Source: a virus
Length of the DNA stretch: 64,000 nucleotides
IMG/VR virus record: IMGVR_UViG_3300035703_000041
Coordinates: 31,225 to 95,224 of that record
Reading direction: 5' to 3' (one strand)
Shown one piece after another: positions 1 to 64,000 of this stretch. The notes under the pieces were generated by a model, which saw nothing but the letters and a program-made list of their open reading frames with translations, was not told the origin of the DNA and did not search any database. Positions within the stretch are counted from its first letter, which is position 1; every line of letters starts with the position of its first letter. Both the position numbers and the translations under genes were made by a program.

Positions 1-81
1 TCAATTCCAAACAATTTGACTAATGAACAAATTGATTTAGTAAAAAAGATCGTTGACATACAAAACGGTTTAAATACTTAA
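1..81 (+). CDS. C-terminal end of an unknown protein (partial)
   Basis: The window opens inside a reading frame that runs in frame 1 to a TAA at 79-81. Only 26 residues are visible, ending in LVKKIVDIQNGLNT, with an acidic-basic helical look. Nothing allows a family assignment. It ends 17 bases before the promoter of the following clpA-like gene, so it is probably the last gene of the preceding transcription unit. Confidence 0.5.
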   Translation, partial: SIPNNLTNEQIDLVKKIVDIQNGLNT

Positions 82-97
82 TAGTACAATATATCGC

Positions 98-125
98 TTG
101 ACACTGTGTAAATCTGTACTATATT
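98..125 (+). promoter_or_regulatory. sigma-70 promoter for the clpA-like gene
   Basis: TTGACA at 98-103 and TATATT at 120-125 are separated by 16 bases; an overlapping TATTAT at 122-127 would give 18. The predicted start near 132 leaves a leader of about 24 bases containing GGAG at 144-147. It suggests host-polymerase, probably early, expression of the ClpA-like protein. Confidence 0.7.
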
Positions 126-155
126 ATACATAACAACTTTAATGGAGAAAAACAG

Positions 156-2426
156 TTGGCACTTCAAAATAATCCAGAAATTGATCGGATCGTAGCACAT
201 GCTATTGATATTGCAAAAGCCGCTAGCCATAAACTAGTTACAACGGAACATTTGGCACTAGCATTAATTGTCAACGAAGGCTTTAGAAATGTCATTGAAG
301 ATGCCGGTGTTGATCAAAATTCGCTAGTTGATGAGATTTCTAAACACCTAGCACAACAAACTCACCTTATGGGCGATGCAGTAGAACAGCCAAATAAAAC
401 ACATGCACTTGAACGTGTATTCAATCGAGCATTTACACAAGTTCTGTTTAGCAATCGTCAAGTAATGCAACCAGTTGACTTGTATCTAAGTCTTAGCAAT
501 GAGACTGATAGTTGGGCTGCATACTTCTTTACCAAATATGGTATGGAAAAGTCTAAGATTGTAACTTCGCATAATAACAAAAATGCGCGTGGCGGTAATT
601 TAGATTCTTCTGGTGCGGATGCAATTCTAAAAGAGTATTGTACTGATCTAAATGAACTTGCTGAGAATAACGAAATCGATCCAGTTATTGGTCGCGAAAA
701 CGAACTTACTGAGATCGCACAGATCCTTGCACGTCGTAATAAAAACAACGTGCTTATGGTTGGTGATCCAGGTGTAGGCAAGACTGCAATTGCAGAAGGG
801 CTTGCACTTAACATTGTTAATAAAAATGTTCCAAAGTTCTTAAAAGACTGGCGTGTCTATAACTTGGACATTGGTACATTACTTGCTGGATCTAAATTCC
901 GTGGTGAGTTTGAAGAAAAGCTACGTGAAGTAATTAACGCTCTAAGTAAGAAGGGTAAGTCTATTCTATTCGTAGATGAAGCGCACCAAATGCGCGGAGC
1001 CGGTTCAGGCGGACACAGCGATGTTGACTTCTCTAACATGATTAAGCCAGCTCTTGCAAAAGGTAAGATCAAAGTTATTGCCTCAACTACGTGGGAAGAA
1101 TACAGCACAAGCTTTGAAAAGGATCGCGCACTTATGCGTCGTTTCCATAGGCTTACTGTTGATGAACCTACTCCTGTACATGCTAAGGAAATCCTAAAAG
1201 GATTACGTCCTTACTTTGAGAAGTTCCACACTGCTACAATTACAGATGATGCTATTGAAGCAGCAGTTGATCTTAGTGTTCGTTATCAAAGCGATAAGAA
1301 GCTACCAGACAAGGCACTTGACTTAATCGACAGTGCTTGTGCTCGTGAGAAAGTAAAAGATCACAAGAATTTTGCTGTTACACGTGGCATGATTGTTGAT
1401 GAGATTAGTACTGCAACAAAGATTCCAATTAGCCAAATTGATGCTAAGAGTGATGAAGTTGCTGTTGATCTTGAAGGTGCAATTAAGTCTAAGCTGTACG
1501 GACAAGATGCAGCAGTAGACAATGTACTTGAAAAGGTATATGTTGCTAAAGCTGGACTTAAGAGCATCAACAAGCCAATGGGTGTGTTCCTCTTCTTAGG
1601 ACCAACTGGTACAGGTAAGACTGAGCTTGCTAAGTTGCTTGGTGAAAACATGGGCATGAAGCTACTACGCTATGACATGGGCGAATACCAAGAGAAGCAT
1701 AGCGTTGCAAGGCTTATTGGTGCACCTCCAGGATATGTAGGATATGATGACGGTAACTTAGGTGGTGGTTTGCTAATTAGCGAAATTACTAAAAACCCAA
1801 ACGCAATTATCCTCTTTGACGAAGTGGAAAAGGCACATCCTGATGTTATGACAGCACTGCTTGCTCTCATGGACGAGGGTATGGTAACCGGATCAAACGG
1901 TAAGAAAGCTGATGCACGTAATTGTCTTGTTATTATGACAAGCAATCTGGGTGCTCAGGAGAGCGAGAAGAACAGCATCGGTTTTGGATCTCCTGAAAAG
2001 AAGGGAGAGGACGATAAGGCGGTGCAGCAGTACTTCCGCCCAGAATTCCGCAACCGTTTAGATGGTATTGTTAAGTTTGGTAAGCTTGATCAAATGAGCT
2101 TGCGTAAAATCGTAGCTAAGTTCATTGTTGAGATTAATGAACTGCTTGGTGATCGTGGTATTAAACTACGTCTTGATGAACCAGTAGTTGATTTAATTAT
2201 TGAACAGGGCTATGATGCTAAGATGGGTGCGCGTCCTATTAGTCGTAAGATTAATGAACTCGTAAAAGTTCCACTTAGCCGCAAAATTCTCTTTGATAAG
2301 ATCCCTGCAGGTGTTACACTTGTAGCGAAGCTTACTGATGGTAAAATTGAATTTGTACAACATGACGACAACAAAGTGGTAGGAGATGATGGAATTATCC
2401 GCGTTGATGGCTCGGTTACAATCTAA
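156..2426 (+). CDS. clpA: ClpA-like AAA+ unfoldase of the Clp protease
   Basis: A 756-residue class I Clp ATPase, the same size as bacterial ClpA. An N-terminal Clp repeat domain (about 1-140) is followed by two AAA+ modules, with Walker A GDPGVGKT near residue 203 and GPTGTGKTE near 482, and Walker B segments LFVDEAH and ILFDEVEKAH. In ClpA/ClpX this ring unfolds proteins and feeds them to ClpP. The loop tripeptide IGF at 608-610 sits where ClpA has its ClpP-docking IGL, so docking ability appears kept. A ClpP gene lies at 62980-63573. The start is TTG, chosen because GGAG (144-147) lies 8 bases upstream and the residues after it match the family N terminus. The ATG at 142 is in another frame. 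A phage-encoded adaptor or substrate is not evident. Confidence 0.93.
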   Translation: MALQNNPEIDRIVAHAIDIAKAASHKLVTTEHLALALIVNEGFRNVIEDAGVDQNSLVDEISKHLAQQTHLMGDAVEQPNKTHALERVFNRAFTQVLFSNRQVMQPVDLYLSLSNETDSWAAYFFTKYGMEKSKIVTSHNNKNARGGNLDSSGADAILKEYCTDLNELAENNEIDPVIGRENELTEIAQILARRNKNNVLMVGDPGVGKTAIAEGLALNIVNKNVPKFLKDWRVYNLDIGTLLAGSKFRGEFEEKLREVINALSKKGKSILFVDEAHQMRGAGSGGHSDVDFSNMIKPALAKGKIKVIASTTWEEYSTSFEKDRALMRRFHRLTVDEPTPVHAKEILKGLRPYFEKFHTATITDDAIEAAVDLSVRYQSDKKLPDKALDLIDSACAREKVKDHKNFAVTRGMIVDEISTATKIPISQIDAKSDEVAVDLEGAIKSKLYGQDAAVDNVLEKVYVAKAGLKSINKPMGVFLFLGPTGTGKTELAKLLGENMGMKLLRYDMGEYQEKHSVARLIGAPPGYVGYDDGNLGGGLLISEITKNPNAIILFDEVEKAHPDVMTALLALMDEGMVTGSNGKKADARNCLVIMTSNLGAQESEKNSIGFGSPEKKGEDDKAVQQYFRPEFRNRLDGIVKFGKLDQMSLRKIVAKFIVEINELLGDRGIKLRLDEPVVDLIIEQGYDAKMGARPISRKINELVKVPLSRKILFDKIPAGVTLVAKLTDGKIEFVQHDDNKVVGDDGIIRVDGSVTI

Positions 2427-3090
2427 GGGAGTCGAGGTCTCCCTTAGACCTAACTTTAAAAAGTACTACAATAGATTTCCTCAAGTTATTCGTTTAAATG
2501 ATAGAATAAATCAAGGCAATAGCCGTAATGGGTATTTGATTCACCAACATTTATCTAAACGTGTCTATGAAGATCTAAACAAAAAATTAACTAAAGAGGA
2601 TTTTCGTTCTCGTCACGAATATTATGAATTAGTTATCTTTTGTTACGATGCAAAAAAGGTGTTATCATCAATAAAAATGGACACACTTAAAGAATTTAAT
2701 ACGATCACTATTGGTATTATGGAAGATAAAGTTTTTGAAGAATCAAAAACTAAAGTTGATCTTCCACGAGCTCAAACTGTAGTAGTTAAAAAACTACCAC
2801 ACAAGGGATATCGTTATCGTGTGTTTTGGCCAAAATCCGGCAAATTTAGAAAAATAGGCAAAGATGCACTTGGCGCAATTGTAGATCAAATTAACAATGA
2901 TCCACATACACGACCACTAAGTGGAGTTGCGACTGATTATTTGAAAAGAGGAAGCTATTATGGGGGCACTTACTTCTATACTAATAGCGAAGATTTGTTC
3001 TCAATTATTAGTTTAATTGATTCTCGCTTCATTGCTAAGATTGAAAAGTTTACTACAATTGAGGAACTAAATGAAAAAACAGCTAGCTGA
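2386..3090 (+). CDS. Hypothetical protein
   Basis: A 234-residue basic protein with no family I recognise. It overlaps the end of the clpA-like gene by about 40 bases. The first ATG at 2386 has its AGGAG directly abutting, so the ATG at 2407 may be the true start. The sequence is rich in Arg, Lys and aromatic residues, with a segment YRYRVFWPKSGKFRKIGKDALG that looks like a small beta-rich nucleic-acid or protein contact region (inference). It is followed by two tightly overlapping small genes, so it is probably expressed with them. Confidence 0.7.
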   Translation: MMELSALMARLQSKGVEVSLRPNFKKYYNRFPQVIRLNDRINQGNSRNGYLIHQHLSKRVYEDLNKKLTKEDFRSRHEYYELVIFCYDAKKVLSSIKMDTLKEFNTITIGIMEDKVFEESKTKVDLPRAQTVVVKKLPHKGYRYRVFWPKSGKFRKIGKDALGAIVDQINNDPHTRPLSGVATDYLKRGSYYGGTYFYTNSEDLFSIISLIDSRFIAKIEKFTTIEELNEKTAS

Positions 3091-3472
3091 AGCTCTTATC
3101 AATAAGGGTATTATGAAGCCCGGTACACTACTGTATGGTTATACACAAACATCTGGGCTAGGACAAACACTACAAACTCTTCCATTAGAATTAATGATGG
3201 AAGAGTTTGATGGAACTACATTTTATTGCAGAGATAGATTAGGAAAAAATTATACCATGCACATTAACGATGTACAAGAAGTTGATGGCATGGAACCAAC
3301 GCGATTAGCAAGTGTGTTCAATATTAAAGCAAATGGCGAAAATAAAATTGCTGGTAAAAAGCGTGGACGTAAACCTAAAGTAAAAACTACGCAGTTAATG
3401 GAAATAAATACTGTGGAGGGAGAAATCCATGGCAAAGATAAACGAACAGAAGATAACATTCACATTGAGTAA
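3071..3472 (+). CDS. Small protein with AT-hook-like basic motif
   Basis: A 133-residue protein starting inside the previous gene (20-base overlap), with GAGG at 3061-3064 as ribosome binding site. The middle is a compact domain with DGTTFYCRDRLGKNYTMHI. The C-terminal third carries KKRGRKPK, the core pattern of an AT-hook, a minor-groove DNA-binding peptide. That suggests a DNA-associated role, but short basic runs of this kind also occur in unrelated disordered tails. Its end overlaps the next small gene. Confidence 0.75.
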   Translation: MKKQLAEALINKGIMKPGTLLYGYTQTSGLGQTLQTLPLELMMEEFDGTTFYCRDRLGKNYTMHINDVQEVDGMEPTRLASVFNIKANGENKIAGKKRGRKPKVKTTQLMEINTVEGEIHGKDKRTEDNIHIE

Positions 3473-3587
3473 GTTAGTACGCAACGGTGAAGAAAACGAT
3501 GCAATACTAGATGATGAGATGCTCGCAACCTTATTCCAAGCGTTACAGGAAATGGTTGGTAAAGAAGTTCTTATCGAACTTGAATAA
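3429..3587 (+). CDS. Small acidic protein, 52 aa
   Basis: A short open frame begins with ATG at 3429, preceded by GGAGGGAG, and ends at TAA 3585-3587. It encodes MAKINEQKITFTLSKLVRNG followed by an acidic helix ending VGKEVLIELE. Its good ribosome binding site and its exact placement between two real genes argue that it is translated. It overlaps the preceding gene by 44 bases. No family is recognised. Confidence 0.7.
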   Translation: MAKINEQKITFTLSKLVRNGEENDAILDDEMLATLFQALQEMVGKEVLIELE

Positions 3588-3597
3588 CAGGTAAACA

Positions 3598-4428
3598 ATG
3601 ACAGAAGAAGTAAATCAAAATCTTTCACCTGAGGAAGCGCAAAAGCAAGCTATAGAAAGATTACAAAAGATTCATATCCATTTTGGTACTCCTTGTTATG
3701 GTGGTAACATTATGGAACCATGCTTTGCAAGCTATTTAAGATTTTCAATGTTAGCAATGAAGTATGGTATTAACTTCAGTGTTGATACTATGGTAAATGA
3801 AAGTCTTATTCCGCGAGGAAGAAATAACTTAGTAGCTAAGTTTTTAGCGAATGAAAAAGCCACACATCTAATGTGGATTGACGCAGACATTCGTTGGGAA
3901 CCAGAAGCTGTGCTACGCATGGCATTGTATAATGCCGGGGTAGTTTGTGGACTTTATCCTATGAAGGGTATCCCAATACGATATGTATTAAACTCGTTGC
4001 CTGGTGGAAGGCGCGTTGGTCCTTTATTAGAAGTATCAACATCTGGCACAGGGTTTATGTTAATTAAAAGAGAAATTATCGAACAGCTTATTGAAAAAAT
4101 GCCTGAAACAAAATACAAGGATAGTTTAAATTTAGGCAAACAATATGAGCCATATATGTATGCGCTGTTTGATACTATGATTGATGAAAATGGACATTAC
4201 TTAAGTGAAGATTGGACCTTCTGCAAACGTGTTCGAGAAAAACTTAATGTTCCAGTTTGGGTTGATACTGAAATTAAATTAGATCATTGCGGCACATACA
4301 CGTTCCCAGGTGATGTTGAAGTGATTAAAAAGCTTGCAGATGAATGGTCTGCAAACTTAAAAGATAATGCTGAACAGCTAAAAGCATATGAAAAAATAGA
4401 GTCAAATGCAAACAACCTTAAATCTTGA
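3598..4428 (+). CDS. GT-A fold glycosyltransferase
   Basis: A 276-residue protein with the plan of family 2-like or Anp1-like glycosyltransferases. It has an N-terminal sugar-nucleotide domain with a DAD (DXD) metal-binding motif at residues 95-97 in LMWIDADIRW, then a conserved acceptor-side segment GTGFMLIKREI and SEDWTFCKRV, where the acidic pair resembles the ED base motif. Such enzymes transfer a sugar from a nucleotide donor. The acceptor could be modified phage DNA or a virion protein; the sequence does not say. It is one of three glycosyltransferase-like genes in the window (also 27226 and 38463). Confidence 0.8.
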   Translation: MTEEVNQNLSPEEAQKQAIERLQKIHIHFGTPCYGGNIMEPCFASYLRFSMLAMKYGINFSVDTMVNESLIPRGRNNLVAKFLANEKATHLMWIDADIRWEPEAVLRMALYNAGVVCGLYPMKGIPIRYVLNSLPGGRRVGPLLEVSTSGTGFMLIKREIIEQLIEKMPETKYKDSLNLGKQYEPYMYALFDTMIDENGHYLSEDWTFCKRVREKLNVPVWVDTEIKLDHCGTYTFPGDVEVIKKLADEWSANLKDNAEQLKAYEKIESNANNLKS

Positions 4429-4840
4429 GCCAATTGAAATATCAATTGTTCTTTCAAGTACTTTTTGGAAGGATCCACCAAAAGTTCGAACGTATATAGA
4501 TGATAATTTAATATTTGATGGTGAAATAACTGATCAAAAAACTATCAAATGGGTTGGAGAACTAACAGAAGATAAGCATAAATTAGTTGTTGAATTATAT
4601 GGAAAAGATAAGTATCAAACTATTTTAGAAAATAATAAAATAGTAAAGGATCAACTTTTAAACATAGAATCTATTGAATTTGATGAAATAGAAATTGGAA
4701 ACTTAAAGCATTCATTATCAAACTATTACCCTGTTGATGTTCAAGAACCAATAAAAAATTGTGTAAATTTAGGATGGAATGGGCGGTGGGAATTTGAGTT
4801 TACTACACCCATTTACATTTGGTTACTTGAAAACATTTAA
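4406..4840 (+). CDS. Hypothetical beta-rich protein
   Basis: A 144-residue protein overlapping the glycosyltransferase by 23 bases, so probably translationally coupled to it. Its alternating hydrophobic pattern, with VRTYIDDNLIFDGEI and a KHKLVVELYGK strand, resembles beta-sandwich carbohydrate-binding modules. Genes 14434-14748 and 41427-41789 have a similar look. This is a fold guess only. No catalytic motif is visible. Confidence 0.7.
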   Translation: MQTTLNLEPIEISIVLSSTFWKDPPKVRTYIDDNLIFDGEITDQKTIKWVGELTEDKHKLVVELYGKDKYQTILENNKIVKDQLLNIESIEFDEIEIGNLKHSLSNYYPVDVQEPIKNCVNLGWNGRWEFEFTTPIYIWLLENI

Positions 4841-4846
4841 TACAAA

Positions 4847-4852
4847 TAAATA
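4847..4852 (+). promoter_or_regulatory. T4-type late promoter core (TAAATA)
   Basis: TAAATA at 4847-4852 matches the core of the T4 late -10 element. A start about 7 bases downstream would be near 4859. It precedes the giant multi-enzyme gene at 4879. Confidence 0.55.
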
Positions 4853-4876
4853 GTCTATATACATTAATGGGCTATT
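4849..4876 (+). promoter_or_regulatory. Hairpin covering the ribosome binding site, split by the late start site
   Basis: AATAGTCTAT (4849-4858) can pair with ATGGGCTATT (4867-4876) over ten positions, eight Watson-Crick and two G-U, with an 8-base loop. The 3' arm holds the GGG that would serve as ribosome binding site for ATG 4879. The 5' arm ends at the base before the predicted late start (about 4859), so only read-through RNA could form it. Confidence 0.5.
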
Positions 4877-4878
4877 AA

Positions 4879-7800
4879 ATGATCAATAAAACAATACTAA
4901 ATGAGGGCGGCAATGTTGAAATAGATGGCATTGCTGCCCAACGTCTTGATTTAAACAAAGTTTCTCGCAGTGCTGTAGTTGCTGAAATAGATAAAGCACT
5001 ACAAATTATTAACAGCACATTTAATAAAGCATACGGAGTTCCTTTATGGAGCCCAGAATTAATAAAAAACAAAGAGTTTTTAAGTGGTAGTGCGTTTCAC
5101 TTCTTTAACGTAAAAATACCAGATGATCAATTCACTAAAGTTAAGTCTAGCGTTGGTGACATCGACACTATGGTTGATAAAGATTTAGCACAAAAAGCAA
5201 GTGACTTTTTAACTAAAGCAAAAGGCAAGCAGTTTGGACCAGCAAAGTTAGTTGGCTTTAAACCTAACCCAGGAATGGATACACTTATTAGTTTGTGGCA
5301 ATTCAACAATCCACCTGTGAATGTACAAATAGATATGGAACTTGTCGACTACGATAAAGGTAGTCCAACAGAGTGGAGCAAGTTTAGCCACAGTAGCGCA
5401 TGGGAAGATTTAAGTGTTGGTGTTAAAGGCGTATTCCACAAGTATCTATTGCGTTCGCTAACACATAAAGATGCTAAAGATCGCTACATTCAAATGAAAA
5501 CAAAGCTTAAAAAAGTTACAGCAGCGGATTTAGCGTTTGCTGTTTCAGGTGGCGTGCGTAATAAGTTTGAACCAGTAATTGATCCAAAAACTAAAAAAAC
5601 AGCAGTAGCACCAGACGGACTTCCAATATACAAGGAAGTGCCAGCAAGTGAAAGCAAGTATGTAACAGACATTAAAGGTATGTTTACACTTTTAATTGGA
5701 CGCAAACCAGTTAAAGGTGAAGAAAAATTATTGGGTAGTTTTGTTGGCGTACTATCTTTAATCAACAAATATTTTAGCAATGAAGATAAAGATAAAATCA
5801 CAAGTGCATTTATGGCATTAATATTTGGCCCTGCTGCTCAACAACTATACAAAGGTGATCCAGCAACAGATAAAAGAGAAAAAGAAATTGCTCTTAACAA
5901 AATGTTGGAAATTTTAAAAGTTAATGTTGATAAAGCAAGTTTAGCAAAAACTGTTGCAGATTATTATTCTAAGTATAAAGCTGAATCAATTACAGAAGCA
6001 GATGCACCAGACTATAAGCGTCAAGGCATCAAGCACATTTATAATCCTGGCTCAACTGTTGAAATGAAAGATGTTGACTTCTTAGCATTTATTGATGCAA
6101 TTGCTAAGAATGGTGGCACACTTGATAACATACCAATTACACTTAAAGTAGATGGTGCAGGTATACGCTTTGGACGAGATCAAAGTGATAAACCATTTTT
6201 TATGACTAGTCGTGTTACAAATCCAATTTACGCTGATAACGTTGGTATGTTTGAAAAGTACGCTAGAGATAATAATGGCAATGAAGAACAAATTGCTCGT
6301 GCTGAAAAGTATGATCAAGCATTAAGTTTAATTGTTAACAGCGACTTTATTAAAGTATTACCAAAAGACACAATTGTCCAAGCAGAAATGATGTACAATC
6401 CAATGGCTGAAAAGACAAGTGCTGGACTTAAGTTTGTAAACATCCCATATGATCCAAAGTTACTTGGTAAACAAATGACGCTTGTGCCAATTGTCGCAAG
6501 TACATATTCAACTGGCGAAGCATTACCAAACACAATTCTTCAAAAAGTAATAAGCAAGTCTACTCCTCAAATTAAAATACTTGGTACTGAGTTACAGCAT
6601 AGCGATATTGATGTAAAAAATATTGTTGAACCAATTGCTAAGATGGATGATACGCTTCGTGCTGCGTTAGCAAGTAGGAAGAAAAATGATCCAGCAAAAG
6701 CAAAAGCAAAAGAAATACTAACAACAGCACGCAAGGCAATTAGTGATGCAATCATTAATAGCCCTAACATTAAAGGTAAAGATAAGCTAGGTAAGACTAT
6801 TGAAGGTTTAGTTATTGCTATGCCAAATGGTCAACTTGCTAAAGTTACCAGTAGCGAAATGAAAGGTGCAATGGCTGCAAAAGCTATTAAGAAAGCACCA
6901 ACAACAGGCAGCAATAGAACTAAAGCTGCTATTGTTACTGCTGGTAGCTTTGTTGGCCACATAGGTCATCAAAAAGTTGTTGATACTGTTATTAACTTTG
7001 CTAAAAAAGTTGGCGGTGACCCGTACATTTACATTAGCAGTAAAGTGGGACCAGATGATCCTATTCCACCAGAAGTAAAATTAGCTACTTGGAAGAAAAT
7101 GTATCCAGAGTATGCAAAAAGTTTCCAACTAATTGTAAGCCCAGATGGTGTAACTGTTCCAAGTCCAGTTAAAAAGATTGAAAAAGAATTAGTACTACCA
7201 GCAAACAGTCCTTACAAAAAGATTGTATTAATGGTTGGTACTGATCGTTATGAAGGTTTCAAGAAGTGGATGGATACTCTTGAAAAGCGTATGAAGGATC
7301 CAGTAGCATTAGCAAAATATGGTGGAACACAAGATCAAGTTGATTACGAAACTATTGCTATACCACGCGGCGCAGCATTAGGTGGTATTGATGCAAGCTT
7401 CACACAACTACGCAATACATTAAAAGATCCTAATCTTTCACTAAAAGAAAAGTTAGCTGTTTGGTCAAAAGGATTTGGTGGAAAGCTAGACGAAGATTGG
7501 ATCAAAAAGTTAATGATGCTTTCTGCTCAAGGCATGGGAATTAAGTTAGGAGAAGCTAAATCACCATGGGATAAAATGGTTAGAGCTGTTCCCAAACTAA
7601 AAGGACATGAAGATAGAGTTAACGATATATTAAAAGCAATTAAGCAAGCAAATGCAGAATATCAAGCAATACTTGATAAAGAAAAAAATCCATTAAAAGA
7701 AGATGATGATCTAAATGTCCGTTTCCATGATACATTAAATCCAGCACTATTTAGAAATAACAAGATGAGTCCTATCGTAAGAGAAAAGCTGCTAAAAATA

Positions 7801-10800
7801 GCAGAGGACTTTAAGGATAGTTTAGGTGTTAAGTTACCAAATCTAAAAGACATTACTGTAAGTGGCAGTAATGCTGCATTCACTTATACACCAAAAAGTG
7901 ATATTGATCTACACTTAGTTGTTGATTTACCTGAAGCAGATGGCGATGCTACTTATAGGGAATTGTTTGATGCTAAGAAGTTCCAATACAACGAGCAGCA
8001 TGACTACAAGATTAAAGAATACGATGTAGAACTTTATGTGCAAAATGCAAATGATGAACATGTAAGTCAAGGTATCTACAGTGTAATGAATGATGCTTGG
8101 ATTAAAGAACCACAACCAGTAAGTGGCGAGTACGATGAAGACAGCACACGCGCCAAATATGATCAAATAAAGTATCTCATACAAAAAGCATTAACTGTAA
8201 GAGATTATGCTTTAGCAGACAAGCTACGTCGAACTATTAAAAAGTATCGTCAAGTTGGGTTACATTCAACTGGTGAGTTTGGTCCTGAAAATCTTGCATT
8301 CAAAGCATTGCGTGCTAATGGCTACATTAAGAAACTGTATGAGTTATTAAATGATATTAAGGACAAAGAGTTTAGTTTAGAGAGTAACGATCAACGATTA
8401 CTTGAAATTGATATGAGTCCAGGAGCACTCAAAAAGTTCTCAACTACTGAGATTGCAAAGTCAACTAGTGTTGGTTTTGAGTTTGAAATGATCGTACCTA
8501 ACATGATAGATGACGGCAGTGAAAGTGAACCAGATTACGATTATGATGAATATGTAACAGATTCAACTGTTACTGCTATGCAAGATGATTTAATTAGATT
8601 CTTTAGAGATACTGAAACAAGTACAGCAATTAAACGAGCAGTTGAAGAAGTATCAGATGAAATAAATGATTTTATTTTAATGGAGTTTGATGGTGAATTA
8701 GATTCTGTAGATCAGCAGAGACGATTAAGAGAATTGTATAAAGCAGATACTTCACTCGAAGATGATGAAATAGAAAAGAGCATTGAAGATCAAGATAGCA
8801 CTTATGACGAAGTATTAAGTTCTTTGAGAGATGAGTATATGGAAGACTGGGACAATCTAAGTGGATTCTTAGAATATAACAGTCTTGAAATGATGTCTGA
8901 ATGGGCTAGTAGATTTAATTGGGAATGGCCACACTACACTGAAGCTGGCAGCGATGAAGTCGACGAACAAGCAATGCGTGAAGTAGCAGATGAAATCAAA
9001 AACGCTGTTAGTATGTCAGTTAGGTCTTCTCCTAATTATCATGCATTTAAGAAAAATAGAGAATCTGGTGTTTGGTATTTAGAAACTGATAGTTCAATTA
9101 ATGCTGATGAAAGTTCTGGTGAAGGTGGACTAGAATTAGTAAGTCCTCCATTGCCACTTGAGCAAGCATTAGAAAAGTTAGATGCAGTTCTAAATTGGAT
9201 GCAGAGATACGGCGCATATACTGATAGTTCAACTGGGTTCCATATGGGTGTAAGCATTCCGCAAATGGAAAATGTTGACTACATTAAGTTAATATTATTC
9301 CTAGGTGACAAATATGTATTAGATCAATTTGGTCGTTTAGGCAATTCATACACCCGCAGCGCACTAGATAAGATGGAAGTACAAAATGTTCCATATGTTA
9401 TGAAAAACATGCCAACTGTATTTGATGCTCTAAAAGGTGGATTAAACAAAGCAGCATTAAAAATGCTTGAATCAGCTCTTGTACCTCGAGGAGACAAATA
9501 TACTAGCGTAAACATTAAGGGCAGCACAACACCTAGTGGAGACATCAAGGATAATTACATTGAATTCCGTAGTGCTGGTGGAGATTACTTAGAAGCGATT
9601 GAAAAGATTAAAAATACACTATTGCGTTATGTTCGTGTAATGGCGCTTGCTGCTGATCCAAATGAAGCAAAGGAAGAGTATGCTAAGAAACTCTACAAGA
9701 TGCTATACAATGCTCAAAGCAATAAAAATGAAGATAATGTAGTTAGATTGTTTAGTATGTTTGCTAGCGGCAATATTTCAAAAGCAGAACTTGTAATGAA
9801 GCTTAAGGCAAAACAAGAATTAAGATTGGCAAAGAAAAGAGGCCCAATTGATTACGCAGTCTTAGATAGGAATAGCGATCCTATTACTATAGTTAAAGCA
9901 ATTAACAATAGCGAAGCTTTAACAAAAGGAATAGAATGGGAAAGAAGCAACCCAGTATCTGGCGGTGTGAGAGGTGTAAGATTAGCGACACTAGACGATA
10001 TAAAAGCTGTAGCTAATAGAAATACTGAAGGACAATGGCAACGTTGGAATGTTTATGGACACGAAGGACAAATCTTTACTAGTGTTTCAGCTCGCAATCG
10101 TCAAGAAGCAAGTCAACTTGCACTACGCTGGGGAAGAGAAAACGATAGTGTTATTTCTCATGTTACTCCTGAATCTGAGGATGAATTTGCAGCACTACAT
10201 AGAACAGAATCAAAAGAAGTTGTAACTGAACTTGCTAACAAGCCATACCCTTTTAAAACACAAGGCAATAAAAAGCATTTTCAAGCTCGTTTCGTAACAG
10301 ACAACAAACTAGTGTATAATGTTATGATTTTGGTCCCTCTTGAAGATTTTGAACCAAATAAAGCAGAAATAGAATTTTTCTCTGAAAATGAAGATGTTTT
10401 AAGAGGACATAAAATAACTGGAACTGGTGATTCTTTTAAAGTATTTGCGACTGTGTTAGAAATAATAAAAGCTTATCTAACAAAGCACAAAACAATCAAC
10501 GAATTTGAATTTGGTGCTAACAAAAGTGAACCGTCCCGTGTAAAGTTGTATGACACTATGGCAAAAATGTTACCAAAATATATTAATAATTTCAAATTTT
10601 TCAATAAGTATCCAAATAACTATAACGGATTCGCGTACCATTTTGTAAAAGTCAAAAAACCAACTACAGTAAAAGAAAATGAATTTGTAACTGAACTTGC
10701 TAATAAACCATATGAATATGATTTAGAAAGCGATAGCAGAGTTCTTCGTGCTACCTTTAAAACAGATGCTGGTCAACCTTATAGAATTTATATCGTAAAA

Positions 10801-11286
10801 GAGAAAGACGAAGAAGGGGAAGTAAAATATATCTCTGTTGAGTTCTCTGCTCTTAAATATGTAGATGGTCGATTCTTAACTACACAAGCTAAAACCGGAA
10901 CAGGTGACGCATTTAGAATATTTGCAACAGTTGGTGCAGTACTAAAACGCTATTTGGATGAAAATCCAGAAATTACTAGATTTGAATTCTCTGGTGATAA
11001 GGATGAACCAAGTCGAATAAAGCTATATGACACTATGGCTAAAATGTTGCCTAAGTTTATTCCACAATTCAAACTAATTGAAATTGAAAAAGGATTTATG
11101 TTTAATCATTATCAATTTTCAAAAGTAAGTAATGAATCAAAAAATCCAAGTTCATTGAAAGAATATATTGAAGTATCTTACAAACCTTTTATTCGAGAAA
11201 AGAAAGAAGAACCAAAAAAAGAGTTAACAGACATGCAAAAAGCGTGTATACTAGGCGGACAAGAATATACAGGTGAGATAAACTAA
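4879..11286 (+). CDS. Giant multi-enzyme protein: nucleotidyltransferases, ligase-like, adenylyltransferase, amidoligase
   Basis: This 2135-residue protein is a chain of enzyme-like domains. Residues 1-370 contain GSA, DIDTM and QIDME motifs of a polymerase-beta-type nucleotidyltransferase. Residues 374-660 have a KVDG (423-426) lysine motif and an AEMMYNP acidic motif, as in ATP-dependent nucleic-acid ligases. Residues 680-850 have VGHIGHQ (about 692) of HIGH-type adenylyltransferases. Residues 990-1060 have GSNAAFTYTPKSDIDLHL, a second beta-type nucleotidyltransferase. Residues 1190-1610 resemble an amidoligase (GFEFEM, GGLELVSPP, TGFHMGV). Two related domains start near 1781 and 1937, each with ELANKPY, GTGD and EPSR.KLYDTMAKMLPK; GNAT-like is a guess. 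The N terminus MINKTILNE/G and joints ITE/A (373), LGE/A (892) and VTE/L resemble T4 prohead-protease sites, so it may be packaged and cut. Each domain call is from motifs only. Confidence 0.8.
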   Translation: MINKTILNEGGNVEIDGIAAQRLDLNKVSRSAVVAEIDKALQIINSTFNKAYGVPLWSPELIKNKEFLSGSAFHFFNVKIPDDQFTKVKSSVGDIDTMVDKDLAQKASDFLTKAKGKQFGPAKLVGFKPNPGMDTLISLWQFNNPPVNVQIDMELVDYDKGSPTEWSKFSHSSAWEDLSVGVKGVFHKYLLRSLTHKDAKDRYIQMKTKLKKVTAADLAFAVSGGVRNKFEPVIDPKTKKTAVAPDGLPIYKEVPASESKYVTDIKGMFTLLIGRKPVKGEEKLLGSFVGVLSLINKYFSNEDKDKITSAFMALIFGPAAQQLYKGDPATDKREKEIALNKMLEILKVNVDKASLAKTVADYYSKYKAESITEADAPDYKRQGIKHIYNPGSTVEMKDVDFLAFIDAIAKNGGTLDNIPITLKVDGAGIRFGRDQSDKPFFMTSRVTNPIYADNVGMFEKYARDNNGNEEQIARAEKYDQALSLIVNSDFIKVLPKDTIVQAEMMYNPMAEKTSAGLKFVNIPYDPKLLGKQMTLVPIVASTYSTGEALPNTILQKVISKSTPQIKILGTELQHSDIDVKNIVEPIAKMDDTLRAALASRKKNDPAKAKAKEILTTARKAISDAIINSPNIKGKDKLGKTIEGLVIAMPNGQLAKVTSSEMKGAMAAKAIKKAPTTGSNRTKAAIVTAGSFVGHIGHQKVVDTVINFAKKVGGDPYIYISSKVGPDDPIPPEVKLATWKKMYPEYAKSFQLIVSPDGVTVPSPVKKIEKELVLPANSPYKKIVLMVGTDRYEGFKKWMDTLEKRMKDPVALAKYGGTQDQVDYETIAIPRGAALGGIDASFTQLRNTLKDPNLSLKEKLAVWSKGFGGKLDEDWIKKLMMLSAQGMGIKLGEAKSPWDKMVRAVPKLKGHEDRVNDILKAIKQANAEYQAILDKEKNPLKEDDDLNVRFHDTLNPALFRNNKMSPIVREKLLKIAEDFKDSLGVKLPNLKDITVSGSNAAFTYTPKSDIDLHLVVDLPEADGDATYRELFDAKKFQYNEQHDYKIKEYDVELYVQNANDEHVSQGIYSVMNDAWIKEPQPVSGEYDEDSTRAKYDQIKYLIQKALTVRDYALADKLRRTIKKYRQVGLHSTGEFGPENLAFKALRANGYIKKLYELLNDIKDKEFSLESNDQRLLEIDMSPGALKKFSTTEIAKSTSVGFEFEMIVPNMIDDGSESEPDYDYDEYVTDSTVTAMQDDLIRFFRDTETSTAIKRAVEEVSDEINDFILMEFDGELDSVDQQRRLRELYKADTSLEDDEIEKSIEDQDSTYDEVLSSLRDEYMEDWDNLSGFLEYNSLEMMSEWASRFNWEWPHYTEAGSDEVDEQAMREVADEIKNAVSMSVRSSPNYHAFKKNRESGVWYLETDSSINADESSGEGGLELVSPPLPLEQALEKLDAVLNWMQRYGAYTDSSTGFHMGVSIPQMENVDYIKLILFLGDKYVLDQFGRLGNSYTRSALDKMEVQNVPYVMKNMPTVFDALKGGLNKAALKMLESALVPRGDKYTSVNIKGSTTPSGDIKDNYIEFRSAGGDYLEAIEKIKNTLLRYVRVMALAADPNEAKEEYAKKLYKMLYNAQSNKNEDNVVRLFSMFASGNISKAELVMKLKAKQELRLAKKRGPIDYAVLDRNSDPITIVKAINNSEALTKGIEWERSNPVSGGVRGVRLATLDDIKAVANRNTEGQWQRWNVYGHEGQIFTSVSARNRQEASQLALRWGRENDSVISHVTPESEDEFAALHRTESKEVVTELANKPYPFKTQGNKKHFQARFVTDNKLVYNVMILVPLEDFEPNKAEIEFFSENEDVLRGHKITGTGDSFKVFATVLEIIKAYLTKHKTINEFEFGANKSEPSRVKLYDTMAKMLPKYINNFKFFNKYPNNYNGFAYHFVKVKKPTTVKENEFVTELANKPYEYDLESDSRVLRATFKTDAGQPYRIYIVKEKDEEGEVKYISVEFSALKYVDGRFLTTQAKTGTGDAFRIFATVGAVLKRYLDENPEITRFEFSGDKDEPSRIKLYDTMAKMLPKFIPQFKLIEIEKGFMFNHYQFSKVSNESKNPSSLKEYIEVSYKPFIREKKEEPKKELTDMQKACILGGQEYTGEIN

Positions 11287-11287
11287 A

Positions 11288-11434
11288 ATGCCAGAGAAAA
11301 AGTTTAATGATGACACTGCTAAAACTATTTGGAACAAACTAAAAGGTAAGGATGTTCCACAAGACTACAGTGATAAAGACAAGGAAGATATTGTTAAACG
11401 ATACTGGCATAAAGCAATGGAAAGCGAACAGTAG
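11288..11434 (+). CDS. Small charged protein, 48 aa
   Basis: ATG at 11288, two bases after the previous stop, opens a frame to TAG at 11432-11434. The product begins MPEKKFNDDTAKTIWNKLKG and is almost half charged residues, consistent with a small helical protein. No family is recognised. Its stop codon overlaps the GTG start of the next gene by one base. Confidence 0.65.
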   Translation: MPEKKFNDDTAKTIWNKLKGKDVPQDYSDKDKEDIVKRYWHKAMESEQ

Positions 11435-11964
11435 TGTTATTAACAGATTACTATAAATCTGTTTTAGAAAAAGAACACGCCAACGGAGAATGGGGTATTG
11501 CTTCTGTTCATTATGCACCACGTGTTGCAAATATGATGAAGCGTTATAATCTAAATGAAGTTTTAGATTACGGTTCAGGTGCAGGCAATTTAGAAAAAAC
11601 ACTAAAAACTATATTACCTGATGTAATTGTTTATAATTATGAGCCAGGTATACCTAAATGGAATATTATTCCAGCACCATGTAAAATGGTTGCTTGTATT
11701 GATGTTATTGAACATATTGAACCTGAGTGTATAGATTCTGTATTAGATGATTTAGAAAGAATTATTGAGGGTTACGCATTTATATCAATTTCTACTACAT
11801 TAGCAAATAGAGTATTAAACAATGGATGGAATGCTCACATTTGCCTAAAAGATCCACAAGAATGGAAAGAAATTTTTGAGAGAAGATTTCAAATAATTTG
11901 CCCTGGAATGTATGACGGCGGTGTAGAAATTGAAATATGCAGGAGAGACAATGAAAATATATGA
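11434..11964 (+). CDS. SAM-dependent methyltransferase-like protein
   Basis: A 176-residue class I methyltransferase-like protein. The AdoMet-binding glycine motif is VLDYGSGAGNLEKTL, and the downstream acidic motif is CIDVIEHIEPE, typical of small-molecule or polypeptide methyltransferases of the Methyltransf_23 kind. No DNA-methylase catalytic motif (such as DPPY) is visible. It starts with GTG, coupled by a one-base overlap to the small gene before it, and overlaps the following nucleotidase by 14 bases. The substrate is unknown. Confidence 0.75.
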   Translation: MLLTDYYKSVLEKEHANGEWGIASVHYAPRVANMMKRYNLNEVLDYGSGAGNLEKTLKTILPDVIVYNYEPGIPKWNIIPAPCKMVACIDVIEHIEPECIDSVLDDLERIIEGYAFISISTTLANRVLNNGWNAHICLKDPQEWKEIFERRFQIICPGMYDGGVEIEICRRDNENI

Positions 11965-12469
11965 GTTAGCAGGTAAACCAACAGTTTTCGTAGATATGGA
12001 TGGCGTGCTTGCTGACCTGTTTAACCACGTTGGTGACATTCACGATGTTGAACATTACAATCAAATGACTGATCAACAGTGGCAAGATTTTTTTCAAAAT
12101 ACTAATGCTTATCACTTGTTTAAGGATTTACCCCCATTCCCAACAGCAAATCGTTTACTACGTATGGTAAAAGGAATGGTTGGTGGATACAAAATTCTTT
12201 CAAGTCCACTTAACTTTGACCGTGAAGGCAGCATAAAAGGCAAGCGTGAGTGGTTAAGTAGGCATATATCTGTAGCCCCAGATGGCGTTATTTTCGAGCA
12301 TGAAAAATACAAATATGCTGTTAGTAACGGTAAACCAAACATATTAATTGATGATTACGGTGTAAACATTAAAAAATGGCGTGCTGCTGGCGGTATTGGA
12401 ATTAAGTACCAAGCAGATGAAAACAGTTTAGAAGAATTAGCGGAACAGTTAGCGGCTGCTTTGAAATAA
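11951..12469 (+). CDS. HAD-family 5'-nucleotidase-like phosphatase with capsid-targeting-like N terminus
   Basis: A 172-residue HAD-fold protein of the 5'(3')-deoxyribonucleotidase type. Motif I is FVDMDGVLAD with nucleophile Asp15 and Asp17, and the last motif is LIDDYGVNIKKW. Such enzymes remove phosphate from nucleotides; in phage they may adjust dNTP pools. The start at 11951 is chosen because AGGAG lies at 11941-11945 and the upstream ATG at 11930 has no binding site. The N terminus MKIYELAGKP resembles the leaders of other genes in this block and the ELANKPY segments of the giant protein. Confidence 0.82.
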   Translation: MKIYELAGKPTVFVDMDGVLADLFNHVGDIHDVEHYNQMTDQQWQDFFQNTNAYHLFKDLPPFPTANRLLRMVKGMVGGYKILSSPLNFDREGSIKGKREWLSRHISVAPDGVIFEHEKYKYAVSNGKPNILIDDYGVNIKKWRAAGGIGIKYQADENSLEELAEQLAAALK

Positions 12470-12472
12470 ATA
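12467..12472 (+). promoter_or_regulatory. T4-type late promoter core (TAAATA)
   Basis: The TAA stop of the preceding gene forms the first half of TAAATA at 12467-12472. Transcription would start near 12479, upstream of ATG 12492. Confidence 0.55.
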
Positions 12473-12493
12473 TTACATAGGAACTTATGTAAT
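12472..12493 (+). promoter_or_regulatory. Perfect 8-bp hairpin over the start codon
   Basis: ATTACATA (12472-12479) pairs perfectly with TATGTAAT (12486-12493), with loop GGAACT holding the binding-site purines. The ATG at 12492 is partly in the 3' arm. A late transcript starting near 12479 would lack the 5' arm. Confidence 0.55.
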
Positions 12494-14177
12494 GAAAATT
12501 AAAGAATTATTAGAGGGTGTTGGACGCATTACACCATATAATCAAACAGTTGATGTAGGGCCAAACGAAATCAAAAAACAAGCAGCTAAGTTTGGATTTA
12601 AAGTAGACAAGGACGGTTATCCTCCTGTTATAGGCAACGGACGCTACGCTAAAAATTCCACCCCTAACAAACTAATGAATCTTGGACTTACTGAATCAAA
12701 AATTATTGAGGCTAGAGGTGTAACTGCTCGCGTTGCTGGTGAGCGATACATAAATGATAAAGATCCAAATGATTACAGAGTTATCCAATCCATTAAAGTT
12801 ATAAATCCACCAAAAACTCCAGCATACAAAACCGCTGAAGAACTTAAAGCTGCTATCAAGGAATATCTTCCTAGAAATGCTAAAACAGTCGATGACAACA
12901 AACATGGCAGTGATTTAAGAGCTGCAATCATAGCAAAAGTTGCTACACCATCAAATGATGTTGAGTATTGGATAAGGTATATTAAAGCAGTACCTCCAAC
13001 GGGTGTACATCAAATGTGGCAAACACTACGCGGATACAGTTATGATAATCCAAGATCAGCTAGTGAAAAGATTAAACTTAAACCATCTGATTTAATTAAA
13101 GATGAAAGTCCTAAAAATCTAAAACAACTAGCAACAGAAATTATGTCTTCTATCGAAGCAATGGGTGATGAAGAGTTGACAAACGCAATGCGTCAAGCAG
13201 TTAATCATGCCGTACAAGGTAAAGACATTGTAATTAAAGATGGTGTTAAATTTGCTACAGCTATATCTAAATATGCAGGAGAATATTTAGGTGCAATGTC
13301 GCTGATGACCGGTAAGATCATGAAAGGTGATCTTAAAAAAGCTATGGAAGCATTAGACATTAATACATTAAAAGGCAGTAAAATTACTTTCCCACAAGCA
13401 AGATTGCAAGAACTATATGACAGCACTTTAACAACATCAGATGGCAAAATATTACAAATAAGCACCAAGATGCATAAAACCGGTTCTGGATCAAGTTTAA
13501 GCGGTGTAGTAAAGCAACTTAATGATGATATTGAATCACAGTATCCAAAAGGTGCTGCTGTTTTACGTATGCTTGGTGGTGAATCAAGTGGTGCAGCTGG
13601 TGTGTTAAAAGCTGCTCAAGAGTACAAATTAATTAATGCCTCAGATGTAAAAGAAGTAATGAGTATGGATCCTGGTTCTAAAGATCCAACAATTATTAAA
13701 AGTCCAAGATTGCAAAGATTATTTTCAGAACAAAAAGTTAGTGCTGGAGCACCAAAAAGATTTGGTTACACAATACGCAGACATTTAATGGCTGCTATTG
13801 CAAACAGGACAGTTAAAACAATTAATGAAGATAATGAAGTATTAACTGCACTTATGCTCGCTTTAAACAACAACAATTATTTGCAAGTTGTTACTGAAAC
13901 ATCTATAACTGGCAACGATGTTACTATGACTTTTTATACAAAATATCCAACAGAATTTAGTGGCAAACCTAAATTACAAAATGCTGCTTTTTGGAGCACT
14001 GGTGAACAAGGTAGAATAGCATTCTCATTACCTACAACTAATGTTGATGTTGAAGTTGAAGAACCAGAAGTAGAAGTTCCAGTAAAAAGAAAACCAGTAC
14101 CAATTACAGCAAGAAATCCTAAATTAGATAAATCAAAGTCAGCCCCGAAAGGAGTTGGTCGCGGTAAGAGGGATTAA
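12492..14177 (+). CDS. Putative capsid-packaged protein of unknown function
   Basis: A 561-residue protein with no family I recognise. It begins MKIKELLE/G, very like the T4 internal-protein leader MKTYQEFIAE/A, and has a second candidate prohead-protease site KIIE/A at residue 73, so a mature form could start at residue 9 or 74. The middle is helical, and the C-terminal about 45 residues are a basic, disordered tail ending KGVGRGKRD after a run of acidic VEVEEPEVEVP. A late promoter and a start-codon hairpin lie directly upstream. The late timing and leader suggest virion cargo (inference). Confidence 0.7.
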   Translation: MKIKELLEGVGRITPYNQTVDVGPNEIKKQAAKFGFKVDKDGYPPVIGNGRYAKNSTPNKLMNLGLTESKIIEARGVTARVAGERYINDKDPNDYRVIQSIKVINPPKTPAYKTAEELKAAIKEYLPRNAKTVDDNKHGSDLRAAIIAKVATPSNDVEYWIRYIKAVPPTGVHQMWQTLRGYSYDNPRSASEKIKLKPSDLIKDESPKNLKQLATEIMSSIEAMGDEELTNAMRQAVNHAVQGKDIVIKDGVKFATAISKYAGEYLGAMSLMTGKIMKGDLKKAMEALDINTLKGSKITFPQARLQELYDSTLTTSDGKILQISTKMHKTGSGSSLSGVVKQLNDDIESQYPKGAAVLRMLGGESSGAAGVLKAAQEYKLINASDVKEVMSMDPGSKDPTIIKSPRLQRLFSEQKVSAGAPKRFGYTIRRHLMAAIANRTVKTINEDNEVLTALMLALNNNNYLQVVTETSITGNDVTMTFYTKYPTEFSGKPKLQNAAFWSTGEQGRIAFSLPTTNVDVEVEEPEVEVPVKRKPVPITARNPKLDKSKSAPKGVGRGKRD

Positions 14178-14191
14178 AATGGGAGATCAAT

Positions 14192-14434
14192 ATGAAAATA
14201 AAAAATACATTGGAGGATTTTACAATCCCCTTCAAACCAACATCACCCCCTGGAACGATCAAAAGAAAAGCTTTAGAATACTTAGGTAAAAAGCTTGGAG
14301 AAAAACTCTCCAAAAAAGATTTAAAACTTGTGGAATCTAAAGCAGACAAAATAAAGAAATCCACAGTTAAGGCAGATAGGCAAATAAATCATCAATTAGT
14401 AAAACAAGTTGAACTAATTAAAGATATAGAATAA
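14192..14434 (+). CDS. Small basic protein with leader-like N terminus
   Basis: An 80-residue, lysine-rich protein beginning MKIKNTLEDF, resembling the other short leaders of this block although without a clean cleavage site. The remainder is mostly helical and basic (EYLGKKLGEKLSKKDLKLVE), as in internal head proteins that bind packaged DNA. GGGAG at about 14180 serves as binding site. Its stop overlaps the next start in TAATG. Confidence 0.65.
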   Translation: MKIKNTLEDFTIPFKPTSPPGTIKRKALEYLGKKLGEKLSKKDLKLVESKADKIKKSTVKADRQINHQLVKQVELIKDIE

Positions 14435-14748
14435 TGCTAGTTCAAATTAATGTAGATGTATATGCTTATTACAAGCATCAACCCCCAGTTTATAGATTTT
14501 GGGTAAATGATACCCTTTACAACGAAAGAGAATTTTGGGTTGATTGTTTATCAAACTATATAGAAGAAGAAATGTATGTTGAACTAGAACCTGGCAAACA
14601 TACTTTTTTAATAGAAAAAGTAACTACTGACATACATTCTAAAATATGGGTAGAAAAGTTTGTTGTAAAATACAATGAAACTGTAAATACAGTGTTTTTA
14701 AATATAGATCCACAAGATAAACAAATAATTAATTTTGAAATAGGATAA
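14434..14748 (+). CDS. Hypothetical beta-rich protein
   Basis: A 104-residue protein with alternating strand pattern: FWVNDTLYNEREFWVD, then YVELEPGKHTFLIEKV, then a final TVFLNIDPQDKQIINFEIG. The arrangement resembles small carbohydrate-binding or Ig-like beta-sandwiches and is similar in feel to gene 4406-4840, though I cannot claim homology. The start codon overlaps the preceding stop. Its TAA stop is also the start of a late promoter. Confidence 0.65.
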   Translation: MLVQINVDVYAYYKHQPPVYRFWVNDTLYNEREFWVDCLSNYIEEEMYVELEPGKHTFLIEKVTTDIHSKIWVEKFVVKYNETVNTVFLNIDPQDKQIINFEIG

Positions 14749-14751
14749 ATA
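14746..14751 (+). promoter_or_regulatory. T4-type late promoter core (TAAATA)
   Basis: TAAATA at 14746-14751 overlaps the upstream stop codon. It lies 26 bases before ATG 14777, which has GGAG at 14764-14767. The palindromic AT run 14749-14761 is too short-looped to hide the start. Confidence 0.5.
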
Positions 14752-14776
14752 ATATTATTATACGGAGACGCAAGTC

Positions 14777-15163
14777 ATGACTAAGAAGAGAATTAAAGAA
14801 GGCCTCAGCGACGAAGCTATGGCAGTTGACCGCGACCATGAGGTACAAATGGCTCGCGCTCAACTTTATCATTTAGCTAATGATGCTGTACGCTTACATA
14901 AGTTGTTAAAGAACGTAACTGAATCAGAAGGACTAGAAGGTTGGATGCAAAGCAAGATTACACTTGCTGCGGACTACATTAAATCAACTGCTGATTACTT
15001 GGAATACGATAAGATTAAAGCACCTAGACCAGTAACAGTTACTCCAGCACCAATGATGCCAACTGCTGGTATGCCTGAAAGTGTAAGCGCAGGTGGTATG
15101 GGTGCTGGATCGGTTGCTACTGCTCCAATGGCTCTTAAAAAGAAACCATTAGTTAGAAGATAA
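14777..15163 (+). CDS. Putative virion-cargo protein
   Basis: A 128-residue protein. The N terminus MTKKRIKE/GLSDE/A offers two sites of the T4 prohead-protease type. The central part is a helical hairpin with LYHLANDAVRLHKLLKNV, and the tail is Pro/Ala/Met/Gly-rich (about 90-128) and probably disordered, ending in a basic KKKPLVRR. No family is recognised. A late promoter precedes it, and it converges with the phosphomannomutase gene, overlapping it by 15 bases at the 3' ends. Confidence 0.7.
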   Translation: MTKKRIKEGLSDEAMAVDRDHEVQMARAQLYHLANDAVRLHKLLKNVTESEGLEGWMQSKITLAADYIKSTADYLEYDKIKAPRPVTVTPAPMMPTAGMPESVSAGGMGAGSVATAPMALKKKPLVRR

Positions 15164-15859
15164 TTTCAATATTTCCCAAGTATGCTCCCAGTTTTCAACA
15201 CGGTGAGCAATATCAACACTAACAGCCAGGGGGTAATCATTTCCCCCTGGCAATGTTTTATCACCAAAGAAAATAACTGGGCCTGTAGGTTTAATAAACT
15301 CTAATACTTGGCGCTTATCTTTACCTGTAGGGTAAATGTCTATTCCAGTATCACCACCAATCATAAAGTCAATGTTTTTGAACTGGCGTTCAAGTCTTAA
15401 TGCTATATCAATCCGCTCACCGTGTTCTTCATCATACTTTTTGTATGTGTCTCGCTGTTGGGAATCAGCGCCGCGACCTAATACACTAAAATTTACTAGT
15501 CCAGTTCGAATTTCTATATGATTCCCTGTACGTATGGGAAACTTACTGTTAGTTAATTCTTCATCTAACGCATCAATTAGTTCGTGTGGTGGTTGCCAGT
15601 TTGAAGCATGTGTTATTAGCTTACCTATTCTTACTTCGTTCCCGCAACAGTTAAAGATCATTTTAGCGTTATCTATTACTTCTTCCCCAACTTGTGCTAA
15701 AGTTTTAGGATAATCACTTCCAGTAACAAGATAAGTATTATGTGTTTTTTGCCACTCAACAAACCAATCTTTAAATTTAGGATCCATTTTAGCCCTGCTT
15801 GGTGTTAGTGTACCATCTACGTCAAAAACATAACTTATATTCATGTTTAAATTTAACAT
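15149..15859 (-). CDS. Phosphomannomutase of the eukaryotic (PMM) HAD type
   Basis: A 236-residue HAD-fold protein with a PMM2-like motif series: FDVDGTLTPSR nucleophile loop (Asp13 and Asp15), NFSVLGRGADSQQR, GIDIYPTGKDKRQVL and FFGDKTLPGGNDYPL. The last two are near-diagnostic of phosphomannomutases, which convert mannose-6-phosphate to mannose-1-phosphate for GDP-sugar synthesis. Bacteria mostly use an unrelated alpha-D-phosphohexomutase. ATG at 15844 is an alternative start, and neither has a clear binding site. It is the only minus-strand gene in the first 19 kb and might supply donors to the three glycosyltransferases here (inference). Confidence 0.88.
   Translation of the reverse strand: MLNLNMNISYVFDVDGTLTPSRAKMDPKFKDWFVEWQKTHNTYLVTGSDYPKTLAQVGEEVIDNAKMIFNCCGNEVRIGKLITHASNWQPPHELIDALDEELTNSKFPIRTGNHIEIRTGLVNFSVLGRGADSQQRDTYKKYDEEHGERIDIALRLERQFKNIDFMIGGDTGIDIYPTGKDKRQVLEFIKPTGPVIFFGDKTLPGGNDYPLAVSVDIAHRVENWEHTWEILKLSSN
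15225..15251. other. 9-bp perfect GC-rich hairpin inside the phosphomannomutase gene
   Basis: GCCAGGGGG (15225-15233) and CCCCCTGGC (15243-15251) form a perfect stem with a 9-base loop, followed on the plus strand by AATGTTTTA. It lies 62 bases beyond the stop of the plus-strand gene 14777-15163, so it may act as its terminator while encoding the conserved PGGNDYP motif on the other strand. Confidence 0.35.
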
Positions 15860-15880
15860 AAGTTATATGTTAAAATCAAA

Positions 15881-15886
15881 TAAATA
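15881..15886 (+). promoter_or_regulatory. T4-type late promoter core (TAAATA)
   Basis: TAAATA at 15881-15886 lies 20 bases before ATG 15906 and is followed by a GGAG binding site at 15896-15899. Confidence 0.55.
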
Positions 15887-15905
15887 AACAATATTGGAGA
15901 CTTGA

Positions 15906-16334
15906 ATGTCACGCGGATTAATGAAAAAGTATATAGATATACTAATGGAAGCTTTAAGCTATTCCAGCTTGCAAGATGCAGGAGATGATTATAGTCCTGG
16001 CAATACTCAAATTTGGTATTGGAGAGAAGATCTTGGACGCGATATGATGATGGGATATGATTTCCTTAAAAAGCAAAACAAGCTTCCGGATCCAGCAAAT
16101 TTATCAGCTACACATGTACTAATTGGTAGCATTGCTGAAACTAATTTAGATAAAATTTATTCAATGATGCAATCAGAAAGTTGGAGCCCACAGGGTGAAG
16201 CTAGAGATTTAATTAATAAAAGCGGGGCTGGTCATACAAGTATGAGTGTTGGTGATATTATTGTAATTAATAATGATGCATCTATGGTTGATAAAGTTGG
16301 GTTCGTAAACCTAGCAACAGGGGAAGAAATATAA
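15906..16334 (+). CDS. Putative virion-cargo protein with YodL-like segment
   Basis: A 142-residue protein. From its internal Met6 it reads MKKYIDILME/A, ten residues then a cleavage-like site, the same length and pattern as the T4 internal-protein leader MKTYQEFIAE/A. The C-terminal half contains HTSMSVGDIIVIN, a signature of YodL-like or antirestriction-associated small domains on mobile elements; this link is tentative. ATG 15906 has GGAG at the right distance, and ATG 15921 has little. Its TAA overlaps the next ATG. Confidence 0.72.
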   Translation: MSRGLMKKYIDILMEALSYSSLQDAGDDYSPGNTQIWYWREDLGRDMMMGYDFLKKQNKLPDPANLSATHVLIGSIAETNLDKIYSMMQSESWSPQGEARDLINKSGAGHTSMSVGDIIVINNDASMVDKVGFVNLATGEEI

Positions 16335-17710
16335 TGTTACTTGAAAGTTTATTAAAAGAGTTTGATGAAGCAGTAAACAAACCTAAATTTACTGGTTATT
16401 GGAAAGCTCAAGATAAAGCACCTCCAGGCAAGAAAATGGTTGGTGAAGAAGAAAAAACTACAGAAGCATCAACTTTGGATACTGACATTGAATATGAACC
16501 AAGTGTAGATCAAGAGTTTGATAAGAAAGAGCTTGCAGCATTGTTAACTCAAAAATTAACAGGACTAGCACCAAAAGAAGAACGAGCAATTAGATTAAAA
16601 ATATTTTATGATTATACTTATGATCAAATTGGTGAAAAATTTGGGGTATCTGGTGATAGAGCAAGAGACATCTTTATGAAGGGAATTAGAAAATTGAGGC
16701 ACCCTTCTCGCGCGAGAGAAATTAGACCTTTCCTTGAGGATGAAAATCCAACAGATAAAATTACAATGGATATACCACTATTTTTACGTATGATGGAATA
16801 TGCTAAAGAAGATGCAAAAACAGATATGGACTTGCATCAAGTAACTGCTCGCGCAATAGAATTAATGCAACAACATGACTACCTATGTATGGATAATTAT
16901 GATACTATCATAAACAATAGCGAACCTATAGATGAAGGTTGGTTAGATAAAGTTTACTCTGCTGGTCGTAACTTTGCTGATACTGCCACTCTAGGTGGTT
17001 ACAAGTATGCACGAGCTGGTGCTGATTACGCTGCTAAGAACATTGGCAATAAATTAGGGTTCGATGTGAAACCTACCACATATCAAAAAGAACTTGATCA
17101 GGAAGTTGAAAAACTTAACAAAGATTGGGAAAAGGAACCAGGTGCAAGTCTAGCTGGCATGGGTGGAGCAATGGCTTTACCTCTAGCCGGTCAATACGGC
17201 GCTGCTGTTAAAGGCGCACAGGGGTTAGGTGGTCAAGCATTAGATGCTTACGGTAAGTTTGTTAAAACATATCCATTGGCTAAAAAAGCTTTAGGTTTAG
17301 AAAACAAAGATGAAGATATAGATGAAGAGAAAAAAGGTCTTTACTATTATGTAAACAAGCGTAAAAAGGCTGGCACAAGCAGACCAGCTAGTCATCCAAA
17401 AGCACCAAGCGAACAAGATTGGAAGAACGCTGCTAAGACTGCAAAGAAAGAAAGTGTGGGCGAAGCGGGTCAATTTTCATATGGAGCTAAAACTCCACGC
17501 AAAGGCACAGTTGCTTACAACGCAGCACAAAAGCGTAAAGAAGATGAAAAAAGACAAAAACCAATTGAGCCAAAAGATCAAATGGTCGGTGTTGCTAAGG
17601 TAACAAAAGAAGGCAAGGAAAAAGGCGCTGATGGCAAAGCTTGCTGGCCAGGTTATCGTTATGCTGGCACAGAGAACGGCAAAGACAAGTGTGTGAAAGT
17701 TAAGAAGTAA
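16334..17710 (+). CDS. Multi-domain protein with sigma-70 region 4 domain, putative virion cargo
   Basis: A 458-residue chain. Residues 78-136 read like region 4 of a primary sigma factor: APKEERAIRLKIFYDYTYDQ, IGEKFGVS and GIRKLRHPSRAREIRPFLED. This helix-turn-helix normally binds the promoter -35 box and the RNA polymerase beta flap. A short helical domain follows (about 150-190), then a region with hydrophobic helices (about 220-310), and a Cys-containing C-terminal motif GKACWPGYRYAG. Joints IDE/G (201) and VGE/A (377), and the leader MLLESLLKEFDE/A, resemble prohead-protease sites. If cut, a free sigma-4 fragment of about 190 residues would result. The start overlaps the upstream stop. 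Confidence 0.78.
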   Translation: MLLESLLKEFDEAVNKPKFTGYWKAQDKAPPGKKMVGEEEKTTEASTLDTDIEYEPSVDQEFDKKELAALLTQKLTGLAPKEERAIRLKIFYDYTYDQIGEKFGVSGDRARDIFMKGIRKLRHPSRAREIRPFLEDENPTDKITMDIPLFLRMMEYAKEDAKTDMDLHQVTARAIELMQQHDYLCMDNYDTIINNSEPIDEGWLDKVYSAGRNFADTATLGGYKYARAGADYAAKNIGNKLGFDVKPTTYQKELDQEVEKLNKDWEKEPGASLAGMGGAMALPLAGQYGAAVKGAQGLGGQALDAYGKFVKTYPLAKKALGLENKDEDIDEEKKGLYYYVNKRKKAGTSRPASHPKAPSEQDWKNAAKTAKKESVGEAGQFSYGAKTPRKGTVAYNAAQKRKEDEKRQKPIEPKDQMVGVAKVTKEGKEKGADGKACWPGYRYAGTENGKDKCVKVKK

Positions 17711-19315
17711 ATGTTAATTAAAGATTTGCTACAAGGATCTACGCATGTTAATGAGGATGCTATATCAGATCTTGCCAGTAAATTAAAGAGTACTAAAGCA
17801 ACAAGTTATGATAATATCGATGCAATTATGCAAAAGATAGCAAAAGACAATAATATAACAGCTAAAGAATTACACGACATTTGGGTAAAAAAGTACGGTG
17901 AAAAACCAGATGATTGGATTAAAGATCAACTTAATGAAGCATTAACCGCTAAAGATACAGTTGAACGTTGGATTGCTGTTTTTAAAAGTAGTAAGCATCC
18001 AAAGTTTGCAGGTAAAACTCCTGAGCAGCGTGAGAAGATGGCAAGAGCTGCACAATATCGTGCAGTTCATAATAAAAAAATTAATGAAGCAAAAGTAACA
18101 CTATATACTGATCCATCATACTATGGTGCTGAAGTTGCAGACAATGCTGGCGAAGGTATACCCGTACAAGAAATACCATTAGACAATTTAGTTGGGTTTG
18201 AACCTGACGTTAAAATGCAGGACAAAAAGAGTGCAGCCAATATGTCTAAAATGGTTGACCTATTGAAAGCAGGCAAGGGCAAAGAACTACCACCAATACT
18301 AGTACGCAAGTATAAAAATGGTTATCAAGTATTAGATGGACATCATAGATTCCATGCTTACAAGAAAGCTGGAATAAAAACTATTCCAGCTAAACTTGTT
18401 CCTGATGAAGATATCAAAGTTGTTGATAAAATTGAAGAAGGTCCAGTTTGGGATAAAGTAAAGAATACTGCACTTGCTGGAACAATGGCAGGTGCGCTAG
18501 GGTATGGTGCGCTAACAGGGCAGTTACGTGACGAACCAAGGCAAGTGCCAGTTGACAAACCTCCTTTAGAAATTACTATACCAGGTGGTCAAGCAGAACC
18601 TGAAGTTAAAAAAGAACCAGAAAAACTATCACCAAGTACCGCTACAAACGCAAACAAAGAAATGGAAAAACTCGTGCTAACTGTTGCTTATCGCTCTGGG
18701 ATAAGAGGTCAAGAGTTGGCACAATTCATGGGACAAGTTGCTCATGAGACACTAGGATTTCAACGTTTAGTAGAAGTTGGTAGCGCAGAATACTTTAATA
18801 GATATGATCCAGAACATAGTCCTAAAAAAGCAAAGATACTTGGTAATGTTAATCCTGGTGACGGCATACGTTATAAAGGTCGCGGGTTTATACAAATAAC
18901 TGGGCGTGACAACTATAAGCGTGCTGGGAAAGCACTAGGGATTGATTTAGAAAATAACCCAAAGTGGGCAAGCAGTCCTAAAATTGCTGCTAAGATCGCT
19001 GTATGGTATTGGAAAAGTAGAGTAAAACCAGCAGTGGATGACTATACTGATACTATTGGTGTTACTTCAAAAATTAATCCTAGTATGAATGGTCTTGGTG
19101 ATAGAGACATGAACTTTCATCATTATTTAGAAAAGCTTAATTTAAATGAAAATTTTGCTGATGGAAAGAAACCAGGACGCAAGGGATTAGCCAAAAGAGT
19201 TGGTGTTAATTGTAAACAAAGCGTGACAAAGTTAAGAAAAATTGCTAGTAATAGTAGTGGTGAAAAACAGCGTATGGCACATTGGTGTGCAAATATGAAA
19301 GGCGGCAAAAAATGA
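17711..19315 (+). CDS. ParB/Srx-like domain fused to GH19 lysozyme, putative virion cargo
   Basis: A 534-residue fusion. Leader MLIKDLLQG is followed by three joints of the prohead-protease type, LNE/A (76), INE/A (126) and IEE/G (243), that separate a small helical domain, a ParB/Srx-like nuclease-fold domain (about 150-235, PPILVRKYKNGYQVLDGHHR), a hydrophobic segment (about 247-265) and a GH19 chitinase/lysozyme-like domain (about 315-470; FMGQVAHETLGF with the candidate catalytic Glu, YKGRGFIQITGRDNY). GH19 enzymes cut peptidoglycan or chitin. The basic Cys-containing tail KRVGVNCKQS ends the chain. It may aid DNA entry if packaged, or be a lysis endolysin. Start follows the upstream stop directly. 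Confidence 0.82.
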   Translation: MLIKDLLQGSTHVNEDAISDLASKLKSTKATSYDNIDAIMQKIAKDNNITAKELHDIWVKKYGEKPDDWIKDQLNEALTAKDTVERWIAVFKSSKHPKFAGKTPEQREKMARAAQYRAVHNKKINEAKVTLYTDPSYYGAEVADNAGEGIPVQEIPLDNLVGFEPDVKMQDKKSAANMSKMVDLLKAGKGKELPPILVRKYKNGYQVLDGHHRFHAYKKAGIKTIPAKLVPDEDIKVVDKIEEGPVWDKVKNTALAGTMAGALGYGALTGQLRDEPRQVPVDKPPLEITIPGGQAEPEVKKEPEKLSPSTATNANKEMEKLVLTVAYRSGIRGQELAQFMGQVAHETLGFQRLVEVGSAEYFNRYDPEHSPKKAKILGNVNPGDGIRYKGRGFIQITGRDNYKRAGKALGIDLENNPKWASSPKIAAKIAVWYWKSRVKPAVDDYTDTIGVTSKINPSMNGLGDRDMNFHHYLEKLNLNENFADGKKPGRKGLAKRVGVNCKQSVTKLRKIASNSSGEKQRMAHWCANMKGGKK

Positions 19316-19740
19316 GGCAGTGGATTAATTTGTTTGAAGACATTAATGATGAATGGTTCAGTAACGGCGGTTTCCAAGCATGGAAACAACCAGTCCCAGT
19401 AAAGTATACTACAGCAGCAGACTCAGGCACTATTCAAACACTTGAAGGTCCAGTAGCATATGGTGCTGGATTTAAAATTATTACTGGACCAAAAGGTGAA
19501 CAGTATCCAGTTCCTCCACAAAAGTTTGCAGAACTATATGATGATAATGAAGATGGTACTGCTACACCAAAGAAGATTGTTAAGACCGCTAAAGTAGCAG
19601 ATCACAACGGCGCTGTTAAGACAAGCTGGGGCGAGACGCTAAACTATACTGCAGGTGAGGATGTGATTGTACGACATGGACCAGGCGATTATGGTGTAGT
19701 TAAGAAAGATATTTTCGCTAAAACTTATACAACTTCTTAA
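19312..19740 (+). CDS. Small protein with tandem duplicated domain
   Basis: A 142-residue protein starting at ATG 19312, which overlaps the upstream stop in ATGA. Two similar halves are visible: about 17-75 (YGAGFKIITGPKGEQYPVPPQKF) and about 90-140 (YTAGEDVIVRHGPGDYGVVKKDIF). In each, a Gly-rich turn after an aromatic residue is followed by a PG/KG..Y.V hairpin and a K/Q..F. This resembles small PGDY-type beta domains. N terminus MRQWINLFEDI is leader-like. No function known. Confidence 0.72.
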   Translation: MRQWINLFEDINDEWFSNGGFQAWKQPVPVKYTTAADSGTIQTLEGPVAYGAGFKIITGPKGEQYPVPPQKFAELYDDNEDGTATPKKIVKTAKVADHNGAVKTSWGETLNYTAGEDVIVRHGPGDYGVVKKDIFAKTYTTS

Positions 19741-21170
19741 GTTAATCTTACAAATACCTGCCCACTTACTTGATAGTAAGGATTACCAACAGCAACCCCA
19801 GCTAATGCAGCGGCTGCATCGTCAGCATAAGGACCAGGGATACCTGGCCATGCAGTTGATTGTACAGTATTATCAGGGAAAGTTAAATTACCATCAGTCT
19901 TAAAAGTCCACTCATACGCAGTAAGTTCAATGCCAAGCCCGCCGGTTGTGATTTTTACTTCACCTGAATCAGCCTCATTGAATGTTGCTATTGCTACATT
20001 GCCCATTTCAAAAGCATTTTCGCCCCAACCTAGCTGCATGCCGCCGCCAACGCCTGAGGTTGTAAATACCAAAAGTTCAGCAGGGGCTTGTAGCATCAAG
20101 GTTCCGTTAACAGGAGCATAATTTCCAATAGGAGATATAGTTAAATTCCCTGGTAAACTAAAGGAACCATCCTCACCAAATGTCCAACGTCTTAGTGTGC
20201 TGTCTGTTAGGTTGATGTCTATGTTGATAGCACTTTCGCTACCAATGTTGCCAGGTATGGTTAGATCACCGTCACTACCAAATATCCAAGACTTGCTGCT
20301 TTCACTATTTGCATTGGTTAGAACAGCAAACCCATCGTCGCTGAATACTACCAGTCCAGGTTCGTCTTCACTTATCCTGCCATTGCTGCTTCCAGGAAAA
20401 ATTAAATCACCACTTGAATTAAATGTCCAAGTCTTATACAATGCGCCAAATAAAACTGTTTGTGGCCCATCATCAAATCCTGCGGTAATATCTTGATCGA
20501 CATGTATTTGCCAGTTGCCAGCATCTTGTTGGATATCTGTAATCGTAGCAGTTATCGGTGTTCCCCATGCTGTGGTTACAGCACCACCTATTTGAATATT
20601 TGATCCCAATGCAGGATAGGTGTTGTCGTTGATAAACAAACGCCAAACATTGCCCGGAGGCACAAGTTCATCTACAGTGTGTACCGTGATATTCTCTATT
20701 AATGGATTTCCTATTGATATAAATGCATTAGTTGAGCTATTAATATTAACCGCGCTATTTGTGTCACTTACTTTTACATGGTTTATTTCACCACCGAGAA
20801 ATAGATCGGCTGTGCTTTGATCTATGCTCCCACCTGCTCTGATATGTATGTGACTAGGTTCACCACCAGTAGGTTCTATCACAAGATATTGATCGCTGCC
20901 GTTTCTCCTAAGTTCTTCGTCAGGAACCAGTTTAATAGTATCAAATTCATTGCCGTCACTGCTGTCTGCATCACCACCATAGAAGGTGCCTTTGTTTAGG
21001 ACCTTGCTTTTTACATGTGTTCGAATGCCGTCAAACATCAATAATTCTAATTTACCGTTGTCACCAACATAAAGAGCAAGTTCACCATAGGGACGGATTT
21101 CGTCTGTGCTAGTATTGTTAGCGCCGTCACCTTCAATTTGACTTACATTTATTCTTCTTACTCTCGTCAC
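19737..21170 (-). CDS. Fibre-like structural protein
   Basis: A 477-residue repetitive beta-rich protein. The motif W-x-F-x-x-x-G-x-L/F-x-x-P (TWTFNSSGDLIFPG, SWIFGSDGDLTIPG, RWTFGEDGSFSLPG, EWTFKTDGNLTFPD) recurs at least four times, as in trimeric tail fibres and baseplate-attached proteins. GTG start at 21170 with AGGGG 8 bases upstream. It lies 16 bases behind the longer fibre gene on the same strand, which shares the motif, so the two are probably cotranscribed and assemble together. Its 3' end overlaps the plus-strand gene by four bases. Confidence 0.75.
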   Translation of the reverse strand: MTRVRRINVSQIEGDGANNTSTDEIRPYGELALYVGDNGKLELLMFDGIRTHVKSKVLNKGTFYGGDADSSDGNEFDTIKLVPDEELRRNGSDQYLVIEPTGGEPSHIHIRAGGSIDQSTADLFLGGEINHVKVSDTNSAVNINSSTNAFISIGNPLIENITVHTVDELVPPGNVWRLFINDNTYPALGSNIQIGGAVTTAWGTPITATITDIQQDAGNWQIHVDQDITAGFDDGPQTVLFGALYKTWTFNSSGDLIFPGSSNGRISEDEPGLVVFSDDGFAVLTNANSESSKSWIFGSDGDLTIPGNIGSESAINIDINLTDSTLRRWTFGEDGSFSLPGNLTISPIGNYAPVNGTLMLQAPAELLVFTTSGVGGGMQLGWGENAFEMGNVAIATFNEADSGEVKITTGGLGIELTAYEWTFKTDGNLTFPDNTVQSTAWPGIPGPYADDAAAALAGVAVGNPYYQVSGQVFVRLT

Positions 21171-21185
21171 TTTGTTTGCCCCTAA

Positions 21186-24059
21186 TTAATCGTTGTTGTA
21201 TTCTGAACCGTAGAATATCTTAGCAGTCCATTGTATCTTAAGTGTATTGACCTCACCATCTAATCTACGGTAGCTGATAGTGCCTTCATTCTGCACGAAC
21301 CACAAGTCATCATTTTCGCCATCTGTTGACCCGCTTGATACCTCAGTGTGAGTGATGTTCTCTTCACCATCGTCATCTACTATGTGTATGGTTCCTATGA
21401 TGGTAGCATCGCCAGTAAACGCATGATAATCAATTATTGCACCGCGGAAGTCGTCACTGCCACCTGAAAGATCATTCTTATCCCACCATACAACAGGTTC
21501 AGCACCTGTTGAAACTCTATAATAAACCGTGTCTCCCTGTGTGACGGAAACATAACGATCACCTATGTGGTATAACTGAAGGAAGTTATTTGTGCTGCTG
21601 CCCACTACCTCAGCTGGATACCAAGTGCTGTTATCGAGACTAAATTCCAATTCATAGTCTGTTGGTCCATCGTAGAGAGTGTATAGATCTACATCCCAGT
21701 TTATGAATGTGTAATAATCGTTTCTAGTGTCAAAAGCAGTTGCCGCTACTGATGTTTGAGTTATTCTTTCAGTTACTGATACTTGTTTGTAACCAACAGC
21801 TTCTTCAATCCTGCGTTCGTCTGTTGCTCTAAGTTTAACGCGACCCAACCCTTCTGCGGATTTTAATATAGTACCATCAACAAATTTGATACCTTCATTT
21901 AGTTTAGTTCTATCTATCTCATAACGTAGATAACTAAAACCGCCTCCACCTCCTTGTGTCCAGCTTAACCAATATATACCAAAATATTGATCAGTGTCAG
22001 GAATATACATAATTGCTTTACTACCAGGGACTTTGTTACCTAACCCGCCGTTACCATATGCTTCATAAAAAGGAAGATAAGTTCTATCTTCCAAATTAGT
22101 TAAGTCATCCCACCCAGCAATGTTCCACAATGTTCCTAGAGGGCTTACATCTGAGTCCCATCCGTTTTCTCTGTACGGGTTATAGATGCCGTTGTTGGCA
22201 TCTCTAGTTATACCAATTTGTAAGGTTGAGTCATCGTTTTCTACGAAAGTATCTATCAAATTGCTATTATCAGGTTTTAGGAAATAGTTTGGATTAGTGA
22301 TTTGAGTTCTTGTGTAAGCAAATGATCCACCGTTATTTTGTCCCCAATCAGTAAACTCAAACTTGTAATACTTGTCGTTTATTGTGTCGTGCATTACAAG
22401 CTCAGCTTCAAGAATATTATTACCAACTTGGTTGTTAAGTGCTGAACGGAATGTAGTATAACTTCTAGATTCTAAATTTAATAAGTCTCCCCAACCATCG
22501 TTGTTCCATTCAGTGCCTAGAGGACTTAGATAAGTGTTATTGTCATACTCAATTTCAGCTTCTATATTATACAATGCTTGGTTACTACTGCGAGCGAGAG
22601 TTAAACCTGTATCTATCTCATCAGTTTGAGAACCATCTGCTGTTCTTGTAAATTCAAAAGGTTCACCTAAGACTGCTGCTTGCACAATAAGTGGATTGTT
22701 TGTTAGCTCTAGATAAGGTTGCGAAGTACTGCCGCCTCCTCCAGTAATAACATTGCCATCTACTAATAAATTACCTGTATTATCTATACTTAAAGCAACA
22801 TTGCCCAAGTATATTGTGCTATTGCTTACATATAAATCTTTCCATGGACGATCAATAGTACCTAAACTATGTTGAGGGGTTAAGTCTGGGCCTTCTATTA
22901 CACCTGGTAATAAATCTCCATCAAAATAAACATCCCCAGTTCCATCAAACAAAGTAGTGTGGAATTCATTTGTCGCTCTATCAACACGGGAAATTCTTAT
23001 ATCTTCAAAATTCATATTGATAGCTAATAATCCGTCTTCTGTTGCTATTTTACTACCAACAGTTGGTACTCTTAATTCGCCATCACCTAAAAATCTCCAA
23101 GCTTTACTTGGATTATTTTGCCATTGTGTTTGAATAAATGGACCAACAGCATCAATACCAATAAAGCTATCTAAATCATAACTTGCTAACTCAACATAAC
23201 TATTGGCTGCTGCTCTTATGTCTAAGCTATGTTGTCCTGCGGGATCATTAGGATTGCCTTGTTCTCCGTACCAAATTTCTAAACGTGGCCCGTCATTTAA
23301 ATGTGTTAGATCGTTAAATCTAATAAATCCTCCATCCCCAACATTGTGATCGGGGTCTGTTGAATTGTCTTCAAATATAATACTTTGTGATCTAAATCTA
23401 AATTCTAAAGTATCTAAACTTGTTTCTATTAAATTGTTAGAAACGTTTAAATTACCAATAGTGATATTTGATACCACGTTGCTAAATTCTATTCCATTTT
23501 CAGTGCTATTAACTTTAAGCAACAAACCTGCTTGGCTAGCAAAGCTATCAGGTGTTTCACCAATATTTGTAAATGTTATGTTTGGGACTCCATCTATAGT
23601 AGATGTTGCTGTTGGATTATAGTTCCAAGCATCTTCAATTGTAATTGGAGTAAATGCACCATAGTTATCATCAAGGTATAAAATTTCACCTGAACTTACG
23701 CTACTACCATCATCAGGATCAACTAAACGAGCAATTAGATGATAAAAACGATGTTGAAGATATCTTAAATCTTCTTCAGTAAATGTAATTGTAGCTACAC
23801 CAGAAGCTGGTGCAGTAATAGTAGCAGTTTTAGTTACAAAATGCTCTTTAGTTTCACGATCAACAATTTGAACTTGAACATCATAATTAGTCAAGTTCAC
23901 TACTTTTTGATTTACGCTAAAAACAACTAACCTAAATTGATTAGCAGTTCCTTTGTAAAGCATAATAGGCTGTTGATAAGCCATACGCCAATTAGTACCT
24001 GTTGTATTAGTACCAGTTGCGATTACGGGGTTATAACTGAAGGCATATATAGTTTGCAT
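21186..24059 (-). CDS. Large fibre-like structural protein
   Basis: A 957-residue virion protein. The N-terminal about 150 residues (YAFSYNPVIATGTNT, then strands around VQVQIVDRETKEHFVTKTA) look like an attachment domain of phage fibre or baseplate proteins. The middle repeats SKAWRFLGDGELRVP-type units, and later parts contain paired repeats DDLTNLEDRTYLPF and DLLNLESRSYTTF. Codon and motif style match the downstream 19737-21170 gene. It starts at ATG 24059. The divergent gene at 24114 shares the 54-base intergenic region, which has late-promoter cores on both strands. Receptor binding is likely but not shown. Confidence 0.78.
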   Translation of the reverse strand: MQTIYAFSYNPVIATGTNTTGTNWRMAYQQPIMLYKGTANQFRLVVFSVNQKVVNLTNYDVQVQIVDRETKEHFVTKTATITAPASGVATITFTEEDLRYLQHRFYHLIARLVDPDDGSSVSSGEILYLDDNYGAFTPITIEDAWNYNPTATSTIDGVPNITFTNIGETPDSFASQAGLLLKVNSTENGIEFSNVVSNITIGNLNVSNNLIETSLDTLEFRFRSQSIIFEDNSTDPDHNVGDGGFIRFNDLTHLNDGPRLEIWYGEQGNPNDPAGQHSLDIRAAANSYVELASYDLDSFIGIDAVGPFIQTQWQNNPSKAWRFLGDGELRVPTVGSKIATEDGLLAINMNFEDIRISRVDRATNEFHTTLFDGTGDVYFDGDLLPGVIEGPDLTPQHSLGTIDRPWKDLYVSNSTIYLGNVALSIDNTGNLLVDGNVITGGGGSTSQPYLELTNNPLIVQAAVLGEPFEFTRTADGSQTDEIDTGLTLARSSNQALYNIEAEIEYDNNTYLSPLGTEWNNDGWGDLLNLESRSYTTFRSALNNQVGNNILEAELVMHDTINDKYYKFEFTDWGQNNGGSFAYTRTQITNPNYFLKPDNSNLIDTFVENDDSTLQIGITRDANNGIYNPYRENGWDSDVSPLGTLWNIAGWDDLTNLEDRTYLPFYEAYGNGGLGNKVPGSKAIMYIPDTDQYFGIYWLSWTQGGGGGFSYLRYEIDRTKLNEGIKFVDGTILKSAEGLGRVKLRATDERRIEEAVGYKQVSVTERITQTSVAATAFDTRNDYYTFINWDVDLYTLYDGPTDYELEFSLDNSTWYPAEVVGSSTNNFLQLYHIGDRYVSVTQGDTVYYRVSTGAEPVVWWDKNDLSGGSDDFRGAIIDYHAFTGDATIIGTIHIVDDDGEENITHTEVSSGSTDGENDDLWFVQNEGTISYRRLDGEVNTLKIQWTAKIFYGSEYNND

Positions 24060-24064
24060 ATGAA

Positions 24065-24070
24065 TATTTA
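24065..24070 (-). promoter_or_regulatory. Late promoter core on the minus strand
   Basis: On the minus strand the bases read TAAATA and end six bases from ATG 24059, so a late transcript would be nearly leaderless. The short distance makes this a weaker candidate. Confidence 0.35.
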
Positions 24071-24082
24071 TTTGAAACTACC

Positions 24083-24090
24083 TATAAATA
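24083..24090 (+). promoter_or_regulatory. Full T4 late promoter octamer (TATAAATA)
   Basis: TATAAATA at 24083-24090 is the complete T4 late consensus, the best match in the window. It precedes ATG 24114, which has TTAGGA at 24101-24106. Confidence 0.65.
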
Positions 24091-24113
24091 CATATAGTTA
24101 TTAGGAACATGCC

Positions 24114-24437
24114 ATGCGAGCAACAGACATTATAAGACAAGTTTTAAATATGATTGACAGCATAGAAACAAACATGGCACAGGGCAAAGAAGAACCTGTT
24201 GTTAGTGTTGAAATTGAAGCTGGTGCCGATGATGAATTAGCTCGTATGAAACAGATTGCAGGTCTACTAGGATCTGGGGAAACTCAATATAGCAATCAAC
24301 CTCAGGAACGTATTGCAAGTATTGAAGCAGTAACAACTGATGCTGGGGGAGGCGTTAATGGTCCAAAACATCCAGCTGATATGAGAGCAGATAGCATAAG
24401 CATGTATCCAAATCATCAACATAAGCCAGGAATGTAA
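24114..24437 (+). CDS. Conserved phage protein of unknown function
   Basis: A 107-residue protein beginning MRATDIIRQVLNMIDSI, an amphipathic helix. The centre has LARMKQIAGLL, and the C-terminal part VNGPKHPADMRADSISMYP resembles a pattern I associate with virion genes of marine T4-type phages (recollection, not checked). Sites IEIE/A and SIE/A could be prohead-protease targets. A late promoter octamer and its position next to fibre genes suggest a virion role. Confidence 0.68.
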   Translation: MRATDIIRQVLNMIDSIETNMAQGKEEPVVSVEIEAGADDELARMKQIAGLLGSGETQYSNQPQERIASIEAVTTDAGGGVNGPKHPADMRADSISMYPNHQHKPGM

Positions 24438-24440
24438 AAT

Positions 24441-24860
24441 ATGGCAAATATAACAATAAGCGTACAAAGCTTTTTAAACGCGGCAGACACACTTAGTATT
24501 ACTATTGCAGATACTAATACTGTAGCTCAATTGAAAACTGCTATAAGTTTGCAGGAAGCTGTTCCAACAACTCAGATGAAGTTGTTTTTCAACAATGCAT
24601 TATTGGGTAATACTAGCACTTTAGTTAGTTTAGGAATTGTAAGTGGAAGTTATATTAAAACAGCTAATACAATTGCTCGTTTATCAACAAGAGAAGATAG
24701 ACAAAAAGCTAAATTGGATTTAGCAGCACTTGATCGTGCAGCATATGGTTCTCGTCCAAGCACATACGACATAAACAAACTTCCAAATCCATATAATGGC
24801 AATAGTGTTGATCCTGATGACGGTGCTTCAACACTAACAACAGGCCGTCCCTGGAGTTAA
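24441..24860 (+). CDS. Ubiquitin-like fold protein next to fibre genes
   Basis: A 139-residue protein whose first about 78 residues follow the ubiquitin pattern: strand ITISVQSF, strand LSITIADT, helix NTVAQLKTAISLQEAVP, strand QMKLFFNNALLG, then TSTLVSLGIVSGSYIK. This aligns with ubiquitin's DTIENVKAKIQDKEGIP, QRLIFAGKQLED and TLSDYNIQKESTL. No C-terminal Gly-Gly ends the domain, so conjugation is unlikely. The remaining about 60 residues are polar and end in a Pro/Gly-rich tail. It sits three bases after gene 24114 and three before the structural gene 24864. Confidence 0.75.
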   Translation: MANITISVQSFLNAADTLSITIADTNTVAQLKTAISLQEAVPTTQMKLFFNNALLGNTSTLVSLGIVSGSYIKTANTIARLSTREDRQKAKLDLAALDRAAYGSRPSTYDINKLPNPYNGNSVDPDDGASTLTTGRPWS

Positions 24861-24863
24861 TAA

Positions 24864-26690
24864 ATGGCAGGCAGAGAAGGCCCTTACAGGCGAGATTACA
24901 ATTCAACTGATTATATCCATCCTAATGAAGAGAATCTGTTCAATCTTCACAAGGCTATGCAATATAATAATGCTGGACAACCTGTTATACGAACTCATGT
25001 GGATGGTATCACTTTAGAAGGCGATGTACTCGTAGATAAAGTTAGAGTTGAAGTTAATGCTGCTGGCGATACTATAACGCCTGATACCCCTGTATCAATA
25101 AGCAAAGATGATAATCCTAACTCGAGCAGCAATCCAATCTATGTTGCAGCTAACATAACAGGTGGTAATGTTAATGCTGCTGTGACCGGCACTGTTACTG
25201 TGAGTAGCATTACTAATACTGCTAATGTTAACATATTAAACATACCAAGTGTGACAATCAATAGTGGAACAATTACTGCTATTACAAACACTGTAAATGT
25301 TAATGTTCTTAATATTCCGAGCGTAACTGTTAACAGTGGAAACATTACATTAGCTACAGGTAGCAATGTCATTGGACAAGTCAATCAAGCTACTGCTAGC
25401 AATCCGTGGCATGTTGATGGAAATGTAAATGCCACTATCACAGGCACGGTAACAACCACCGTTGTTGATGGTGCAGTAGATGCTTTTGGTAGGTTAAGAG
25501 TAAGTGAAGCATTTACACTGGGTGACTACAAACACACCTACGGTATTGATCCTAACTTTAGGGACACACTGTCTAATGGTGGAACCGTGACCCACATTAC
25601 CAATCAAGCCGCTGCAAGATTGGCAACTACTAATAACTCTAGTAGCCGTGTCATTCATCAGACAAAAATGTATCACAACTACATGCCTGGTAAAAGCCAA
25701 CTGGTTAAAAGCACCATAAACTTTTACAGTGCCACAGCAAATGTAACCAAACGCACGGGATACTATGATGATCTGAATGGCATTTACTTTGAGCAGATTG
25801 GCACCGGAGAGTTGGCATTTGTGATCAGGACAGATACCAGTGGCACTGCCAGTGATGCTCGCAGAGCAATTCAATCCAGCTGGAACAAAGATAAGTGTGA
25901 TGGCACAGGACCGAGTGGATTTAACTTAGACATTACAAAAACACAAATTTTCTTTACTGATTTTCAATGGTTGGGTGTAGGTCGAGTTCGCTGTGGATTC
26001 GTTCATGATGGACTAACGATTATAGCGCACGAGTTTTATAACAGCAATAACTTAGCCACAGTGTATATGAGCAATCCTAACTTACCTATTCGTTGTGAAA
26101 TCTTAAACACAGGTGCTACTGCTGGTGGATACTTTGATCAAATCTGCTCCACTGTAATTTCTGAGGGTGGGTATATAGAAAGTGGTATCGACTTTAGCGT
26201 CGACAGTGGTCAAACATCGCAGAGCGTTACTGTTGCTAATGGAATGTATCCTATTGTTGCTATCAGATTGAAGAATACATTTAGAGGATATCCCAACAGA
26301 GTTGTGGTGCGTTCAGGTAATATTAACGTGTATGCTGAAGAATTTCCAGCATACTGGGCATTGTTCAAACTGTCAGGTTTATCTGCTATCACATTGTCTG
26401 ATGCCACTTGGACTTCTGCTAATGCTGATTCGGCAGTGGAGTATAGTTTAAATGCTACAGCATTTACTGGTGGCGACAGATTAGATGGTGGAATTGTAGG
26501 AACAACAAGTCCTGGCGGTTCAGCGAAAGGTACAGGCACTGCACCTGTGAATCAACCAAGCAACGCTAAGAAAAACTTTATCGCACAGAATCAAGACAGT
26601 ACTGATAGTGAGATTTACCTAGTCTGTGCAAAAGCAATAGGTGGAACCAGCAAGCTATGGGTTGACTTTCAGTGGCGTGAGATTTATTAA
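24864..26690 (+). CDS. Repeat-containing virion structural protein
   Basis: A 608-residue structural-looking protein. The N terminus MAGREGPYRRDYNSTDYIHP is followed by short tandem repeats at about residues 110-170 (NTANVNILNIPSVTINSGTI, then NTVNVNVLNIPSVTVNSGNI), giving a stiff beta-solenoid-like shaft. From about 205 there is a long globular beta domain with DAFGRLRVSEAFTLGDYKHT. The style is that of fibre, collar or decoration proteins in large myoviruses. It directly follows the ubiquitin-like gene. Which part of the virion it belongs to cannot be told. Confidence 0.75.
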   Translation: MAGREGPYRRDYNSTDYIHPNEENLFNLHKAMQYNNAGQPVIRTHVDGITLEGDVLVDKVRVEVNAAGDTITPDTPVSISKDDNPNSSSNPIYVAANITGGNVNAAVTGTVTVSSITNTANVNILNIPSVTINSGTITAITNTVNVNVLNIPSVTVNSGNITLATGSNVIGQVNQATASNPWHVDGNVNATITGTVTTTVVDGAVDAFGRLRVSEAFTLGDYKHTYGIDPNFRDTLSNGGTVTHITNQAAARLATTNNSSSRVIHQTKMYHNYMPGKSQLVKSTINFYSATANVTKRTGYYDDLNGIYFEQIGTGELAFVIRTDTSGTASDARRAIQSSWNKDKCDGTGPSGFNLDITKTQIFFTDFQWLGVGRVRCGFVHDGLTIIAHEFYNSNNLATVYMSNPNLPIRCEILNTGATAGGYFDQICSTVISEGGYIESGIDFSVDSGQTSQSVTVANGMYPIVAIRLKNTFRGYPNRVVVRSGNINVYAEEFPAYWALFKLSGLSAITLSDATWTSANADSAVEYSLNATAFTGGDRLDGGIVGTTSPGGSAKGTGTAPVNQPSNAKKNFIAQNQDSTDSEIYLVCAKAIGGTSKLWVDFQWREIY

Positions 26691-26734
26691 AGTACATGCA
26701 AATTATCATAAATTACTAAAAAGGAGAAATCAAA

Positions 26735-26896
26735 ATGTCTAAAGCAAAAATTGGCGGTCAAGGCGCTGCAAAAAACATGCTTGGCCGCGCAGGAAGTGGT
26801 AAAAAGACTAGCATCGGCGCTAGTAACAATAGCCGACCAAAAAGTCGCAGCGCAAAACTAAGTACAAAAGCTTATCGCGGGCAAGGTCGTCCGTAA
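26735..26896 (+). CDS. Small highly basic protein, 53 aa
   Basis: An ATG at 26735 with AAGGAG at 26721-26726 opens a frame to TAA at 26896. The product is rich in Lys, Arg, Gly and Ser (KNMLGRAGSGKKTSIGASNN, SRPKSRSAKLSTKAYRGQGRP) with almost no acidic residues. It looks like a disordered nucleic-acid-binding or internal head protein. No family is recognised. Confidence 0.72.
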   Translation: MSKAKIGGQGAAKNMLGRAGSGKKTSIGASNNSRPKSRSAKLSTKAYRGQGRP

Positions 26897-26952
26897 TTAA
26901 ATTTTGCTTTTTATCTCTAAGACTGTTAGCTTATGTTATCTAAGGAGCATAT

Positions 26953-27216
26953 ATGACAACTACTCGAAACTTTAATGCTGAAGAAAAGGCCAAGCTTACT
27001 CAGATCATCCGCGAAGGTTCAACCATCCTACAAGAAGTAGAAGACCTTAATGGTAGTCTTAGTGATACAATTAAAGCTGTAGCAGAAGAGCTACAGATTA
27101 AACCAAGCATTCTTAAAAAAGCAATTGCTATTGCTCACAAGGGCGAATATCAACGCCATGCTGAGGACTTTAGTATTCTCGAAGACGTACTCGCTGCTGT
27201 TGGTAAAGCAGAATAA
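26953..27216 (+). CDS. dsbA: DsbA-like dsDNA-binding protein
   Basis: An 87-residue, largely helical protein with SLSDTIKAVAEELQIKPSIL and KKAIAIAHKGEYQRHAEDFS, a pattern I associate with the small double-stranded DNA-binding DsbA proteins of T4-type phages, which bind near late promoters. Length is as expected (T4 DsbA is about 89). AGGAG at 26943-26947 sets the start. It sits just upstream of the replication genes. The call rests on remembered pattern, not on a search. Confidence 0.62.
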   Translation: MTTTRNFNAEEKAKLTQIIREGSTILQEVEDLNGSLSDTIKAVAEELQIKPSILKKAIAIAHKGEYQRHAEDFSILEDVLAAVGKAE

Positions 27217-27219
27217 AAA

Positions 27220-27337
27220 TAAGTAATGGCGAGTTTAACCACAGTTGGTCCAAGGATCAAATCAATATGTGGTATGTTGAGCGATATAGGTCGCGATCAA
27301 TCAACAGAAGTTATTGATTTATACTCGCCATTACTTA
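27220..27337 (+). repeat. 15-bp perfect inverted repeat spanning a start codon
   Basis: TAAGTAATGGCGAGT (27220-27234) and its exact reverse complement ACTCGCCATTACTTA (27323-27337) flank 88 bases. The first arm contains the ATG (27226) of the glycosyltransferase-like gene. In the mRNA the arms could pair and bury the start codon. Confidence 0.6.
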
Positions 27338-28302
27338 AAATAAAAAATCAAAAATCAGTTTGGGTTGGGATAAATTTAATATTTCCATCAAAAAAAGAAT
27401 TGTTAGTTCCTGTTACAAAGGAAACTAAATGTTATATTGCAACCTTTCATGGTGATCCTATTGATTCAAAATGGATTAAATCTACTTCAGAAAGACTATT
27501 ACAATATGATAAAAACTTATTAAAAAATTTTATTGTATGCAGCAATTATCCAAATCCACAAATACCACAAAATATCAAACATTTTCAAATTGAGCATTTG
27601 CATTTGTTGCCAAAATTTTATGGTAATAGCAACTTACACTTATCTCGCCCTGCAAAATATAGACAATTTAATTTTAGTTTTTATTCTTTTCGACCAAGTT
27701 GGTATAGGACAGCATTATTCATTTGTCTATACCGTTTAGAAAAAGCAATTTTATCTTTTCCTAACAACCCAGACTTAAACGATAAAGAATTAAGAAACTT
27801 TTTAAAAGAGAATGATATTGAATGCTCATTTGAGGATTTAGAAAGTTTTTTACCACTGCCAGTAGATAATTATTTTGAAAGTAATACAGACTTGCAACAC
27901 GCATGGTCAGTAAATAATATCGCGTATCAAAACTGCCTTATTAATGTTGTAAATGAATCATCTATAGAATATACTGGACATATGAGTGAAAAAAGTTTTA
28001 AACCGCTTATTAGCAAAACTTTACCAATTTATAGTAATCAAGCACAAATTTCTCGTCTTAGAGAATTTGGATTTAAAATAAATTCATCTTTTTATGATAA
28101 TCATCCAAATTCAATTATTAGGCAAGTTAACACACTAAAAAACTTGTTAAAATTACCTAACAGTAAATTAATTGACGTTGTTAACGAATATGCAGATCAT
28201 AATAGAGATTGGTTTTTTAATAATTTTTATGATAAAATTACAGAGGAAAATCAAGGTGTTTTAAAAGAGCTAGTTGAATATGTTAAAAATATTGTAGATT
28301 AA
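27226..28302 (+). CDS. Glycosyltransferase-like protein
   Basis: A 358-residue protein. The C-terminal half has INVVNESSIEYTGHMSEKSF followed by KPLISKTLPIYSNQAQISRL and REFGF. This is the donor-side pattern (FxxEKxFKP, then LRELGF) seen in a family of viral and bacterial GT-B-like glycosyltransferases. The N-terminal half is less conserved. No DXD is needed in this fold. An inverted repeat covers the start codon. A downstream Met at residue 17 (MLSDIGRDQ) is an alternative start. The gene lies between DsbA and the DNA polymerase. Confidence 0.62.
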   Translation: MASLTTVGPRIKSICGMLSDIGRDQSTEVIDLYSPLLKIKNQKSVWVGINLIFPSKKELLVPVTKETKCYIATFHGDPIDSKWIKSTSERLLQYDKNLLKNFIVCSNYPNPQIPQNIKHFQIEHLHLLPKFYGNSNLHLSRPAKYRQFNFSFYSFRPSWYRTALFICLYRLEKAILSFPNNPDLNDKELRNFLKENDIECSFEDLESFLPLPVDNYFESNTDLQHAWSVNNIAYQNCLINVVNESSIEYTGHMSEKSFKPLISKTLPIYSNQAQISRLREFGFKINSSFYDNHPNSIIRQVNTLKNLLKLPNSKLIDVVNEYADHNRDWFFNNFYDKITEENQGVLKELVEYVKNIVD

Positions 28303-28351
28303 TAACAAGAATAATACTATTGTATTCGTGTTAAAAACACATGTAGAGGTA

Positions 28352-28375
28352 GGTCAGCCGCAAGTGACTAGGAGG
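28352..28375 (+). promoter_or_regulatory. Candidate translational operator upstream of the DNA polymerase
   Basis: GTCA (28353-28356) pairs with TGAC (28365-28368), extended by a G-U pair (28352, 28369), making a 5-bp stem with an 8-base loop GCCGCAAG. It abuts AGGAGG at 28370-28375. T4 gp43 represses its own translation by binding a hairpin with a 5-bp stem and 8-base loop at the same place. The loop sequence differs, so this is by position and shape. Confidence 0.45.
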
Positions 28376-28379
28376 TTTC

Positions 28380-31040
28380 ATGAGTTATGTAGACTGTCTG
28401 TTTGACAGAGAGCGTGATCGCATTCACGTTGTAGAACGAGTTAACGGAGAACGCCGTTACACAGATTATCCCGCACAATATATTTTCTATTACGATGATC
28501 CTAAAGGTAAGTTTAAAACTATCTACGATACTCCAGTAAGTAGATTTAGTACACGTAATAACAAAGAATTCCGCAAGGAACTAGCAGTACGCAAAGGTAA
28601 GACAACATGGGAAAGCGATATGAATCCTGTGTTTCGTTGTCTTGCTGAACATTATTTAGGCAAAGACGCGCCTAAACTACATGTAGCATTTTTCGACATC
28701 GAAACAGATTTTGATCCTGAACGAGGATTTAGTAGCCCAGAAGATCCGTTTACTAAAATTACGGCTGTTACTGTTTATCTACAGTGGCTAGATCAACTAG
28801 TTACACTTGCTATGCCACCTAAATCTATGAGCATGGAAAGTGCAAATGAAATTGCTGCTAAGTTTGATAACACATTTATGTTTGAAGATGAAACAGATTT
28901 AATTAAAACTTTCTTAGATCTAATTGAAGATGCTGATGTATTGAGTGGATGGAACAGTGAAGGATTTGATATTCCTTATATGATTAATCGCACTACAAAC
29001 ATCTTAAGTAAAGATGATACTAGACGTTTTTGTTTGTGGCAACAACTTCCTAAAGGCAGAGAATACGAAAAGTTTGGTGCAACACGTCAAACATATGACT
29101 TAGTTGGTCGTATACATGTTGACTATATGAACTTGTATCGCAAGTATACATATGAAGAACGTCACAGCTATAGTCTCGATGCTATTGGTGATTATGAGTT
29201 AGGTGAACGCAAGGTAATTTATGAAGGTAGTTTGGATGCATTATATAACAAGGACTTTGAAAAGTTTATTGCGTATAACAGACAAGACGTTGCACTACTT
29301 GGTAAACTAGATAACAAACTTAAATTTATGGATTTAAGTAATGTGCTCGCACATGAGAACACAGTGCTTATTCAAACAACTATGGGCGCAGTAGCACTTA
29401 CTGAACAAGCTATTATTAACGAAGCACATAGTCTTGGATTAGTTGTACCTGATCGTAAAAATCATGGCAGCGATACACAAGCTGCTGGTGCTTATGTTGC
29501 TTATCCTAAAACTGGATTACATGAATGGATTGGTGCAATTGACATTAATTCGCTTTATCCTTCAAACATTCGCGCACTAAACATGGCGCCAGAAACTATC
29601 GTTGGGCAATTGCGTCCAATCATGACTGACAAATACATTAACAATAAAATTGATAATGAAAAATGTTCCTTTGCAGAAGCATGGGAAGGACTTTTTGGTA
29701 GTTTAGAATACACTGCGGTGATGGAGCAAAAACGAGGAGTGGAGATCACTGTTGATTGGGTAGATGGCACTGAAGATATTTTTACTGGCCATGAAGTCTA
29801 CAACATGATTTTTAAGAGTAATCAACCTTGGATCCTAAGTGCAAACGGAACGATCTTTAGTTATGAACGCAAAGGTGTTGTACCTGGACTGCTTGAACGT
29901 TGGTATGCAGAACGTAAAGTACTACAAAAGAACTTGAAGGCAGCTATCGCAGCAGGTGACAAAGAACAAATTGAATTTTGGGACAAGCGCCAGCTAGTTA
30001 AGAAAATTAACTTGAACTCACTGTATGGTGCAATTCTTAATCCTGGTTGTAGGTTCTTCGACAAACGCATTGGACAATCAACTACGCTTACTGGTCGTAC
30101 AATTGCAAAGCATATGGATGCTTATGTTAACGAGTGTATTACTGGCAAATACGATCACACAGGTGATGCAATCATTTATGGTGATACAGACTCTGTTTAC
30201 TTTAGTGCATGGCCAATTATTAAAGATGATGTTGAAGCTGGCCGTATGGAATGGAACAAAGAAATTTGTGTGCAGCTATATGATAGCATTGCAGATCAAG
30301 TTAATCAAAGTTTTCCTGCATTTATGGAACAAGCATTCCACTGCCCACGTGAACTTGGTGAAATCATTAAAGGTGGTCGTGAACTTGTAGCTACACGTGG
30401 TCTGTATATTACCAAAAAACGTTATGCTGTTATGATTTATCAAAAAGAAGATAAACGTATTGATGTTGATGGTAAACCTGGCAAAGTAAAAGCTATGGGA
30501 CTTGATCTTAAACGAAGTGATACTCCTAAAGTTGTACAAGACTTTTTAATGAAAGTTCTAATGGATGTATTACAAGGTGCTAACGAACAACAGGTACTAG
30601 ATAAGATTGTTGAATTCCGTAAGGAGTTTAGTGAACGACCTGCATGGGAAAAGGGCACACCAAAGCGTGTCAATAAACTTACATATTATGGAAACATGGA
30701 AAAGCAACACGGTAAATTTAACATGCCAGGACATGTAAGAGCCGCTGTAAATTGGAACACACTACGTAAGATGCATGGTGATAACTATAGTCAAAAGATA
30801 ACTGATGGACAAAAAGTTATTGTATGTAAGCTTAAGGATAATCCACTAGGTTATACTAGTGTTGCCTATCCAATTGATGAAAATCACTTACCTGAATGGT
30901 TCTTAGAAATGCCATTTGATCATAGTTCTATGGAAGGAACTATTGTTGATGGTAAGGTTAAAAACTTGCTTGGTGTTCTTAACTGGAATTTAGCAAGCAC
31001 TGCTGGTGACCAAAACTCATTTAATCTAATGTTTGGATAA
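28380..31040 (+). CDS. 43: Family B DNA polymerase (T4 gp43-like)
   Basis: An 886-residue replicative polymerase with 3'-5' exonuclease, close to T4 gp43 (898). Exo I is FFDIETD (Asp106, Glu108), Exo II is GWNSEGFDIPY, and Exo III is YNRQDVALL. Polymerase motif A is DINSLYPSN (388-396), motif B is KKINLNSLYG, and motif C is YGDTDS with catalytic Asp602 and Asp604. All key residues are present, so the enzyme should polymerise and proofread. The start has a strong AGGAGG. It works with the sliding clamp at 32097. A hairpin at the ribosome binding site may give autoregulation as in T4. Confidence 0.97.
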   Translation: MSYVDCLFDRERDRIHVVERVNGERRYTDYPAQYIFYYDDPKGKFKTIYDTPVSRFSTRNNKEFRKELAVRKGKTTWESDMNPVFRCLAEHYLGKDAPKLHVAFFDIETDFDPERGFSSPEDPFTKITAVTVYLQWLDQLVTLAMPPKSMSMESANEIAAKFDNTFMFEDETDLIKTFLDLIEDADVLSGWNSEGFDIPYMINRTTNILSKDDTRRFCLWQQLPKGREYEKFGATRQTYDLVGRIHVDYMNLYRKYTYEERHSYSLDAIGDYELGERKVIYEGSLDALYNKDFEKFIAYNRQDVALLGKLDNKLKFMDLSNVLAHENTVLIQTTMGAVALTEQAIINEAHSLGLVVPDRKNHGSDTQAAGAYVAYPKTGLHEWIGAIDINSLYPSNIRALNMAPETIVGQLRPIMTDKYINNKIDNEKCSFAEAWEGLFGSLEYTAVMEQKRGVEITVDWVDGTEDIFTGHEVYNMIFKSNQPWILSANGTIFSYERKGVVPGLLERWYAERKVLQKNLKAAIAAGDKEQIEFWDKRQLVKKINLNSLYGAILNPGCRFFDKRIGQSTTLTGRTIAKHMDAYVNECITGKYDHTGDAIIYGDTDSVYFSAWPIIKDDVEAGRMEWNKEICVQLYDSIADQVNQSFPAFMEQAFHCPRELGEIIKGGRELVATRGLYITKKRYAVMIYQKEDKRIDVDGKPGKVKAMGLDLKRSDTPKVVQDFLMKVLMDVLQGANEQQVLDKIVEFRKEFSERPAWEKGTPKRVNKLTYYGNMEKQHGKFNMPGHVRAAVNWNTLRKMHGDNYSQKITDGQKVIVCKLKDNPLGYTSVAYPIDENHLPEWFLEMPFDHSSMEGTIVDGKVKNLLGVLNWNLASTAGDQNSFNLMFG

Positions 31041-31048
31041 GTATATGC

Positions 31049-32050
31049 ATGGGACTTCCTCTAAGTGAAATATTCAATCGTCTTATTAAAATAAGAAATT
31101 TGAATTTTGATGGCAATAAACAAGATATCTTAAACAAGATTGATAGTTTTAATAACTACCTTAAAAACGTTAAATTTATAGAATCCAATGAATTAAAAAG
31201 TATTGAAGAAAAGCTAGTTAAAGAATTAAACAATTATAGCGAGTTAATTAAAAAAATTGAACTTAAATTAGAAAAAGCAGTTTTAGATAATGAAGCATCT
31301 TACATTAAAGCAAGCAAAAAAATGTATGTTGAAAATTTAGAAAAAATGTTGTTTGAAGAACATTTAGAGTGGAGTCAACTATGGCCGCCAACTGATTTAG
31401 AATTTGATCATTTTTTAAATCAAATCAAACAATATATTAATTGGCAAGAACCATCTTTAATTTTTGGTGCTAATAATTCTAAAATATTAAAAGCAACGAT
31501 CGGTACTGAGCCAATTTATATTTTAGAACGCTATCCAGAATATTTTAACTTACAAAAAGAAAAATTTAATGTAAGCTTTTCAAGAAAATTACGTTTTTAT
31601 GATATTAACTCAATTAATTTATTACCTAAAAATAGTATTGGGTTATTGATATGCTTTAATGAACTTAACTTTCTGCCGTGGGATATTAGTTCTTATCTAT
31701 TAACTACGTTTTCTCAAATATTATCACCAGGCGGGAAACTTATTTTCAATTATAATAACTGTAAGACACTTAGAGGTTTTGTAGAATTTGAAAACCAAAG
31801 TATGGTATTTTCAACTCCTGAAATGTATATTAAACATTTAAAAAAATATAATTTAAATTGTATACACGAATATACATCAAACAGAGAAACATTTAGTTTT
31901 ATGATTTTTGAAAAAAGCGGAGTTAAAAACTTAGTTAAGAAAAGTCCTAGTGTTGGATATATTAAACAACAGCTAACATTATCAAAACCTGTTGAACACA
32001 AAGCTAGAATTGAACATATTGAAAAATTAATAAACAATAAATTGACCTAG
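31049..32050 (+). CDS. Coiled-coil protein with methyltransferase-like domain
   Basis: A 333-residue protein. Residues 1-110 are charged helices typical of a coiled coil. From about 135 there is a Rossmann-like pattern: LIFGANNSKILKATIG, IYILERYPEYF, LLICFNELNFLPW and LSPGGKLIFNYNNC, which resembles class I AdoMet methyltransferases, although the glycine motif is degenerate (FGANNSK). It lies between the polymerase and the clamp gene. Possibly an inactive methyltransferase fold. The substrate is unknown. Confidence 0.65.
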   Translation: MGLPLSEIFNRLIKIRNLNFDGNKQDILNKIDSFNNYLKNVKFIESNELKSIEEKLVKELNNYSELIKKIELKLEKAVLDNEASYIKASKKMYVENLEKMLFEEHLEWSQLWPPTDLEFDHFLNQIKQYINWQEPSLIFGANNSKILKATIGTEPIYILERYPEYFNLQKEKFNVSFSRKLRFYDINSINLLPKNSIGLLICFNELNFLPWDISSYLLTTFSQILSPGGKLIFNYNNCKTLRGFVEFENQSMVFSTPEMYIKHLKKYNLNCIHEYTSNRETFSFMIFEKSGVKNLVKKSPSVGYIKQQLTLSKPVEHKARIEHIEKLINNKLT

Positions 32051-32053
32051 CGA

Positions 32054-32059
32054 TAAATA
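32054..32059 (+). promoter_or_regulatory. T4-type late promoter core (TAAATA)
   Basis: TAAATA at 32054-32059 lies 38 bases before the clamp ATG. In T4 the clamp itself activates late promoters, so late expression of its own gene would be consistent. No hairpin overlaps it. Confidence 0.45.
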
Positions 32060-32096
32060 AAACTTATAATAATAACATTAACAATAAAGGTAAAAT

Positions 32097-32828
32097 ATGA
32101 AAGACTACTTAATCGACATCGTTAAGCACACTGTCAACATGGGGTGTTTTGAAACACTACGCATTGACGGTACAGATGCTGAAACTAAACTTAGTTCAAC
32201 TGAAAAAGAACGTACAGTTGTTCTAAGAGCAAAACTACATGGTACCATTAAAGAGTTTGAAGGTACTTTTGGTGTACCAAACTTAGCATTGCTTAATACA
32301 ATTTTGAATATTCCAGAGTATCAAAGTGATGATGCTAAGATTACTGTGGAACGTAGAGCTATTAATAACGTAGAACAACCAACTAGCATTAAGTTTGAAA
32401 ATGGTGTTGGTGACTTTAAGAACGAGTTTCGTTTGATGGCATCTAACTTAATTGAAGCTATCGAGCCACTACTCAAGTTCAACGTTACAAGTTGGCCAGC
32501 TACATTTGTACCAACAGTAGCAGCACAAAGCAGACTTAAGTATCAAGCATCTGCACATCCAGAAGAAAAAGCTGTAACTTTCCGTATTGAAAATGGCGAA
32601 GTACGTGCAAATATGGGTGATGGTTCAAGTCACAATGGTAGCTTTGTTTTCCATACTGGCGTAGACAAAAAGATCAAGGAAACAATTGTAGTTCCCGTAG
32701 CGGTTGTAACAAGTGTGCTTGCACTTGCTGGCGACAAAACAATGCAAATGGGTGGACCAGGAATGATGATTAGCGTTGACTCTGGTCTTGCTAATTATGA
32801 TTATATCATTCCAATGTTGACAAAGTAA
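32097..32828 (+). CDS. 45: Sliding clamp (T4 gp45-like)
   Basis: A 243-residue processivity clamp slightly longer than T4 gp45 (228). The N-terminal DIVKHTVNMGCFETLRIDGT and repeated alpha/beta pattern with FGVPNLALLNTIL, and the C-terminal GGPGMMISVDSGLANYDYII, fit phage clamps. The trimer encircles DNA, tethers the polymerase, and in T4 also activates late transcription. The many late-type promoters here fit that second role. The start is ATG 32097 after an AAAGG at 32086-32090. Confidence 0.9.
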   Translation: MKDYLIDIVKHTVNMGCFETLRIDGTDAETKLSSTEKERTVVLRAKLHGTIKEFEGTFGVPNLALLNTILNIPEYQSDDAKITVERRAINNVEQPTSIKFENGVGDFKNEFRLMASNLIEAIEPLLKFNVTSWPATFVPTVAAQSRLKYQASAHPEEKAVTFRIENGEVRANMGDGSSHNGSFVFHTGVDKKIKETIVVPVAVVTSVLALAGDKTMQMGGPGMMISVDSGLANYDYIIPMLTK

Positions 32829-32838
32829 GGAGTAAAAA

Positions 32839-34587
32839 TTGGCAGAGCAATCTAACAAACAATCAAATCATGATTTATATAACTTTCAAAAAGGGGAAAA
32901 ATTAGAAAAGCCAAACTTTGCGGTATTCCTGCCTGCCATTTCTACTTTTTACAATACAACAATTAGCAAGCACAGACATACAGGGAGTTATGTTAATCCA
33001 AACAGAATTCCTCAGTCTTTGCCGCATGGTGTTGAAAGCTTAAACTTTTTAGATCCACAAAAAAGTATATTCTTTTATCCGTGGGCGCTTTACTCAGCTG
33101 GACATGCTAATTTAGATGTGTCTAAACCTATACCTAAGGAAAGCATGACACGCGATCGTCCACGAGATGGAACAACATGGTTGCTTGGTGATTCAGGCGG
33201 GTTCCAAATTGGTAAAGGTAAATGGGAAGGAGAGTGGAGAGATCCAACTGGCCCTGAAGTTACAGCACAAATGGCTGCATATGTAGCACAGGGTATTGAA
33301 ACAAAACCCGTATTAGACAAAAATGGTAATCCTAAACTTGATAAAAATGGCAACCCAAAAACAATCAAAATTGATCATGCTAAAAATTATCAAGCAAAAC
33401 TAGATGCAGCACAAGATAAGCGTAAAGCAGTTCTTGAATGGATGGATGCATATATGGATTATGGCATGATCCTTGATATTCCTGCCTGGGTATCACGTAG
33501 CCCAGCTGGCATTGCAGCAACAGGTATTACTAGTTATCAAGAAGCTGTTAACGCAACCAAGTATAATAACGAGTTCTTTATTAAAAACAGAACAGGTGCT
33601 TGTAAGTTCTTAAACGTACTACAGGGCGAAACACATGCAGATGCAGACGATTGGTATCAACAAATGAAAGATTTCTGTGATCCTAAAAAGTACAGCAATC
33701 ACTTTAATGGTTGGGCAATGGGTGGACAGAACATGTGTGATGTACACTTAATTCTCAAACGTTTGGTAGCATTACGGTTTGATGGTTTACTTGAAAAAGG
33801 ATTGCATGATTGGATGCACTTCTTAGGCACAAGCAAACTTGAGTGGGCGCTACTGTTAACTGATTTACAAAGTGCTGTACGCAAGTATCATAATGAAGAT
33901 TTTACTATTAGCTTCGACTGTGCAAGTCCATTCTTAGCAAATGCTAACGGATTAATCTACACTTTTACAAAAGTTGAAGATAGAGAAAAGTGGATTTATA
34001 AGATGGAACCAAGTGTTGATGATCGCAAATACAGCACAGACACAAGACTATTACGTGATGCAATGATACAAGATAAAATTGTTCCTGTATTTGAAGATAG
34101 TTTAGTATCTTCATTATTACAAGTTAAGGATATTTGTACTTATCAACCAGGTGCAGCAAATAAGATGGGCATTGTGTCTAAGACAAGTTGGGATAGCTTT
34201 AGTTACACATTGCAAATGGCTCATAATGTTTGGATGCACTTAGATGCGGTACAAAAAGCTAATGATGCTTATGCAAACAAAAATATGTCACCAAATATGT
34301 TAGTAGATGAACGATTTGATCGTATCTATTTTAGAGATATTATTAATAGTATATTTGAAACAAGCGACAGAGCTGTAGCGGAAGCTAGGATTGAGGAATG
34401 GAATAGCTTTTACTTGCGTATTATTGGACAACGTGGTGCTGTTGGTAAGAAAACTCTAAATAGCAAAACTGCATTTAATGAAATGTTTGATATACCGCCA
34501 GTTAGTTTTGATACAGTTACTATTGAAGATGAATATGTATTAGATCAAAGCAAAGCAGATAAATTAGATGAGGACGAAGATGTTTAA
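32839..34587 (+). CDS. dpdA: DpdA-like tRNA-guanine transglycosylase family DNA-modifying enzyme
   Basis: A 582-residue protein with transglycosylase landmarks: DSGGFQ (118-123, with the family's conserved Asp), LDIPAWVSRSP, LNVLQGETHADADDW, FNGWAMGGQ, and FDCASPF (359-365) with the candidate nucleophile Asp360. Canonical bacterial Tgt is about 375 residues and acts on tRNA. Longer phage and island relatives (DpdA) insert 7-deazaguanine bases into DNA. FolE, QueD and QueE within 9 kb favour the DNA role. TTG start with AAGGAG at 32827-32832. The tail is acidic. The exact base inserted is not shown by the sequence. Confidence 0.83.
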   Translation: MAEQSNKQSNHDLYNFQKGEKLEKPNFAVFLPAISTFYNTTISKHRHTGSYVNPNRIPQSLPHGVESLNFLDPQKSIFFYPWALYSAGHANLDVSKPIPKESMTRDRPRDGTTWLLGDSGGFQIGKGKWEGEWRDPTGPEVTAQMAAYVAQGIETKPVLDKNGNPKLDKNGNPKTIKIDHAKNYQAKLDAAQDKRKAVLEWMDAYMDYGMILDIPAWVSRSPAGIAATGITSYQEAVNATKYNNEFFIKNRTGACKFLNVLQGETHADADDWYQQMKDFCDPKKYSNHFNGWAMGGQNMCDVHLILKRLVALRFDGLLEKGLHDWMHFLGTSKLEWALLLTDLQSAVRKYHNEDFTISFDCASPFLANANGLIYTFTKVEDREKWIYKMEPSVDDRKYSTDTRLLRDAMIQDKIVPVFEDSLVSSLLQVKDICTYQPGAANKMGIVSKTSWDSFSYTLQMAHNVWMHLDAVQKANDAYANKNMSPNMLVDERFDRIYFRDIINSIFETSDRAVAEARIEEWNSFYLRIIGQRGAVGKKTLNSKTAFNEMFDIPPVSFDTVTIEDEYVLDQSKADKLDEDEDV

Positions 34588-34834
34588 GATTGAGGGTGAT
34601 TATATGTATATCAGTACATATGCACAAAACGATTACAGCACTACAAACAACGGGCAACCAGGAATAAAAGTCCAAGTATCCCTAATGCCAAGCATTGCAG
34701 ATTTACTAAGACGTTTAGAAACAATGGAGCGCGAGTGGCAGGAACAGAAGAAACTTATTGACTCAAATCCTGCTGTTAAAGCAAGTTATGATCAATTTCA
34801 ACAAATGATAGCTTTAGCTAAAGAGGCTGCTTAA
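34580..34834 (+). CDS. Small protein with C-terminal xPAVKxxYxxF motif
   Basis: An 84-residue protein starting at ATG 34580, with GAGG 7 bases upstream; ATG 34604 is a second option. The C-terminal helix ends DSNPAVKASYDQFQQMIALA, a pattern also found at the ends of genes 40231 (YPALRDAYENYKLIEAM) and 40947 (YPALKKAWEDYVKMFNL). The recurring helix may bind a shared partner. It overlaps the dpdA end by 8 bases and touches the next start in TAATG. Confidence 0.7.
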   Translation: MFKIEGDYMYISTYAQNDYSTTNNGQPGIKVQVSLMPSIADLLRRLETMEREWQEQKKLIDSNPAVKASYDQFQQMIALAKEAA

Positions 34835-35346
34835 TGTTAGAGAACAGACAAACTCGTACATTCTTTACTGGTGTTGAAGTTGAACATACAGTTGCGTATG
34901 GTTCTAAAACACTTTTTATTATAGGCACACCATCTATAGATATGATCAACACTGAGATACGTGATCTTGCAGAAGATAACTTTATTACTCAACATTTGTA
35001 TTTTGGTACAAGTCAAACGTATAAAAATATTGATATGGAAACTGCAAAAACTTTTGAACATTTGATCATACATTATCTCGATAATAGTAACTTCTGGGTT
35101 ACACTAGATTTTGATGTAGCAGATATTAATCGTATACATGAAGCTGGCTATTGCAAATATAATCGTTTTATACCAATGATTAGTGTTAAGCTGCCTTATA
35201 TTAATTTGCTTAACTATCATGCTACGCTTAAGCTAGATGATACGCAGTGGGGACACAGTAATCCAGGAGTATGGACACATCACTTGCAAAGCTTGCTTGG
35301 TAAGAATGTCTATACTGATTGGAGCGCATATAAAGGCGATAAATGA
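34834..35346 (+). CDS. Hypothetical protein in the DNA-modification region
   Basis: A 170-residue protein beginning MLENRQTRTFFTGVEVEHTVAYG and containing WVTLDFDVADINRIHEAGYC, with a C-terminal WGHSNPGVWTHHLQSLLG. Several His and Asp residues suggest metal or nucleotide contacts, but I recognise no family. It sits between the DpdA block and the two dehydrogenases with overlapping ends, so it is part of that operon. Confidence 0.68.
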   Translation: MLENRQTRTFFTGVEVEHTVAYGSKTLFIIGTPSIDMINTEIRDLAEDNFITQHLYFGTSQTYKNIDMETAKTFEHLIIHYLDNSNFWVTLDFDVADINRIHEAGYCKYNRFIPMISVKLPYINLLNYHATLKLDDTQWGHSNPGVWTHHLQSLLGKNVYTDWSAYKGDK

Positions 35347-36236
35347 AAAGTTTAGTTGTTGGGTTAGGTATTGGGCGTTTATATGTAGACGTGTTAGCAA
35401 AGATGGGTGCTGATGTTGTAACTGTTGATACAGATGCAAATAAAAATCCATCTTTCACCAACTTTGCAGAAGCATGTGCTAGTGCTAAGTTTGATACTGT
35501 TCATATTTGCACACCAAACTTTACACATGAAGATCTATTTTATGATTATGTAAAGTCAAACCCAAAAGAAAACAGCATCGTATTTGTTGAGAAACCTGGA
35601 TTTAAAACAGCACAACGTTGGCAAAAAGCTACTGATGCACCTGTTAGACTTATGATGGTTAAAAATAATCAATATAGATCTAATATCAAAGATATGGAAA
35701 ATGATGCAAATAAATCATTAGCGATTTATGGTCGTTGGATAAACTACAATCGTGTTCCAAATCCTGGTACTTGGTTTACTACAAAAGAACTTGCATGGGG
35801 CGGTGTTAGCAGAGATTTAATGCCACATATGTTAAGTTATATTCCCATATTTGTTCCAGATTATAGAAATAGTAAAATAGTTACAAAAATTGTACAACAG
35901 CGTTCTCGCTTATCAGATTTGACGTCAAGCGATTATGGTGTTGTTAAAGAAGATGGAATTTATAATGTTGATGACTATTGTTCGTTACAACTAACTTACA
36001 ATGGTATAAATGTCTTTTTAACTACAGATTGGCGCAGTATGCGTGAAGATGATGTATCAATTGGTATGAATAAAGGATCCATATATACATTAGGACTTTG
36101 TCCAGAAGAAGCGTATGCTACTATGATAAAGACTGCTGTTGAAAAACAAAACAATGCTAATTTTTGGTTTTCACAAAAACTGCAAGATATTTGGATACAC
36201 AAAATACTAGAGGAATTAGATGCAACGAACAGTTAA
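35343..36236 (+). CDS. Gfo/Idh/MocA-family oxidoreductase
   Basis: A 297-residue NAD(P)-binding oxidoreductase. The N-terminal Rossmann motif is VVGLGIGRLYVDVLAKMGAD. CTPNFTHED and FVEKPGF are the hallmark second and third segments of the family, in which the Lys of EKP is catalytic. Such enzymes oxidise sugars or sugar nucleotides. It is coupled to the next dehydrogenase by a 17-base overlap and may modify a sugar donor for the glycosyltransferases here (inference). Confidence 0.85.
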   Translation: MKSLVVGLGIGRLYVDVLAKMGADVVTVDTDANKNPSFTNFAEACASAKFDTVHICTPNFTHEDLFYDYVKSNPKENSIVFVEKPGFKTAQRWQKATDAPVRLMMVKNNQYRSNIKDMENDANKSLAIYGRWINYNRVPNPGTWFTTKELAWGGVSRDLMPHMLSYIPIFVPDYRNSKIVTKIVQQRSRLSDLTSSDYGVVKEDGIYNVDDYCSLQLTYNGINVFLTTDWRSMREDDVSIGMNKGSIYTLGLCPEEAYATMIKTAVEKQNNANFWFSQKLQDIWIHKILEELDATNS

Positions 36237-37131
36237 ACTACTCACTACAAAAGGCGATGGCAAGTTTATTGAAGTAGACTGGGTAAAACCAGAGATTACA
36301 CCGTATGAGATTGAAGTAGCCGCACTTATGACTGGTGTTTGTCGCAGTGATATTGATATGATGAACGGACAGTTTAACTTGCCAATGGAAATGCATGGAC
36401 ACGAAGGACTCGGTGTTGTCACTCGAGTTGGTAGTAGCATTCCAGACGTATTTGTCGGCGACTACGTTGCTACACGCGGCGAACCAGCTTATGCAGACCT
36501 TTATAATGTAGCAGTCGGCTCGTATGTTAAAGTTCCTAAACCAGATCCAAAATACATTGTAGAACCAATCGCTTGCGGTATCAATGTGTTTAGCGAAGCA
36601 ATGCTACGCTCGAATATTTTTAATGGACAACGTATTGCTATTATTGGCACTGGTTTCTTAAGTCATGTTGTTTACACTAATTTTAACATACGTGGTGTAT
36701 GGTCTGGTATTGATATAATTGGAAATCACAATAAAGAATTTTGGGAAGAAGAACATAGCATTGTCGTACAAGAAAAATCAGATGGCAAATATGACGTTGT
36801 AATTGATTTAAGCAATAACGACATTTCATTAACGCAGGACATATACAAACCAAACGCATTGCTAGTATTTGCAAGTTCAAAGCATCCAAGCATTACGAGC
36901 ACGTTTGATCACATTCTTTGGAACGCTGTAACTATGATATGCCCTAGCCCACGTTCACCAGGATTTCATTCGTGTATGCTTGAAGCAGTACATCAAATTG
37001 AAGCTGGTAAATTGGACGTTAGTAACTTTTGGACACGTGGATACAATCGTCATACGCAAGAATGGCGTTTGGCATTTGCGGATAGTTTGGATCGCCCACC
37101 AGGATTCAACCGCGCATACATTTATTGGTAA
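36220..37131 (+). CDS. MDR-family zinc-dependent dehydrogenase
   Basis: A 303-residue medium-chain dehydrogenase-like protein, shorter than the usual about 340. The N-terminal catalytic domain has GVCRSDID (zinc Cys) and MHGHEGLGVV (zinc His and Glu). The four-Cys structural zinc lobe is absent. The nucleotide-binding segment is IAIIGTGFLSHVV. Partner of the preceding oxidoreductase, so a two-step sugar or polyol conversion is plausible. The product is not predictable. Confidence 0.83.
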   Translation: MQRTVKLLTTKGDGKFIEVDWVKPEITPYEIEVAALMTGVCRSDIDMMNGQFNLPMEMHGHEGLGVVTRVGSSIPDVFVGDYVATRGEPAYADLYNVAVGSYVKVPKPDPKYIVEPIACGINVFSEAMLRSNIFNGQRIAIIGTGFLSHVVYTNFNIRGVWSGIDIIGNHNKEFWEEEHSIVVQEKSDGKYDVVIDLSNNDISLTQDIYKPNALLVFASSKHPSITSTFDHILWNAVTMICPSPRSPGFHSCMLEAVHQIEAGKLDVSNFWTRGYNRHTQEWRLAFADSLDRPPGFNRAYIYW

Positions 37132-37145
37132 TACCAATTTAACCT

Positions 37146-37174
37146 TTGACAAAACATTCTTTTTACAGTAGGAT
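37146..37174 (+). promoter_or_regulatory. sigma-70 promoter six bases from an ATG
   Basis: TTGACA (37146-37151) and TAGGAT (37169-37174) are 17 bases apart, and six bases separate the -10 from ATG 37181. Transcription would begin at the ATG. The same AGGA could instead be a ribosome binding site. Confidence 0.5.
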
Positions 37175-37180
37175 ACGAAA

Positions 37181-37594
37181 ATGCACACAACAGCAGTTGA
37201 CAAAATGATTTGGGTAACATTTAGCAGGGAAGGTATTCACCGTTATCCTGCTGCACTTGAAGATCCCAAACTGAAGACAGGCGATGAATATGATGTAAGT
37301 TTTCTTGGTCATCCCCATAGACATATCTTTCATTTTAAAGTATATATTGAAGTATTCCATGATGATAGGGATATTGAGTTTATCCAATTTAAGCGTTGGC
37401 TCAATAACCTCTATGGTCAAGGTGAATTGCAACTGGATTACAAGTCATGCGAAATGATTGCAAACGACTTGTATCTTAAAATCAACTCCAAGTATCCAAG
37501 GAGAGAAGTATGGATCGAAGTTAGCGAAGATAACGAAAACGGCACTTTTATTAAATTTGAAAACATTGAAATTAATGAGGATGAAGTACAATGA
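37181..37594 (+). CDS. Conserved-looking protein with possible tunnelling fold
   Basis: A 137-residue protein: HIFHFKVYIEV, then DDRDIEFIQFKRWLNNLYG, LDYKSCEMIANDLYLKI and REVWIEVSEDNENGTFIKFE. The order strand, long helix, Cys-Glu before a helix, and two C-terminal strands recalls QueD/QueF-type tunnelling-fold enzymes, but the zinc His set is incomplete. I regard it as a paralogue-like unknown. It is preceded by a promoter-like TTGACA/TAGGAT and followed by an overlapping gene. Confidence 0.65.
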   Translation: MHTTAVDKMIWVTFSREGIHRYPAALEDPKLKTGDEYDVSFLGHPHRHIFHFKVYIEVFHDDRDIEFIQFKRWLNNLYGQGELQLDYKSCEMIANDLYLKINSKYPRREVWIEVSEDNENGTFIKFENIEINEDEVQ

Positions 37595-37782
37595 AGGAAC
37601 AGCTAACTAAAATTTTCGACGACCTTGATAACTATCGCAAGTTTTGCGTAGAGTATGGGTATGTGTTTAATGAAGCACATCTATACAAGGGTGATACCCC
37701 TTGGGGCCAGTATTCACGCTGGCGTAGGGGAGACCGTGTAGTTGACAATTGGAAGAAGGATAGCCGCTATGTTATGGAATAA
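37591..37782 (+). CDS. Small hypothetical protein
   Basis: A 63-residue protein, start overlapping the previous stop in ATGA. Sequence is aromatic and charged (YGYVFNEAHLYKG, WGQYSRWRRGDRVVDNWKK). It overlaps the start of the L,D-transpeptidase gene by 14 bases. No family is recognised. Confidence 0.6.
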   Translation: MKEQLTKIFDDLDNYRKFCVEYGYVFNEAHLYKGDTPWGQYSRWRRGDRVVDNWKKDSRYVME

Positions 37783-38194
37783 GCTGCTAGCGGCTGCGCT
37801 GTTTACATTTGCGTTTATTGCTCCTGCCCAAGCAGGTTGGGTAGCCGTAACTGTAGACATTAGCGAACAAAAGATGATTGTACAAACAGAAGATGGAAGC
37901 AAAGAAGTCTATCCTGTTAGTACAGCAGCAGGTCGTAAGGTAACCCCAACTGGAGAGTTCCAACCATACCTTATGCGTAGGATGCATTATTCAAGTCGTT
38001 ACAATAATGCGCCAATGCCGTTTAGTATTTTCTACAGCGGCAACTATGCAATCCATGGAACTGAGCATATTAAAAAGCTTGGGCGACCAGCAAGTAAGGG
38101 CTGTGTGAGATTGCATCCAGAACATGCAGAACGATTGTTTAGCATGGTAAAAGCAGTAGGTATGGATAATACCTACATTAGGATCGTACCCTGA
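37769..38194 (+). CDS. L,D-transpeptidase (YkuD-like) with signal peptide
   Basis: A 141-residue protein. The start at ATG 37769 has GAAGGA 8 bases upstream and produces a clean signal peptide MLWNKLLAAALFTFAFIAP ending AQA, so export to the periplasm is predicted. The catalytic signature is IHGTEHIKKLGRPASKGCVR with His and Cys in the expected order. Family members cross-link peptidoglycan or attach proteins to it. In a phage it could alter the host wall during infection. It shares CTGA overlap with the next frame. Confidence 0.86.
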   Translation: MLWNKLLAAALFTFAFIAPAQAGWVAVTVDISEQKMIVQTEDGSKEVYPVSTAAGRKVTPTGEFQPYLMRRMHYSSRYNNAPMPFSIFYSGNYAIHGTEHIKKLGRPASKGCVRLHPEHAERLFSMVKAVGMDNTYIRIVP

Positions 38195-38466
38195 ACGAAA
38201 TAGAATACATTATTGAAGAAACTCCAGTCGAGGCCAATTGGTTTCGGCTGGAGTTGCCATTTAAACGTGCAGAAGGTCTATACAAATGGCGCCAAGGAAA
38301 TGATAGGCTACACAAAATTAAAGAATTTATGACTAATGAAGGTTATCGCATTAATATAGATTTCAAGATAGAACCCATGTATTATTACGACAGTATTGTA
38401 ATATTTCTCTCCCCAAGGATTGAGAAGTATGCAAGTATGATAATTTTAAAATGGGATCCTAAATGA
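38191..38466 (+). CDS. Small LKW-ending protein, possible CTG start
   Basis: A 91-residue frame running from CTG at 38191, which overlaps the previous TGA as CTGA with AGGA 7 bases upstream. The residues before the internal TTG at 38254 (LNEIEYIIEETPVEANWFRL) keep good coding character, so the long form is preferred. A shorter form from 38254 would have 70 residues. It ends SMIILKWDPK, like the LRW-ending small proteins of the 54.7-56.8 kb array. Confidence 0.5.
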   Translation: MNEIEYIIEETPVEANWFRLELPFKRAEGLYKWRQGNDRLHKIKEFMTNEGYRINIDFKIEPMYYYDSIVIFLSPRIEKYASMIILKWDPK

Positions 38467-39506
38467 GCAAAGTATATATCGTAGACATTGAAGCAGTAGA
38501 CACACGTTACACTAAGCAATGGAAAGAACACTTACCTAAACAAATGCGTGAAGCAGGGTTGGATGTTGTAAAAATATCTGGTGGTGATGTGCCAATGGCA
38601 ACTACCCCAGGTGCGTTTTTAAACTTTGCTGGTACTAACAACTACAAAGCACAGCAAATGATTGAAATTAGCCGTGAGTTTGCATTTGGCAATATCAAAG
38701 ACGGCGATTATTTTCTTTACACAGATGCATGGAACCCAACTGTAATACAGCTTAAGTATATGGCTGAACTGCTTGGTGTTAAGATCCGCATTGGTGGTAT
38801 GTGGCATGCCGGTAGTTATGATCCACATGATTTCCTAGGACGACTAATTGGCAATAAGCCATGGGTGCGTAGTGCTGAAAGCAGCATGAAATCTTGTTAT
38901 GATGACAATTTCTTTGCTACACAGTTTCACGTTGATTTATTTAATACTGCATTTACATTAGACGACAGTGTTAAGATTGTTGGTTGGCCAATGGAATATC
39001 TAGTTCCACTTTTAACGCCATATAGCAACCTAGTAAAGAAGAACAAGATTATCTTCCCGCACAGACTTGCACCAGAGAAGCAATTAGACATCTTTAAGGA
39101 TCTTGCTGCAAGTATGCCAGAATATGAATGGTTTATTGCACAGGAGCATGAACTAACGAAGGACGAATATCACAAGCACATGGCTGAGAGTAAGGTCATG
39201 TTTAGTGCTAACTTGCAAGAGACACTTGGTATTAGCGCATACGAAGCTGCACTAGTTGGTACATATCCAATGGTACCAAAACGTCTTAGCTATACTGAGA
39301 TGTGGGATGAAACATATCCAGAACGTTGGGTTACAAGCTTTAAAGCATACCAAGACAACAAAGGTTATTTAATGCAGTTCATTCGTAATACAATGGAACG
39401 CAATGATTTGTATGAGGTATCAAAAGATATGGCTGCTAAGGCTAATAAACAGTTCTTTAGTGGTGCAGCATTATACTCGACTATTAAACAATACATGGTC
39501 GCCTAA
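38463..39506 (+). CDS. GT-B fold glycosyltransferase
   Basis: A 347-residue protein. C-terminal donor domain has FPHRLAPEKQLDIFKDLA, then NLQETLGISAYEAALVGTYP, the EX7E-like pattern of GT4/GT1 families. The N-terminal half binds the acceptor (WHAGSYDPHDF). The third glycosyltransferase in the window. Start overlaps the preceding stop in ATGA. It is followed by folE. Confidence 0.85.
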   Translation: MSKVYIVDIEAVDTRYTKQWKEHLPKQMREAGLDVVKISGGDVPMATTPGAFLNFAGTNNYKAQQMIEISREFAFGNIKDGDYFLYTDAWNPTVIQLKYMAELLGVKIRIGGMWHAGSYDPHDFLGRLIGNKPWVRSAESSMKSCYDDNFFATQFHVDLFNTAFTLDDSVKIVGWPMEYLVPLLTPYSNLVKKNKIIFPHRLAPEKQLDIFKDLAASMPEYEWFIAQEHELTKDEYHKHMAESKVMFSANLQETLGISAYEAALVGTYPMVPKRLSYTEMWDETYPERWVTSFKAYQDNKGYLMQFIRNTMERNDLYEVSKDMAAKANKQFFSGAALYSTIKQYMVA

Positions 39507-39509
39507 ATA
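39504..39509 (+). promoter_or_regulatory. Late promoter core upstream of folE
   Basis: TAAATA at 39504-39509, overlapping the preceding stop codon. A sigma-70 element lies almost on top of it, so folE may have both early and late starts. Confidence 0.4.
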
Positions 39510-39538
39510 TTGCTTATAGTTGCAACAAACTATATTAT
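39510..39538 (+). promoter_or_regulatory. sigma-70 promoter for folE
   Basis: TTGCTT (39510-39515) and TATTAT (39533-39538) are 17 bases apart. A 7-bp perfect hairpin (TATAGTT/AACTATA, 39515-39534) lies between them. TAGGAG precedes ATG 39557. Confidence 0.5.
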
Positions 39539-39556
39539 ACACATTAGGAGTTAACA

Positions 39557-40231
39557 ATGAAAGTTTCAGAACAGATTCGCCAACGAATATTGAATGCTGG
39601 CGCAAAGTTTCACAGCAATGACAACATTGCAGATTTTATCAATGAAGGCGAACTTGATCAACTTGTAGATGAAGTTGCCTTAGAGTTTCAAGATGTATTA
39701 CAGTCGCTTGTAATTGATACAGATCATGATCATAATACACAAGACACTGCAAGGCGTGTAGCCAAGATGTTTGTCTTAGAAACATTTAATGGTCGCTATC
39801 GCCCAGTACCAAAAGTAACAGCATTCCCTAACATGGGTTACAAGAGTTTATATACTACAGGTCCTATTTCTATTCGCAGCACATGCGCTCATCACTTTCA
39901 AAACATTGTTGGACGTTGCTGGGTTGGTATTGTCCCAGAAGATGAAGTAATTGGATTAAGCAAGTTCAATAGGCTTGTGCATCATATTTGCGAACGTCCT
40001 CAGATTCAAGAGGAAATGACTACGCAAATTGCAGAGGCGTTAAAGAAGTATGCAAAGACAGAAAACATTGCAGTGCTGGTTAAAGCAGAACATCACTGCA
40101 TGACAATGCGTGGTGTGCGCGAACATGAAAGCGATATGACTACGGCTATTATGCTTGGTGCGTTTGATACACATGCCCCACTTAAGAAAGAATTTTATGA
40201 CATCTGCTTAAGCATGAAAGGTCATGGTTAA
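39557..40231 (+). CDS. folE: GTP cyclohydrolase I
   Basis: A 224-residue FolE with zinc ligands CAHHFQ and HHCMTMRGV, and the conserved GLSKFNRLV and RPQIQEEMT segments. It converts GTP to dihydroneopterin triphosphate, the entry to both folate and 7-deazaguanine pathways. With QueD, QueE and the DpdA-like gene nearby, the phage role is most likely 7-deazaguanine supply for DNA modification. TAGGAG sets the start. Confidence 0.96.
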   Translation: MKVSEQIRQRILNAGAKFHSNDNIADFINEGELDQLVDEVALEFQDVLQSLVIDTDHDHNTQDTARRVAKMFVLETFNGRYRPVPKVTAFPNMGYKSLYTTGPISIRSTCAHHFQNIVGRCWVGIVPEDEVIGLSKFNRLVHHICERPQIQEEMTTQIAEALKKYAKTENIAVLVKAEHHCMTMRGVREHESDMTTAIMLGAFDTHAPLKKEFYDICLSMKGHG

Positions 40232-40581
40232 TGGCAACAAACGTACCAAATATTACAGTATCAGGTACAGGCGCTGTTGGAGCATCATCTGGATTATACC
40301 TAACTGGTACAGGGGGTGGTGGAGTTCAATTTATAAATGCTGCTAGTACATATACAACATATGCGAACGCTGTACCTTCTTTTTCAAATGACATCATAAT
40401 ACATAGAGATGGTAAACCTAATATCAAAGTAGCAGAAACATTAGAAATGCTGATGGATAGACTTTGCATTATACTGCCAGCAATGGAGTTAATTGAGAAA
40501 TATCCTGCATTACGAGATGCATACGAAAATTACAAACTTATTGAAGCAATGGTAAAGAACGGAAATGAAGATAATGAATAG
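40231..40581 (+). CDS. Small protein with Gly-rich N terminus and xPALxxAxxxY helix
   Basis: A 116-residue protein with overlapping start (TAATG). The N-terminal half is Thr/Gly-rich (VSGTGAVGASSGLYLTGTGG), and the C-terminal half is helical, ending EKYPALRDAYENYKLIEAMV, the motif shared with genes 34580 and 40947. This looks like a small virion or scaffold component; not recognised. Confidence 0.68.
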   Translation: MATNVPNITVSGTGAVGASSGLYLTGTGGGGVQFINAASTYTTYANAVPSFSNDIIIHRDGKPNIKVAETLEMLMDRLCIILPAMELIEKYPALRDAYENYKLIEAMVKNGNEDNE

Positions 40582-40945
40582 AAGTAGAAAAAAATCATAC
40601 GGTTCATCGCCTGGTGTTTATATTGATTATGATGACGCACCTAAAAGAAAAAATCGTCGATCATTAAAACAATGGTTGCGTGATTATTTAAAGGAAGAAC
40701 CTGAAAAGGTATACCCAGCAGAAGCAATACCACAATCACACGTTTCATTTGCTAAAAGTTTTGAAGGTTGGAATATTAGATTGCATCGTGCTAATGGCGG
40801 TCACATTGTTGAGGCATGGAAAAATGAAGATGGCCCAATGTCTTCAAACTATAAACCTCCACATGAATTGTTTATGGTACAAGACAGCGAAGACATGGGC
40901 GAAAGATTAAATAGCATTTTAGTTCAACTAATGCTACGAGGTTAA
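40565..40945 (+). CDS. Small basic hypothetical protein
   Basis: A 126-residue protein. The N terminus is basic (MNRSRKKSYGSSPG from an internal Met at 40574, which may be the real start). The middle reads NIRLHRANGGHIVEAWKNED and the end FMVQDSEDMGERLNSILVQL, a pattern recalling phage proteins of this size. Overlaps the previous gene by 17 bases. Confidence 0.65.
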   Translation: MKIMNRSRKKSYGSSPGVYIDYDDAPKRKNRRSLKQWLRDYLKEEPEKVYPAEAIPQSHVSFAKSFEGWNIRLHRANGGHIVEAWKNEDGPMSSNYKPPHELFMVQDSEDMGERLNSILVQLMLRG

Positions 40946-40946
40946 C

Positions 40947-41237
40947 ATGGAACCAGATGAAAATAAAGTAACTTGGACTGTCGTTGCAGATCAAACTGAG
41001 GACGAAGTTTTTTACGATTATGATTCTAGCGATTTTAAAATTACTTTTGCAAACATAGATATTAATTATGATAATGACAGCACTTATGGTGTAGTGCCGG
41101 AAGAAAATAATCCTTTACTATATACAAGCTATGAGCAACGGGAGCAACATGATAAATATCCAGCGTTGAAAAAAGCGTGGGAAGATTATGTTAAAATGTT
41201 TAATCTAACTAAAGGAGAACCTCCAGTTGTCGACTAA
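40947..41237 (+). CDS. Small acidic protein with xPALxxAxxxY helix
   Basis: A 96-residue acidic protein. The N-terminal half is Asp/Glu/Thr-rich, and the C terminus has HDKYPALKKAWEDYVKMFNL, the helix shared with genes 34580 and 40231. It overlaps the next small membrane gene by 11 bases. Confidence 0.67.
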   Translation: MEPDENKVTWTVVADQTEDEVFYDYDSSDFKITFANIDINYDNDSTYGVVPEENNPLLYTSYEQREQHDKYPALKKAWEDYVKMFNLTKGEPPVVD

Positions 41238-41436
41238 TGATTTTGAAAATAGATATAAGGATTGGCATCAAAAAATCAGTTTCTTAAAAAGTGGCATTCG
41301 TATTGCTGCTTGTCTAGGAACCATTATAATTTTAATGTTGTATGGAGTTCATGACATCATATCAATTTCAGTACTGTTACTATCTATTGGACTATTGTTA
41401 GCTGAAATTCTTGGAATTTTTGAGGAATGGATTTAA
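41227..41436 (+). CDS. Small membrane protein with two hydrophobic helices
   Basis: A 69-residue protein starting at TTG 41227 with AAAGGAG 9 bases upstream. Hydrophobic segments at about 22-38 (IRIAACLGTIIILMLYGV) and 41-64 suggest a two-pass inner-membrane protein with short tails. It sits between small genes of unknown role. Holin-like topology is possible but not argued by context. Confidence 0.6.
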   Translation: MSTNDFENRYKDWHQKISFLKSGIRIAACLGTIIILMLYGVHDIISISVLLLSIGLLLAEILGIFEEWI

Positions 41437-41789
41437 GCAATAAAATTCGCTATATTTCTCATTTCGATGAATTAACATGGCGACCACATTTACTTGAACG
41501 CCCATTTAATGAAATAAAAGTTCCGTATATGGGTCGCCCATCTTTTGTTACTTGGATAAACACAAATGTAGAATCATATGTATACATTTGGTCTGGTGTA
41601 ATTACCCCTGAGCCTAACGAGAGCAATTGGGGTAGATTAATTGCGCCAGACAAAGAAACTACATTTTTAATTTTTAATAATGAAGGTGATCAAACACGTT
41701 ATACATTAGAGTTTGTAGGTAGTGATAATACTATACATGTCAAAATTCACAAAAACGGATTGGATGCTTATCACAGCAGAAGAAAATAA
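41427..41789 (+). CDS. Beta-rich hypothetical protein
   Basis: A 120-residue protein with strand-rich sequence (RYTLEFVGSDNTIHVKIHKN). Resembles 4406 and 14434 in length and pattern; a carbohydrate-binding-like beta-sandwich is a guess. It overlaps the membrane gene by 10 bases. Its end abuts the late promoter and structured leader of queD. Confidence 0.62.
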   Translation: MDLSNKIRYISHFDELTWRPHLLERPFNEIKVPYMGRPSFVTWINTNVESYVYIWSGVITPEPNESNWGRLIAPDKETTFLIFNNEGDQTRYTLEFVGSDNTIHVKIHKNGLDAYHSRRK

Positions 41790-41792
41790 ATA
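41787..41792 (+). promoter_or_regulatory. T4-type late promoter core (TAAATA)
   Basis: TAAATA at 41787-41792. The start would fall near 41799, at the end of the 5' arm of a GTTGC/GCAAC hairpin, and about 92 bases before queD. Confidence 0.45.
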
Positions 41793-41831
41793 TTGTTGCT
41801 AATGCAACGTTAGCTTATAATCATAGCTATA

Positions 41832-41881
41832 AGAGGTCTTAACACTCACCCCTCTCAAAGAATTCTGCGTGTTAAACAGAA
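41832..41881 (+). promoter_or_regulatory. Two hairpins with complementary loops in the queD leader
   Basis: Hairpin 1: AGAGG (41832-41836)/CCTCT (41851-41855). Hairpin 2: TTCTG (41863-41867)/CAGAA (41877-41881). Loop 1 has TTAACAC (41839-41845), and loop 2 has GTGTTAA (41869-41875), exact complements, so a seven-pair kissing or pseudoknot contact is possible. The element ends 9 bases before ATG 41891 and includes the weak binding site AGAAAG. Confidence 0.5.
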
Positions 41882-41890
41882 AGATTTATT

Positions 41891-42391
41891 ATGGCGAATA
41901 TACCTGTAACTTACAAATATACATCTACAAAAGAATATCACGATGCATTCCCATGTGCATATAGACAATGGCGTGCAGACAGTCATTGCAACATGATCCA
42001 TGGATACAGCTTCTCTATGAAGTTTTACTTTGGCACTAACGATCTCGATGTACGCAATTGGGCAGCAGATTATGGTGGTTTAAAAGAACTTAAGAAGGTA
42101 TTAGAAGATCAGTTTGATCACACGTTACTTGTTGCAGAAGATGATCCAGAGATGGAAACATTTAAGATGCTGCAAGACAAGAAACTTGCAAAGCTAACTA
42201 TACTTCCCAAATTAGGATGTGAAGGTTTAGCTGATATGCTTTACAAATATGTAAATGGTGTATATATTCCTGATATGTGGGGACCAAGCGAAGCTGCAAG
42301 GCTTTGGTGTTATAGAGTTGAAGTGCGTGAAACACAAGCTAACATGGCATTTAGAGAAGGTCACCGAGAGTGGAATGAGGAACTGTTTTGA
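41891..42391 (+). CDS. queD: 6-carboxy-tetrahydropterin synthase
   Basis: A 166-residue QueD/PTPS-fold enzyme. Zinc-binding region SHCNMIHGYSFSMK, and FDHTLL and VEVRETQ as the second and third conserved elements; the Glu of RETQ is in the usual position. It converts dihydroneopterin triphosphate, the product of FolE, to 6-carboxy-tetrahydropterin. QueE follows in the same operon. The leader carries a structured element. Confidence 0.9.
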   Translation: MANIPVTYKYTSTKEYHDAFPCAYRQWRADSHCNMIHGYSFSMKFYFGTNDLDVRNWAADYGGLKELKKVLEDQFDHTLLVAEDDPEMETFKMLQDKKLAKLTILPKLGCEGLADMLYKYVNGVYIPDMWGPSEAARLWCYRVEVRETQANMAFREGHREWNEELF

Positions 42392-42564
42392 AAACAGCAA
42401 CTGGTGTAGCACTAATTATTATAGCCACAATCACATTATTCTATTTCATTGTTAGTAAGGAAATGGAATTTATTGATCGTTGTGAAAAGGCTGGTGGTGC
42501 ACCAGTAGTTGGAAAAGGCATACAAGCTTGTTTAAAACGAGACATGGTGGTACCAGTACAATGA
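42388..42564 (+). CDS. Small membrane-anchored protein, 58 aa
   Basis: TTG at 42388 overlaps the queD stop and has GAGG 7 bases upstream. The frame runs to TGA 42562-42564. It has one N-terminal hydrophobic helix (GVALIIIATITLFYFIVS) and a short outside part with two Cys residues (RCEKAGGAPVVGKGIQACLK), perhaps a disulphide in the periplasm. The stop overlaps the next start in ATGA. Confidence 0.65.
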   Translation: MKTATGVALIIIATITLFYFIVSKEMEFIDRCEKAGGAPVVGKGIQACLKRDMVVPVQ

Positions 42565-42752
42565 CACAGTATCCAAAAGATCTAGGTAACAATCGTTGGA
42601 TTGTTGAAGTAAGAACGCAGGGCGGGAGCGATGAACTATACATTGAACTCCCGCCCCGTGCGCTAAACCAAATGGGATGGGACGTTGGTGACATTATTCT
42701 CTGGGAAGAACAAGAAAATGGTTCTTACATAATAAGGAAAAAAGATGAGTGA
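42561..42752 (+). CDS. AbrB/MazE-like small protein
   Basis: A 63-residue protein starting at ATG 42561 in an ATGA overlap. DELYIELPPRALNQMGWDVG then DIILWEEQENGSYIIRKK has the swapped-hairpin pattern of AbrB/MazE antitoxin-type DNA-binding domains (IxIPxxLxxxLGWxxGD). No toxin gene is adjacent. It may be a small transcription regulator. Confidence 0.7.
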   Translation: MTQYPKDLGNNRWIVEVRTQGGSDELYIELPPRALNQMGWDVGDIILWEEQENGSYIIRKKDE

Positions 42753-42945
42753 ACAACTTACATTATACTTTGTTGGACTTAGAGATAAGAATCATAGAGT
42801 AACAATTCAATCTGCTGCTGCGATGACGTATGATGAAGCAATTGAGAAAGTTCTTGCAGCGCCAATAATGGAAAACATAGTAGCATATACTAGAATGTCA
42901 AACGCAGATGAATTAGTATGGATAGATATAGATGAACAAAATTAA
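42745..42945 (+). CDS. Small hypothetical protein
   Basis: A 66-residue protein, overlapping both neighbours. One helix (MTYDEAIEKVLAAPIME) between strands. No family is recognised. Position between AbrB-like and queE genes suggests cotranscription only. Confidence 0.62.
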   Translation: MSEQLTLYFVGLRDKNHRVTIQSAAAMTYDEAIEKVLAAPIMENIVAYTRMSNADELVWIDIDEQN

Positions 42946-43780
42946 AATTAGTGAAATTTTTTACAGCCTACAAGGTGAAGGACAATATGTTGGTGTACCT
43001 TCCATCTTTATGCGAACGTTTGGATGTAACTTTACTTGCAGTGGATTTGGTATGCCTGCAGGAGAACTTAGCACAGAAAGGGATAATGTAGATGCTAAAT
43101 CGTTTATTGACTACCGTGACTTACCATTGGTATCGACTGGTTGTGATAGCTATGCTAGTTGGGATCCTCGCTTTAAGCATCTTTCACCACTACTCGATAT
43201 AAGCGCAATTATTGAACGTTTTAAAGACCTATTACCAGATGGTAAGTTTGGACGCGACAAACACTTAATCATTACAGGTGGTGAACCATTACTTGGATGG
43301 CAACGTAGCTATCCAGAGCTACTTAAAGAATGCATGAAGATGGGGCTTACACATCTTACATTTGAAACAAATGGCACACAACCTATATCAGATGAACTTT
43401 GGGGTTTTCTAAATAGTCAATCAGTATGGCCTGGACTTGAAGTAACATTCTCTATCTCAGCTAAACTACCATGCAGTGGTGAAAAGTGGGAAGAAGCAAT
43501 ACGCCCTGATGTTGTTAAGGGTTACGTAAACATTAAGGATCATCGTAGTTACTTTAAATTTGTTGTAAGCACACAACAAGACGTTGAAGATGCAATGCGA
43601 GCTAAAGCAGAATATGAAGCTGCTGGCATTAAAATTCCAGTATATCTAATGCCTGTTGGCGGTGTTAATAGCGTATATGAATTAAACGAAAGACAAGTAG
43701 CAGATTTTTGCAGGGATAATGGTTTACGTTTTAGCCCACGTATTCAAGTACCTTTATGGAAAAACCAGTGGGGTACCTAA
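42932..43780 (+). CDS. queE: 7-carboxy-7-deazaguanine synthase, radical SAM
   Basis: A 282-residue radical SAM enzyme. N-terminal EIFYSLQGEGQYVGVPSIFM and the TGGEPLL motif are diagnostic of QueE. The three cluster-binding Cys candidates are C32-x3-C36 and C71, with 34 residues between the second and third, much wider than the CX3CX2C or CX14CX2C of characterised enzymes. It makes CDG from the QueD product; QueC, which would then give preQ0, is not in the window. The gene is followed by the inverted repeat at 43784. Confidence 0.9.
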   Translation: MNKIKISEIFYSLQGEGQYVGVPSIFMRTFGCNFTCSGFGMPAGELSTERDNVDAKSFIDYRDLPLVSTGCDSYASWDPRFKHLSPLLDISAIIERFKDLLPDGKFGRDKHLIITGGEPLLGWQRSYPELLKECMKMGLTHLTFETNGTQPISDELWGFLNSQSVWPGLEVTFSISAKLPCSGEKWEEAIRPDVVKGYVNIKDHRSYFKFVVSTQQDVEDAMRAKAEYEAAGIKIPVYLMPVGGVNSVYELNERQVADFCRDNGLRFSPRIQVPLWKNQWGT

Positions 43781-43783
43781 AAA

Positions 43784-43838
43784 ATTACCCCAAGTATTTT
43801 AGTTAAAATGCTAAATAAACTATAATGCTTGGGGTAAT
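43784..43838 (+). promoter_or_regulatory. 15-bp hairpin over a ribosome binding site with internal late promoter
   Basis: ATTACCCCAAGTATT (43784-43798) pairs with AATGCTTGGGGTAAT (43824-43838), 14 Watson-Crick pairs and one G-U. The loop contains TAAATA at 43812-43817, whose transcript would start near 43824, exactly at the 3' arm. The GGGG binding site is in that arm. Read-through RNA would hide it and late RNA would expose it, as in T4 I-TevI. Confidence 0.72.
43812..43817 (+). promoter_or_regulatory. T4-type late promoter core (TAAATA)
   Basis: TAAATA at 43812-43817, in the loop of the hairpin just described, 25 bases before the homing endonuclease ATG. Confidence 0.6.
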
Positions 43839-43841
43839 AGA

Positions 43842-44597
43842 ATGACAAATCCAAAAAATAAAAAAACACATGAAGAATTTGAAAAAGAGCTAAAAAATAA
43901 ACACCCAACAATAATGCTATTAGAAAATTATATAAACACCGACACTAAACTTAGATATAAATGTGATCACGGAGAGAACTCTGCTCGTCCTTGGCAACTG
44001 CTTACAATGAAGCATTGTTGTAGGAAAGGATATTATTCTTCAGGTGTTATGTGGGATAAACGCACGTTGACTTTAGAGCAAGTTAAAGAAAAAGCGTTAA
44101 AAACTCGAAAAAACATTGATGTAAGTGAATGTTATATTGAAACAGAAAAATATAAAAAAATACTGAATATTAAATGTACCGTGCATAACGTTTATTATTC
44201 AAGTTATGTAAAAGGTAAAATTGGACTTTGTCCAAAATGTAATGAAGAAAGAAATTTAGCACAATTAGCAGTAGCTATGCCGTTAGCTTGGGCAAGTCAA
44301 AAAAATGGTAGTTTTGTCTCTAAAAAAGAAACAAAATGGTTAGATTCTCTTGGAATAGAAAACAGACAAGTCTGGTTAGAAGATGTAAAATATAAAGTAG
44401 ATGGATACGACCCAAATACTAATACTGTATATCTATATCATGGAAAATTTTGGCATGGTTGTCCTGAAACATTTGATCCTGAAATGATACATCCAGTTGT
44501 AAAAATTCCAATGAAAGATTTGTATCAAAAAACTTTATTTTATGAGAGAAAGATTAAAAGTGCAGGATACAACTTAATAATAAAATGGGAAGAATAA
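43842..44597 (+). CDS. Free-standing homing endonuclease-like protein
   Basis: A 251-residue protein. The N terminus has spaced Cys/His residues (KCDHGENSARPW, MKHCCRKG) and a zinc-like CPKC, a DNA-reading domain in many phage homing enzymes. The C terminus VDGYDPNTNTVYLYHGKFWH followed by GCPETFDP and KIKSAGYNLIIKWEE is the Vsr/EDxHD-type catalytic pattern of phage nucleases. It lies alone between queE and a different gene, with T4 I-TevI-like control, as expected for a mobile intruder. Confidence 0.8.
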   Translation: MTNPKNKKTHEEFEKELKNKHPTIMLLENYINTDTKLRYKCDHGENSARPWQLLTMKHCCRKGYYSSGVMWDKRTLTLEQVKEKALKTRKNIDVSECYIETEKYKKILNIKCTVHNVYYSSYVKGKIGLCPKCNEERNLAQLAVAMPLAWASQKNGSFVSKKETKWLDSLGIENRQVWLEDVKYKVDGYDPNTNTVYLYHGKFWHGCPETFDPEMIHPVVKIPMKDLYQKTLFYERKIKSAGYNLIIKWEE

Positions 44598-44598
44598 T

Positions 44599-45015
44599 AT
44601 GTCATTGTGGAATAAATTTTTAGAAGCACTTGCGCCGCCTGAGGCTCAATTAAAGTTTAAGCAGGAAAGTAAATCAAAGAAACCACGCAAACCTAAAGTA
44701 ACTAAAACTCCAAAAGAGATTGCTAACGAAAAAGGTGAACCATATATTTCTGTAGTTTCAGTTGATTTAGACAAAGCAAATGTTGGCAACGGTTCTTTTG
44801 AACTTGATTGGAACGACACATTTATTAAGCAACTACGTGCCGCTGGTTATCCTGGTAAAACAGATGAAGATGTAGTTGACATGTGGTTTAGAAGTGTATG
44901 TCGTAATGTATTAGCAGAAGCTTATGAACAAGAAGTTGCTCAAAAATCTCCACCAGATAATGTACGATACATTAATCGTAAAACTGGGGACGATGGTAAA
45001 ACAGAAGTTTCATGA
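44599..45015 (+). CDS. Hypothetical protein upstream of the exonuclease
   Basis: A 138-residue protein: short N-terminal helix MSLWNKFLEAL, a basic linker with SKSKKPRKPKVTKTPKEIAN, and a conserved-looking C-terminal domain NVGNGSFELDWNDTFIKQLR, AAGYPGKTDEDVVDMWFRSV. The linker may bind nucleic acid. Overlaps the next gene in ATGA. Confidence 0.68.
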   Translation: MSLWNKFLEALAPPEAQLKFKQESKSKKPRKPKVTKTPKEIANEKGEPYISVVSVDLDKANVGNGSFELDWNDTFIKQLRAAGYPGKTDEDVVDMWFRSVCRNVLAEAYEQEVAQKSPPDNVRYINRKTGDDGKTEVS

Positions 45016-45542
45016 TCCTCTACGTAAATGGCGAAAGTTTTAGTGCTGGTGCTAAAGCAGTAAATGATTTTTCATTTGCTAATGATGACTTTAGATATGT
45101 AGCATTAGGAAATAAACCACACCCAGATAATTTAAAAGTAAGTTATGGCATGCATTTATCTAAAATGCTTGCGCTTGCACTGGTGTGTAACGCAGAAAGC
45201 AATGCTACAAATGAACAAATACTGCTTACTACCTATGAGTATTTAGAATCTATTTCTCCAAAACAAAAAACACTTATTGTAATTGGATGGTCAGCAATTA
45301 ATAAAAAAACGTTAGAAGATCACAATAACATTTATCAATTGCACCAATACTTATCAAACAATAGTGTGCCACATTTATTTTTTAACGCAACTGATCCATT
45401 TACTTTGGTTCCTCAAAAACTACACAAGAATTGGGGTGTGAACTTTGTTCATCCATATATTAAAAGCGCAAACGGACATACCCATTTAAATTGGGCACAA
45501 TACTTGTTTAACTGGTTGACTACAAATAACATTAGTGTATAG
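45012..45542 (+). CDS. SGNH-hydrolase-like protein
   Basis: A 176-residue protein. ILYVNGESFSAG at the N terminus and GHTHLNWAQYLFNWL at the C terminus match the Ser (in GxS) and D/GxxH ends of SGNH/GDSL hydrolases, with IVIGWSAINKK in the middle. Whether the triad is complete is not certain. Function, such as esterase, is unknown. Confidence 0.65.
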   Translation: MILYVNGESFSAGAKAVNDFSFANDDFRYVALGNKPHPDNLKVSYGMHLSKMLALALVCNAESNATNEQILLTTYEYLESISPKQKTLIVIGWSAINKKTLEDHNNIYQLHQYLSNNSVPHLFFNATDPFTLVPQKLHKNWGVNFVHPYIKSANGHTHLNWAQYLFNWLTTNNISV

Positions 45543-45543
45543 T
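45516..45543 (+). promoter_or_regulatory. sigma-70 promoter six bases from the exonuclease ATG
   Basis: TTGACT (45516-45521) and TATAGT (45538-45543) are 16 bases apart; six bases separate the -10 from ATG 45550, so the predicted transcript would be leaderless. It lies in the end of the preceding gene. Confidence 0.5.
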
Positions 45544-45549
45544 GAACGT

Positions 45550-46560
45550 ATGAAATACTTACTCGTAGATGCATCAAACACATTCTTCCGTGCTCGACAT
45601 GTTGCGGCACGTGGAACTGATCAATGGACCAAACTTGGTTATGCTATTCACCTTACGCTAGGTAGTATACATAAAGCCCAACGTGATTTAGGCGGTGACC
45701 ATGTTGTTATTTGTTTAGAAGGACGCAGTTGGCGCAAAGATTTCTATCCGCCATACAAGCGCAATCGCAGTGCTGCTCGTGAAACTATGACAGCGGAGGA
45801 AAGCGAAGAAGATAAGCTTTTCTACGAAACATACGATGAAATGAACAAGTTCTTCCGTGAGAAGACTGCTTGTACTGTACTACGCCATCCACAAGGTGAA
45901 GCAGATGATATGATTGCGCGTTGGATTGCACTGCATCCCGACGACGAACATATTATTATTTCCAGCGACAGCGACTTTCATCAACTTATTAGCGAACGTG
46001 TTACACAGTTTAATGGTGTAACTGGGGAATGGACTAACCTGCACGGTGTGTTTAACGATAAGATGAAACCAGTTAAGGATAAAAAGACTGGTGAACAAAA
46101 GACTATTGGTGATCCAAAGTTTGTGCTATTTGAGAAGTGTATGCGTGGTGACCCAACTGACAACGTGTTTAGTGCGTATCCAGGCGTGCGTGTAAAAGGT
46201 ACTAAGAATAAAGTTGGACTTACTGAGGCTTTTGCTGACATGGGTAAGAAAGGTTACGCATGGAACAATATGATGTTGCAGCGTTGGACTGATCACGACA
46301 ATATTGAACACCGTGTTCTTGACGATTACGAACGCAACGTAAAACTAATTGATCTTACTGCACAACCAGATGACGTTAAGTCACTGTTTGATGCTGAGAT
46401 CAAACATCTTGTTAACGTTGATGTACCAAACCAAATTGGCACACAACTACTCAAGTTTTGCGGCAAGTATGATCTAGTTAAAATTGCTGAACAAGCAAGT
46501 TCATATAGTGAATGGATGAAGAAAGAATATCGCGGAGCATTGCTAAATGTTAAAAGCTAA
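45550..46560 (+). CDS. rnh: RNase H / FEN-type 5'-3' exonuclease
   Basis: A 336-residue nuclease of the T4 RNase H type, which removes RNA primers on the lagging strand. Metal-binding acidic segments are YLLVDASN, QGEADDMI, IISSDSDFHQL and the MRGDPTDNV loop. ATG 45550 is preferred over GTG 45535 because the family N terminus (M-K-Y-L-L-V-D) begins there. The acidic motifs look intact. It overlaps the following gene by 14 bases. The helix-hairpin-helix DNA-binding part is around GVRVKGTKNKVG. Confidence 0.9.
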   Translation: MKYLLVDASNTFFRARHVAARGTDQWTKLGYAIHLTLGSIHKAQRDLGGDHVVICLEGRSWRKDFYPPYKRNRSAARETMTAEESEEDKLFYETYDEMNKFFREKTACTVLRHPQGEADDMIARWIALHPDDEHIIISSDSDFHQLISERVTQFNGVTGEWTNLHGVFNDKMKPVKDKKTGEQKTIGDPKFVLFEKCMRGDPTDNVFSAYPGVRVKGTKNKVGLTEAFADMGKKGYAWNNMMLQRWTDHDNIEHRVLDDYERNVKLIDLTAQPDDVKSLFDAEIKHLVNVDVPNQIGTQLLKFCGKYDLVKIAEQASSYSEWMKKEYRGALLNVKS

Positions 46561-47029
46561 AACTGTAATGCCAAACAAGTTTTGGATATTAGAAAACAAT
46601 GCAGGTGTGCGTCAAGGTACACTCAGTATCCAAAACAAAAAAGCAAAAGTAGTCCTCGATAATGTTGAAAAAACATATGAGGATGTTAATCAAGCATGTT
46701 GGGATCTTGCAATTAATCTGGATAATGAATCCCCAACTGAAGTAAAAGAAGAAAAGGAAGATGCAGTACTTGGTTATCCAACTAAGTGCGCTGCTTTTAA
46801 CCCAATTTGGGATATCAAACGTAAAATTCCAGTCTTTACTAAAACAGCAAAAAGCAAAACTCTACATGCGGCTGGATATTATATTGTTGAGTTTGAAACT
46901 GGATGGGTCCCAAGCTTTTGTCCAAAAGTATCAACATTAGACTTAAATCAATTTCAAGGTCCCTACAAGGATAAACTTGAAATGCGAGCACAATTAAGGA
47001 AAGCAGTAAATGACAATGCCTTCGACTAA
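46547..47029 (+). CDS. Conserved-looking phage protein
   Basis: A 160-residue protein: NKFWILENNAGVRQGTLSIQ, CAAFNPIWDIKRKIPVFTKT, and AGYYIVEFETGWVPSFCPKV. The organisation looks like small proteins next to RNase H in T4-type phages (recollection). No function known. Overlaps both neighbours. Confidence 0.7.
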   Translation: MLKAKTVMPNKFWILENNAGVRQGTLSIQNKKAKVVLDNVEKTYEDVNQACWDLAINLDNESPTEVKEEKEDAVLGYPTKCAAFNPIWDIKRKIPVFTKTAKSKTLHAAGYYIVEFETGWVPSFCPKVSTLDLNQFQGPYKDKLEMRAQLRKAVNDNAFD

Positions 47030-47216
47030 CGCTATTCGTAACTTTGCTGACCGTGTGCGTGGATTAGCTGGACATAATAAAGAGATTACGCTAAATGCTG
47101 CGGAAGCACGTAACTTAAATCACGAAATCCAACAGCTATTAGCACGGTTAGTTGAGCTGCAAGATCAAATGGAAACGGGTAAAATCCAAGTGGAACTTTC
47201 TTCCAATAAGTTCTAA
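47010..47216 (+). CDS. Small helical protein
   Basis: A 68-residue protein with long amphipathic helices (NAIRNFADRVRGLAGHNKEI then HEIQQLLARLVELQDQM), probably a coiled coil. Its position after 46547 looks like a common T4-type arrangement. ATG 47010, coupled by overlap. Confidence 0.68.
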   Translation: MTMPSTNAIRNFADRVRGLAGHNKEITLNAAEARNLNHEIQQLLARLVELQDQMETGKIQVELSSNKF

Positions 47217-47222
47217 TTGGGA

Positions 47223-47228
47223 TAAATA
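47223..47228 (+). promoter_or_regulatory. T4-type late promoter core (TAAATA)
   Basis: TAAATA at 47223-47228; start predicted near 47235. The GTG at 47232 that could open the same frame would lie upstream of that start. Confidence 0.55.
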
Positions 47229-47256
47229 ACTGTGTATATAATTAGAAAGCACAGTT
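47228..47256 (+). promoter_or_regulatory. 7-bp hairpin with late start in it
   Basis: AACTGTG (47228-47234) pairs perfectly with CACAGTT (47250-47256). The loop contains AGAAAG, and ATG 47259 is two bases past the 3' arm. A late start near 47235 removes exactly the 5' arm. Confidence 0.5.
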
Positions 47257-47258
47257 CA

Positions 47259-47561
47259 ATGAGTAGACCAAAACCAAATGTATTGTTAGAGTTCACAGAT
47301 AAAAACACTTATAAAAGTGAGCAAGTTTTAGCCAGCGAAGGCATCTGGGCAGTTTACTATCAAAACAAACCAATTAATCTAAAAAGTTTTAATAGCTTAG
47401 TTGGGTATCCAGGACCCAAGTATAAGAAAGTGTCATTTTCTAATCAAGGCCATGCAATCAATTTAGCTAAAAAACTAAACAAACTTTTTAAAACTGAAGA
47501 ATTTTCCGTTGTATTATTGACAGCCGGCAAACAGATATTTCCAAATGGATCTGAAGCGTAA
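47259..47561 (+). CDS. Small basic hypothetical protein
   Basis: A 100-residue protein from ATG 47259; a GTG at 47232 is less likely because of the late start. Basic with KPNVLLEFTDKNTY, LVGYPGPKYKKVSF, and ending AGKQIFPNGSEA. Overlaps the next gene by 17 bases. Confidence 0.65.
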   Translation: MSRPKPNVLLEFTDKNTYKSEQVLASEGIWAVYYQNKPINLKSFNSLVGYPGPKYKKVSFSNQGHAINLAKKLNKLFKTEEFSVVLLTAGKQIFPNGSEA

Positions 47562-47907
47562 GTTAGCTTTTGACGTTTGCTCATATTTAGGATTAACAGA
47601 TAATAGTTTTGACTCTGTATATCTAAATATGTGGCGTAATATAAGGGAAGATGGCGGTTATCGTTTAACTGAACGTGGACACGAATGGTTGAATGAACTT
47701 GGGTTGAAGTGTCACACGATCAAATTGGATTATGATTCTCACAAAACAAACGTAACAACTGGCAACATCTTACTTGGATTAGACCGCCATTTGAAGGCGC
47801 CATATTTTCTAAAAGGTGGAAAGCTTAGTATTTTTGATGATAGTATCAGCACACAATTGTTGCTGTATGGCGGGGATATCAAAGCTTATATTGAAGCTAA
47901 CAGTTAG
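47545..47907 (+). CDS. Conserved-looking phage protein
   Basis: A 120-residue protein: MDLKRKLAFDVCSYLGL, NIREDGGYRLTERGHEWLNEL, NILLGLDRHLKAPYFLKGG and FDDSISTQLLLYGGDI. The pattern looks like small T4-type phage proteins of unknown role. Its 3' end meets the minus-strand kinase-like gene. Confidence 0.7.
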   Translation: MDLKRKLAFDVCSYLGLTDNSFDSVYLNMWRNIREDGGYRLTERGHEWLNELGLKCHTIKLDYDSHKTNVTTGNILLGLDRHLKAPYFLKGGKLSIFDDSISTQLLLYGGDIKAYIEANS

Positions 47908-48524
47908 TGTAAGCTTGGGTTATATATTGGATCTATAATTACACCAGTATCACCTCTAAACAAGAAATTTCCAAAATGCAAATCTAGCTGATCTCCTTTT
48001 CCTCTTATCTTGTTAATTTTCATAAGTGTATCATAAAGAAGTGGGTCTACTTTTTTAAGTCTTATAGCTCTATTTTTGATAGTAGCTGGAGAGTAAATGT
48101 CCTCAACTGCATCTTTAAACATTTTATGTTTTGGATTATCTCGGTTGATATAATCAAGTTTTTCTAAACGAACAACATAAACACCCTTTGCTATTTTAAT
48201 ATACTTTCCTTTAATTTTTGGAAGATATGGATTACCTTGATTAGCTCTAACAAATTCAAAGAACTTAAAATATGATGGATCATTATAGAAAAGCTTAAAC
48301 ACCCAAGGGTACTGAGGATGAGTAAATGTTGCACCAAACGAACCTTGGCCTAATTCCTTAAACCCTTTTTTCTTTAGATATTTAGAAAAGGTAATTAATG
48401 CATTGTTACGTCCATAATTCCATTCTGTGCCTAATTCATCCCTAGAACCAACTGGAGGAAACTTTTTTTTAGCTTTCTTATAGATTAGATTGCTTTTGTA
48501 TGGGGTAAGTTCACTAATTTTCAT
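47904..48524 (-). CDS. Protein kinase-like phage protein, leader-like N terminus
   Basis: A 206-residue kinase-fold-like protein. Gly-rich loop GQGSFGAT (59-66), VVRL-type hinge KGVYVVRLEKLD, candidate lysine Lys77 in PWVFKLF, a catalytic-loop-like DLHFGNF, and VIIDPIYN in the metal-binding position. This set resembles atypical aminoglycoside-kinase or HipA-like folds; substrate unknown. The start is ATG 48524, giving MKISELTPYK, similar in style to the leader of gene 12492. A late core on the minus strand lies 7 bases upstream. Confidence 0.72.
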   Translation of the reverse strand: MKISELTPYKSNLIYKKAKKKFPPVGSRDELGTEWNYGRNNALITFSKYLKKKGFKELGQGSFGATFTHPQYPWVFKLFYNDPSYFKFFEFVRANQGNPYLPKIKGKYIKIAKGVYVVRLEKLDYINRDNPKHKMFKDAVEDIYSPATIKNRAIRLKKVDPLLYDTLMKINKIRGKGDQLDLHFGNFLFRGDTGVIIDPIYNPSLH

Positions 48525-48531
48525 AACCAAT

Positions 48532-48537
48532 TATTTA
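48532..48537 (-). promoter_or_regulatory. Late promoter core on the minus strand
   Basis: TAAATA on the minus strand, seven bases from ATG 48524, so the transcript would be almost leaderless. Confidence 0.45.
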
Positions 48538-48538
48538 T

Positions 48539-48567
48539 TTGTTTTCTTAGTTTCATGTTGCTATAAT
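48539..48567 (+). promoter_or_regulatory. sigma-70 promoter for the tRNA
   Basis: TTGTTT (48539-48544) and TATAAT (48562-48567) are 17 bases apart; start near 48574, eight bases before the tRNA. Confidence 0.5.
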
Positions 48568-48581
48568 GACAATATTAAACA

Positions 48582-48657
48582 GCCTGGTTAGCTCAGTGGC
48601 AGAGCGGAAGACTCTAAATCTTCGCCAGCGTGGGTTCAATCCCCACACCGGGCACCA
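48582..48657 (+). tRNA. tRNA-Arg (anticodon UCU)
   Basis: A 76-base cloverleaf with encoded CCA. Acceptor GCCTGGT/ACCGGGC with one G-U. D arm with AGCTCAGTGGCAGAGC, anticodon stem GAAGA/TCTTC around CTCTAAA (anticodon TCT), and T arm GTGGGTTCAATCCCCAC. It reads AGA and probably AGG, codons common in the AT-rich genes here. Confidence 0.95.
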
Positions 48658-48672
48658 ATTTTTAGGATTGAT

Positions 48673-48825
48673 ATGTACGATAAACGTTCACAATTTAAAT
48701 ATGACCTTGAACGCACACTGTATGCGCTCAAACATGATATTAAAAATGTTCCAACAACAAGTAATCAACGTATCATACAATTATTAGAATATTCAAAGGA
48801 AAACAATGCACAGCGTAAAGATTAG
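48673..48825 (+). CDS. Small protein after the tRNA, 50 aa
   Basis: ATG 48673 with AGGA upstream; TAG at 48823-48825. The product starts MYDKRSQFKYDLERTLYALK and is helical. It overlaps the next gene by 20 bases. No family is recognised. Confidence 0.65.
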   Translation: MYDKRSQFKYDLERTLYALKHDIKNVPTTSNQRIIQLLEYSKENNAQRKD

Positions 48826-49165
48826 ACGTAACGAACTATTAGAAATTGTTCGTGGAAACAAAGAAAAGCATATTAAGGAATTCAACGAAGCAGTTGAAGA
48901 TTTCAAGAGAGCTGTAATTAAAATTAGCGAAGAAAACCTAGCACTAGCTAATAGTGGTGATCTTAAAGAAATCGCTAAGATTAAGTCTGTTCCACAAAAG
49001 CCAATTAGTTATGAATCAAGCTACACACGAGCAATTCGTATGCTTGAACTAAGTGTTGAAACTGAGATTGAACTTGAGCTTCATGATTTTGATCAGCTAG
49101 TACAAGATGAGTGGCAGTGGAAGCAATCGTTCACAACATCAAACAGCACATATAAGAGCTTCTAA
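48806..49165 (+). CDS. Conserved-looking helical phage protein
   Basis: A 119-residue helical protein: RRNELLEIVRGNKEKHIKEF, SYTRAIRMLELSVETEIEL, and FDQLVQDEWQWKQSF. The pattern looks like small phage proteins that I cannot name. AAGGA precedes ATG 48806. Confidence 0.72.
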   Translation: MHSVKIRRNELLEIVRGNKEKHIKEFNEAVEDFKRAVIKISEENLALANSGDLKEIAKIKSVPQKPISYESSYTRAIRMLELSVETEIELELHDFDQLVQDEWQWKQSFTTSNSTYKSF

Positions 49166-49292
49166 AGAATGCGCCTGCCTCCTATACCCACAGGCCCAGT
49201 CGCGAGGGTAGGTAACGTTGTGGTGATATTGCATCTACTGCGGAGGACTAGGGGTGGAGATCAAACCCTCACGTAGGTGGGAAGCCTACAAC
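49166..49292 (+). ncRNA. Candidate structured non-coding RNA
   Basis: A GC-rich stretch (visibly richer than its surroundings) with several possible hairpins: GCCTG/CAGGC near 49174-49196, and a GTAGG/CCTAC hairpin at 49273-49289. CCTCC and GGAGG also occur and could pair. A 35-codon frame (MRLPPIPTGPV...) exists but has no binding site. It could be a trans-acting RNA or a long leader. No known RNA family was recognised. Confidence 0.4.
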
Positions 49293-49298
49293 TAAATA
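49293..49298 (+). promoter_or_regulatory. T4-type late promoter core (TAAATA)
   Basis: TAAATA at 49293-49298. An 8-bp hairpin ATGTGAAC/GTTCACAT (49302-49309 and 49315-49322) lies at its predicted start, so the late mRNA would carry a nearly terminal 5' hairpin. Confidence 0.5.
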
Positions 49299-49377
49299 GA
49301 AATGTGAACGCGGTGTTCACATCCAACAGAGTTTAAATTTGGGTACTTACTCTGTGTACCGTTAAAAAGGAAACAAA

Positions 49378-50184
49378 ATGATGTATAACGCAGGCTTCGC
49401 TGTAGCCATAAAAAATAACGGCAAAGTTCTCAGAGAATTTAACAAAGACACAGTATTCCTACCATTTGGTAGCGAGTATACAATACTTGTTAAGAACCTC
49501 AACACAAAGCGAGCAATAGTAAACATTACTATTGATGGTCAAAACATGACTAAAGATGGATTAGTTGTTAATGCTGGTAGCGAAGTTGAACTTGAACGTA
49601 AGATTACTGACAACCTATCAAAAGGCAATAAGTTTAAGTTTATTGAACGCACTTCTCAAATTGAACAACATCGTGGCGTAAAGCTTGAAGATGGTGTTAT
49701 ACGTATTGAATATCAGTACGAAAAAATCTACCATTATCAACCACTCTACTATGTCGCACCAAATGTTTGGTATGGCGGTGGTTCAACTTGGAATGACATA
49801 GTTGTTGGCGGTACAACAACCTCAACTAATTCAGTTCTACGTAGTGCAGCTATCAATAGCATACAATGTTCTGCAACATCAAGCATGAGCGAACATCCTG
49901 GTGTAGCTTGTAGCGACTTTGTGCAACAAGGGTTTAACGATGCAGGCATTACTGTGCCTGGTAGTGAAAGCAATCAGAAGTTTAACACTGTTTCAAGTTT
50001 CCCGTTGGAATACGAGAAGCATGTAATGATCCTTAAGTTGGTTGGTGAAACGCCAGATAACGAACCTATCCGTAAACCTGTTACTGTTAAGGCAAAACCA
50101 AAGTGTGTAACGTGCGGCAAGCAAAACAAAGCACACGCTAAGTTTTGTAGCCATTGCGGCACTGCACTTACAGTAATCGCATAA
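49378..50184 (+). CDS. Zinc-ribbon protein, putative beta-rich virion or host-takeover factor
   Basis: A 268-residue protein. N-terminal half is a beta domain (GFAVAIKNNGKVLREFNKDT, FLPFGSEYTILVKNLNTKRA, NITIDGQNMTKDGLVVNAGS) like those in large-phage proteins. Residues from about 240 end in a double-Cys zinc ribbon KCVTCGKQNKAHAKFCSHCG. Between them is a Tyr/Gly/Ser-rich linker. No function is known. Late promoter upstream. ATG 49378 or 49381. Confidence 0.75.
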   Translation: MMYNAGFAVAIKNNGKVLREFNKDTVFLPFGSEYTILVKNLNTKRAIVNITIDGQNMTKDGLVVNAGSEVELERKITDNLSKGNKFKFIERTSQIEQHRGVKLEDGVIRIEYQYEKIYHYQPLYYVAPNVWYGGGSTWNDIVVGGTTTSTNSVLRSAAINSIQCSATSSMSEHPGVACSDFVQQGFNDAGITVPGSESNQKFNTVSSFPLEYEKHVMILKLVGETPDNEPIRKPVTVKAKPKCVTCGKQNKAHAKFCSHCGTALTVIA

Positions 50185-50195
50185 TAAATTGCTCT

Positions 50196-50201
50196 TAAAT
50201 A
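50196..50201 (+). promoter_or_regulatory. T4-type late promoter core (TAAATA)
   Basis: TAAATA at 50196-50201 with predicted start near 50208, 37 bases before ATG 50245. Confidence 0.5.
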
Positions 50202-50231
50202 GTGTTGGTGCTTTAATAGCATCAACACTAT
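50199..50231 (+). promoter_or_regulatory. Strong 14-bp hairpin coincident with a late start
   Basis: ATAGTGTTGGTGCT (50199-50212) pairs with AGCATCAACACTAT (50218-50231) with one G-U and loop TTAAT. The late start (about 50208) falls after the outer nine pairs. The arm ends 5 bases before the AAGGAA binding site. No T tract follows, so it is not a standard terminator. Confidence 0.55.
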
Positions 50232-50244
50232 CAATAAGGAAATT

Positions 50245-50421
50245 ATGATGAGTGATAAAAAGATGGTCAAGCTTAATGTAGAAGGCATTAATGCTGAGAT
50301 TGAAGAAGATCTAATACAAGATGCAATGGCAATTCATGGTATTGACATTGTTAAAGAAATGACCGAAGTATTACAAAAAGAAACCGCTATTGAAAAGGAA
50401 AGAACAAATGAGCTAGGTTGA
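50245..50421 (+). CDS. Small acidic protein, 58 aa
   Basis: ATG 50245 with AAGGAA upstream; TGA 50419-50421. Product MMSDKKMVKLNVEGINAEIE continues as an acidic helix with DLIQDAMAIHGIDIVKEMTE. No family is recognised. The following reading frame overlaps its end. Confidence 0.7.
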   Translation: MMSDKKMVKLNVEGINAEIEEDLIQDAMAIHGIDIVKEMTEVLQKETAIEKERTNELG

Positions 50422-50485
50422 AATTGGTTGTCGTGAATTAGTATTTCACTTCAACAAAAAGCATTTAGAAGATCCCACAATACCT

Positions 50486-50977
50486 ATGTGGGTAGTAAAG
50501 ACAAAAGGCGAAAGTTACTACGTACACCACGTAGACTGTACAGTTCCTTGGAGCACAAAGGAAACGCCAAATAACTCGCACACCAAAGGCAGCATTAAGG
50601 TAAAGAACTGTCTACTCGTTATTGACGAGGAAAACTGTGCTACAATACAAAAACTAACATCCTCAGACTTATTGCGTTTAAAGAAGAAGAACAGCGTTCG
50701 TGTCATCACACATTTTGGCACAGAGTTGCGTTCTGCTTTACACAATATCAAGCATGGCGACATAAAGATGTTTTATGGTTCATGCAGCACCACATATTAC
50801 GTAGTTGATCTTTTCAGTAAAGATGATTTACCAATGTTGCTGTTGGGTTGGCCTAAGCCCCATAACGCTATACGTGTATTAATGCCCAATGAGGAATACT
50901 ATAAGTTGTACGATTCTACAACTAAAGATAGTATTAATATTGATGAAGAGGATTGGGCAGATCTATATGAGGACTAA
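50486..50977 (+). CDS. Hypothetical protein, possibly interrupted near its start by a TAG
   Basis: A 163-residue frame from ATG 50486 (MWVVKTKGESYYVHHVDC). The frame upstream continues with coding-like residues VEIGCRELVFHFNKKHLEDP back to an ATG at 50408 that has AAAGGAAAG at good distance, but codon 3 of that longer frame is TAG at 50414-50416. So the gene may be a 189-residue protein with one amber mutation or a read-through. The stop TAA is inside a possible terminator hairpin. No family is recognised. Confidence 0.6.
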   Translation: MWVVKTKGESYYVHHVDCTVPWSTKETPNNSHTKGSIKVKNCLLVIDEENCATIQKLTSSDLLRLKKKNSVRVITHFGTELRSALHNIKHGDIKMFYGSCSTTYYVVDLFSKDDLPMLLLGWPKPHNAIRVLMPNEEYYKLYDSTTKDSINIDEEDWADLYED

Positions 50978-50988
50978 GTCCTTGTTTT
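50970..50988 (+). terminator. Short hairpin with T-run at a stop codon
   Basis: AGGAC (50970-50974) and GTCCT (50978-50982) with loop TAA, itself the stop codon, followed by TGTTTT. A modest intrinsic terminator for the preceding unit, before the promoter at 51028. Confidence 0.4.
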
Positions 50989-51027
50989 CATTACGGAATC
51001 TTTTTTGCGAATTTGAGCACTTTTTGG

Positions 51028-51055
51028 TTGACGTTTCCTAGTTTGGCACTATTAT
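51028..51055 (+). promoter_or_regulatory. sigma-70 promoter six bases from an ATG
   Basis: TTGACG (51028-51033), 16 bases, TATTAT (51050-51055), then six bases to ATG 51062. There is no ribosome binding site, so a leaderless mRNA is predicted. Confidence 0.55.
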
Positions 51056-51061
51056 GTGAAT

Positions 51062-51397
51062 ATGGAACAAAAGAAGCGCAAGCGTAGGACTGACCGCAAC
51101 CATGCAATTTACAAAATTGTAGTGGGCAAGGAGTTTTACATTGGCGTGACCGTTGTTGACAGCGGCAAAAAGGCAGAGGTTAGTGTTAACCGCCGCTTTG
51201 TTAAGCATTGGAGCCGGCGCAACGATGCTGACCGTTGGGCTTGGAAAATTTATGAGGCTCTTCGCCGCGTTGAGCGTGAAACCGTTAAGCTTGAAGTAAT
51301 CGAGGTTGTGCGCGGCAAGGCTGCTGCCCACGAGCGTGAACGTGAAATTATCAAGCGCAAGAAGCCCACCCTTAACAGCGATGTGCGAGGAGCATAA
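51062..51397 (+). CDS. GIY-YIG nuclease domain protein
   Basis: A 111-residue protein with the GIY-YIG plan: AIYKIVVGKEFYIGVT (AIY and YIG strands), RFVKHW, an EREREI helix with the candidate metal-binding Glu, and PTLN at the end. Phage members include homing and repair nucleases. It lacks any extra DNA-binding domain. The first residues are very basic (KKRKRRTDR). ATG 51062 follows the promoter directly; the in-frame GTG 51056 lies before the predicted start site. Confidence 0.75.
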   Translation: MEQKKRKRRTDRNHAIYKIVVGKEFYIGVTVVDSGKKAEVSVNRRFVKHWSRRNDADRWAWKIYEALRRVERETVKLEVIEVVRGKAAAHEREREIIKRKKPTLNSDVRGA

Positions 51398-51398
51398 A

Positions 51399-51647
51399 AT
51401 GGGAACATATATTTACAAGACAAAGTCTGCATACAATCCAAATACGTTGGAGTTGACAATTACAGAAACAGATGAAGGTGGATATACAACTTTTCTTTTT
51501 GAGGGTTTCTACAACCTCAAAGAGGCAAACGCCTATGCTACTAAGTGGCAGGACAATTGGGAGTTTGGATACTTTGGGTCAGCATACGCAGAGGAAACAC
51601 CTAAAGGTCCAATTGTTCGTGCGCGGCGCCGAAATAGCTGCGATTAA
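51399..51647 (+). CDS. Small conserved-looking protein
   Basis: An 82-residue protein from ATG 51399 with AGGAG at 51388-51392. Ends KGPIVRARRRNSCD; the middle has YTTFLFEGFYNLKEANAYAT. No family is recognised; it follows the GIY-YIG gene closely. Confidence 0.68.
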   Translation: MGTYIYKTKSAYNPNTLELTITETDEGGYTTFLFEGFYNLKEANAYATKWQDNWEFGYFGSAYAEETPKGPIVRARRRNSCD

Positions 51648-51650
51648 CAG

Positions 51651-51678
51651 TTGACATTATAAACGTAGGCTGTATAAG
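51651..51678 (+). promoter_or_regulatory. sigma-70 promoter six bases from an ATG
   Basis: TTGACA (51651-51656), 16 bases, TATAAG (51673-51678), then six bases to ATG 51685. Confidence 0.55.
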
Positions 51679-51684
51679 CAACAT

Positions 51685-51861
51685 ATGAGTGAGGGACACA
51701 TGAACGATAAACTTGCTAAGGCAATAGAACTACTTGCAGAGGCAAACACACTCGTACAGGAAGTTTTTCCTGCAGATGATGAGTTGTATGACTTGCATTG
51801 TGCAATTGAAGATGTAATCTCAACAATTGAAGATATGGCTGGAGAAATTGAAAATGGCTAA
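51685..51861 (+). CDS. Small acidic helical protein, 58 aa
   Basis: ATG 51685 opens a frame to TAA 51859-51861. The product has a helical hairpin (KLAKAIELLAEANTLVQEVF and ELYDLHCAIEDVISTIEDM). ATG 51700 with GAGGGA could be the true start (53 residues). If 51685 is used, the mRNA is leaderless. Ends overlapping the next gene. Confidence 0.68.
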   Translation: MSEGHMNDKLAKAIELLAEANTLVQEVFPADDELYDLHCAIEDVISTIEDMAGEIENG

Positions 51862-52135
51862 CCTTTCCATTAACGAAGTAAATTCCGCTATTATGCATCA
51901 GGACTGGACAAACGACCAGCTTAACAGCATGGCAATGGCAGTTAAGTATGCGCGTGAGCGTCTTACCAAGCGTACCGTTTGGACACTTACTCTTGGTGCT
52001 GATGTTAAGTTTACCAACAGCCGCACTGGTCGCGTTCATGTTGGTAAGGTCACAAAGATTAACCGTAAGCGTGTTATTGTGCGTGAAGGTTTCACCAATT
52101 GGACTGTGCCCGCTGCAATGCTTAGTGCGGCGTAA
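51854..52135 (+). CDS. Small KOW-like protein
   Basis: A 93-residue protein from ATG 51854 with GGAGA 8 bases upstream. The C-terminal part FTNSRTGRVHVGKVTKINRK RVIV has the strand-glycine-strand pattern of KOW-type RNA-binding modules, and the N-terminal part is helical. Perhaps binds RNA polymerase or RNA. Comparable to small conserved phage proteins in MoxR neighbourhoods. Confidence 0.65.
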   Translation: MANLSINEVNSAIMHQDWTNDQLNSMAMAVKYARERLTKRTVWTLTLGADVKFTNSRTGRVHVGKVTKINRKRVIVREGFTNWTVPAAMLSAA

Positions 52136-52151
52136 GGTCCAATATAATCTA

Positions 52152-52179
52152 TTGACATTGTCTGTAGATGTGTTAAAAG
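52152..52179 (+). promoter_or_regulatory. sigma-70 promoter of the MoxR-type ATPase gene
   Basis: TTGACA (52152-52157), 16 bases, TAAAAG (52174-52179). Start near 52186; GGGAG precedes ATG 52220. Confidence 0.5.
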
Positions 52180-52219
52180 TGTAATTGTTAATTAGCTAAC
52201 TGATTGGGAGATACAAAAT

Positions 52220-53341
52220 ATGGCTAAGACTGATAAGAACGCTAATGCTATTAGCGAAGTACGTACCGTTACGTCTGCAGAAGCGCGTAACCTTATTAAG
52301 ATTGCCGCAGTGCGGCGTAAGCGTCCCATTTTCCTTTGGGGACCTCCGGGTATTGGTAAGTCCGAACTTGTTGCCGATATCGGTACTGAGATTGATGCGC
52401 TTGTAATTGACTTGCGTATGGCACTACTTGATCCAACTGACCTGCGTGGTATTGGTTTCTATAACCCCAACACCAACACAATGGATTGGGCGCCGCCTGT
52501 TGACCTTCCTACTGCGGAAATGGCAGCTAGGCACAAGTATGTCATTTTGTTCCTTGACGAAATGAACTCTGCTCCGCCTGCTGTACAGGCTGCTGCATAC
52601 CAGCTTATTCTTAACCGGCGTATTGGTCAGTATCGTCTGCCCGACAACGTGGTAATTATTGCTGCTGGTAACCGCGAGACTGACAAGGGTGTTACTTACC
52701 GTATGCCTGCTCCGCTTGCTAACCGTTTCGTTCACTTCGAGATGCGCGTTGACTTTGAAGCTTGGCACACTTGGGCAGTTACGCATAACGTTCACTCGGA
52801 CGTAATTGGTTATCTGTCCCAGCACAAGGGCGACCTGTTCGACTTTACTCCAACTAGTTCTTCTCGTTCGTTTGCTACTCCGCGTAGCTGGACGTTCGTT
52901 AGCGACATCCTGCAGGAGCAGATGTCAGACAAGGAAGTGACCGACGTTATTGCTGGTACCGTAGGCGAGGGCATTGCCCACAAGTTTATTGGTCACCGCA
53001 AGTTCTCTGGTCAGCTTCCAAAGGCTGAGGACGTAGTTGAAGGTAAGGTTAAGGACCTTAAGGTGCAGGAAATTTCCGCACATTACACCCTTATGATCAA
53101 TCTCTGCTACGAGCTTAAGGAGCGTTTCGAGAACAACTCCAAGAAGGCTGACGACAAGTGGCACTCTAACGTAGACAACATGCTGCGTTACATTATGGAC
53201 AACCTCAGTGCTGAGCTGACCATTATGGGTATGCGTACTGCGGTAATGACCTACCGTCTGCCAATTGCTGCTCAGAAGCTTAAGAACTGGGATGAGTTCA
53301 ACAAGAAGTACGGCAAGTACATTCTCGCCGCTGCTGAGTAA
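52220..53341 (+). CDS. MoxR-type AAA+ ATPase
   Basis: A 373-residue single-AAA+ protein. Walker A GPPGIGKS (41-48), Walker B ILFLDEMNSAPP (about 110-120), sensor VIIAAGNRETD. The MoxR/CobS-type ATPases act with VWA-domain partners as chaperones; the VWA-like gene at 56908 is the likely partner. Cyanophages carry a similar gene annotated as cobS. Its codons are more GC-rich than those of the neighbours (frequent CGT, GAC, AAG), suggesting high expression or different ancestry. Early-type promoter upstream, strong hairpin after the stop. Confidence 0.88.
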   Translation: MAKTDKNANAISEVRTVTSAEARNLIKIAAVRRKRPIFLWGPPGIGKSELVADIGTEIDALVIDLRMALLDPTDLRGIGFYNPNTNTMDWAPPVDLPTAEMAARHKYVILFLDEMNSAPPAVQAAAYQLILNRRIGQYRLPDNVVIIAAGNRETDKGVTYRMPAPLANRFVHFEMRVDFEAWHTWAVTHNVHSDVIGYLSQHKGDLFDFTPTSSSRSFATPRSWTFVSDILQEQMSDKEVTDVIAGTVGEGIAHKFIGHRKFSGQLPKAEDVVEGKVKDLKVQEISAHYTLMINLCYELKERFENNSKKADDKWHSNVDNMLRYIMDNLSAELTIMGMRTAVMTYRLPIAAQKLKNWDEFNKKYGKYILAAAE

Positions 53342-53356
53342 GCATCCACAATAGTT

Positions 53357-53383
53357 GGAGCGGGGTACCCAATCCCCCGCTCC
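53357..53383 (+). terminator. 9-bp GC-rich hairpin after the ATPase gene
   Basis: GGAGCGGGG (53357-53365) and CCCCGCTCC (53375-53383) form a perfect stem with a 9-base loop. No T tract follows, so it may protect the 3' end of the mRNA rather than terminate by itself. Confidence 0.45.
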
Positions 53384-53461
53384 TGGTAAGTTGTCCTTGG
53401 GAGGTTTGGGACGACAGTGGTGAGGCGATTGGTTGGGGCTATTCATCACAAGGTATTCATA

Positions 53462-53827
53462 ATGGCAAACAGGTATAAAAAAATTACTGATCCAGATGGG
53501 AATCACATAGATACCTTCTCTACTAGAGAACAAGCCTTTCTAGAAAAACTAGATGGTCGTAATCCACTTTACAAACATTATAAGTATCGTTTCACTGTTA
53601 GTGGCAAAGAGTTACCTTCTAAATTTTTAAATTGGATGGTAAACAACTTTGGTCCACCAACAAGTTATGGAATGGCTAAACATTATGTTAAATGTGGACA
53701 AGGTTTAGAAAATGTACCTTGGGTTCATTATAACGAAAGAAGTTATTGGAATCACCACCACATTTATTTCAATCAGGATTGCGAAGTATTAGTTCGTCTT
53801 AACTTCATGCAAGGCAGGACGTTTTGA
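53462..53827 (+). CDS. Small protein, first of the tiny-gene array
   Basis: A 121-residue protein from ATG 53462 with AAGG upstream. Sequence has FTVSGKELPSKFLNWMVNNF, a W/H/Y-rich centre, and ends DCEVLVRLNFMQGRTF, a variant of the array C-terminal pattern. Its TGA overlaps the next TTG start. Confidence 0.65.
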   Translation: MANRYKKITDPDGNHIDTFSTREQAFLEKLDGRNPLYKHYKYRFTVSGKELPSKFLNWMVNNFGPPTSYGMAKHYVKCGQGLENVPWVHYNERSYWNHHHIYFNQDCEVLVRLNFMQGRTF

Positions 53828-54051
53828 GACTTGTCCTCAATAGTGATCTTTGGAATAAAATTTACTACACTTTAGGACGCGATGCACTTAACAGTCGTAC
53901 CGGCAGGTATGAAATGGAAAAGTGGTTTAAAGAAAATCACAACATAACAATCAACACATTTCCAGATGGTCGTTGGAAAAGTGTTGATATTGATGACGAA
54001 GACCTTGTAATGATAATGCTTAAAATAGGAGCACCACATGACGTTATTTGA
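53824..54051 (+). CDS. Small array protein
   Basis: A 75-residue protein starting at TTG 53824 in TTGA overlap. It has an EMEKWFKENHNI helix and a DDEDLVMIMLKIG ending, matching D..D.VMFxLRW-like endings in the array. No family is recognised. Confidence 0.6.
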   Translation: MRLVLNSDLWNKIYYTLGRDALNSRTGRYEMEKWFKENHNITINTFPDGRWKSVDIDDEDLVMIMLKIGAPHDVI

Positions 54052-54274
54052 AGATTTTGATATTTGGTGGAAGATGCCTAAGTATAAGGACGTTGAAATT
54101 CCTGCAAAGGAGTTTAGTGATGTTGAGATTAAACAGCGCAATGGATCCAACAAAGGATGGCCTGGTCCCGAGGATAATGTTCACTATTGGGTTGAACTTG
54201 AAAATGGCATGGCTGTTGGTATTATTACTCCAAAGAAGAAACCAGCTACGTTTCCATTTTATAGAATGGTGTAA
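54038..54274 (+). CDS. Small array-adjacent protein
   Basis: A 78-residue protein, ATG 54038, with AGGAG near 54028-54032. Features FEDFDIWWKMPKYKDVEIPA, then an acidic centre and Pro-rich end. Does not carry the LRW ending. Overlaps both neighbours. Confidence 0.62.
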   Translation: MTLFEDFDIWWKMPKYKDVEIPAKEFSDVEIKQRNGSNKGWPGPEDNVHYWVELENGMAVGIITPKKKPATFPFYRMV

Positions 54275-54738
54275 TGACAAACAACCACAGAGATAATCGT
54301 GGGGCTGGCACAGGAGTTATCCTTGCTGGCTCCAAACCATTTGCACGTGGTATTTGGGACGTTTACGAAACAACCAATAATCATATTGGATTATTTGAAC
54401 GTAGCTTTTGGTTACAAGGGAATGATAAATGGCCTAGCAACGTTGGTACCCGCAATATTTTAAGTGAAGCACTGGATGACTTTGCTCGGTTTGTTGATGA
54501 AAATTTCCAAGACAATTTGATAATGCTAGAATGGACTAATATTCGTGTTATGGGCGGTATCGGATCTATTGATGGTAAACAAATTGCTGGCTCAGTATAT
54601 TTAGAAGAAAAAGCAAGAAAAGCTAAAGGCATTGTTGACGCTTATGAAGATACCCCAAGAATAATGGGCTATGAACTACGAGTTAGCGAACGCGATGCGT
54701 TTACTTTTCTAACTTTATGGAAGGGTTATGATGGATGA
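54274..54738 (+). CDS. Array-related larger protein
   Basis: A 154-residue protein with IWDVYETTNNHIGLFERSFW, a helical LSEALDDFARFVDENFQDN segment, and ends RDAFTFLTLWKGYDG, a longer version of the C-terminal array motif. No family is recognised. Overlaps the next gene by 11 bases. Confidence 0.65.
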   Translation: MTNNHRDNRGAGTGVILAGSKPFARGIWDVYETTNNHIGLFERSFWLQGNDKWPSNVGTRNILSEALDDFARFVDENFQDNLIMLEWTNIRVMGGIGSIDGKQIAGSVYLEEKARKAKGIVDAYEDTPRIMGYELRVSERDAFTFLTLWKGYDG

Positions 54739-54982
54739 GTATATATCAACGGAAGATGAATTAAATCGAGTTTGGCGTAGATATTACATGCAACGATTCT
54801 ACGAAGAACCTACTCTATGGAATCTTAATTATGCTCAAATTGATCGCAGAGGGTATAAGGCACGTTGTTTTGAAGATTGGTTATATGATCAAGGCATTAG
54901 TGTAATTCAACGAAACAGAAAACGTTATATGCGATTTTTTGATCGCAACGAAGCAACAATGTTTATATTGACATACCTATGA
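54728..54982 (+). CDS. Small array protein
   Basis: An 84-residue protein: EDELNRVWRRYYMQRFYEEP then ARCFEDWLYDQGISVIQ and an NEATMFILTYL ending. The W/Y/F and Arg-rich helix before the central DxLxxxG recurs in neighbours. The next gene's ATG overlaps its stop. Confidence 0.65.
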   Translation: MMDEYISTEDELNRVWRRYYMQRFYEEPTLWNLNYAQIDRRGYKARCFEDWLYDQGISVIQRNRKRYMRFFDRNEATMFILTYL

Positions 54983-55200
54983 CAGAAGACATGTCGTTAA
55001 ACGATTACCTTAAAGGTATTAAGCGTATGCATTGGCATATTGTTCGTGTACCATCTGGTAACAGTTATCATCTAATGGAAAGATGGCGAGAAGAAAATAA
55101 TTTTGGAGATTGTATATTCTTAGGAATGCATGGTGAGAACGTTACATACTTATTTGAAAGAGATCAGGACGCAGTTATGTTTGCGTTGAGGTGGGGATGA
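54979..55200 (+). CDS. Small array protein ending FALRWG
   Basis: A 73-residue protein: MHWHIVRVPSGNSYHLMERW, then a hydrophobic strand and DQDAVMFALRWG. Codons TTG AGG TGG (LRW) provide the GAGGTGG Shine-Dalgarno of the next ATG at 55197 while encoding this ending. No family is recognised. Confidence 0.68.
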   Translation: MTEDMSLNDYLKGIKRMHWHIVRVPSGNSYHLMERWREENNFGDCIFLGMHGENVTYLFERDQDAVMFALRWG

Positions 55201-55514
55201 TCTGGCCTTTCTCTCTGCCACCAAGAATAGATGCTACCAGGCAATTAAACATTCCAATTGATTGGGCGTATAGTGAGTACAAATATGTTTTTCGTATAAA
55301 CTGGAATTATCGTTTTTTATTTCGTGCTAACGATCTAAGACAAGAATTAGAGCAAGCATGTATGCAAAACTTTGCATATTATGTATTTGATCGTGTAATT
55401 TATGATTATTGGAGCAAGCGTTGGTTCTCTAATTCAATTGGTGGCGGAGACGAAATTTTTATCGTTACAAATTATGATGCTGGTGTTACATTATTACAGT
55501 TGAGGTGGTCATGA
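55197..55514 (+). CDS. Small array protein ending LQLRWS
   Basis: A 105-residue protein from ATG 55197 (a GTG at 55191 in frame is less likely). YKYVFRINWNYRFLFRANDL and a central AYYVFDRVIYDYWSKRWF segment precede DAGVTLLQLRWS. Same dual use of LRW codons as the next ribosome binding site. Confidence 0.66.
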   Translation: MIWPFSLPPRIDATRQLNIPIDWAYSEYKYVFRINWNYRFLFRANDLRQELEQACMQNFAYYVFDRVIYDYWSKRWFSNSIGGGDEIFIVTNYDAGVTLLQLRWS

Positions 55515-55708
55515 AAGAATTGCCATTAGGATTGTACGGAAAAAACGATGCTGTTGCTACAAAAGCAAATAGGGATGAAGTCGTTGCATGGTGTGTAGAA
55601 AATAAAATTGGTGCTTTTTTCTATGGCAAGTATTTGGTCAACGGGAATGATTATTGGATTGTATCCGATGATGAACACCGTGTAATGTTTATGTTGAGGT
55701 GGTCATGA
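55511..55708 (+). CDS. Small array protein ending FMLRWS
   Basis: A 65-residue protein from ATG 55511: EVVAWCVENKIGAFFYGKY, YWIVSDDEHRVMFMLRWS. The smallest clean copy of the array fold, helix-strand-strand with a DDxHRVMFxLRW ending. Confidence 0.66.
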   Translation: MKELPLGLYGKNDAVATKANRDEVVAWCVENKIGAFFYGKYLVNGNDYWIVSDDEHRVMFMLRWS

Positions 55709-55959
55709 TACATCACTGGCGTCGAGACGAAGGCGGCGGTTATTTTGAGCCAAACGTAAAAACTGCTTGGCGTTGCATCATCTATGCTAGAGATTTCAAT
55801 TTGGATTTAGAGCGATGGTTCTTGGATCAAGGAGCCGTAGATGAGGTTGACTACGATTTCAATAAACGCTATAATTCAGGAGACCCAGCATATTTTATTT
55901 CAATTTATCGAGAAGATTTAGCAACTGCATTTTTGTTGAGATGGAATAATGAAAATTGA
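55705..55959 (+). CDS. Small array protein ending FLLRWNNEN
   Basis: An 84-residue protein from ATG 55705: AWRCIIYARDFNLDLERWFL, an acidic turn, AYFISIYREDLATAFLLRW. The RWxxxNxN ending contains the next ATG (55949) ten bases before its stop. Same family pattern as neighbours. Confidence 0.66.
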   Translation: MIHHWRRDEGGGYFEPNVKTAWRCIIYARDFNLDLERWFLDQGAVDEVDYDFNKRYNSGDPAYFISIYREDLATAFLLRWNNEN

Positions 55960-56293
55960 AGTTAAAGAATTTGAATTTAATGGTCTACGATTTTTTATAT
56001 CTAAGCATCCTATCAACACGAATCACCGTAAAATTTGGTCCGAAAGTAATGTTAGTCCAACTGAAATGAAAATAGTATGTAAAGATTTAGGCGACAAACG
56101 TTGGATGTGTAGAGCAGAAGTGCCGGCAGAGCAAGCTCGAGAGTTTGAGTCTTGGGTAGAGGAAACTATGAGTGAACGTTGCCTAATCAGCAAAGAATTT
56201 GAACATGATCCAGATGGCACACTAAGACGTATCTACGAAGTTCGTGGCGGAGATGTTAGTGACAGAACAATGTTAATGTTGAGGTGGAAATGA
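55949..56293 (+). CDS. Larger array protein ending LMLRWK
   Basis: A 114-residue protein: VKEFEFNGLRFFISKHPIN, a central RWMCRAEVPAEQAREFESWV segment, and DRTMLMLRWK at the end. Its ending codons form GAGGTGG ahead of ATG 56290. Confidence 0.66.
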   Translation: MKIEVKEFEFNGLRFFISKHPINTNHRKIWSESNVSPTEMKIVCKDLGDKRWMCRAEVPAEQAREFESWVEETMSERCLISKEFEHDPDGTLRRIYEVRGGDVSDRTMLMLRWK

Positions 56294-56610
56294 AATTAGA
56301 TAAAGTAAAAGTTGAAGCAAAGACGAGAACGTTATCAGCCAATTACACTGTTGAACAGTCTGAAGAGATTGAACACATTCTTGGTGACGAATTACAAAAA
56401 GAGATTGATAATGAAGTAATGAATTCAATTCTTGGACCTACACTAAGAGAAAGAGGTTGGTATCCTATTGTATTAAAAGATACATATTGGGCGGATATTC
56501 CAAAAGAATGGATTGCAGGAAATATTCAATACGAATATAGTTGCTTTGGTAGTTATTGGTATTTTGCAAATCAAGCAGACGCTACTGCATTTGCATTAAA
56601 ATGGACATAA
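56290..56610 (+). CDS. Array protein ending FALKWT
   Basis: A 106-residue protein from ATG 56290: VEQSEEIEHILGDELQKEID helix, then YWADIPKEWIAGNIQYEYSC, and ADATAFALKWT. The next ATG follows the stop by one base, so no overlap here. Confidence 0.65.
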   Translation: MKLDKVKVEAKTRTLSANYTVEQSEEIEHILGDELQKEIDNEVMNSILGPTLRERGWYPIVLKDTYWADIPKEWIAGNIQYEYSCFGSYWYFANQADATAFALKWT

Positions 56611-56611
56611 C

Positions 56612-56815
56612 ATGGCACTTTGGACTTTCTGTGATGATTTGGACACACCAGAACTTGGCATTTGTTTAAGCATGGATTGGTGGGACAAAAATGGCAACAC
56701 TGTAAAAGAGTGGTTCCAAAATGAAGGAGAAGGTGTTGGTTCCGTTGTAAGCGATCACATGATTTTTGTTTACCCAAATAAAAGAACGCTTTTTTTGCTA
56801 AGATTTGGACCTTAA
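56612..56815 (+). CDS. Last array protein, ends FLLRFGP
   Basis: A 67-residue protein: ALWTFCDDLDTPELGICLSM, VVSDHMIFVYPNKRTLFLLRF. The same helix-strand-strand order in the shortest form, with R-F in place of R-W. Last of the array before the sigma-70 promoter at 56855. Confidence 0.65.
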   Translation: MALWTFCDDLDTPELGICLSMDWWDKNGNTVKEWFQNEGEGVGSVVSDHMIFVYPNKRTLFLLRFGP

Positions 56816-56854
56816 ATTGATTAATCAAATCAAACACTTAGCATGGTGCTGGAT

Positions 56855-56882
56855 TTGACATTTTAACAGTTGATGCTATAAT
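56855..56882 (+). promoter_or_regulatory. Consensus sigma-70 promoter for the VWA gene
   Basis: TTGACA (56855-56860) and TATAAT (56877-56882), 16 bases apart, the best sigma-70 match in the window. TAGGAG at 56895-56900 precedes ATG 56908. Confidence 0.75.
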
Positions 56883-56907
56883 TACTACATTAATTAGGAG
56901 ATATCTA

Positions 56908-58176
56908 ATGCACGTTTATATGGCTAAGAAGAAGAAAGATATTGCAAAGTGCCTGCCTTATGACGCGAAGCGTGACGCACAGGCACGTGACCGTCTTATC
57001 CAGGCGCGCGTTAAGATGCTTATGACCCAAGACTTTTGGGGTAAGATTGCTACACGTATGAAGCTTATCAATGCTGACGAATGGTGTGCTACACTAGCCA
57101 CTGATGGTCGTAATTTTTATTACAACTCCGCATTTGTTCTATCGCTTAAGCACATTGACAAAGTAATCTTTGGTTTTGCTCACGAAGTGCTGCATTGCGT
57201 ATATGATCACATTGCGCGTACTGGCAGCCGTGATCGCCAGCTTTCCAACATTGCACAAGACTATGTAATTAACGCTGATCTTGTTCGTCACCGTATTGGT
57301 CAGAAGATTGATGAAATTGACATCATCTATGACGACAAGTATTATGGGTGGGCATGGGAAGCGGTCTATGATGAACTAATGAAGAATGTTAAGTTCATCA
57401 ACGTTGAAGACCTTGCTGACATGCTACTTGACGATCACCTTGAGGAAGGTGAAGATGATGGTGATGGCAAAGAAGGTGACAAGGATAGCGTAAGCCGCAA
57501 GCGTCCTGTTATCAGCCGTGAGGAGCGTGAGAAGCTTAGGGACGAGTTCCGTGAAGCTATCCTGCAAGCTGCACAGGGCGCAAAGCCTGGTTCGCTGCCG
57601 TCAGGTGTTGAACGCATGGTAAAGAGCATGACTGATCCCAAGCTGGATTGGCGTTCGCTTATTACTATGAAGATCCCTTCGCTTGCTAAGAACGACTATA
57701 GCTACCAGCGCCCCAACAAGAAGTATCAGTACTCCGGTATTGTTATGCCTGGTCTACAGCGTGAAGAAGCAATTGACGTTTGTATTGCTATTGACACATC
57801 CGGTTCTATCAGCCAGCAGCAGCTCGAAGAAGTGTTGAGCGAGATTGTTGGTCTTATGGACATGTATGCGGAGTTTACGCTACGCATTTGGCAGTTTGAT
57901 ACTGGCATTTACGGTTACGAAACTTTCACTAAGGACACTGCTGGTGACCTTATGCGTTATGAAATTAAGGGTGGCGGTGGTACTAGCTTTGCTGCTAACT
58001 GGGACTTCATGAAGAATGAAGGTATCGAACCCAAGCTGTTCATTATGTTTACGGACGGTGAAAGCTTTGATGGTTGGGGTGATCCAGACTATCAGGACGA
58101 TATGCTTTGGATTATCAACAATCCGTATAACAAGAGCATTGAACCTCCCTACGGTGCGTGGGCATACTACGAGTAA
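56908..58176 (+). CDS. Metallopeptidase-like plus VWA-domain protein (DUF2201 type)
   Basis: A 422-residue protein. N-terminal part has HEVLHCVYDH (HExxH at 92-96) in the arrangement of zinc metallopeptidase-like domains, followed by an acidic linker, then a von Willebrand A domain with the MIDAS motif DTSGS (about 296-300) and FTDGESF. Such proteins pair with MoxR-type ATPases, and the ATPase gene lies 3.6 kb upstream. The two share a GC-rich, high-expression codon style that differs from the small genes between them. Cyanophages have similar cobT-like genes. Whether the peptidase cuts a substrate is unknown. Confidence 0.87.
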   Translation: MHVYMAKKKKDIAKCLPYDAKRDAQARDRLIQARVKMLMTQDFWGKIATRMKLINADEWCATLATDGRNFYYNSAFVLSLKHIDKVIFGFAHEVLHCVYDHIARTGSRDRQLSNIAQDYVINADLVRHRIGQKIDEIDIIYDDKYYGWAWEAVYDELMKNVKFINVEDLADMLLDDHLEEGEDDGDGKEGDKDSVSRKRPVISREEREKLRDEFREAILQAAQGAKPGSLPSGVERMVKSMTDPKLDWRSLITMKIPSLAKNDYSYQRPNKKYQYSGIVMPGLQREEAIDVCIAIDTSGSISQQQLEEVLSEIVGLMDMYAEFTLRIWQFDTGIYGYETFTKDTAGDLMRYEIKGGGGTSFAANWDFMKNEGIEPKLFIMFTDGESFDGWGDPDYQDDMLWIINNPYNKSIEPPYGAWAYYE

Positions 58177-58182
58177 GCAACA

Positions 58183-58206
58183 GGGCGGGGTAGAAATATC
58201 CCGCCC
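58183..58206 (+). terminator. 7-bp GC hairpin after the VWA gene
   Basis: GGGCGGG (58183-58189) and CCCGCCC (58200-58206) with a 10-base loop, followed by AAACTTTAT. It has the same kind of position as the hairpin behind the ATPase gene. Confidence 0.45.
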
Positions 58207-58224
58207 AAACTTTATGAGGATGAA

Positions 58225-58464
58225 ATGAAAAACGAAGTTTGGTCAGCAGTACTTGATGACATTTACGAGTGCAAGGTTATTAGAACTGAAGACAATCGAG
58301 GAGTGCTATCTATTCGACGTAAGGGTAAATCAACCGGTACACTACTTTGGGAAACTGGAGTTAATCTAAGCTACGGTGCAGCATTTGGCCCTGACGTTTT
58401 TGACGTTGCTGAATGGGAAGCAATGTGTTTGGATTTTGTTGATAACATTGATAAGGTAAAGTAA
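58225..58464 (+). CDS. Small hypothetical protein
   Basis: A 79-residue protein: a beta-rich NRGVLSIRRKGKSTGTLLWE, then FDVAEWEAMCLDFVDNI. GAGG precedes ATG 58225. No family is recognised; the next ATG follows its stop immediately. Confidence 0.65.
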   Translation: MKNEVWSAVLDDIYECKVIRTEDNRGVLSIRRKGKSTGTLLWETGVNLSYGAAFGPDVFDVAEWEAMCLDFVDNIDKVK

Positions 58465-58734
58465 ATGAAGACTTACTGGACAGGTTGGTATAAGGACGGT
58501 ACTTCAGATAAGATTTGGGGTATCCTAAAAGTAAATGATGGATATTATAACTTTTGGTGCCGTCGTGGTGCTAAAATGCAGTTCAAAGCTATTGATTATC
58601 CAAAGTATGGTCACAAGGAAAAGAAAGGATATCGTGCAATTAGCGATGCTCAACTTGAAACAATTTATCCTGGATTCTTTGATGAAGCACAAAGCAATCT
58701 TGTGTTTGCACTAATGGCGGATAAGGTGCGATGA
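58465..58734 (+). CDS. Small beta-rich protein
   Basis: An 89-residue protein: TYWTGWYKDGTSDKIWGILK, GYYNFWCRRGAKMQFKAI, and an array-like ending AQSNLVFALMADKVR. WGR-like look (W then G/R strand), but too short to be sure. Overlaps the next gene by 4 bases. Confidence 0.66.
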   Translation: MKTYWTGWYKDGTSDKIWGILKVNDGYYNFWCRRGAKMQFKAIDYPKYGHKEKKGYRAISDAQLETIYPGFFDEAQSNLVFALMADKVR

Positions 58735-59186
58735 ACCCTGCTCCAGTAAGTTTTATGTTTGCCTACGGCATGAATACTAATCTAACAAGCATGATGCTTA
58801 GATGTCGTAATGCAAAATGTCTAGGGAAAGCTTACCTTCCCGATCACACATTACAATTTCGCTACCACTTGGATATTGCTCCAAGCAAGTTTGATGTTGT
58901 ACAAGGAGTTCTTTGGCAACTTGATTACGAAGATTTCAAAGTGATCGATCAACTTGAAGGATACCCAGATTACTACAGTCGTTACATTTATCAACCCTAT
59001 ATTGATAATTACTATAACACGTTTCCTGCTTGGACTTATGCAATGTGGAACAAGGACTCATTTGAATATCCTGATGAACGTTACTTGGATTTAGTAATTG
59101 AAGGGTATCGTCAAAATGATATCGACGTGCAGCAACTTAATAACGCGCTACAACAAGTTGAGAAGTATAAACAGGAGACAATGTAA
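58731..59186 (+). CDS. Gamma-glutamylcyclotransferase-fold protein
   Basis: A 151-residue GGCT/AIG2-fold protein: FMFAYGMNTN (the YGxN substrate loop), VVQGVLWQLDYEDFKVIDQL, and EGYPDYYSR with the candidate catalytic Glu. Family members act on gamma-glutamyl amines, but phage versions have unknown substrates. Start overlaps the previous stop. Confidence 0.8.
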   Translation: MNPAPVSFMFAYGMNTNLTSMMLRCRNAKCLGKAYLPDHTLQFRYHLDIAPSKFDVVQGVLWQLDYEDFKVIDQLEGYPDYYSRYIYQPYIDNYYNTFPAWTYAMWNKDSFEYPDERYLDLVIEGYRQNDIDVQQLNNALQQVEKYKQETM

Positions 59187-59524
59187 TGGCAACTAACATG
59201 CGTAGTTGGGGTATCCTTGGAAACCCCTCAAAAGAAAAAATTGAACAATACAAAAACATGCCCGTTGGCAGTTTTAGAAACATGGTGAAGAACCTTAGCC
59301 GTACCAAGAAGGGCAAAGTACTACAGGAATTTACTGTTTATGTGACTAAGCGGGACGTTGATATGACCCGTGGCACCATCAAAGTTGAATCTTTTGAATG
59401 GGCAGATGCTGTGCAAATTGCACGTGAGCGCAGTGACCAAGTTGCGTGGGATACAGATCCTTACGCTACAAACAAAGAAGAATACGTGTATTCAAACATG
59501 GATCCTTTAAAGTACAAAGTTTAA
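59186..59524 (+). CDS. Small hypothetical protein
   Basis: A 112-residue protein: MATNMRSWGILGNPSKEKIE, TKKGKVLQEFTVYVTKRD, and a helix with FEWADAVQIARERSDQVAWD. Start overlaps the previous stop (TAATG). No family is recognised. Confidence 0.66.
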   Translation: MATNMRSWGILGNPSKEKIEQYKNMPVGSFRNMVKNLSRTKKGKVLQEFTVYVTKRDVDMTRGTIKVESFEWADAVQIARERSDQVAWDTDPYATNKEEYVYSNMDPLKYKV

Positions 59525-59532
59525 CCAAAAAG

Positions 59533-59569
59533 CTGTTCAACATAATAAATATGATATCATGTTGAACAG
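59533..59569 (+). promoter_or_regulatory. 11-bp perfect hairpin burying a start codon, with internal late promoter
   Basis: CTGTTCAACAT (59533-59543) and ATGTTGAACAG (59559-59569) pair perfectly. The 3' arm begins with the start codon ATG 59559. The loop holds TAAATA at 59546-59551, with start predicted near 59558. Late transcripts would lack the 5' arm and expose a nearly leaderless ATG. Confidence 0.7.
59546..59551 (+). promoter_or_regulatory. T4-type late promoter core (TAAATA)
   Basis: TAAATA at 59546-59551 in the loop of the hairpin around ATG 59559; the ATG is seven bases downstream. Confidence 0.6.
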
Positions 59570-60443
59570 TAAACAAAAAGCATTCTTAACTCTTTGCGAA
59601 GCAATAGTAAACGAAGCTAGTTCACTCCCAGCAGTTATTGGAACGGGAATGGCAGCTACTGCTATTATGAAGCATATACACAGCAAAATGGAGAAAACCC
59701 ATGATGTTGCTGTTAAATCTATACCTTCTATAGAGCTAGCTGACATAAAAAAATATGGTGGTTTTTATATAATCCAAGGTGAATTAGGTTATGTAGCTAT
59801 TACTGGTGGTCGCTATGGAATGCAACTAGGTGGTGTTAAAAAAGGCCAACAGCAAGTAGTTTCCGTTGAAGTTACAGGTGTCCCACAGCTAAGAAAATTT
59901 GTAAAAGAATACGCTGGTAAACTAGAAAAATACTGGAGAGGCACTGACAGATATGGCGGCGATAACCGAGATATTAAAGGCAAACGCGCTCAACTTAGAA
60001 CAGTTAATCGTGCAGTAGTCAATACTGATTCTTTGTTTGAACGATTTAGACCTCTTTTCACAAAAGCAGCACAGTTAGCAGTAAACGATATACGTGGTAT
60101 TGCTTCAAACATGATTAAAACTGGTAACTACAGCGATGCAGAAAGAAAACTAAGAGTTTTGGCTAGATTAGATAATCACCTACAAACTCTTGAAATAAAC
60201 CCAAAGCTTGCCAGTAAAGATCGAGATTACACTATTCGTGGTACTAAAGATTTTTTCTCTGAAAAAATACAAGATGCAATTGAAACAACTGCACATCATT
60301 TTTATGGACAGCATGATGATCCAACTGCAAAAGTAAGTGTTAGTCAAGAGCACGTAAATCAATTGTTTTCAGACATACAAAATGGTGATACTAAAAAGCT
60401 TTCAGCATTACTTGCATATTTTAAGAGTGGATTGGTAAGATGA
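59559..60443 (+). CDS. Putative virion-cargo protein
   Basis: A 294-residue protein. N terminus MLNSKQKAFLTLCEAIVNE/A offers a prohead-protease-like site at residue 19, and from there it has a helical GTGMAATAIMKHIHSK, a small beta part (GGFYIIQGELGYVAITGGRY) and a long helical C-terminal half. No family is recognised. Late promoter and start-codon hairpin directly upstream. It overlaps gene 60440 in ATGA. Confidence 0.72.
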   Translation: MLNSKQKAFLTLCEAIVNEASSLPAVIGTGMAATAIMKHIHSKMEKTHDVAVKSIPSIELADIKKYGGFYIIQGELGYVAITGGRYGMQLGGVKKGQQQVVSVEVTGVPQLRKFVKEYAGKLEKYWRGTDRYGGDNRDIKGKRAQLRTVNRAVVNTDSLFERFRPLFTKAAQLAVNDIRGIASNMIKTGNYSDAERKLRVLARLDNHLQTLEINPKLASKDRDYTIRGTKDFFSEKIQDAIETTAHHFYGQHDDPTAKVSVSQEHVNQLFSDIQNGDTKKLSALLAYFKSGLVR

Positions 60444-61510
60444 TTATCGAAGAATTATTTTTAGTTGAAGGTCCAGTTGAAGATAGGATCATGAATGATC
60501 CAAAATATGGCAAGATGCTTGCCCTTGCATTTAAGCATGACAACACTATACCTAACGCTGTACATGCAGCGTTAGGCCCTAAACCAGATCCACGCAAAGC
60601 TGCTGAAATTTGGCTTAAGCTTCTTGATAAAGCAAACAACAATTCCCAGTTAGGTGTAATTAGTCCAGAGAAAAAGTTTTATGATTGGGCTACAAAAGTA
60701 TATACCAACCAAGGTATGAGTTGGGAAAATTTTATATCACGTGGCGTTGATAATTTACATTCCTATTATCTACTAAGCAGACGTAACTTATTAAAACCAG
60801 CTGATCAAGACGTTAATCGTTTCCCTTCATTATCTACATTTGAAAATGCGATGGCTAAATATCGCGAGCAATTACAAAAAATTAAAGAAGAAGAGCGTCT
60901 AAAGCAAATGGCTAAGGACGCTAAGATTGTTACTATTGTGGACAACGATACATTTACTGCATGGGTTCCATTAAATTATGGTGGTAGTTGTACGCTATCT
61001 CGTTCAACTGGTGAGTTCGCTAATTGGTGTACAGGTACTCTTTCAAGCGATAACTATTTTAATATGTATAGCAAAAAAGGCCCACTTATTGTTTTCCAAA
61101 GTAAGGTTCGTCCAGAAGACAAATTCCAAATGCACGCCCCAACAAATCAATTCAAAGATAAAAAAGATGAAGAGATTGATCGCGATGCGTTTGCCAAAAA
61201 GTATCCAAATGCAATGGTTGAAATTCAACAGGGACTAATTGCTAGCGGTGAAAAGTTTGCAGAGATATATCCAAATATTGAGAACCATGCTACTCAACTT
61301 AAAAATACATTAAGAGCTGCATTTGGTAAAGAACAAGAAGCTCAAAAAACTTGGCAAATTACTGGATTTAACGAACGAGGAGCAATTGATCGTAATGTAG
61401 TTCTTCACAGATTTAATGCTCCAAATAGAGAAGCAGCAGCAGAAATCGTTACCCAATGGCGTCGTGAAAATCCAGGTGTTATGTCTGCTGGGCTCGACGA
61501 AATAACATAG
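60440..61510 (+). CDS. Putative virion-cargo protein with WCTG domain
   Basis: A 356-residue protein. The leader MIIEELFLVE/G is ten residues and then a cleavage-like site, the same size as the T4 leader. Central domain has STGEFANWCTGTL, GPLIVFQSK and DKFQMHAPTNQFKDKKDEEI, a pattern I associate with other large-phage proteins. The C-terminal part WQITGFNERGAIDRNVVLHR, FNAPNREAAAEIVTQWRREN is similar to the WNVYGHEG...NRQEASQLALRWGREN part of the giant protein (residues 1718-1760). Coupled to gene 59559. Confidence 0.74.
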   Translation: MIIEELFLVEGPVEDRIMNDPKYGKMLALAFKHDNTIPNAVHAALGPKPDPRKAAEIWLKLLDKANNNSQLGVISPEKKFYDWATKVYTNQGMSWENFISRGVDNLHSYYLLSRRNLLKPADQDVNRFPSLSTFENAMAKYREQLQKIKEEERLKQMAKDAKIVTIVDNDTFTAWVPLNYGGSCTLSRSTGEFANWCTGTLSSDNYFNMYSKKGPLIVFQSKVRPEDKFQMHAPTNQFKDKKDEEIDRDAFAKKYPNAMVEIQQGLIASGEKFAEIYPNIENHATQLKNTLRAAFGKEQEAQKTWQITGFNERGAIDRNVVLHRFNAPNREAAAEIVTQWRRENPGVMSAGLDEIT

Positions 61511-61539
61511 TTGACACTTAAAAACTCTCATGCTAAACT
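61511..61539 (+). promoter_or_regulatory. sigma-70 promoter six bases from an ATG
   Basis: TTGACA (61511-61516), 17 bases, TAAACT (61534-61539), six bases, ATG 61546. No ribosome binding site. Confidence 0.5.
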
Positions 61540-61545
61540 AAATGC

Positions 61546-61728
61546 ATGGAAATTAATAATAACGAATTAGGACTAGACGAAGTGGTAATGGAAAAATGTC
61601 ATTTCCATATTGAACGCATGAGCGATACTAGTTTTTGGATTGGCGTTAGTAACAACAAAGATGGGTATTATCACATCAACTTGCATATTGAAAAAGGCAA
61701 GTTAATAGCAAGGATTGAAAAACAATGA
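61546..61728 (+). CDS. Small hypothetical protein
   Basis: A 60-residue beta-rich protein: VVMEKCHFHIERMSDTSFWI, GYYHINLHIEKGKLIARIEK. It would be made from a leaderless message if the promoter call holds. Overlaps the next gene in ATGA. Confidence 0.65.
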   Translation: MEINNNELGLDEVVMEKCHFHIERMSDTSFWIGVSNNKDGYYHINLHIEKGKLIARIEKQ

Positions 61729-62438
61729 AAATTTATTTAGGTCCATACGTTTATCATATTGGTACTTATCAAATTGCCAATAAAATTTTATTTTGGAAAG
61801 ATGTAGATAGTGATGCTGTAAAAAAGCTTGTTTCTATTCTAGAAAAACTAGGAGTTAGAAAACTTACTGATTGGGTAAACACAAAGCAAAATCGTAAAAT
61901 CAAAATACGCATTGACAAATATGATACTTGGGGTATGGATCACACCCTTGCTCTTATTGTACTTCCCATGCTTAAGCAGCTTAAGGCTACTAAACATGGC
62001 AGTCCCTGTGTAGATCAAAAAGATTTACCAGTCGAGCTACGCTTTACTAAACGTGAACAGCTTGTATTTGATAAAGGGTATTTGGGCGAAAAAATCAAAA
62101 CAAACGACGAAGAACTCGATGCAGTTCACAAAAAGTTTCATTCCCAGTGGGCATGGATACTAGATCAAATGATTTGGTCATTTGAAAATCACGAAGATGA
62201 TAAAGAAGAATATCATCATTACTATGACCCATATATGCCAGGTGAACTTCTTGAGGAAGAACCAAAATCTTATGTAATTAAAGAAGATGGTACACGAGAA
62301 GAAACTGAACCTCTTTTTGACGAAAACTTTCGCCGTAAAATGGGTAAGTTTAATCAAGAAAAATTTGAAGCATACACAGAACGCAAACAACGCGGGTTTG
62401 TATTGTTTGGAAAATATTTTCAAAACTTGTGGGATTAA
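61725..62438 (+). CDS. Conserved-looking phage protein
   Basis: A 237-residue protein: KIKIRIDKYDTWGMDHTLAL, MLKQLKATKHGSPCVD, WAWILDQMIWSFENHEDDKE, and RKQRGFVLFGKYFQNLWD. The segments DTWxMDHTLALIxLPMLKQL and ERxQxGxxLFGKYxQxLWD are a familiar set in many large phages, with no assigned function. Its position in a conserved-looking run of small genes is typical. Confidence 0.75.
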   Translation: MKIYLGPYVYHIGTYQIANKILFWKDVDSDAVKKLVSILEKLGVRKLTDWVNTKQNRKIKIRIDKYDTWGMDHTLALIVLPMLKQLKATKHGSPCVDQKDLPVELRFTKREQLVFDKGYLGEKIKTNDEELDAVHKKFHSQWAWILDQMIWSFENHEDDKEEYHHYYDPYMPGELLEEEPKSYVIKEDGTREETEPLFDENFRRKMGKFNQEKFEAYTERKQRGFVLFGKYFQNLWD

Positions 62439-62771
62439 ATGGCTGGCTATAATTTTAAATGGTATGAAGACATGCCAACCCCATGGGATATAGATTGCAG
62501 GGGTAAATTTTGTATTCACGAAATGACTTTTAACGAGGACGAATATCGTTCTAAAAGCGCAGAACACAAGTATGAGGTATTTCATCGGCTTAGAAAAGAA
62601 ATGGAAGAATCTGGTAAACTTGAGTTTTTTAAGAATCAAGGAATTGACTATTTTCAATCAGCCAAATATGCTGTAGTTAGAAATCATACTACATATGAAG
62701 TGACACTCACAGTTTTAGTTGACATGCCGCATAGTTTGCGTACACTATACAAATTAACATTTACGGAGTAA
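62439..62771 (+). CDS. Small hypothetical protein
   Basis: A 110-residue protein directly after the previous stop: GKFCIHEMTFNEDEYRSKSA, RLRKEMEESGKLEFFKNQGI, TLTVLVDMPHSLRTLYKLTF. No family is recognised. Confidence 0.66.
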   Translation: MAGYNFKWYEDMPTPWDIDCRGKFCIHEMTFNEDEYRSKSAEHKYEVFHRLRKEMEESGKLEFFKNQGIDYFQSAKYAVVRNHTTYEVTLTVLVDMPHSLRTLYKLTFTE

Positions 62772-62773
62772 AA

Positions 62774-62980
62774 ATGAGAAACGATCTAATTGAAGCAAGC
62801 CGCAAGCATTTTGAGGCTCACATTGAAAAGCATAGAATGAATGTTGAAGTTATTCTAAGCAACCCAACTGCTATCCATGGACATGTAGATGTTATGGATG
62901 CAATTGAAAAAGAACTAGCTGAAATGGCGGATTACGCAGATAAGCTAGAAATGCTCACTACATATTTTAAGGTAAGCTAA
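62774..62980 (+). CDS. Small helical conserved-looking phage protein
   Basis: A 68-residue helical protein: MRNDLIEASRKHFEAHIEKH, NVEVILSNPTAIHGHVDVMD, IEKELAEMADYADKLEMLT. This pattern recurs in T4-type marine phages as far as I recall. Function unknown. Its stop overlaps the clpP start. Confidence 0.72.
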   Translation: MRNDLIEASRKHFEAHIEKHRMNVEVILSNPTAIHGHVDVMDAIEKELAEMADYADKLEMLTTYFKVS

Positions 62981-63573
62981 TGCCAAACTTAGTTCCAATT
63001 GTACTAGAGAAAACTGCTAACGGAGAACGTAGCTATGACATTTATAGCCGACTGCTTAAGGATCGTATTGTCATTATGGATACGGATGTTAACGAGCACA
63101 GCGCCAGTCTCATTGTGGCACAAATGCTTTTCCTTGAAAGTGAAGGCCCTGGTGATCCAATTAACTTTTACATTAACAGCCCAGGTGGTAGCGTAACAGC
63201 AGGCATGGGTATCTATGATACCATGCAGTTTATTAAGAGCCCAGTACACACATATGTCTTTGGACAAGCTGCAAGCATGGGATCGCTACTTGCACAAGCA
63301 GGTGAACCTGGACACCGTTATATGATGCCACATGCGCGACACATGATCCATCAGCCAAGTGGCGGTGCTCGTGGTATGGTAAGTGACATTGAGATTACTT
63401 ACAAGGAAATCCAACGTCTTAAGGAAGAGCTTACACGTATCTATGTAACACATAATAGTGCAGGTAAAACTTTTGAGCAGCTTACAAAAGATATGGATCG
63501 CGATACTTGGATGACTGCTGAACAAGCAGTTGAGTATGGATTAGTAGATCAAATTGTAAAGAAAAGAGTATGA
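62980..63573 (+). CDS. clpP: ClpP protease subunit
   Basis: A 197-residue ClpP with the complete catalytic triad: Ser99 in QAASMGSLLAQAG, His124 in HMIHQPSGG, and Asp175 in the DMDRD segment. Also SPGGSVTAGMGIYDTMQFI and the EYGLVDQI end of bacterial ClpP. No propeptide is seen. It is a normal cytoplasmic type rather than the prohead-protease type. The ClpA-like gene in the same window has an intact ClpP-docking IGF loop. Start overlaps the small gene before it. Confidence 0.96.
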   Translation: MPNLVPIVLEKTANGERSYDIYSRLLKDRIVIMDTDVNEHSASLIVAQMLFLESEGPGDPINFYINSPGGSVTAGMGIYDTMQFIKSPVHTYVFGQAASMGSLLAQAGEPGHRYMMPHARHMIHQPSGGARGMVSDIEITYKEIQRLKEELTRIYVTHNSAGKTFEQLTKDMDRDTWMTAEQAVEYGLVDQIVKKRV

Positions 63574-63860
63574 GCTTATACTTAGATAACAAAGTTGATC
63601 CAATCGCAGCAGCAGGTGGAAGAGAGTTGGACTTCATTCCAAAACACTTCCATTGTGTGTCCCTATCTAATGGCTATTATGATCAAAGATCTATACGAAA
63701 TTGGATTTGGAAAAATCAAAGTGGTAGATTTGCTATTGCTACTAAAGTATCAGAGGACATGCGTAACGAGCTATTTGCTGCTTTTGAAGATTCAGGCGAA
63801 GCAATTATGTTTACACTTATTTTACCTACACTAAAGTCAGACTTTTTTGATGACTTTTAA
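63570..63860 (+). CDS. Small hypothetical protein
   Basis: A 96-residue protein, start overlapping clpP in ATGA. Middle has FHCVSLSNGYYDQRSIRNWI and a C-terminal EDSGEAIMFTLILPTLKSDF that recalls the array endings. No family is recognised. Confidence 0.65.
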   Translation: MSLYLDNKVDPIAAAGGRELDFIPKHFHCVSLSNGYYDQRSIRNWIWKNQSGRFAIATKVSEDMRNELFAAFEDSGEAIMFTLILPTLKSDFFDDF

Positions 63861-63893
63861 TTAAGCTAAATAAAGTTAGCATATTATTAAGAG
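63854..63893 (+). promoter_or_regulatory. Hairpin over a ribosome binding site with late start inside
   Basis: CTTTTAAT (63854-63861) pairs with ATTAAGAG (63886-63893), one G-U, and an inner GCTAA (63865-63869)/TTAGC (63876-63880). The 3' arm holds AAGAG of the binding site for ATG 63900. The late start (about 63879) removes the 5' arm. Confidence 0.5.
63867..63872 (+). promoter_or_regulatory. T4-type late promoter core (TAAATA)
   Basis: TAAATA at 63867-63872, 28 bases before ATG 63900. Confidence 0.5.
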
Positions 63894-63899
63894 GACAAT

Positions 63900-64000
63900 A
63901 TGGAAAAACAAGAATCTTTAAATTTAAATGATTTAAAACTAATGGCGCAACTTATTAAAGTTGTGTCTACAAGAGGTGCTATTCAAGCAGAAGAAATGGC
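63900..64000 (+). CDS. Start of a conserved-looking small phage protein (partial)
   Basis: An open frame from ATG 63900 runs off the window: MEKQESLNLNDLKLMAQLIK then VVSTRGAIQAEEMA. The pattern of LNDL, RGA and AEEM recalls a small gene common in T4-type marine phages. GAGG precedes the start, inside the hairpin just described. Confidence 0.6.
   Translation, partial: MEKQESLNLNDLKLMAQLIKVVSTRGAIQAEEM

Follow-up and report, generated by a model that had tools for sequence, protein, structure and literature searches.

A hairpin covering the ribosome-binding site, in combination with a late promoter, has been described as the means of regulation for I-TevI, segB, and Aeh1 mobE (PMC2988022, PMC3014915). 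In the case of T4 I-TevI, encoded in the td intron, the ribosome site of early and middle transcripts is masked by the hairpin, and the late promoter is placed such that late transcripts are without the 5' arm (PMC2988022, PMC3014915). Aeromonas phage Aeh1 mobE and T4 segB are free-standing endonuclease genes with a late promoter located within the ribosome-site hairpin (PMC2988022). The leader of T4 e (lysozyme) is, in the fold model used here, likewise predicted to hide its ribosome site, GGAG, which would be freed on the late RNA, but e is a lysis gene and not a mobile element.

Here we analyzed a window of 64,000 nucleotides (positions 31,225 to 95,224 of IMG/VR virus record IMGVR_UViG_3300035703_000041), in which an initial annotation had proposed that a homing endonuclease gene is controlled by an I-TevI-like hairpin with the late promoter inside it. 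Unlike I-TevI, which is intron encoded and of the GIY-YIG type, the gene in the window is free-standing, follows queE, and specifies a protein of another family. Its context, between queE and a 138-aa gene, also differs from those of mobE (ribonucleotide reductase gene) and segB (among tRNAs), and, unlike for mobE and segB, the arrangement could be traced over about 40 leaders.

Results

The window derives from a probable relative of giant T4-superfamily phages

The virus record containing the window comprises 95,224 bases in total and is probably a fragment. The nearest relatives of its family-B DNA polymerase were those of the giant phages Phosso, Atu_ph07, GAP32, and CBB (44 to 50% identity, with 44% for CBB), and the record encodes an RNA ligase (PHROG 562) as well as a clamp loader of T4 type (PHROG 168). 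Because of this polymerase kinship and these two genes, we infer from the sequence that the phage is a member of the wider T4 superfamily. A DNA search of cultured phages with the region gave no matches, a phage protein search gave just two, both remote, and no relative was found in the GTDB genomes searched.

A hairpin precedes the candidate endonuclease gene

The features of the locus are collected in Table 1. The 15-bp stem is formed by positions 43784 to 43798 pairing with 43824 to 43838 and is extended, beyond a 1x1 mismatch (43799/43823), by five base pairs (43800 to 43804 with 43818 to 43822) that close a loop of 13 nt. The minimum free energy (MFE) was -27.4 kcal/mol (z = -5.5), none of 200 dinucleotide shuffles folding as well, and among the 23 inverted repeats with a spacing of up to 60 nt listed for the window, the hairpin was third. 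The GGGG ribosome site, 7 nt before the ATG at 43842, was fully paired with CCCC of the 5' arm, and TAAATA lay wholly within the unpaired loop, both as the initial annotation had described. A search of Rfam returned matches far below the gathering scores, mostly miRNA-like fits to the bare hairpin. Two loop mini-ORFs (ATG 43808, and ATG 43825 ending at the endonuclease ATG) were considered as coupled leader peptides and set aside, having by eye no evident counterpart in the family.

Table 1. Coordinates of the queE-endonuclease locus in the window
Feature	Position	Strand	Basis or remark
queE-like radical SAM gene, 282 aa, directly 5' of endonuclease gene	42932..43780	+	PHROG 2076, E 7.5e-52; stop codon 43778-43780
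Hairpin 5' arm, with CCCC 43788-43791 as anti-Shine-Dalgarno	43784..43804	+	Fold
Hairpin loop with late-promoter-like TAAATA	43805..43817	+	Fold; TAAATA in 41/42 family leaders
TAAATA, putative -10 element of T4-type late promoter	43812..43817	+	24 nt before ATG
Hairpin 3' arm with Shine-Dalgarno GGGG 43831-43834	43818..43838	+	Fold
Probable free-standing homing endonuclease gene, 251 aa	43842..44597	+	PHROG 559 "HNH endonuclease," E 4.5e-8; family alignment; present/absent cassette
138-aa gene, PHROG 13349	44599..45015	+	Directly 3' of queE in many cassette-less loci

The loop contains a late-promoter-like motif

T4 late promoters carry TATAAATA at positions -13 to -6. The promoter-like motif in the window is GCTAAATA rather than TATAAATA, TAAATA being preceded by GC, versus TA in the full motif. 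By the T4 rule, RNA would start at about 43823 (+/-2). This is within 1 to 2 nt of the start at about 43824 proposed initially, although the position is a prediction rather than a mapped end. TAAATA occurred 47 times in the window versus about 103 expected, and this depletion fits a functional motif. In the 95-kb record, the motif was found 19 to 33 nt upstream of ten genes, namely, the endonuclease gene and nine others. One of the nine specifies 107 aa and is situated two genes ahead of a virion structural gene; another immediately precedes a sigma-like gene.

The product of that sigma-like gene (16334 to 17710) is 458 aa long, contains a sigma-70 region 4 domain (Pfam E 6e-7), and is by PHROG not a gp55 homologue; TAAATA lies 19 nt before the neighboring gene on its upstream side. 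gp55 was looked for in the window's own 95-kb record and was not found. G001, a relative of 244 kb that has the cassette, encodes a late sigma of the gp55 family (E 1.7e-72 and 1.8e-22), and such sigmas were also present in G002 and G003, relatives found through queE. Phage CBB carries a gp55-like sigma together with ATAAATA before structural genes (PMC5259590).

Other hairpins or inverted repeats in the window also overlap TAAATA. The TAAATA located 26 nt upstream of a 2135-aa gene overlaps the 5' arm of a 9- to 10-bp hairpin that buries the GGGC preceding the start of this gene (4830 to 4881), possibly a second, segB-like case; the same hairpin is found in L199 and L200, which at 91% identity are too close to judge conservation. 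In a 33-nt inverted repeat (76%) at 50180 to 50250, TAAATA falls within the 5' arm, and the 3' end carries AAGGA and then ATGATG; a 15-bp inverted repeat at 59533 to 59569, at the start of the 59559 ORF, has TAAATA (59546 to 59551) spanning the 5' arm into the loop. The product of 56908 to 58176 was assigned as an HNH endonuclease by PHROG and as a DUF2201 putative metallopeptidase with a VWA-like domain by Pfam (E 1.6e-36); with the AAA ATPase at 52220 to 53341, it perhaps forms a MoxR/VWA-like pair.

The gene is present or absent at a fixed site

The gene order queE, 138-aa gene, exonuclease was kept without the 251-aa gene in most of 78 loci, while in L019, L020, and the family leaders a cassette lay between queE and the 138-aa gene, making it present or absent at a fixed site. 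queE was directly upstream of the endonuclease gene in all 40 family leaders (42 in total) with a long enough locus, and the gap from the end of queE to the endonuclease ATG was 36 to 77 nt throughout the family.

The family alignment (A1) contained invariant Cys/His and E/D/H residues. Pfam searches with 19 family members gave no nuclease above threshold (Vsr in two, the best at 0.065), hhalign of the family against E. coli Vsr gave a weak likeness (12%), and a PDB sequence search with the endonuclease gave no match. The PHROG 559 match, a weak homology, together with the invariant residues and the present/absent pattern suggests that the 251-aa protein is an endonuclease.

The leader design recurs with the endonuclease gene

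IMG/VR searches yielded 42 distinct leaders of the endonuclease family, the window's own included. TAAATA was located 14 to 32 nt (14 to 34 nt in one count) before the start in 41 of these, compared with 4.1 expected from dinucleotide shuffles, and in 36 of the 37 leaders kept at 80% identity (3.5 expected). Folding was stronger than that of the leaders' own shuffles (z < -2 for 38/42; median z, -4.9). The median folding energy was -20.1 kcal/mol, versus -6.7 kcal/mol for 50 distinct queE loci lacking the endonuclease gene, of which a single one contained TAAATA. Hairpin, hidden ribosome site, and TAAATA in the loop recur solely where the endonuclease gene is present.

These comparisons bear on whether the hairpin instead terminates queE transcription or protects the end of the queE mRNA, or else terminates an antisense RNA, with TAAATA incidental. 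The stem is strong and directly follows queE, and on the minus strand it runs into TTTTTT (complement of 43780 to 43785). However, the plus strand has no T run after the stem, a terminator scan made no call, the hairpin is absent from queE loci lacking the endonuclease gene, and the position of the stem is fixed relative to the endonuclease ribosome site rather than to queE; we regard this explanation as very improbable.

Relatives' stems differ in sequence, with bases changing in compensating pairs. Pairing anchored on the ribosome site was found in 83% of stem positions, versus 43 to 47% with the partner slid, and changes on both sides of the stem numbered 106, versus 24 to 36, the pairing diagonal being taken from each sequence's own MFE fold, which favors the unslid count. 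A palindrome acting mainly as DNA, either as an operator through which the endonuclease represses its own late promoter or as a cruciform, would have a precedent in I-TevI, which recognizes an operator that overlaps the I-TevI late promoter (PMC2988022), and the promoter in the window does lie at the palindrome center. Variation of the stem sequence with pairing kept by compensating changes suits RNA pairing instead, and similarity between the leader and the empty queE junction was not above that of shuffles, a comparison of low power. We regard a mainly DNA-level role as very improbable.

In 38 of the 42 leaders, TAAATA was beyond the 5' arm, between the start codon and the bases that pair with the ribosome site (in L156 by a single paired base), and a T4-like start 6 nt after TAAATA falls beyond the anti-Shine-Dalgarno arm in nearly all. 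Full leaders folded with -17 to -37 kcal/mol and RNAs from 6 nt after TAAATA with -0.4 to -8.6 kcal/mol. The unpaired probability of the Shine-Dalgarno sequence was <0.2 in 35 of 41 full leaders, and the late-RNA median was 0.47. L102 has its promoter inside the 5' arm, in a segB-like geometry, and in L145 and L156 the start codon is buried instead of the ribosome site. The predicted start varied from 9 to 27 nt before the ATG across the family; because of this spread, the fit of the timing "to the base" that had been claimed is not borne out, and what holds is that the start lies past the 5' arm. For L127 (same as L001), the nearest relative, the prediction would place it within GGGG, so that either the T4 rule misplaces the start by a few bases or this is a poor allele.

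The leader resembles T4 leaders under known late control

As controls, T4 leaders were put through the same pipeline. The e leader folded with -18.4 kcal/mol, the unpaired probability of GGAG being 0.00 on the long RNA and 0.62 on RNA from the late promoter; the values for segB were -25.5 kcal/mol, 0.00, and 0.25. In the same test, the window gene gave -28.1 kcal/mol, 0.00, and 0.28, so that the ribosome site of the late RNA is just partly free in the model. The window therefore resembles the T4 cases that the reviews list as so regulated. The comparison with I-TevI and e drawn in the initial annotation is borne out, by the reviews for I-TevI (PMC2988022, PMC3014915) and by the same signature in the e leader.

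We propose that, in this T4-superfamily phage, queE and the gene after it are separated by a cassette carrying a probable free-standing endonuclease. Read-through RNA from upstream would carry both arms, and the hairpin would bury the GGGG ribosome site; therefore, little or no endonuclease would be made. Late in infection, a gp55-type sigma would start RNA from the TAAATA in the loop, and this RNA, beginning after the 5' arm, could not form the hairpin and would be translated. The sequence features make it very probable that the hairpin and its loop promoter constitute a late-only switch for the endonuclease gene. The I-TevI-like arrangement originally put forward is supported by its recurrence in relatives, its association with the cassette, and the gp55-family sigma of a cassette-bearing relative. 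The RNA start, early silence, late translation, and homing activity are inferred.

Early read-through RNA may leak: the queE stop codon lies just 7 nt upstream of CCCC (3 nt from the 5' arm), and a ribosome terminating there would occlude this arm and might open the hairpin. In an alternative view, translational coupling would be the whole mechanism, with ribosomes finishing queE melting the outer stem, timing following queE, and the internal promoter unneeded. The position of the stop codon and the short queE-to-ATG gaps throughout the family are what coupling would need, but it fails to predict TAAATA between the arms in nearly every leader, or its spacing. We consider coupling an improbable substitute for the late-only switch; it could coexist with the late promoter as a leak.

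Variant alleles and cassette ends

The 57-nt hairpin is perfectly inverted between L155 (980 to 1036) and L153 (343 to 399), with TAAATA reversed, in contigs that are 97.7% identical over 3.7 kb. The L155 endonuclease frame has a premature stop, and the inverted hairpin is either a natural off-allele or an assembly artefact. L183 (2480 to 2670) and L184 carry a decayed cassette, in which the hairpin and most of the gene are deleted; after queE comes CATAAATA, joined to the 54 codons that end the endonuclease gene.

Like queE (WGT), most members of the family have WGT, WGD, or WGK as their last residues (window positions 44575 to 44605), and the endonuclease end recreates TGGGG beside the downstream start codon. 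In alleles with the cassette, the end of queE itself is often WST or WNT. The recreated TGGGG may give the downstream gene its ribosome site back. A tentative reading, to which we give slightly less than even credence, is that the cassette is doubly fitted, with its own late-only switch and with last codons (often WGT then TAATG) that copy the queE end, the TGGGG serving the next gene. If this is true, the endonuclease family would have evolved as a self-contained insert, restoring host gene expression on one side and timing itself on the other.

Discussion

Judged from its sequence, the leader in the window is an unusually well documented example of an already known switch, that of T4 I-TevI, e, and segB and of Aeh1 mobE. 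In the reviews, the T4 switch is described for a few genes of T4 and Aeromonas phages (PMC2988022, PMC3014915). Here an entire endonuclease family appears to have kept it, in uncultivated phages related to the giant members of the T4 superfamily. The occurrence of the hairpin design in about 40 related phage sequences suggests that a T4-style late-only switch has been kept by selection, and, as the stem changes on both sides across the family, late-only expression looks selected rather than one phage's accident. The natural variants, broken and inverted alleles included, provide a set for testing why early expression of the endonuclease would be costly.

Follow-up and report, generated by a model that had tools for sequence, protein, structure and literature searches.

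Translational coupling between overlapping genes offers the closest described precedent for the gene array reported here. Experiments in E. coli and Haloferax have established termination-reinitiation at ATGA or TGATG overlaps with an intragenic Shine-Dalgarno sequence (PMC6728339, PMC10666635); how much that sequence contributes differs from one gene pair to another, some depending on it entirely and others not at all (PMC6728339). The published systems (Huber et al. 2019, PMC6728339; 2023, PMC10666635; review, PMC12548453) share with our genes a 4-nt overlap and a Shine-Dalgarno sequence inside the 3' end of the upstream gene; they follow the same spacing logic and also include -1 overlaps. 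In the viral genes described below, stop and start codons overlap or lie a few nucleotides apart, and a predicted Shine-Dalgarno sequence at the proper spacing lies inside the upstream gene.

The window is a 64,000-nucleotide stretch of viral DNA (positions 31,225 to 95,224 of IMG/VR record IMGVR_UViG_3300035703_000041), and it carries eight small, closely packed genes in a row on the plus strand (54728-56815). Five of the encoded proteins end in or near L-R-W, and the other three end in LKWT, LRFGP and LTYL. Four junctions in the array have the form TTGAGGTGG-NN-ATGA, that is, TTG AGG TGG NNA TGA, in which the next ATG overlaps the stop codon by 4 nt. The first, TTGAGGTGGGGATGA (55186-55200), holds the codons for L-R-W-G-stop together with a predicted GAGGTG Shine-Dalgarno sequence and the ATG of the gene at 55197. 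The others, each likewise comprising a predicted Shine-Dalgarno sequence within GAGGTGG and an overlapping ATG, are TTGAGGTGGTCATGA, which occurs twice (55500-55514 and 55694-55708, with the starts at 55511 and 55705), and TTGAGGTGGAAATGA (56279-56293, with the start at 56290). Across the whole 95,224-base record TTGAGGTGGNNATGA is found at these four array junctions only, with no site on the other strand and none for the reversed control pattern.

The genes of the array differ in how readily they are recognized as members of the protein family described below. The first (54728-54982) ends FILTYL, overlaps the next gene by ATGA, has a homologue at 7809 in the related locus L002, and matches the family profile weakly (E 0.016). 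Three genes are joined to the family by the profile itself: 54979-55200, which ends FALRWG (E 3e-14); 55511-55708, which ends FMLRWS (E 6e-7); and 56290-56610, which ends FALKWT (E 8e-13) and carries an additional N-terminal piece considered later. Two more are joined by profile-profile comparison, namely 55197-55514 (ending LQLRWS; probability 94%; homologues at 8493 in the related locus L001 and 8322 in L002) and 55949-56293 (ending LMLRWK; probability 89%; homologues at 9043 in L001, with 72% identity, and 9481 in L002). The C-terminal ends listed in the original prediction are thus correct, except that the FLLRW protein (55705-55959) continues to FLLRWNNEN. This gene, with weak profile support (E 0.012; profile-profile 55%), is also the one of the five LRW genes in which the motif codons do not supply GAGGTGG to the follower, as had been proposed for all of them: it reads TTG AGA TGG before the NNEN tail, and the next ATG, at 55949, lies within an 11-nt overlap. 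In the gene at 56290, LKW is spelled TTA AAA TGG and the next ATG stands 1 nt past the stop. The last gene (56612-56815) ends FLLRFGP and is the best conserved between relatives (75%).

Five further open reading frames had been suggested as possible relatives. The one at 63570-63860, also on the plus strand, is a separate family member with a derived end (AIMFTLILPTLK...; E 7e-6), and 53824-54051 (plus strand; MIMLKIGAPHDVI) is marginal (E 0.022). The profile alone gives no support for 38191 (E 1.3), for 56612, the last gene of the array, whose family match is weak (E 4.6), or for 54274-54738 (E 16), a possible distant member on the plus strand that ends DAFTFLTLWKGYDG and overlaps the gene at 54728 by 11 nt. 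The LKW-ending frame at 38191 lies directly downstream of an L,D-transpeptidase gene (37742-38194; YkuD, Pfam E 8e-18) with an N-terminal hydrophobic stretch. Outside the window, the same record holds further true family members at 11.3-12.7 kb and near 21 kb. The array itself is flanked by genes for a MoxR-type AAA ATPase (52220-53341) and a DUF2201 VWA-like metallopeptidase (56908-58176). A sigma-70-type promoter with a perfect consensus (12/12, TTGACA-16-TATAAT; 56855-56882, plus strand) lies just past the array and before the VWA-like gene; promoter-like sites across the array region are at chance level overall, and an Rfam search of the array returned no match.

The array genes belong to a large, virus-restricted family of small proteins that lacks a prior description and is expanded in jumbo phages. 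The initial observation holds, and the window contains only a small part of the family. When DAxMFx[L/F][R/S]W was searched as a codon-neutral DNA pattern, with the Leu codon, the Arg codon and the stop left free, it matched at least 120 viral stretches; among the matches listed nearly all lie at gene 3' ends, most with the stop one residue further on. The same pattern gave chance matches only in 257 Gb of prokaryotic genomes (GTDB). Profile searches recovered several hundred members spread over 123 loci, with up to 12 in a row, and nine records of 192-608 kb hold 10-63 members each, with 3 in a tenth, a 15-kb fragment. Single members are so diverged that a one-protein search for relatives in IMG/VR was unproductive, and the relatives with matching arrays, L001 and L002, were reached there through the neighbouring VWA-like gene.

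The shared part of these proteins is a domain of about 60 residues with a beta-alpha-beta-beta-alpha order, and F-x-L-[R/K]-W closes its final helix, at or beside the C terminus. AlphaFold models of a window member (54979-55200; pLDDT 85) and of a relative (pLDDT 94) both have this order, with L-R-W terminating the last helix, which bears out the helix-strand-strand core originally proposed for the proteins. Pfam and PHROG matched none of 120 members at E 0.001, and the PDB yielded no significant sequence or fold match for the LRW domain, with no fold hit below E 0.1; the best fold alignments covered unspecific alpha-beta pieces, polymerase fragments among them, and were left out of consideration. 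In BFVD, uncharacterized proteins of uncultured Caudovirales phages have the same predicted fold (the two best, A0A6J5NXQ2 and A0A6J5TB89, with TM-scores of 0.85 and 0.77 over the query, and others), with no name, function or family description attached. Among isolate phages, a nucleotide search with 24 kb of the window found no match, and tblastn with two family members found none, a third member matching only the cultured Sinorhizobium phage Phosso (PV764938.1). The family is absent at E 0.001 from Salicola phage SCTP-2, Cronobacter phage GAP32, Xanthomonas phage XbC2 and cyanophage P-HM1, and we found no description of it in the open-access literature.

What is the relation between the conserved ending and the gene that follows? 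In members of the aquatic group, found with a profile blind to LRW and with GTG and TTG starts allowed, 292 of 441 have a predicted start 3-9 nt after the codon at the Arg position. When such a start is present, AGG is the Arg codon in 179 of 229 members (78%); when the next start is absent or at least 15 nt away, it is used in 8 of 38 (21%; odds ratio 13, P 2e-11), counts that are not independent, since family members are related. Averaged by sequence cluster, the AGG fraction is 0.78 in coupled members (102 clusters) and 0.24 in uncoupled ones (26 clusters; P 5e-7), and in 8 of 10 clusters holding both kinds it is higher in the coupled members. A first count had given AGG as 91% of the Arg codons when an ATG follows at 4-9 nt. 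The Leu codon behaves similarly, ending in G in 207 of 276 coupled members (75%) versus 21 of 62 (34%) without a nearby start. GAGGTG is present in 45% of the family's ATGA overlaps versus 4% of other ATGA overlaps, a set that still includes undetected family members. Shine-Dalgarno-like 4-mers in the family overlaps fall at -9 from the ATG in 122 cases and elsewhere in 18, with GAGG almost always at -9. Base conservation halts at the ATGA. The dependence of codon on distance and the limit of conservation fit selection for a ribosome-binding site, and the reading that synonymous selection favours LRW codons suited to a predicted ribosome signal for the next gene is supported. The residue itself is also commoner in coupled members (R at the middle position in 229 of 292 coupled versus 38 of 67 uncoupled; P 5e-4), a hint that the nucleotide signal may help to hold it in place; since R is common even without a nearby start, it is not explained by the signal alone.

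An alternative possibility is that these are ordinary overlapping genes in which LRW is conserved as protein only and the use of AGG stems from codon bias or common descent. The relatedness of the members, and hence the non-independence of the counts, would favour this account, as would the survival of LRW in members with a 9-residue tail, in which it is encoded mostly by CGN. AGG is, however, rare elsewhere in the same proteins, with a share of 8% among the 1,605 Arg codons of their bodies, and in the same genomes, where it ranges genome-wide from 1.5 to 5.7% in four records that use it at the motif in 9/16, 10/12, 11/14 and 5/8 cases. Such per-genome comparisons, together with the survival of the contrast after clustering and within 8 of the 10 mixed clusters, contradict an account that we regard as extremely improbable. 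The junction might instead be kept as a short block of DNA homology for in-frame cassette recombination, its likeness to a Shine-Dalgarno sequence being secondary. Array genes have indeed been gained, lost and reordered among three relatives with flanks that stay 83-94% identical. Nothing about a homology block, however, would call for AGG to track how far away the next start lies, and conservation beyond the coding need touches only the A of ATGA and the bases that make up GAGG. Adjacent wobble positions are variable, as are the two bases preceding the ATG, and conservation ends with ATGA. We therefore judge recombination very unlikely to be what maintains the junction.

It could also be that the motif supplies start codons rather than a ribosome-binding site, the downstream start usually being an ATG inside [A/C]GATGG or AAATGG. 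AGA, CGA or AAA before TGG creates an ATG in many members, and this ATG lies in an open downstream frame in 53 members with R and 24 with K; in TTGAGATGGTCATGA it is in frame with the ATGA start. About one-fifth of coupled members lack AGG, mostly having TTGAGATGG, and translation of the next gene may start inside AGATGG there. The commoner AGG form, however, destroys the inner ATG, and AGG accounts for the majority of members with a start at 3-9 nt. As a general explanation the inner ATG thus seems unlikely, and we consider it a possible second route to the same end, alongside selection for a ribosome-binding site.

Relatives in which the signal is mostly missing bear on which of the two features came first. 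Phosso, with 43 profile matches (those near 95-100 kb bear the annotation "hypothetical protein"), and the record G003 have F-K-L-x-W/F endings in which the middle residue is T, A, V, S or R, mostly without AGG. Some of their genes still overlap by ATGA, mostly without GAGGTG, indicating that the signal is not needed for the overlap. The subfamily with the 9-residue tail retains LRW with its mostly CGN codons. Pseudomonas phage PA5oct and Agrobacterium phage Atu_ph07 have 3 and 4 profile matches, respectively, and the members examined have further derived ends. The endings in Phosso and G003, together with the tail subfamily, indicate that F-x-L-x-W stands by itself as a protein motif, onto which the predicted ribosome signal is superimposed in the aquatic lineages. 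The original proposal that motif and signal are co-selected accordingly needs dividing: AGG and the G-ending Leu codon track whether, and how far off, the next gene starts and not codon bias, but the motif persists where the signal does not. Relatives with other codons for LRW and no overlap, originally named as evidence against the proposal, do occur to this extent, and they favour the selection reading.

The arrays have turned over faster than their surroundings. The genes on either side, for the MoxR-type ATPase and the VWA-like protein, share 83-94% identity among the window, L001 and L002, versus about 36-75% for the array genes, some of which are missing, and the homologues of 55197 and 55511 are swapped in order. 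Tandem duplication, which had been suggested as the source of coupled genes, cannot be traced because the paralogues are too diverged; what distinguishes the arrays is genes gained, lost or moved. About two-thirds of coupled next genes are family members, and about one-third were not detected as such.

Some members carry N-terminal pieces of other proteins. The gene at 56290-56610 matches Pfam Gp23 (PF07068; PHROG 138) at E 1e-6 over residues 1-48, covering profile positions 136-195 of 376. It was rejected as a Gp23 major capsid protein, since it does not have the full-length capsid fold; full-length Gp23 genes stand separately in Phosso and in five other genomes (G002, G003, G004, G005 and G007). 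Unlike Gp23 itself, the members concerned carry only about 30-60 residues, from at least three places in the protein (profile regions of approximately 7-51, 133-194 and 305-354), joined to the LRW-type domain. Such pieces occur in several unrelated phages (L001 9384-9704; L017 11601-11970; L115 6412-6832; Phosso near 114.0-114.3 kb; and, numbered on the reversed locus, L063 4368-4746 and L020 5955-6372), amounting to about 15 of 787 candidate members, several of them weak. They could point to capsid-related roles or to roles in virus-virus conflict, but with so few members showing them we take this as a lead and not as an explanation. A small open reading frame in L002 (2761-2958), ending ISEDLVNDLKIMYGIDAIVEITKILEEEIEKEKENGLD, resembles by eye a stand-alone fragment of the Gp23 spine helix. 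A second recurrent N-terminal piece, PWQ...GRNxGKS (L016 6114-6531; L040 5078-5537; L077 7536-7935; and, on the reversed locus, L083 4889-5288 and L082 5132-5564), resembles the P-loop start of the large terminase and matches no library profile; profile searches gave no support for a terminase origin, which was set aside. Our best guess, offered tentatively, is that the LRW proteins act as small, non-structural binders in taking over the host or in inter-virus conflict.

How might such an ending work? GAGGTG is exactly complementary to CACCUC, the core of the 16S anti-Shine-Dalgarno sequence. With L-R-W encoded preferentially, in this phage and its aquatic relatives, as TTG AGG TGG and followed by NNA TGA, the 3' end of the gene would double as an initiation region in which GAGGTG pairs with CACCUC and the ATG overlaps the stop, and a ribosome finishing one protein would be well placed to start the next by termination-reinitiation. 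Any cassette with this ending could then precede any other. Since each gene carries the predicted signal for its follower, any order of cassettes would be workable, in keeping with arrays that have gained, lost and reordered genes, and shuffling would be expected to preserve expression. The family, its modelled fold, the tandem runs and the link between codon and distance come directly from the analysis; ribosome pairing, coupled translation and cassette-like spread are steps that we infer from the sequences. Taken as a whole, a virus-restricted family whose C-terminal codons serve as the initiation signal of the next gene is, in our judgement, a highly probable explanation. A more speculative extension, which we hold to be rather doubtful, is a self-coupling cassette system in which a portable 3' adaptor (helix end, Shine-Dalgarno sequence and ATGA) joins diversified proteins, some of them carrying pieces of the major capsid protein, that serve as weapons or as shields against other viruses or the host. 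If that is the case, the adaptor would let a phage acquire, drop and rearrange small effector genes with no need for new promoters or leaders.

The family would provide a clean natural case in which one stretch of DNA is both a conserved protein end and the initiation signal of the next gene, repeated over hundreds of diverged paralogues, so that selection acting on synonymous codons shows up directly in relation to whether, and how far downstream, another gene starts. The analysis also brings to light a gene family present at tens of copies per jumbo-phage genome and unnamed in the annotation libraries searched, and suggests how phages may keep long runs of tiny genes expressible during shuffling. 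In the published systems coupling has been measured, whereas for the LRW family we infer it from sequence. Published surveys of coupling find the signal in unrelated protein ends; here the predicted signal lies in the conserved C-terminal motif of one family and so moves along with every copy of the gene. Termination-reinitiation is already known, and what is new is that its predicted signal has become fixed in the conserved C terminus of a multigene family whose members are shuffled.
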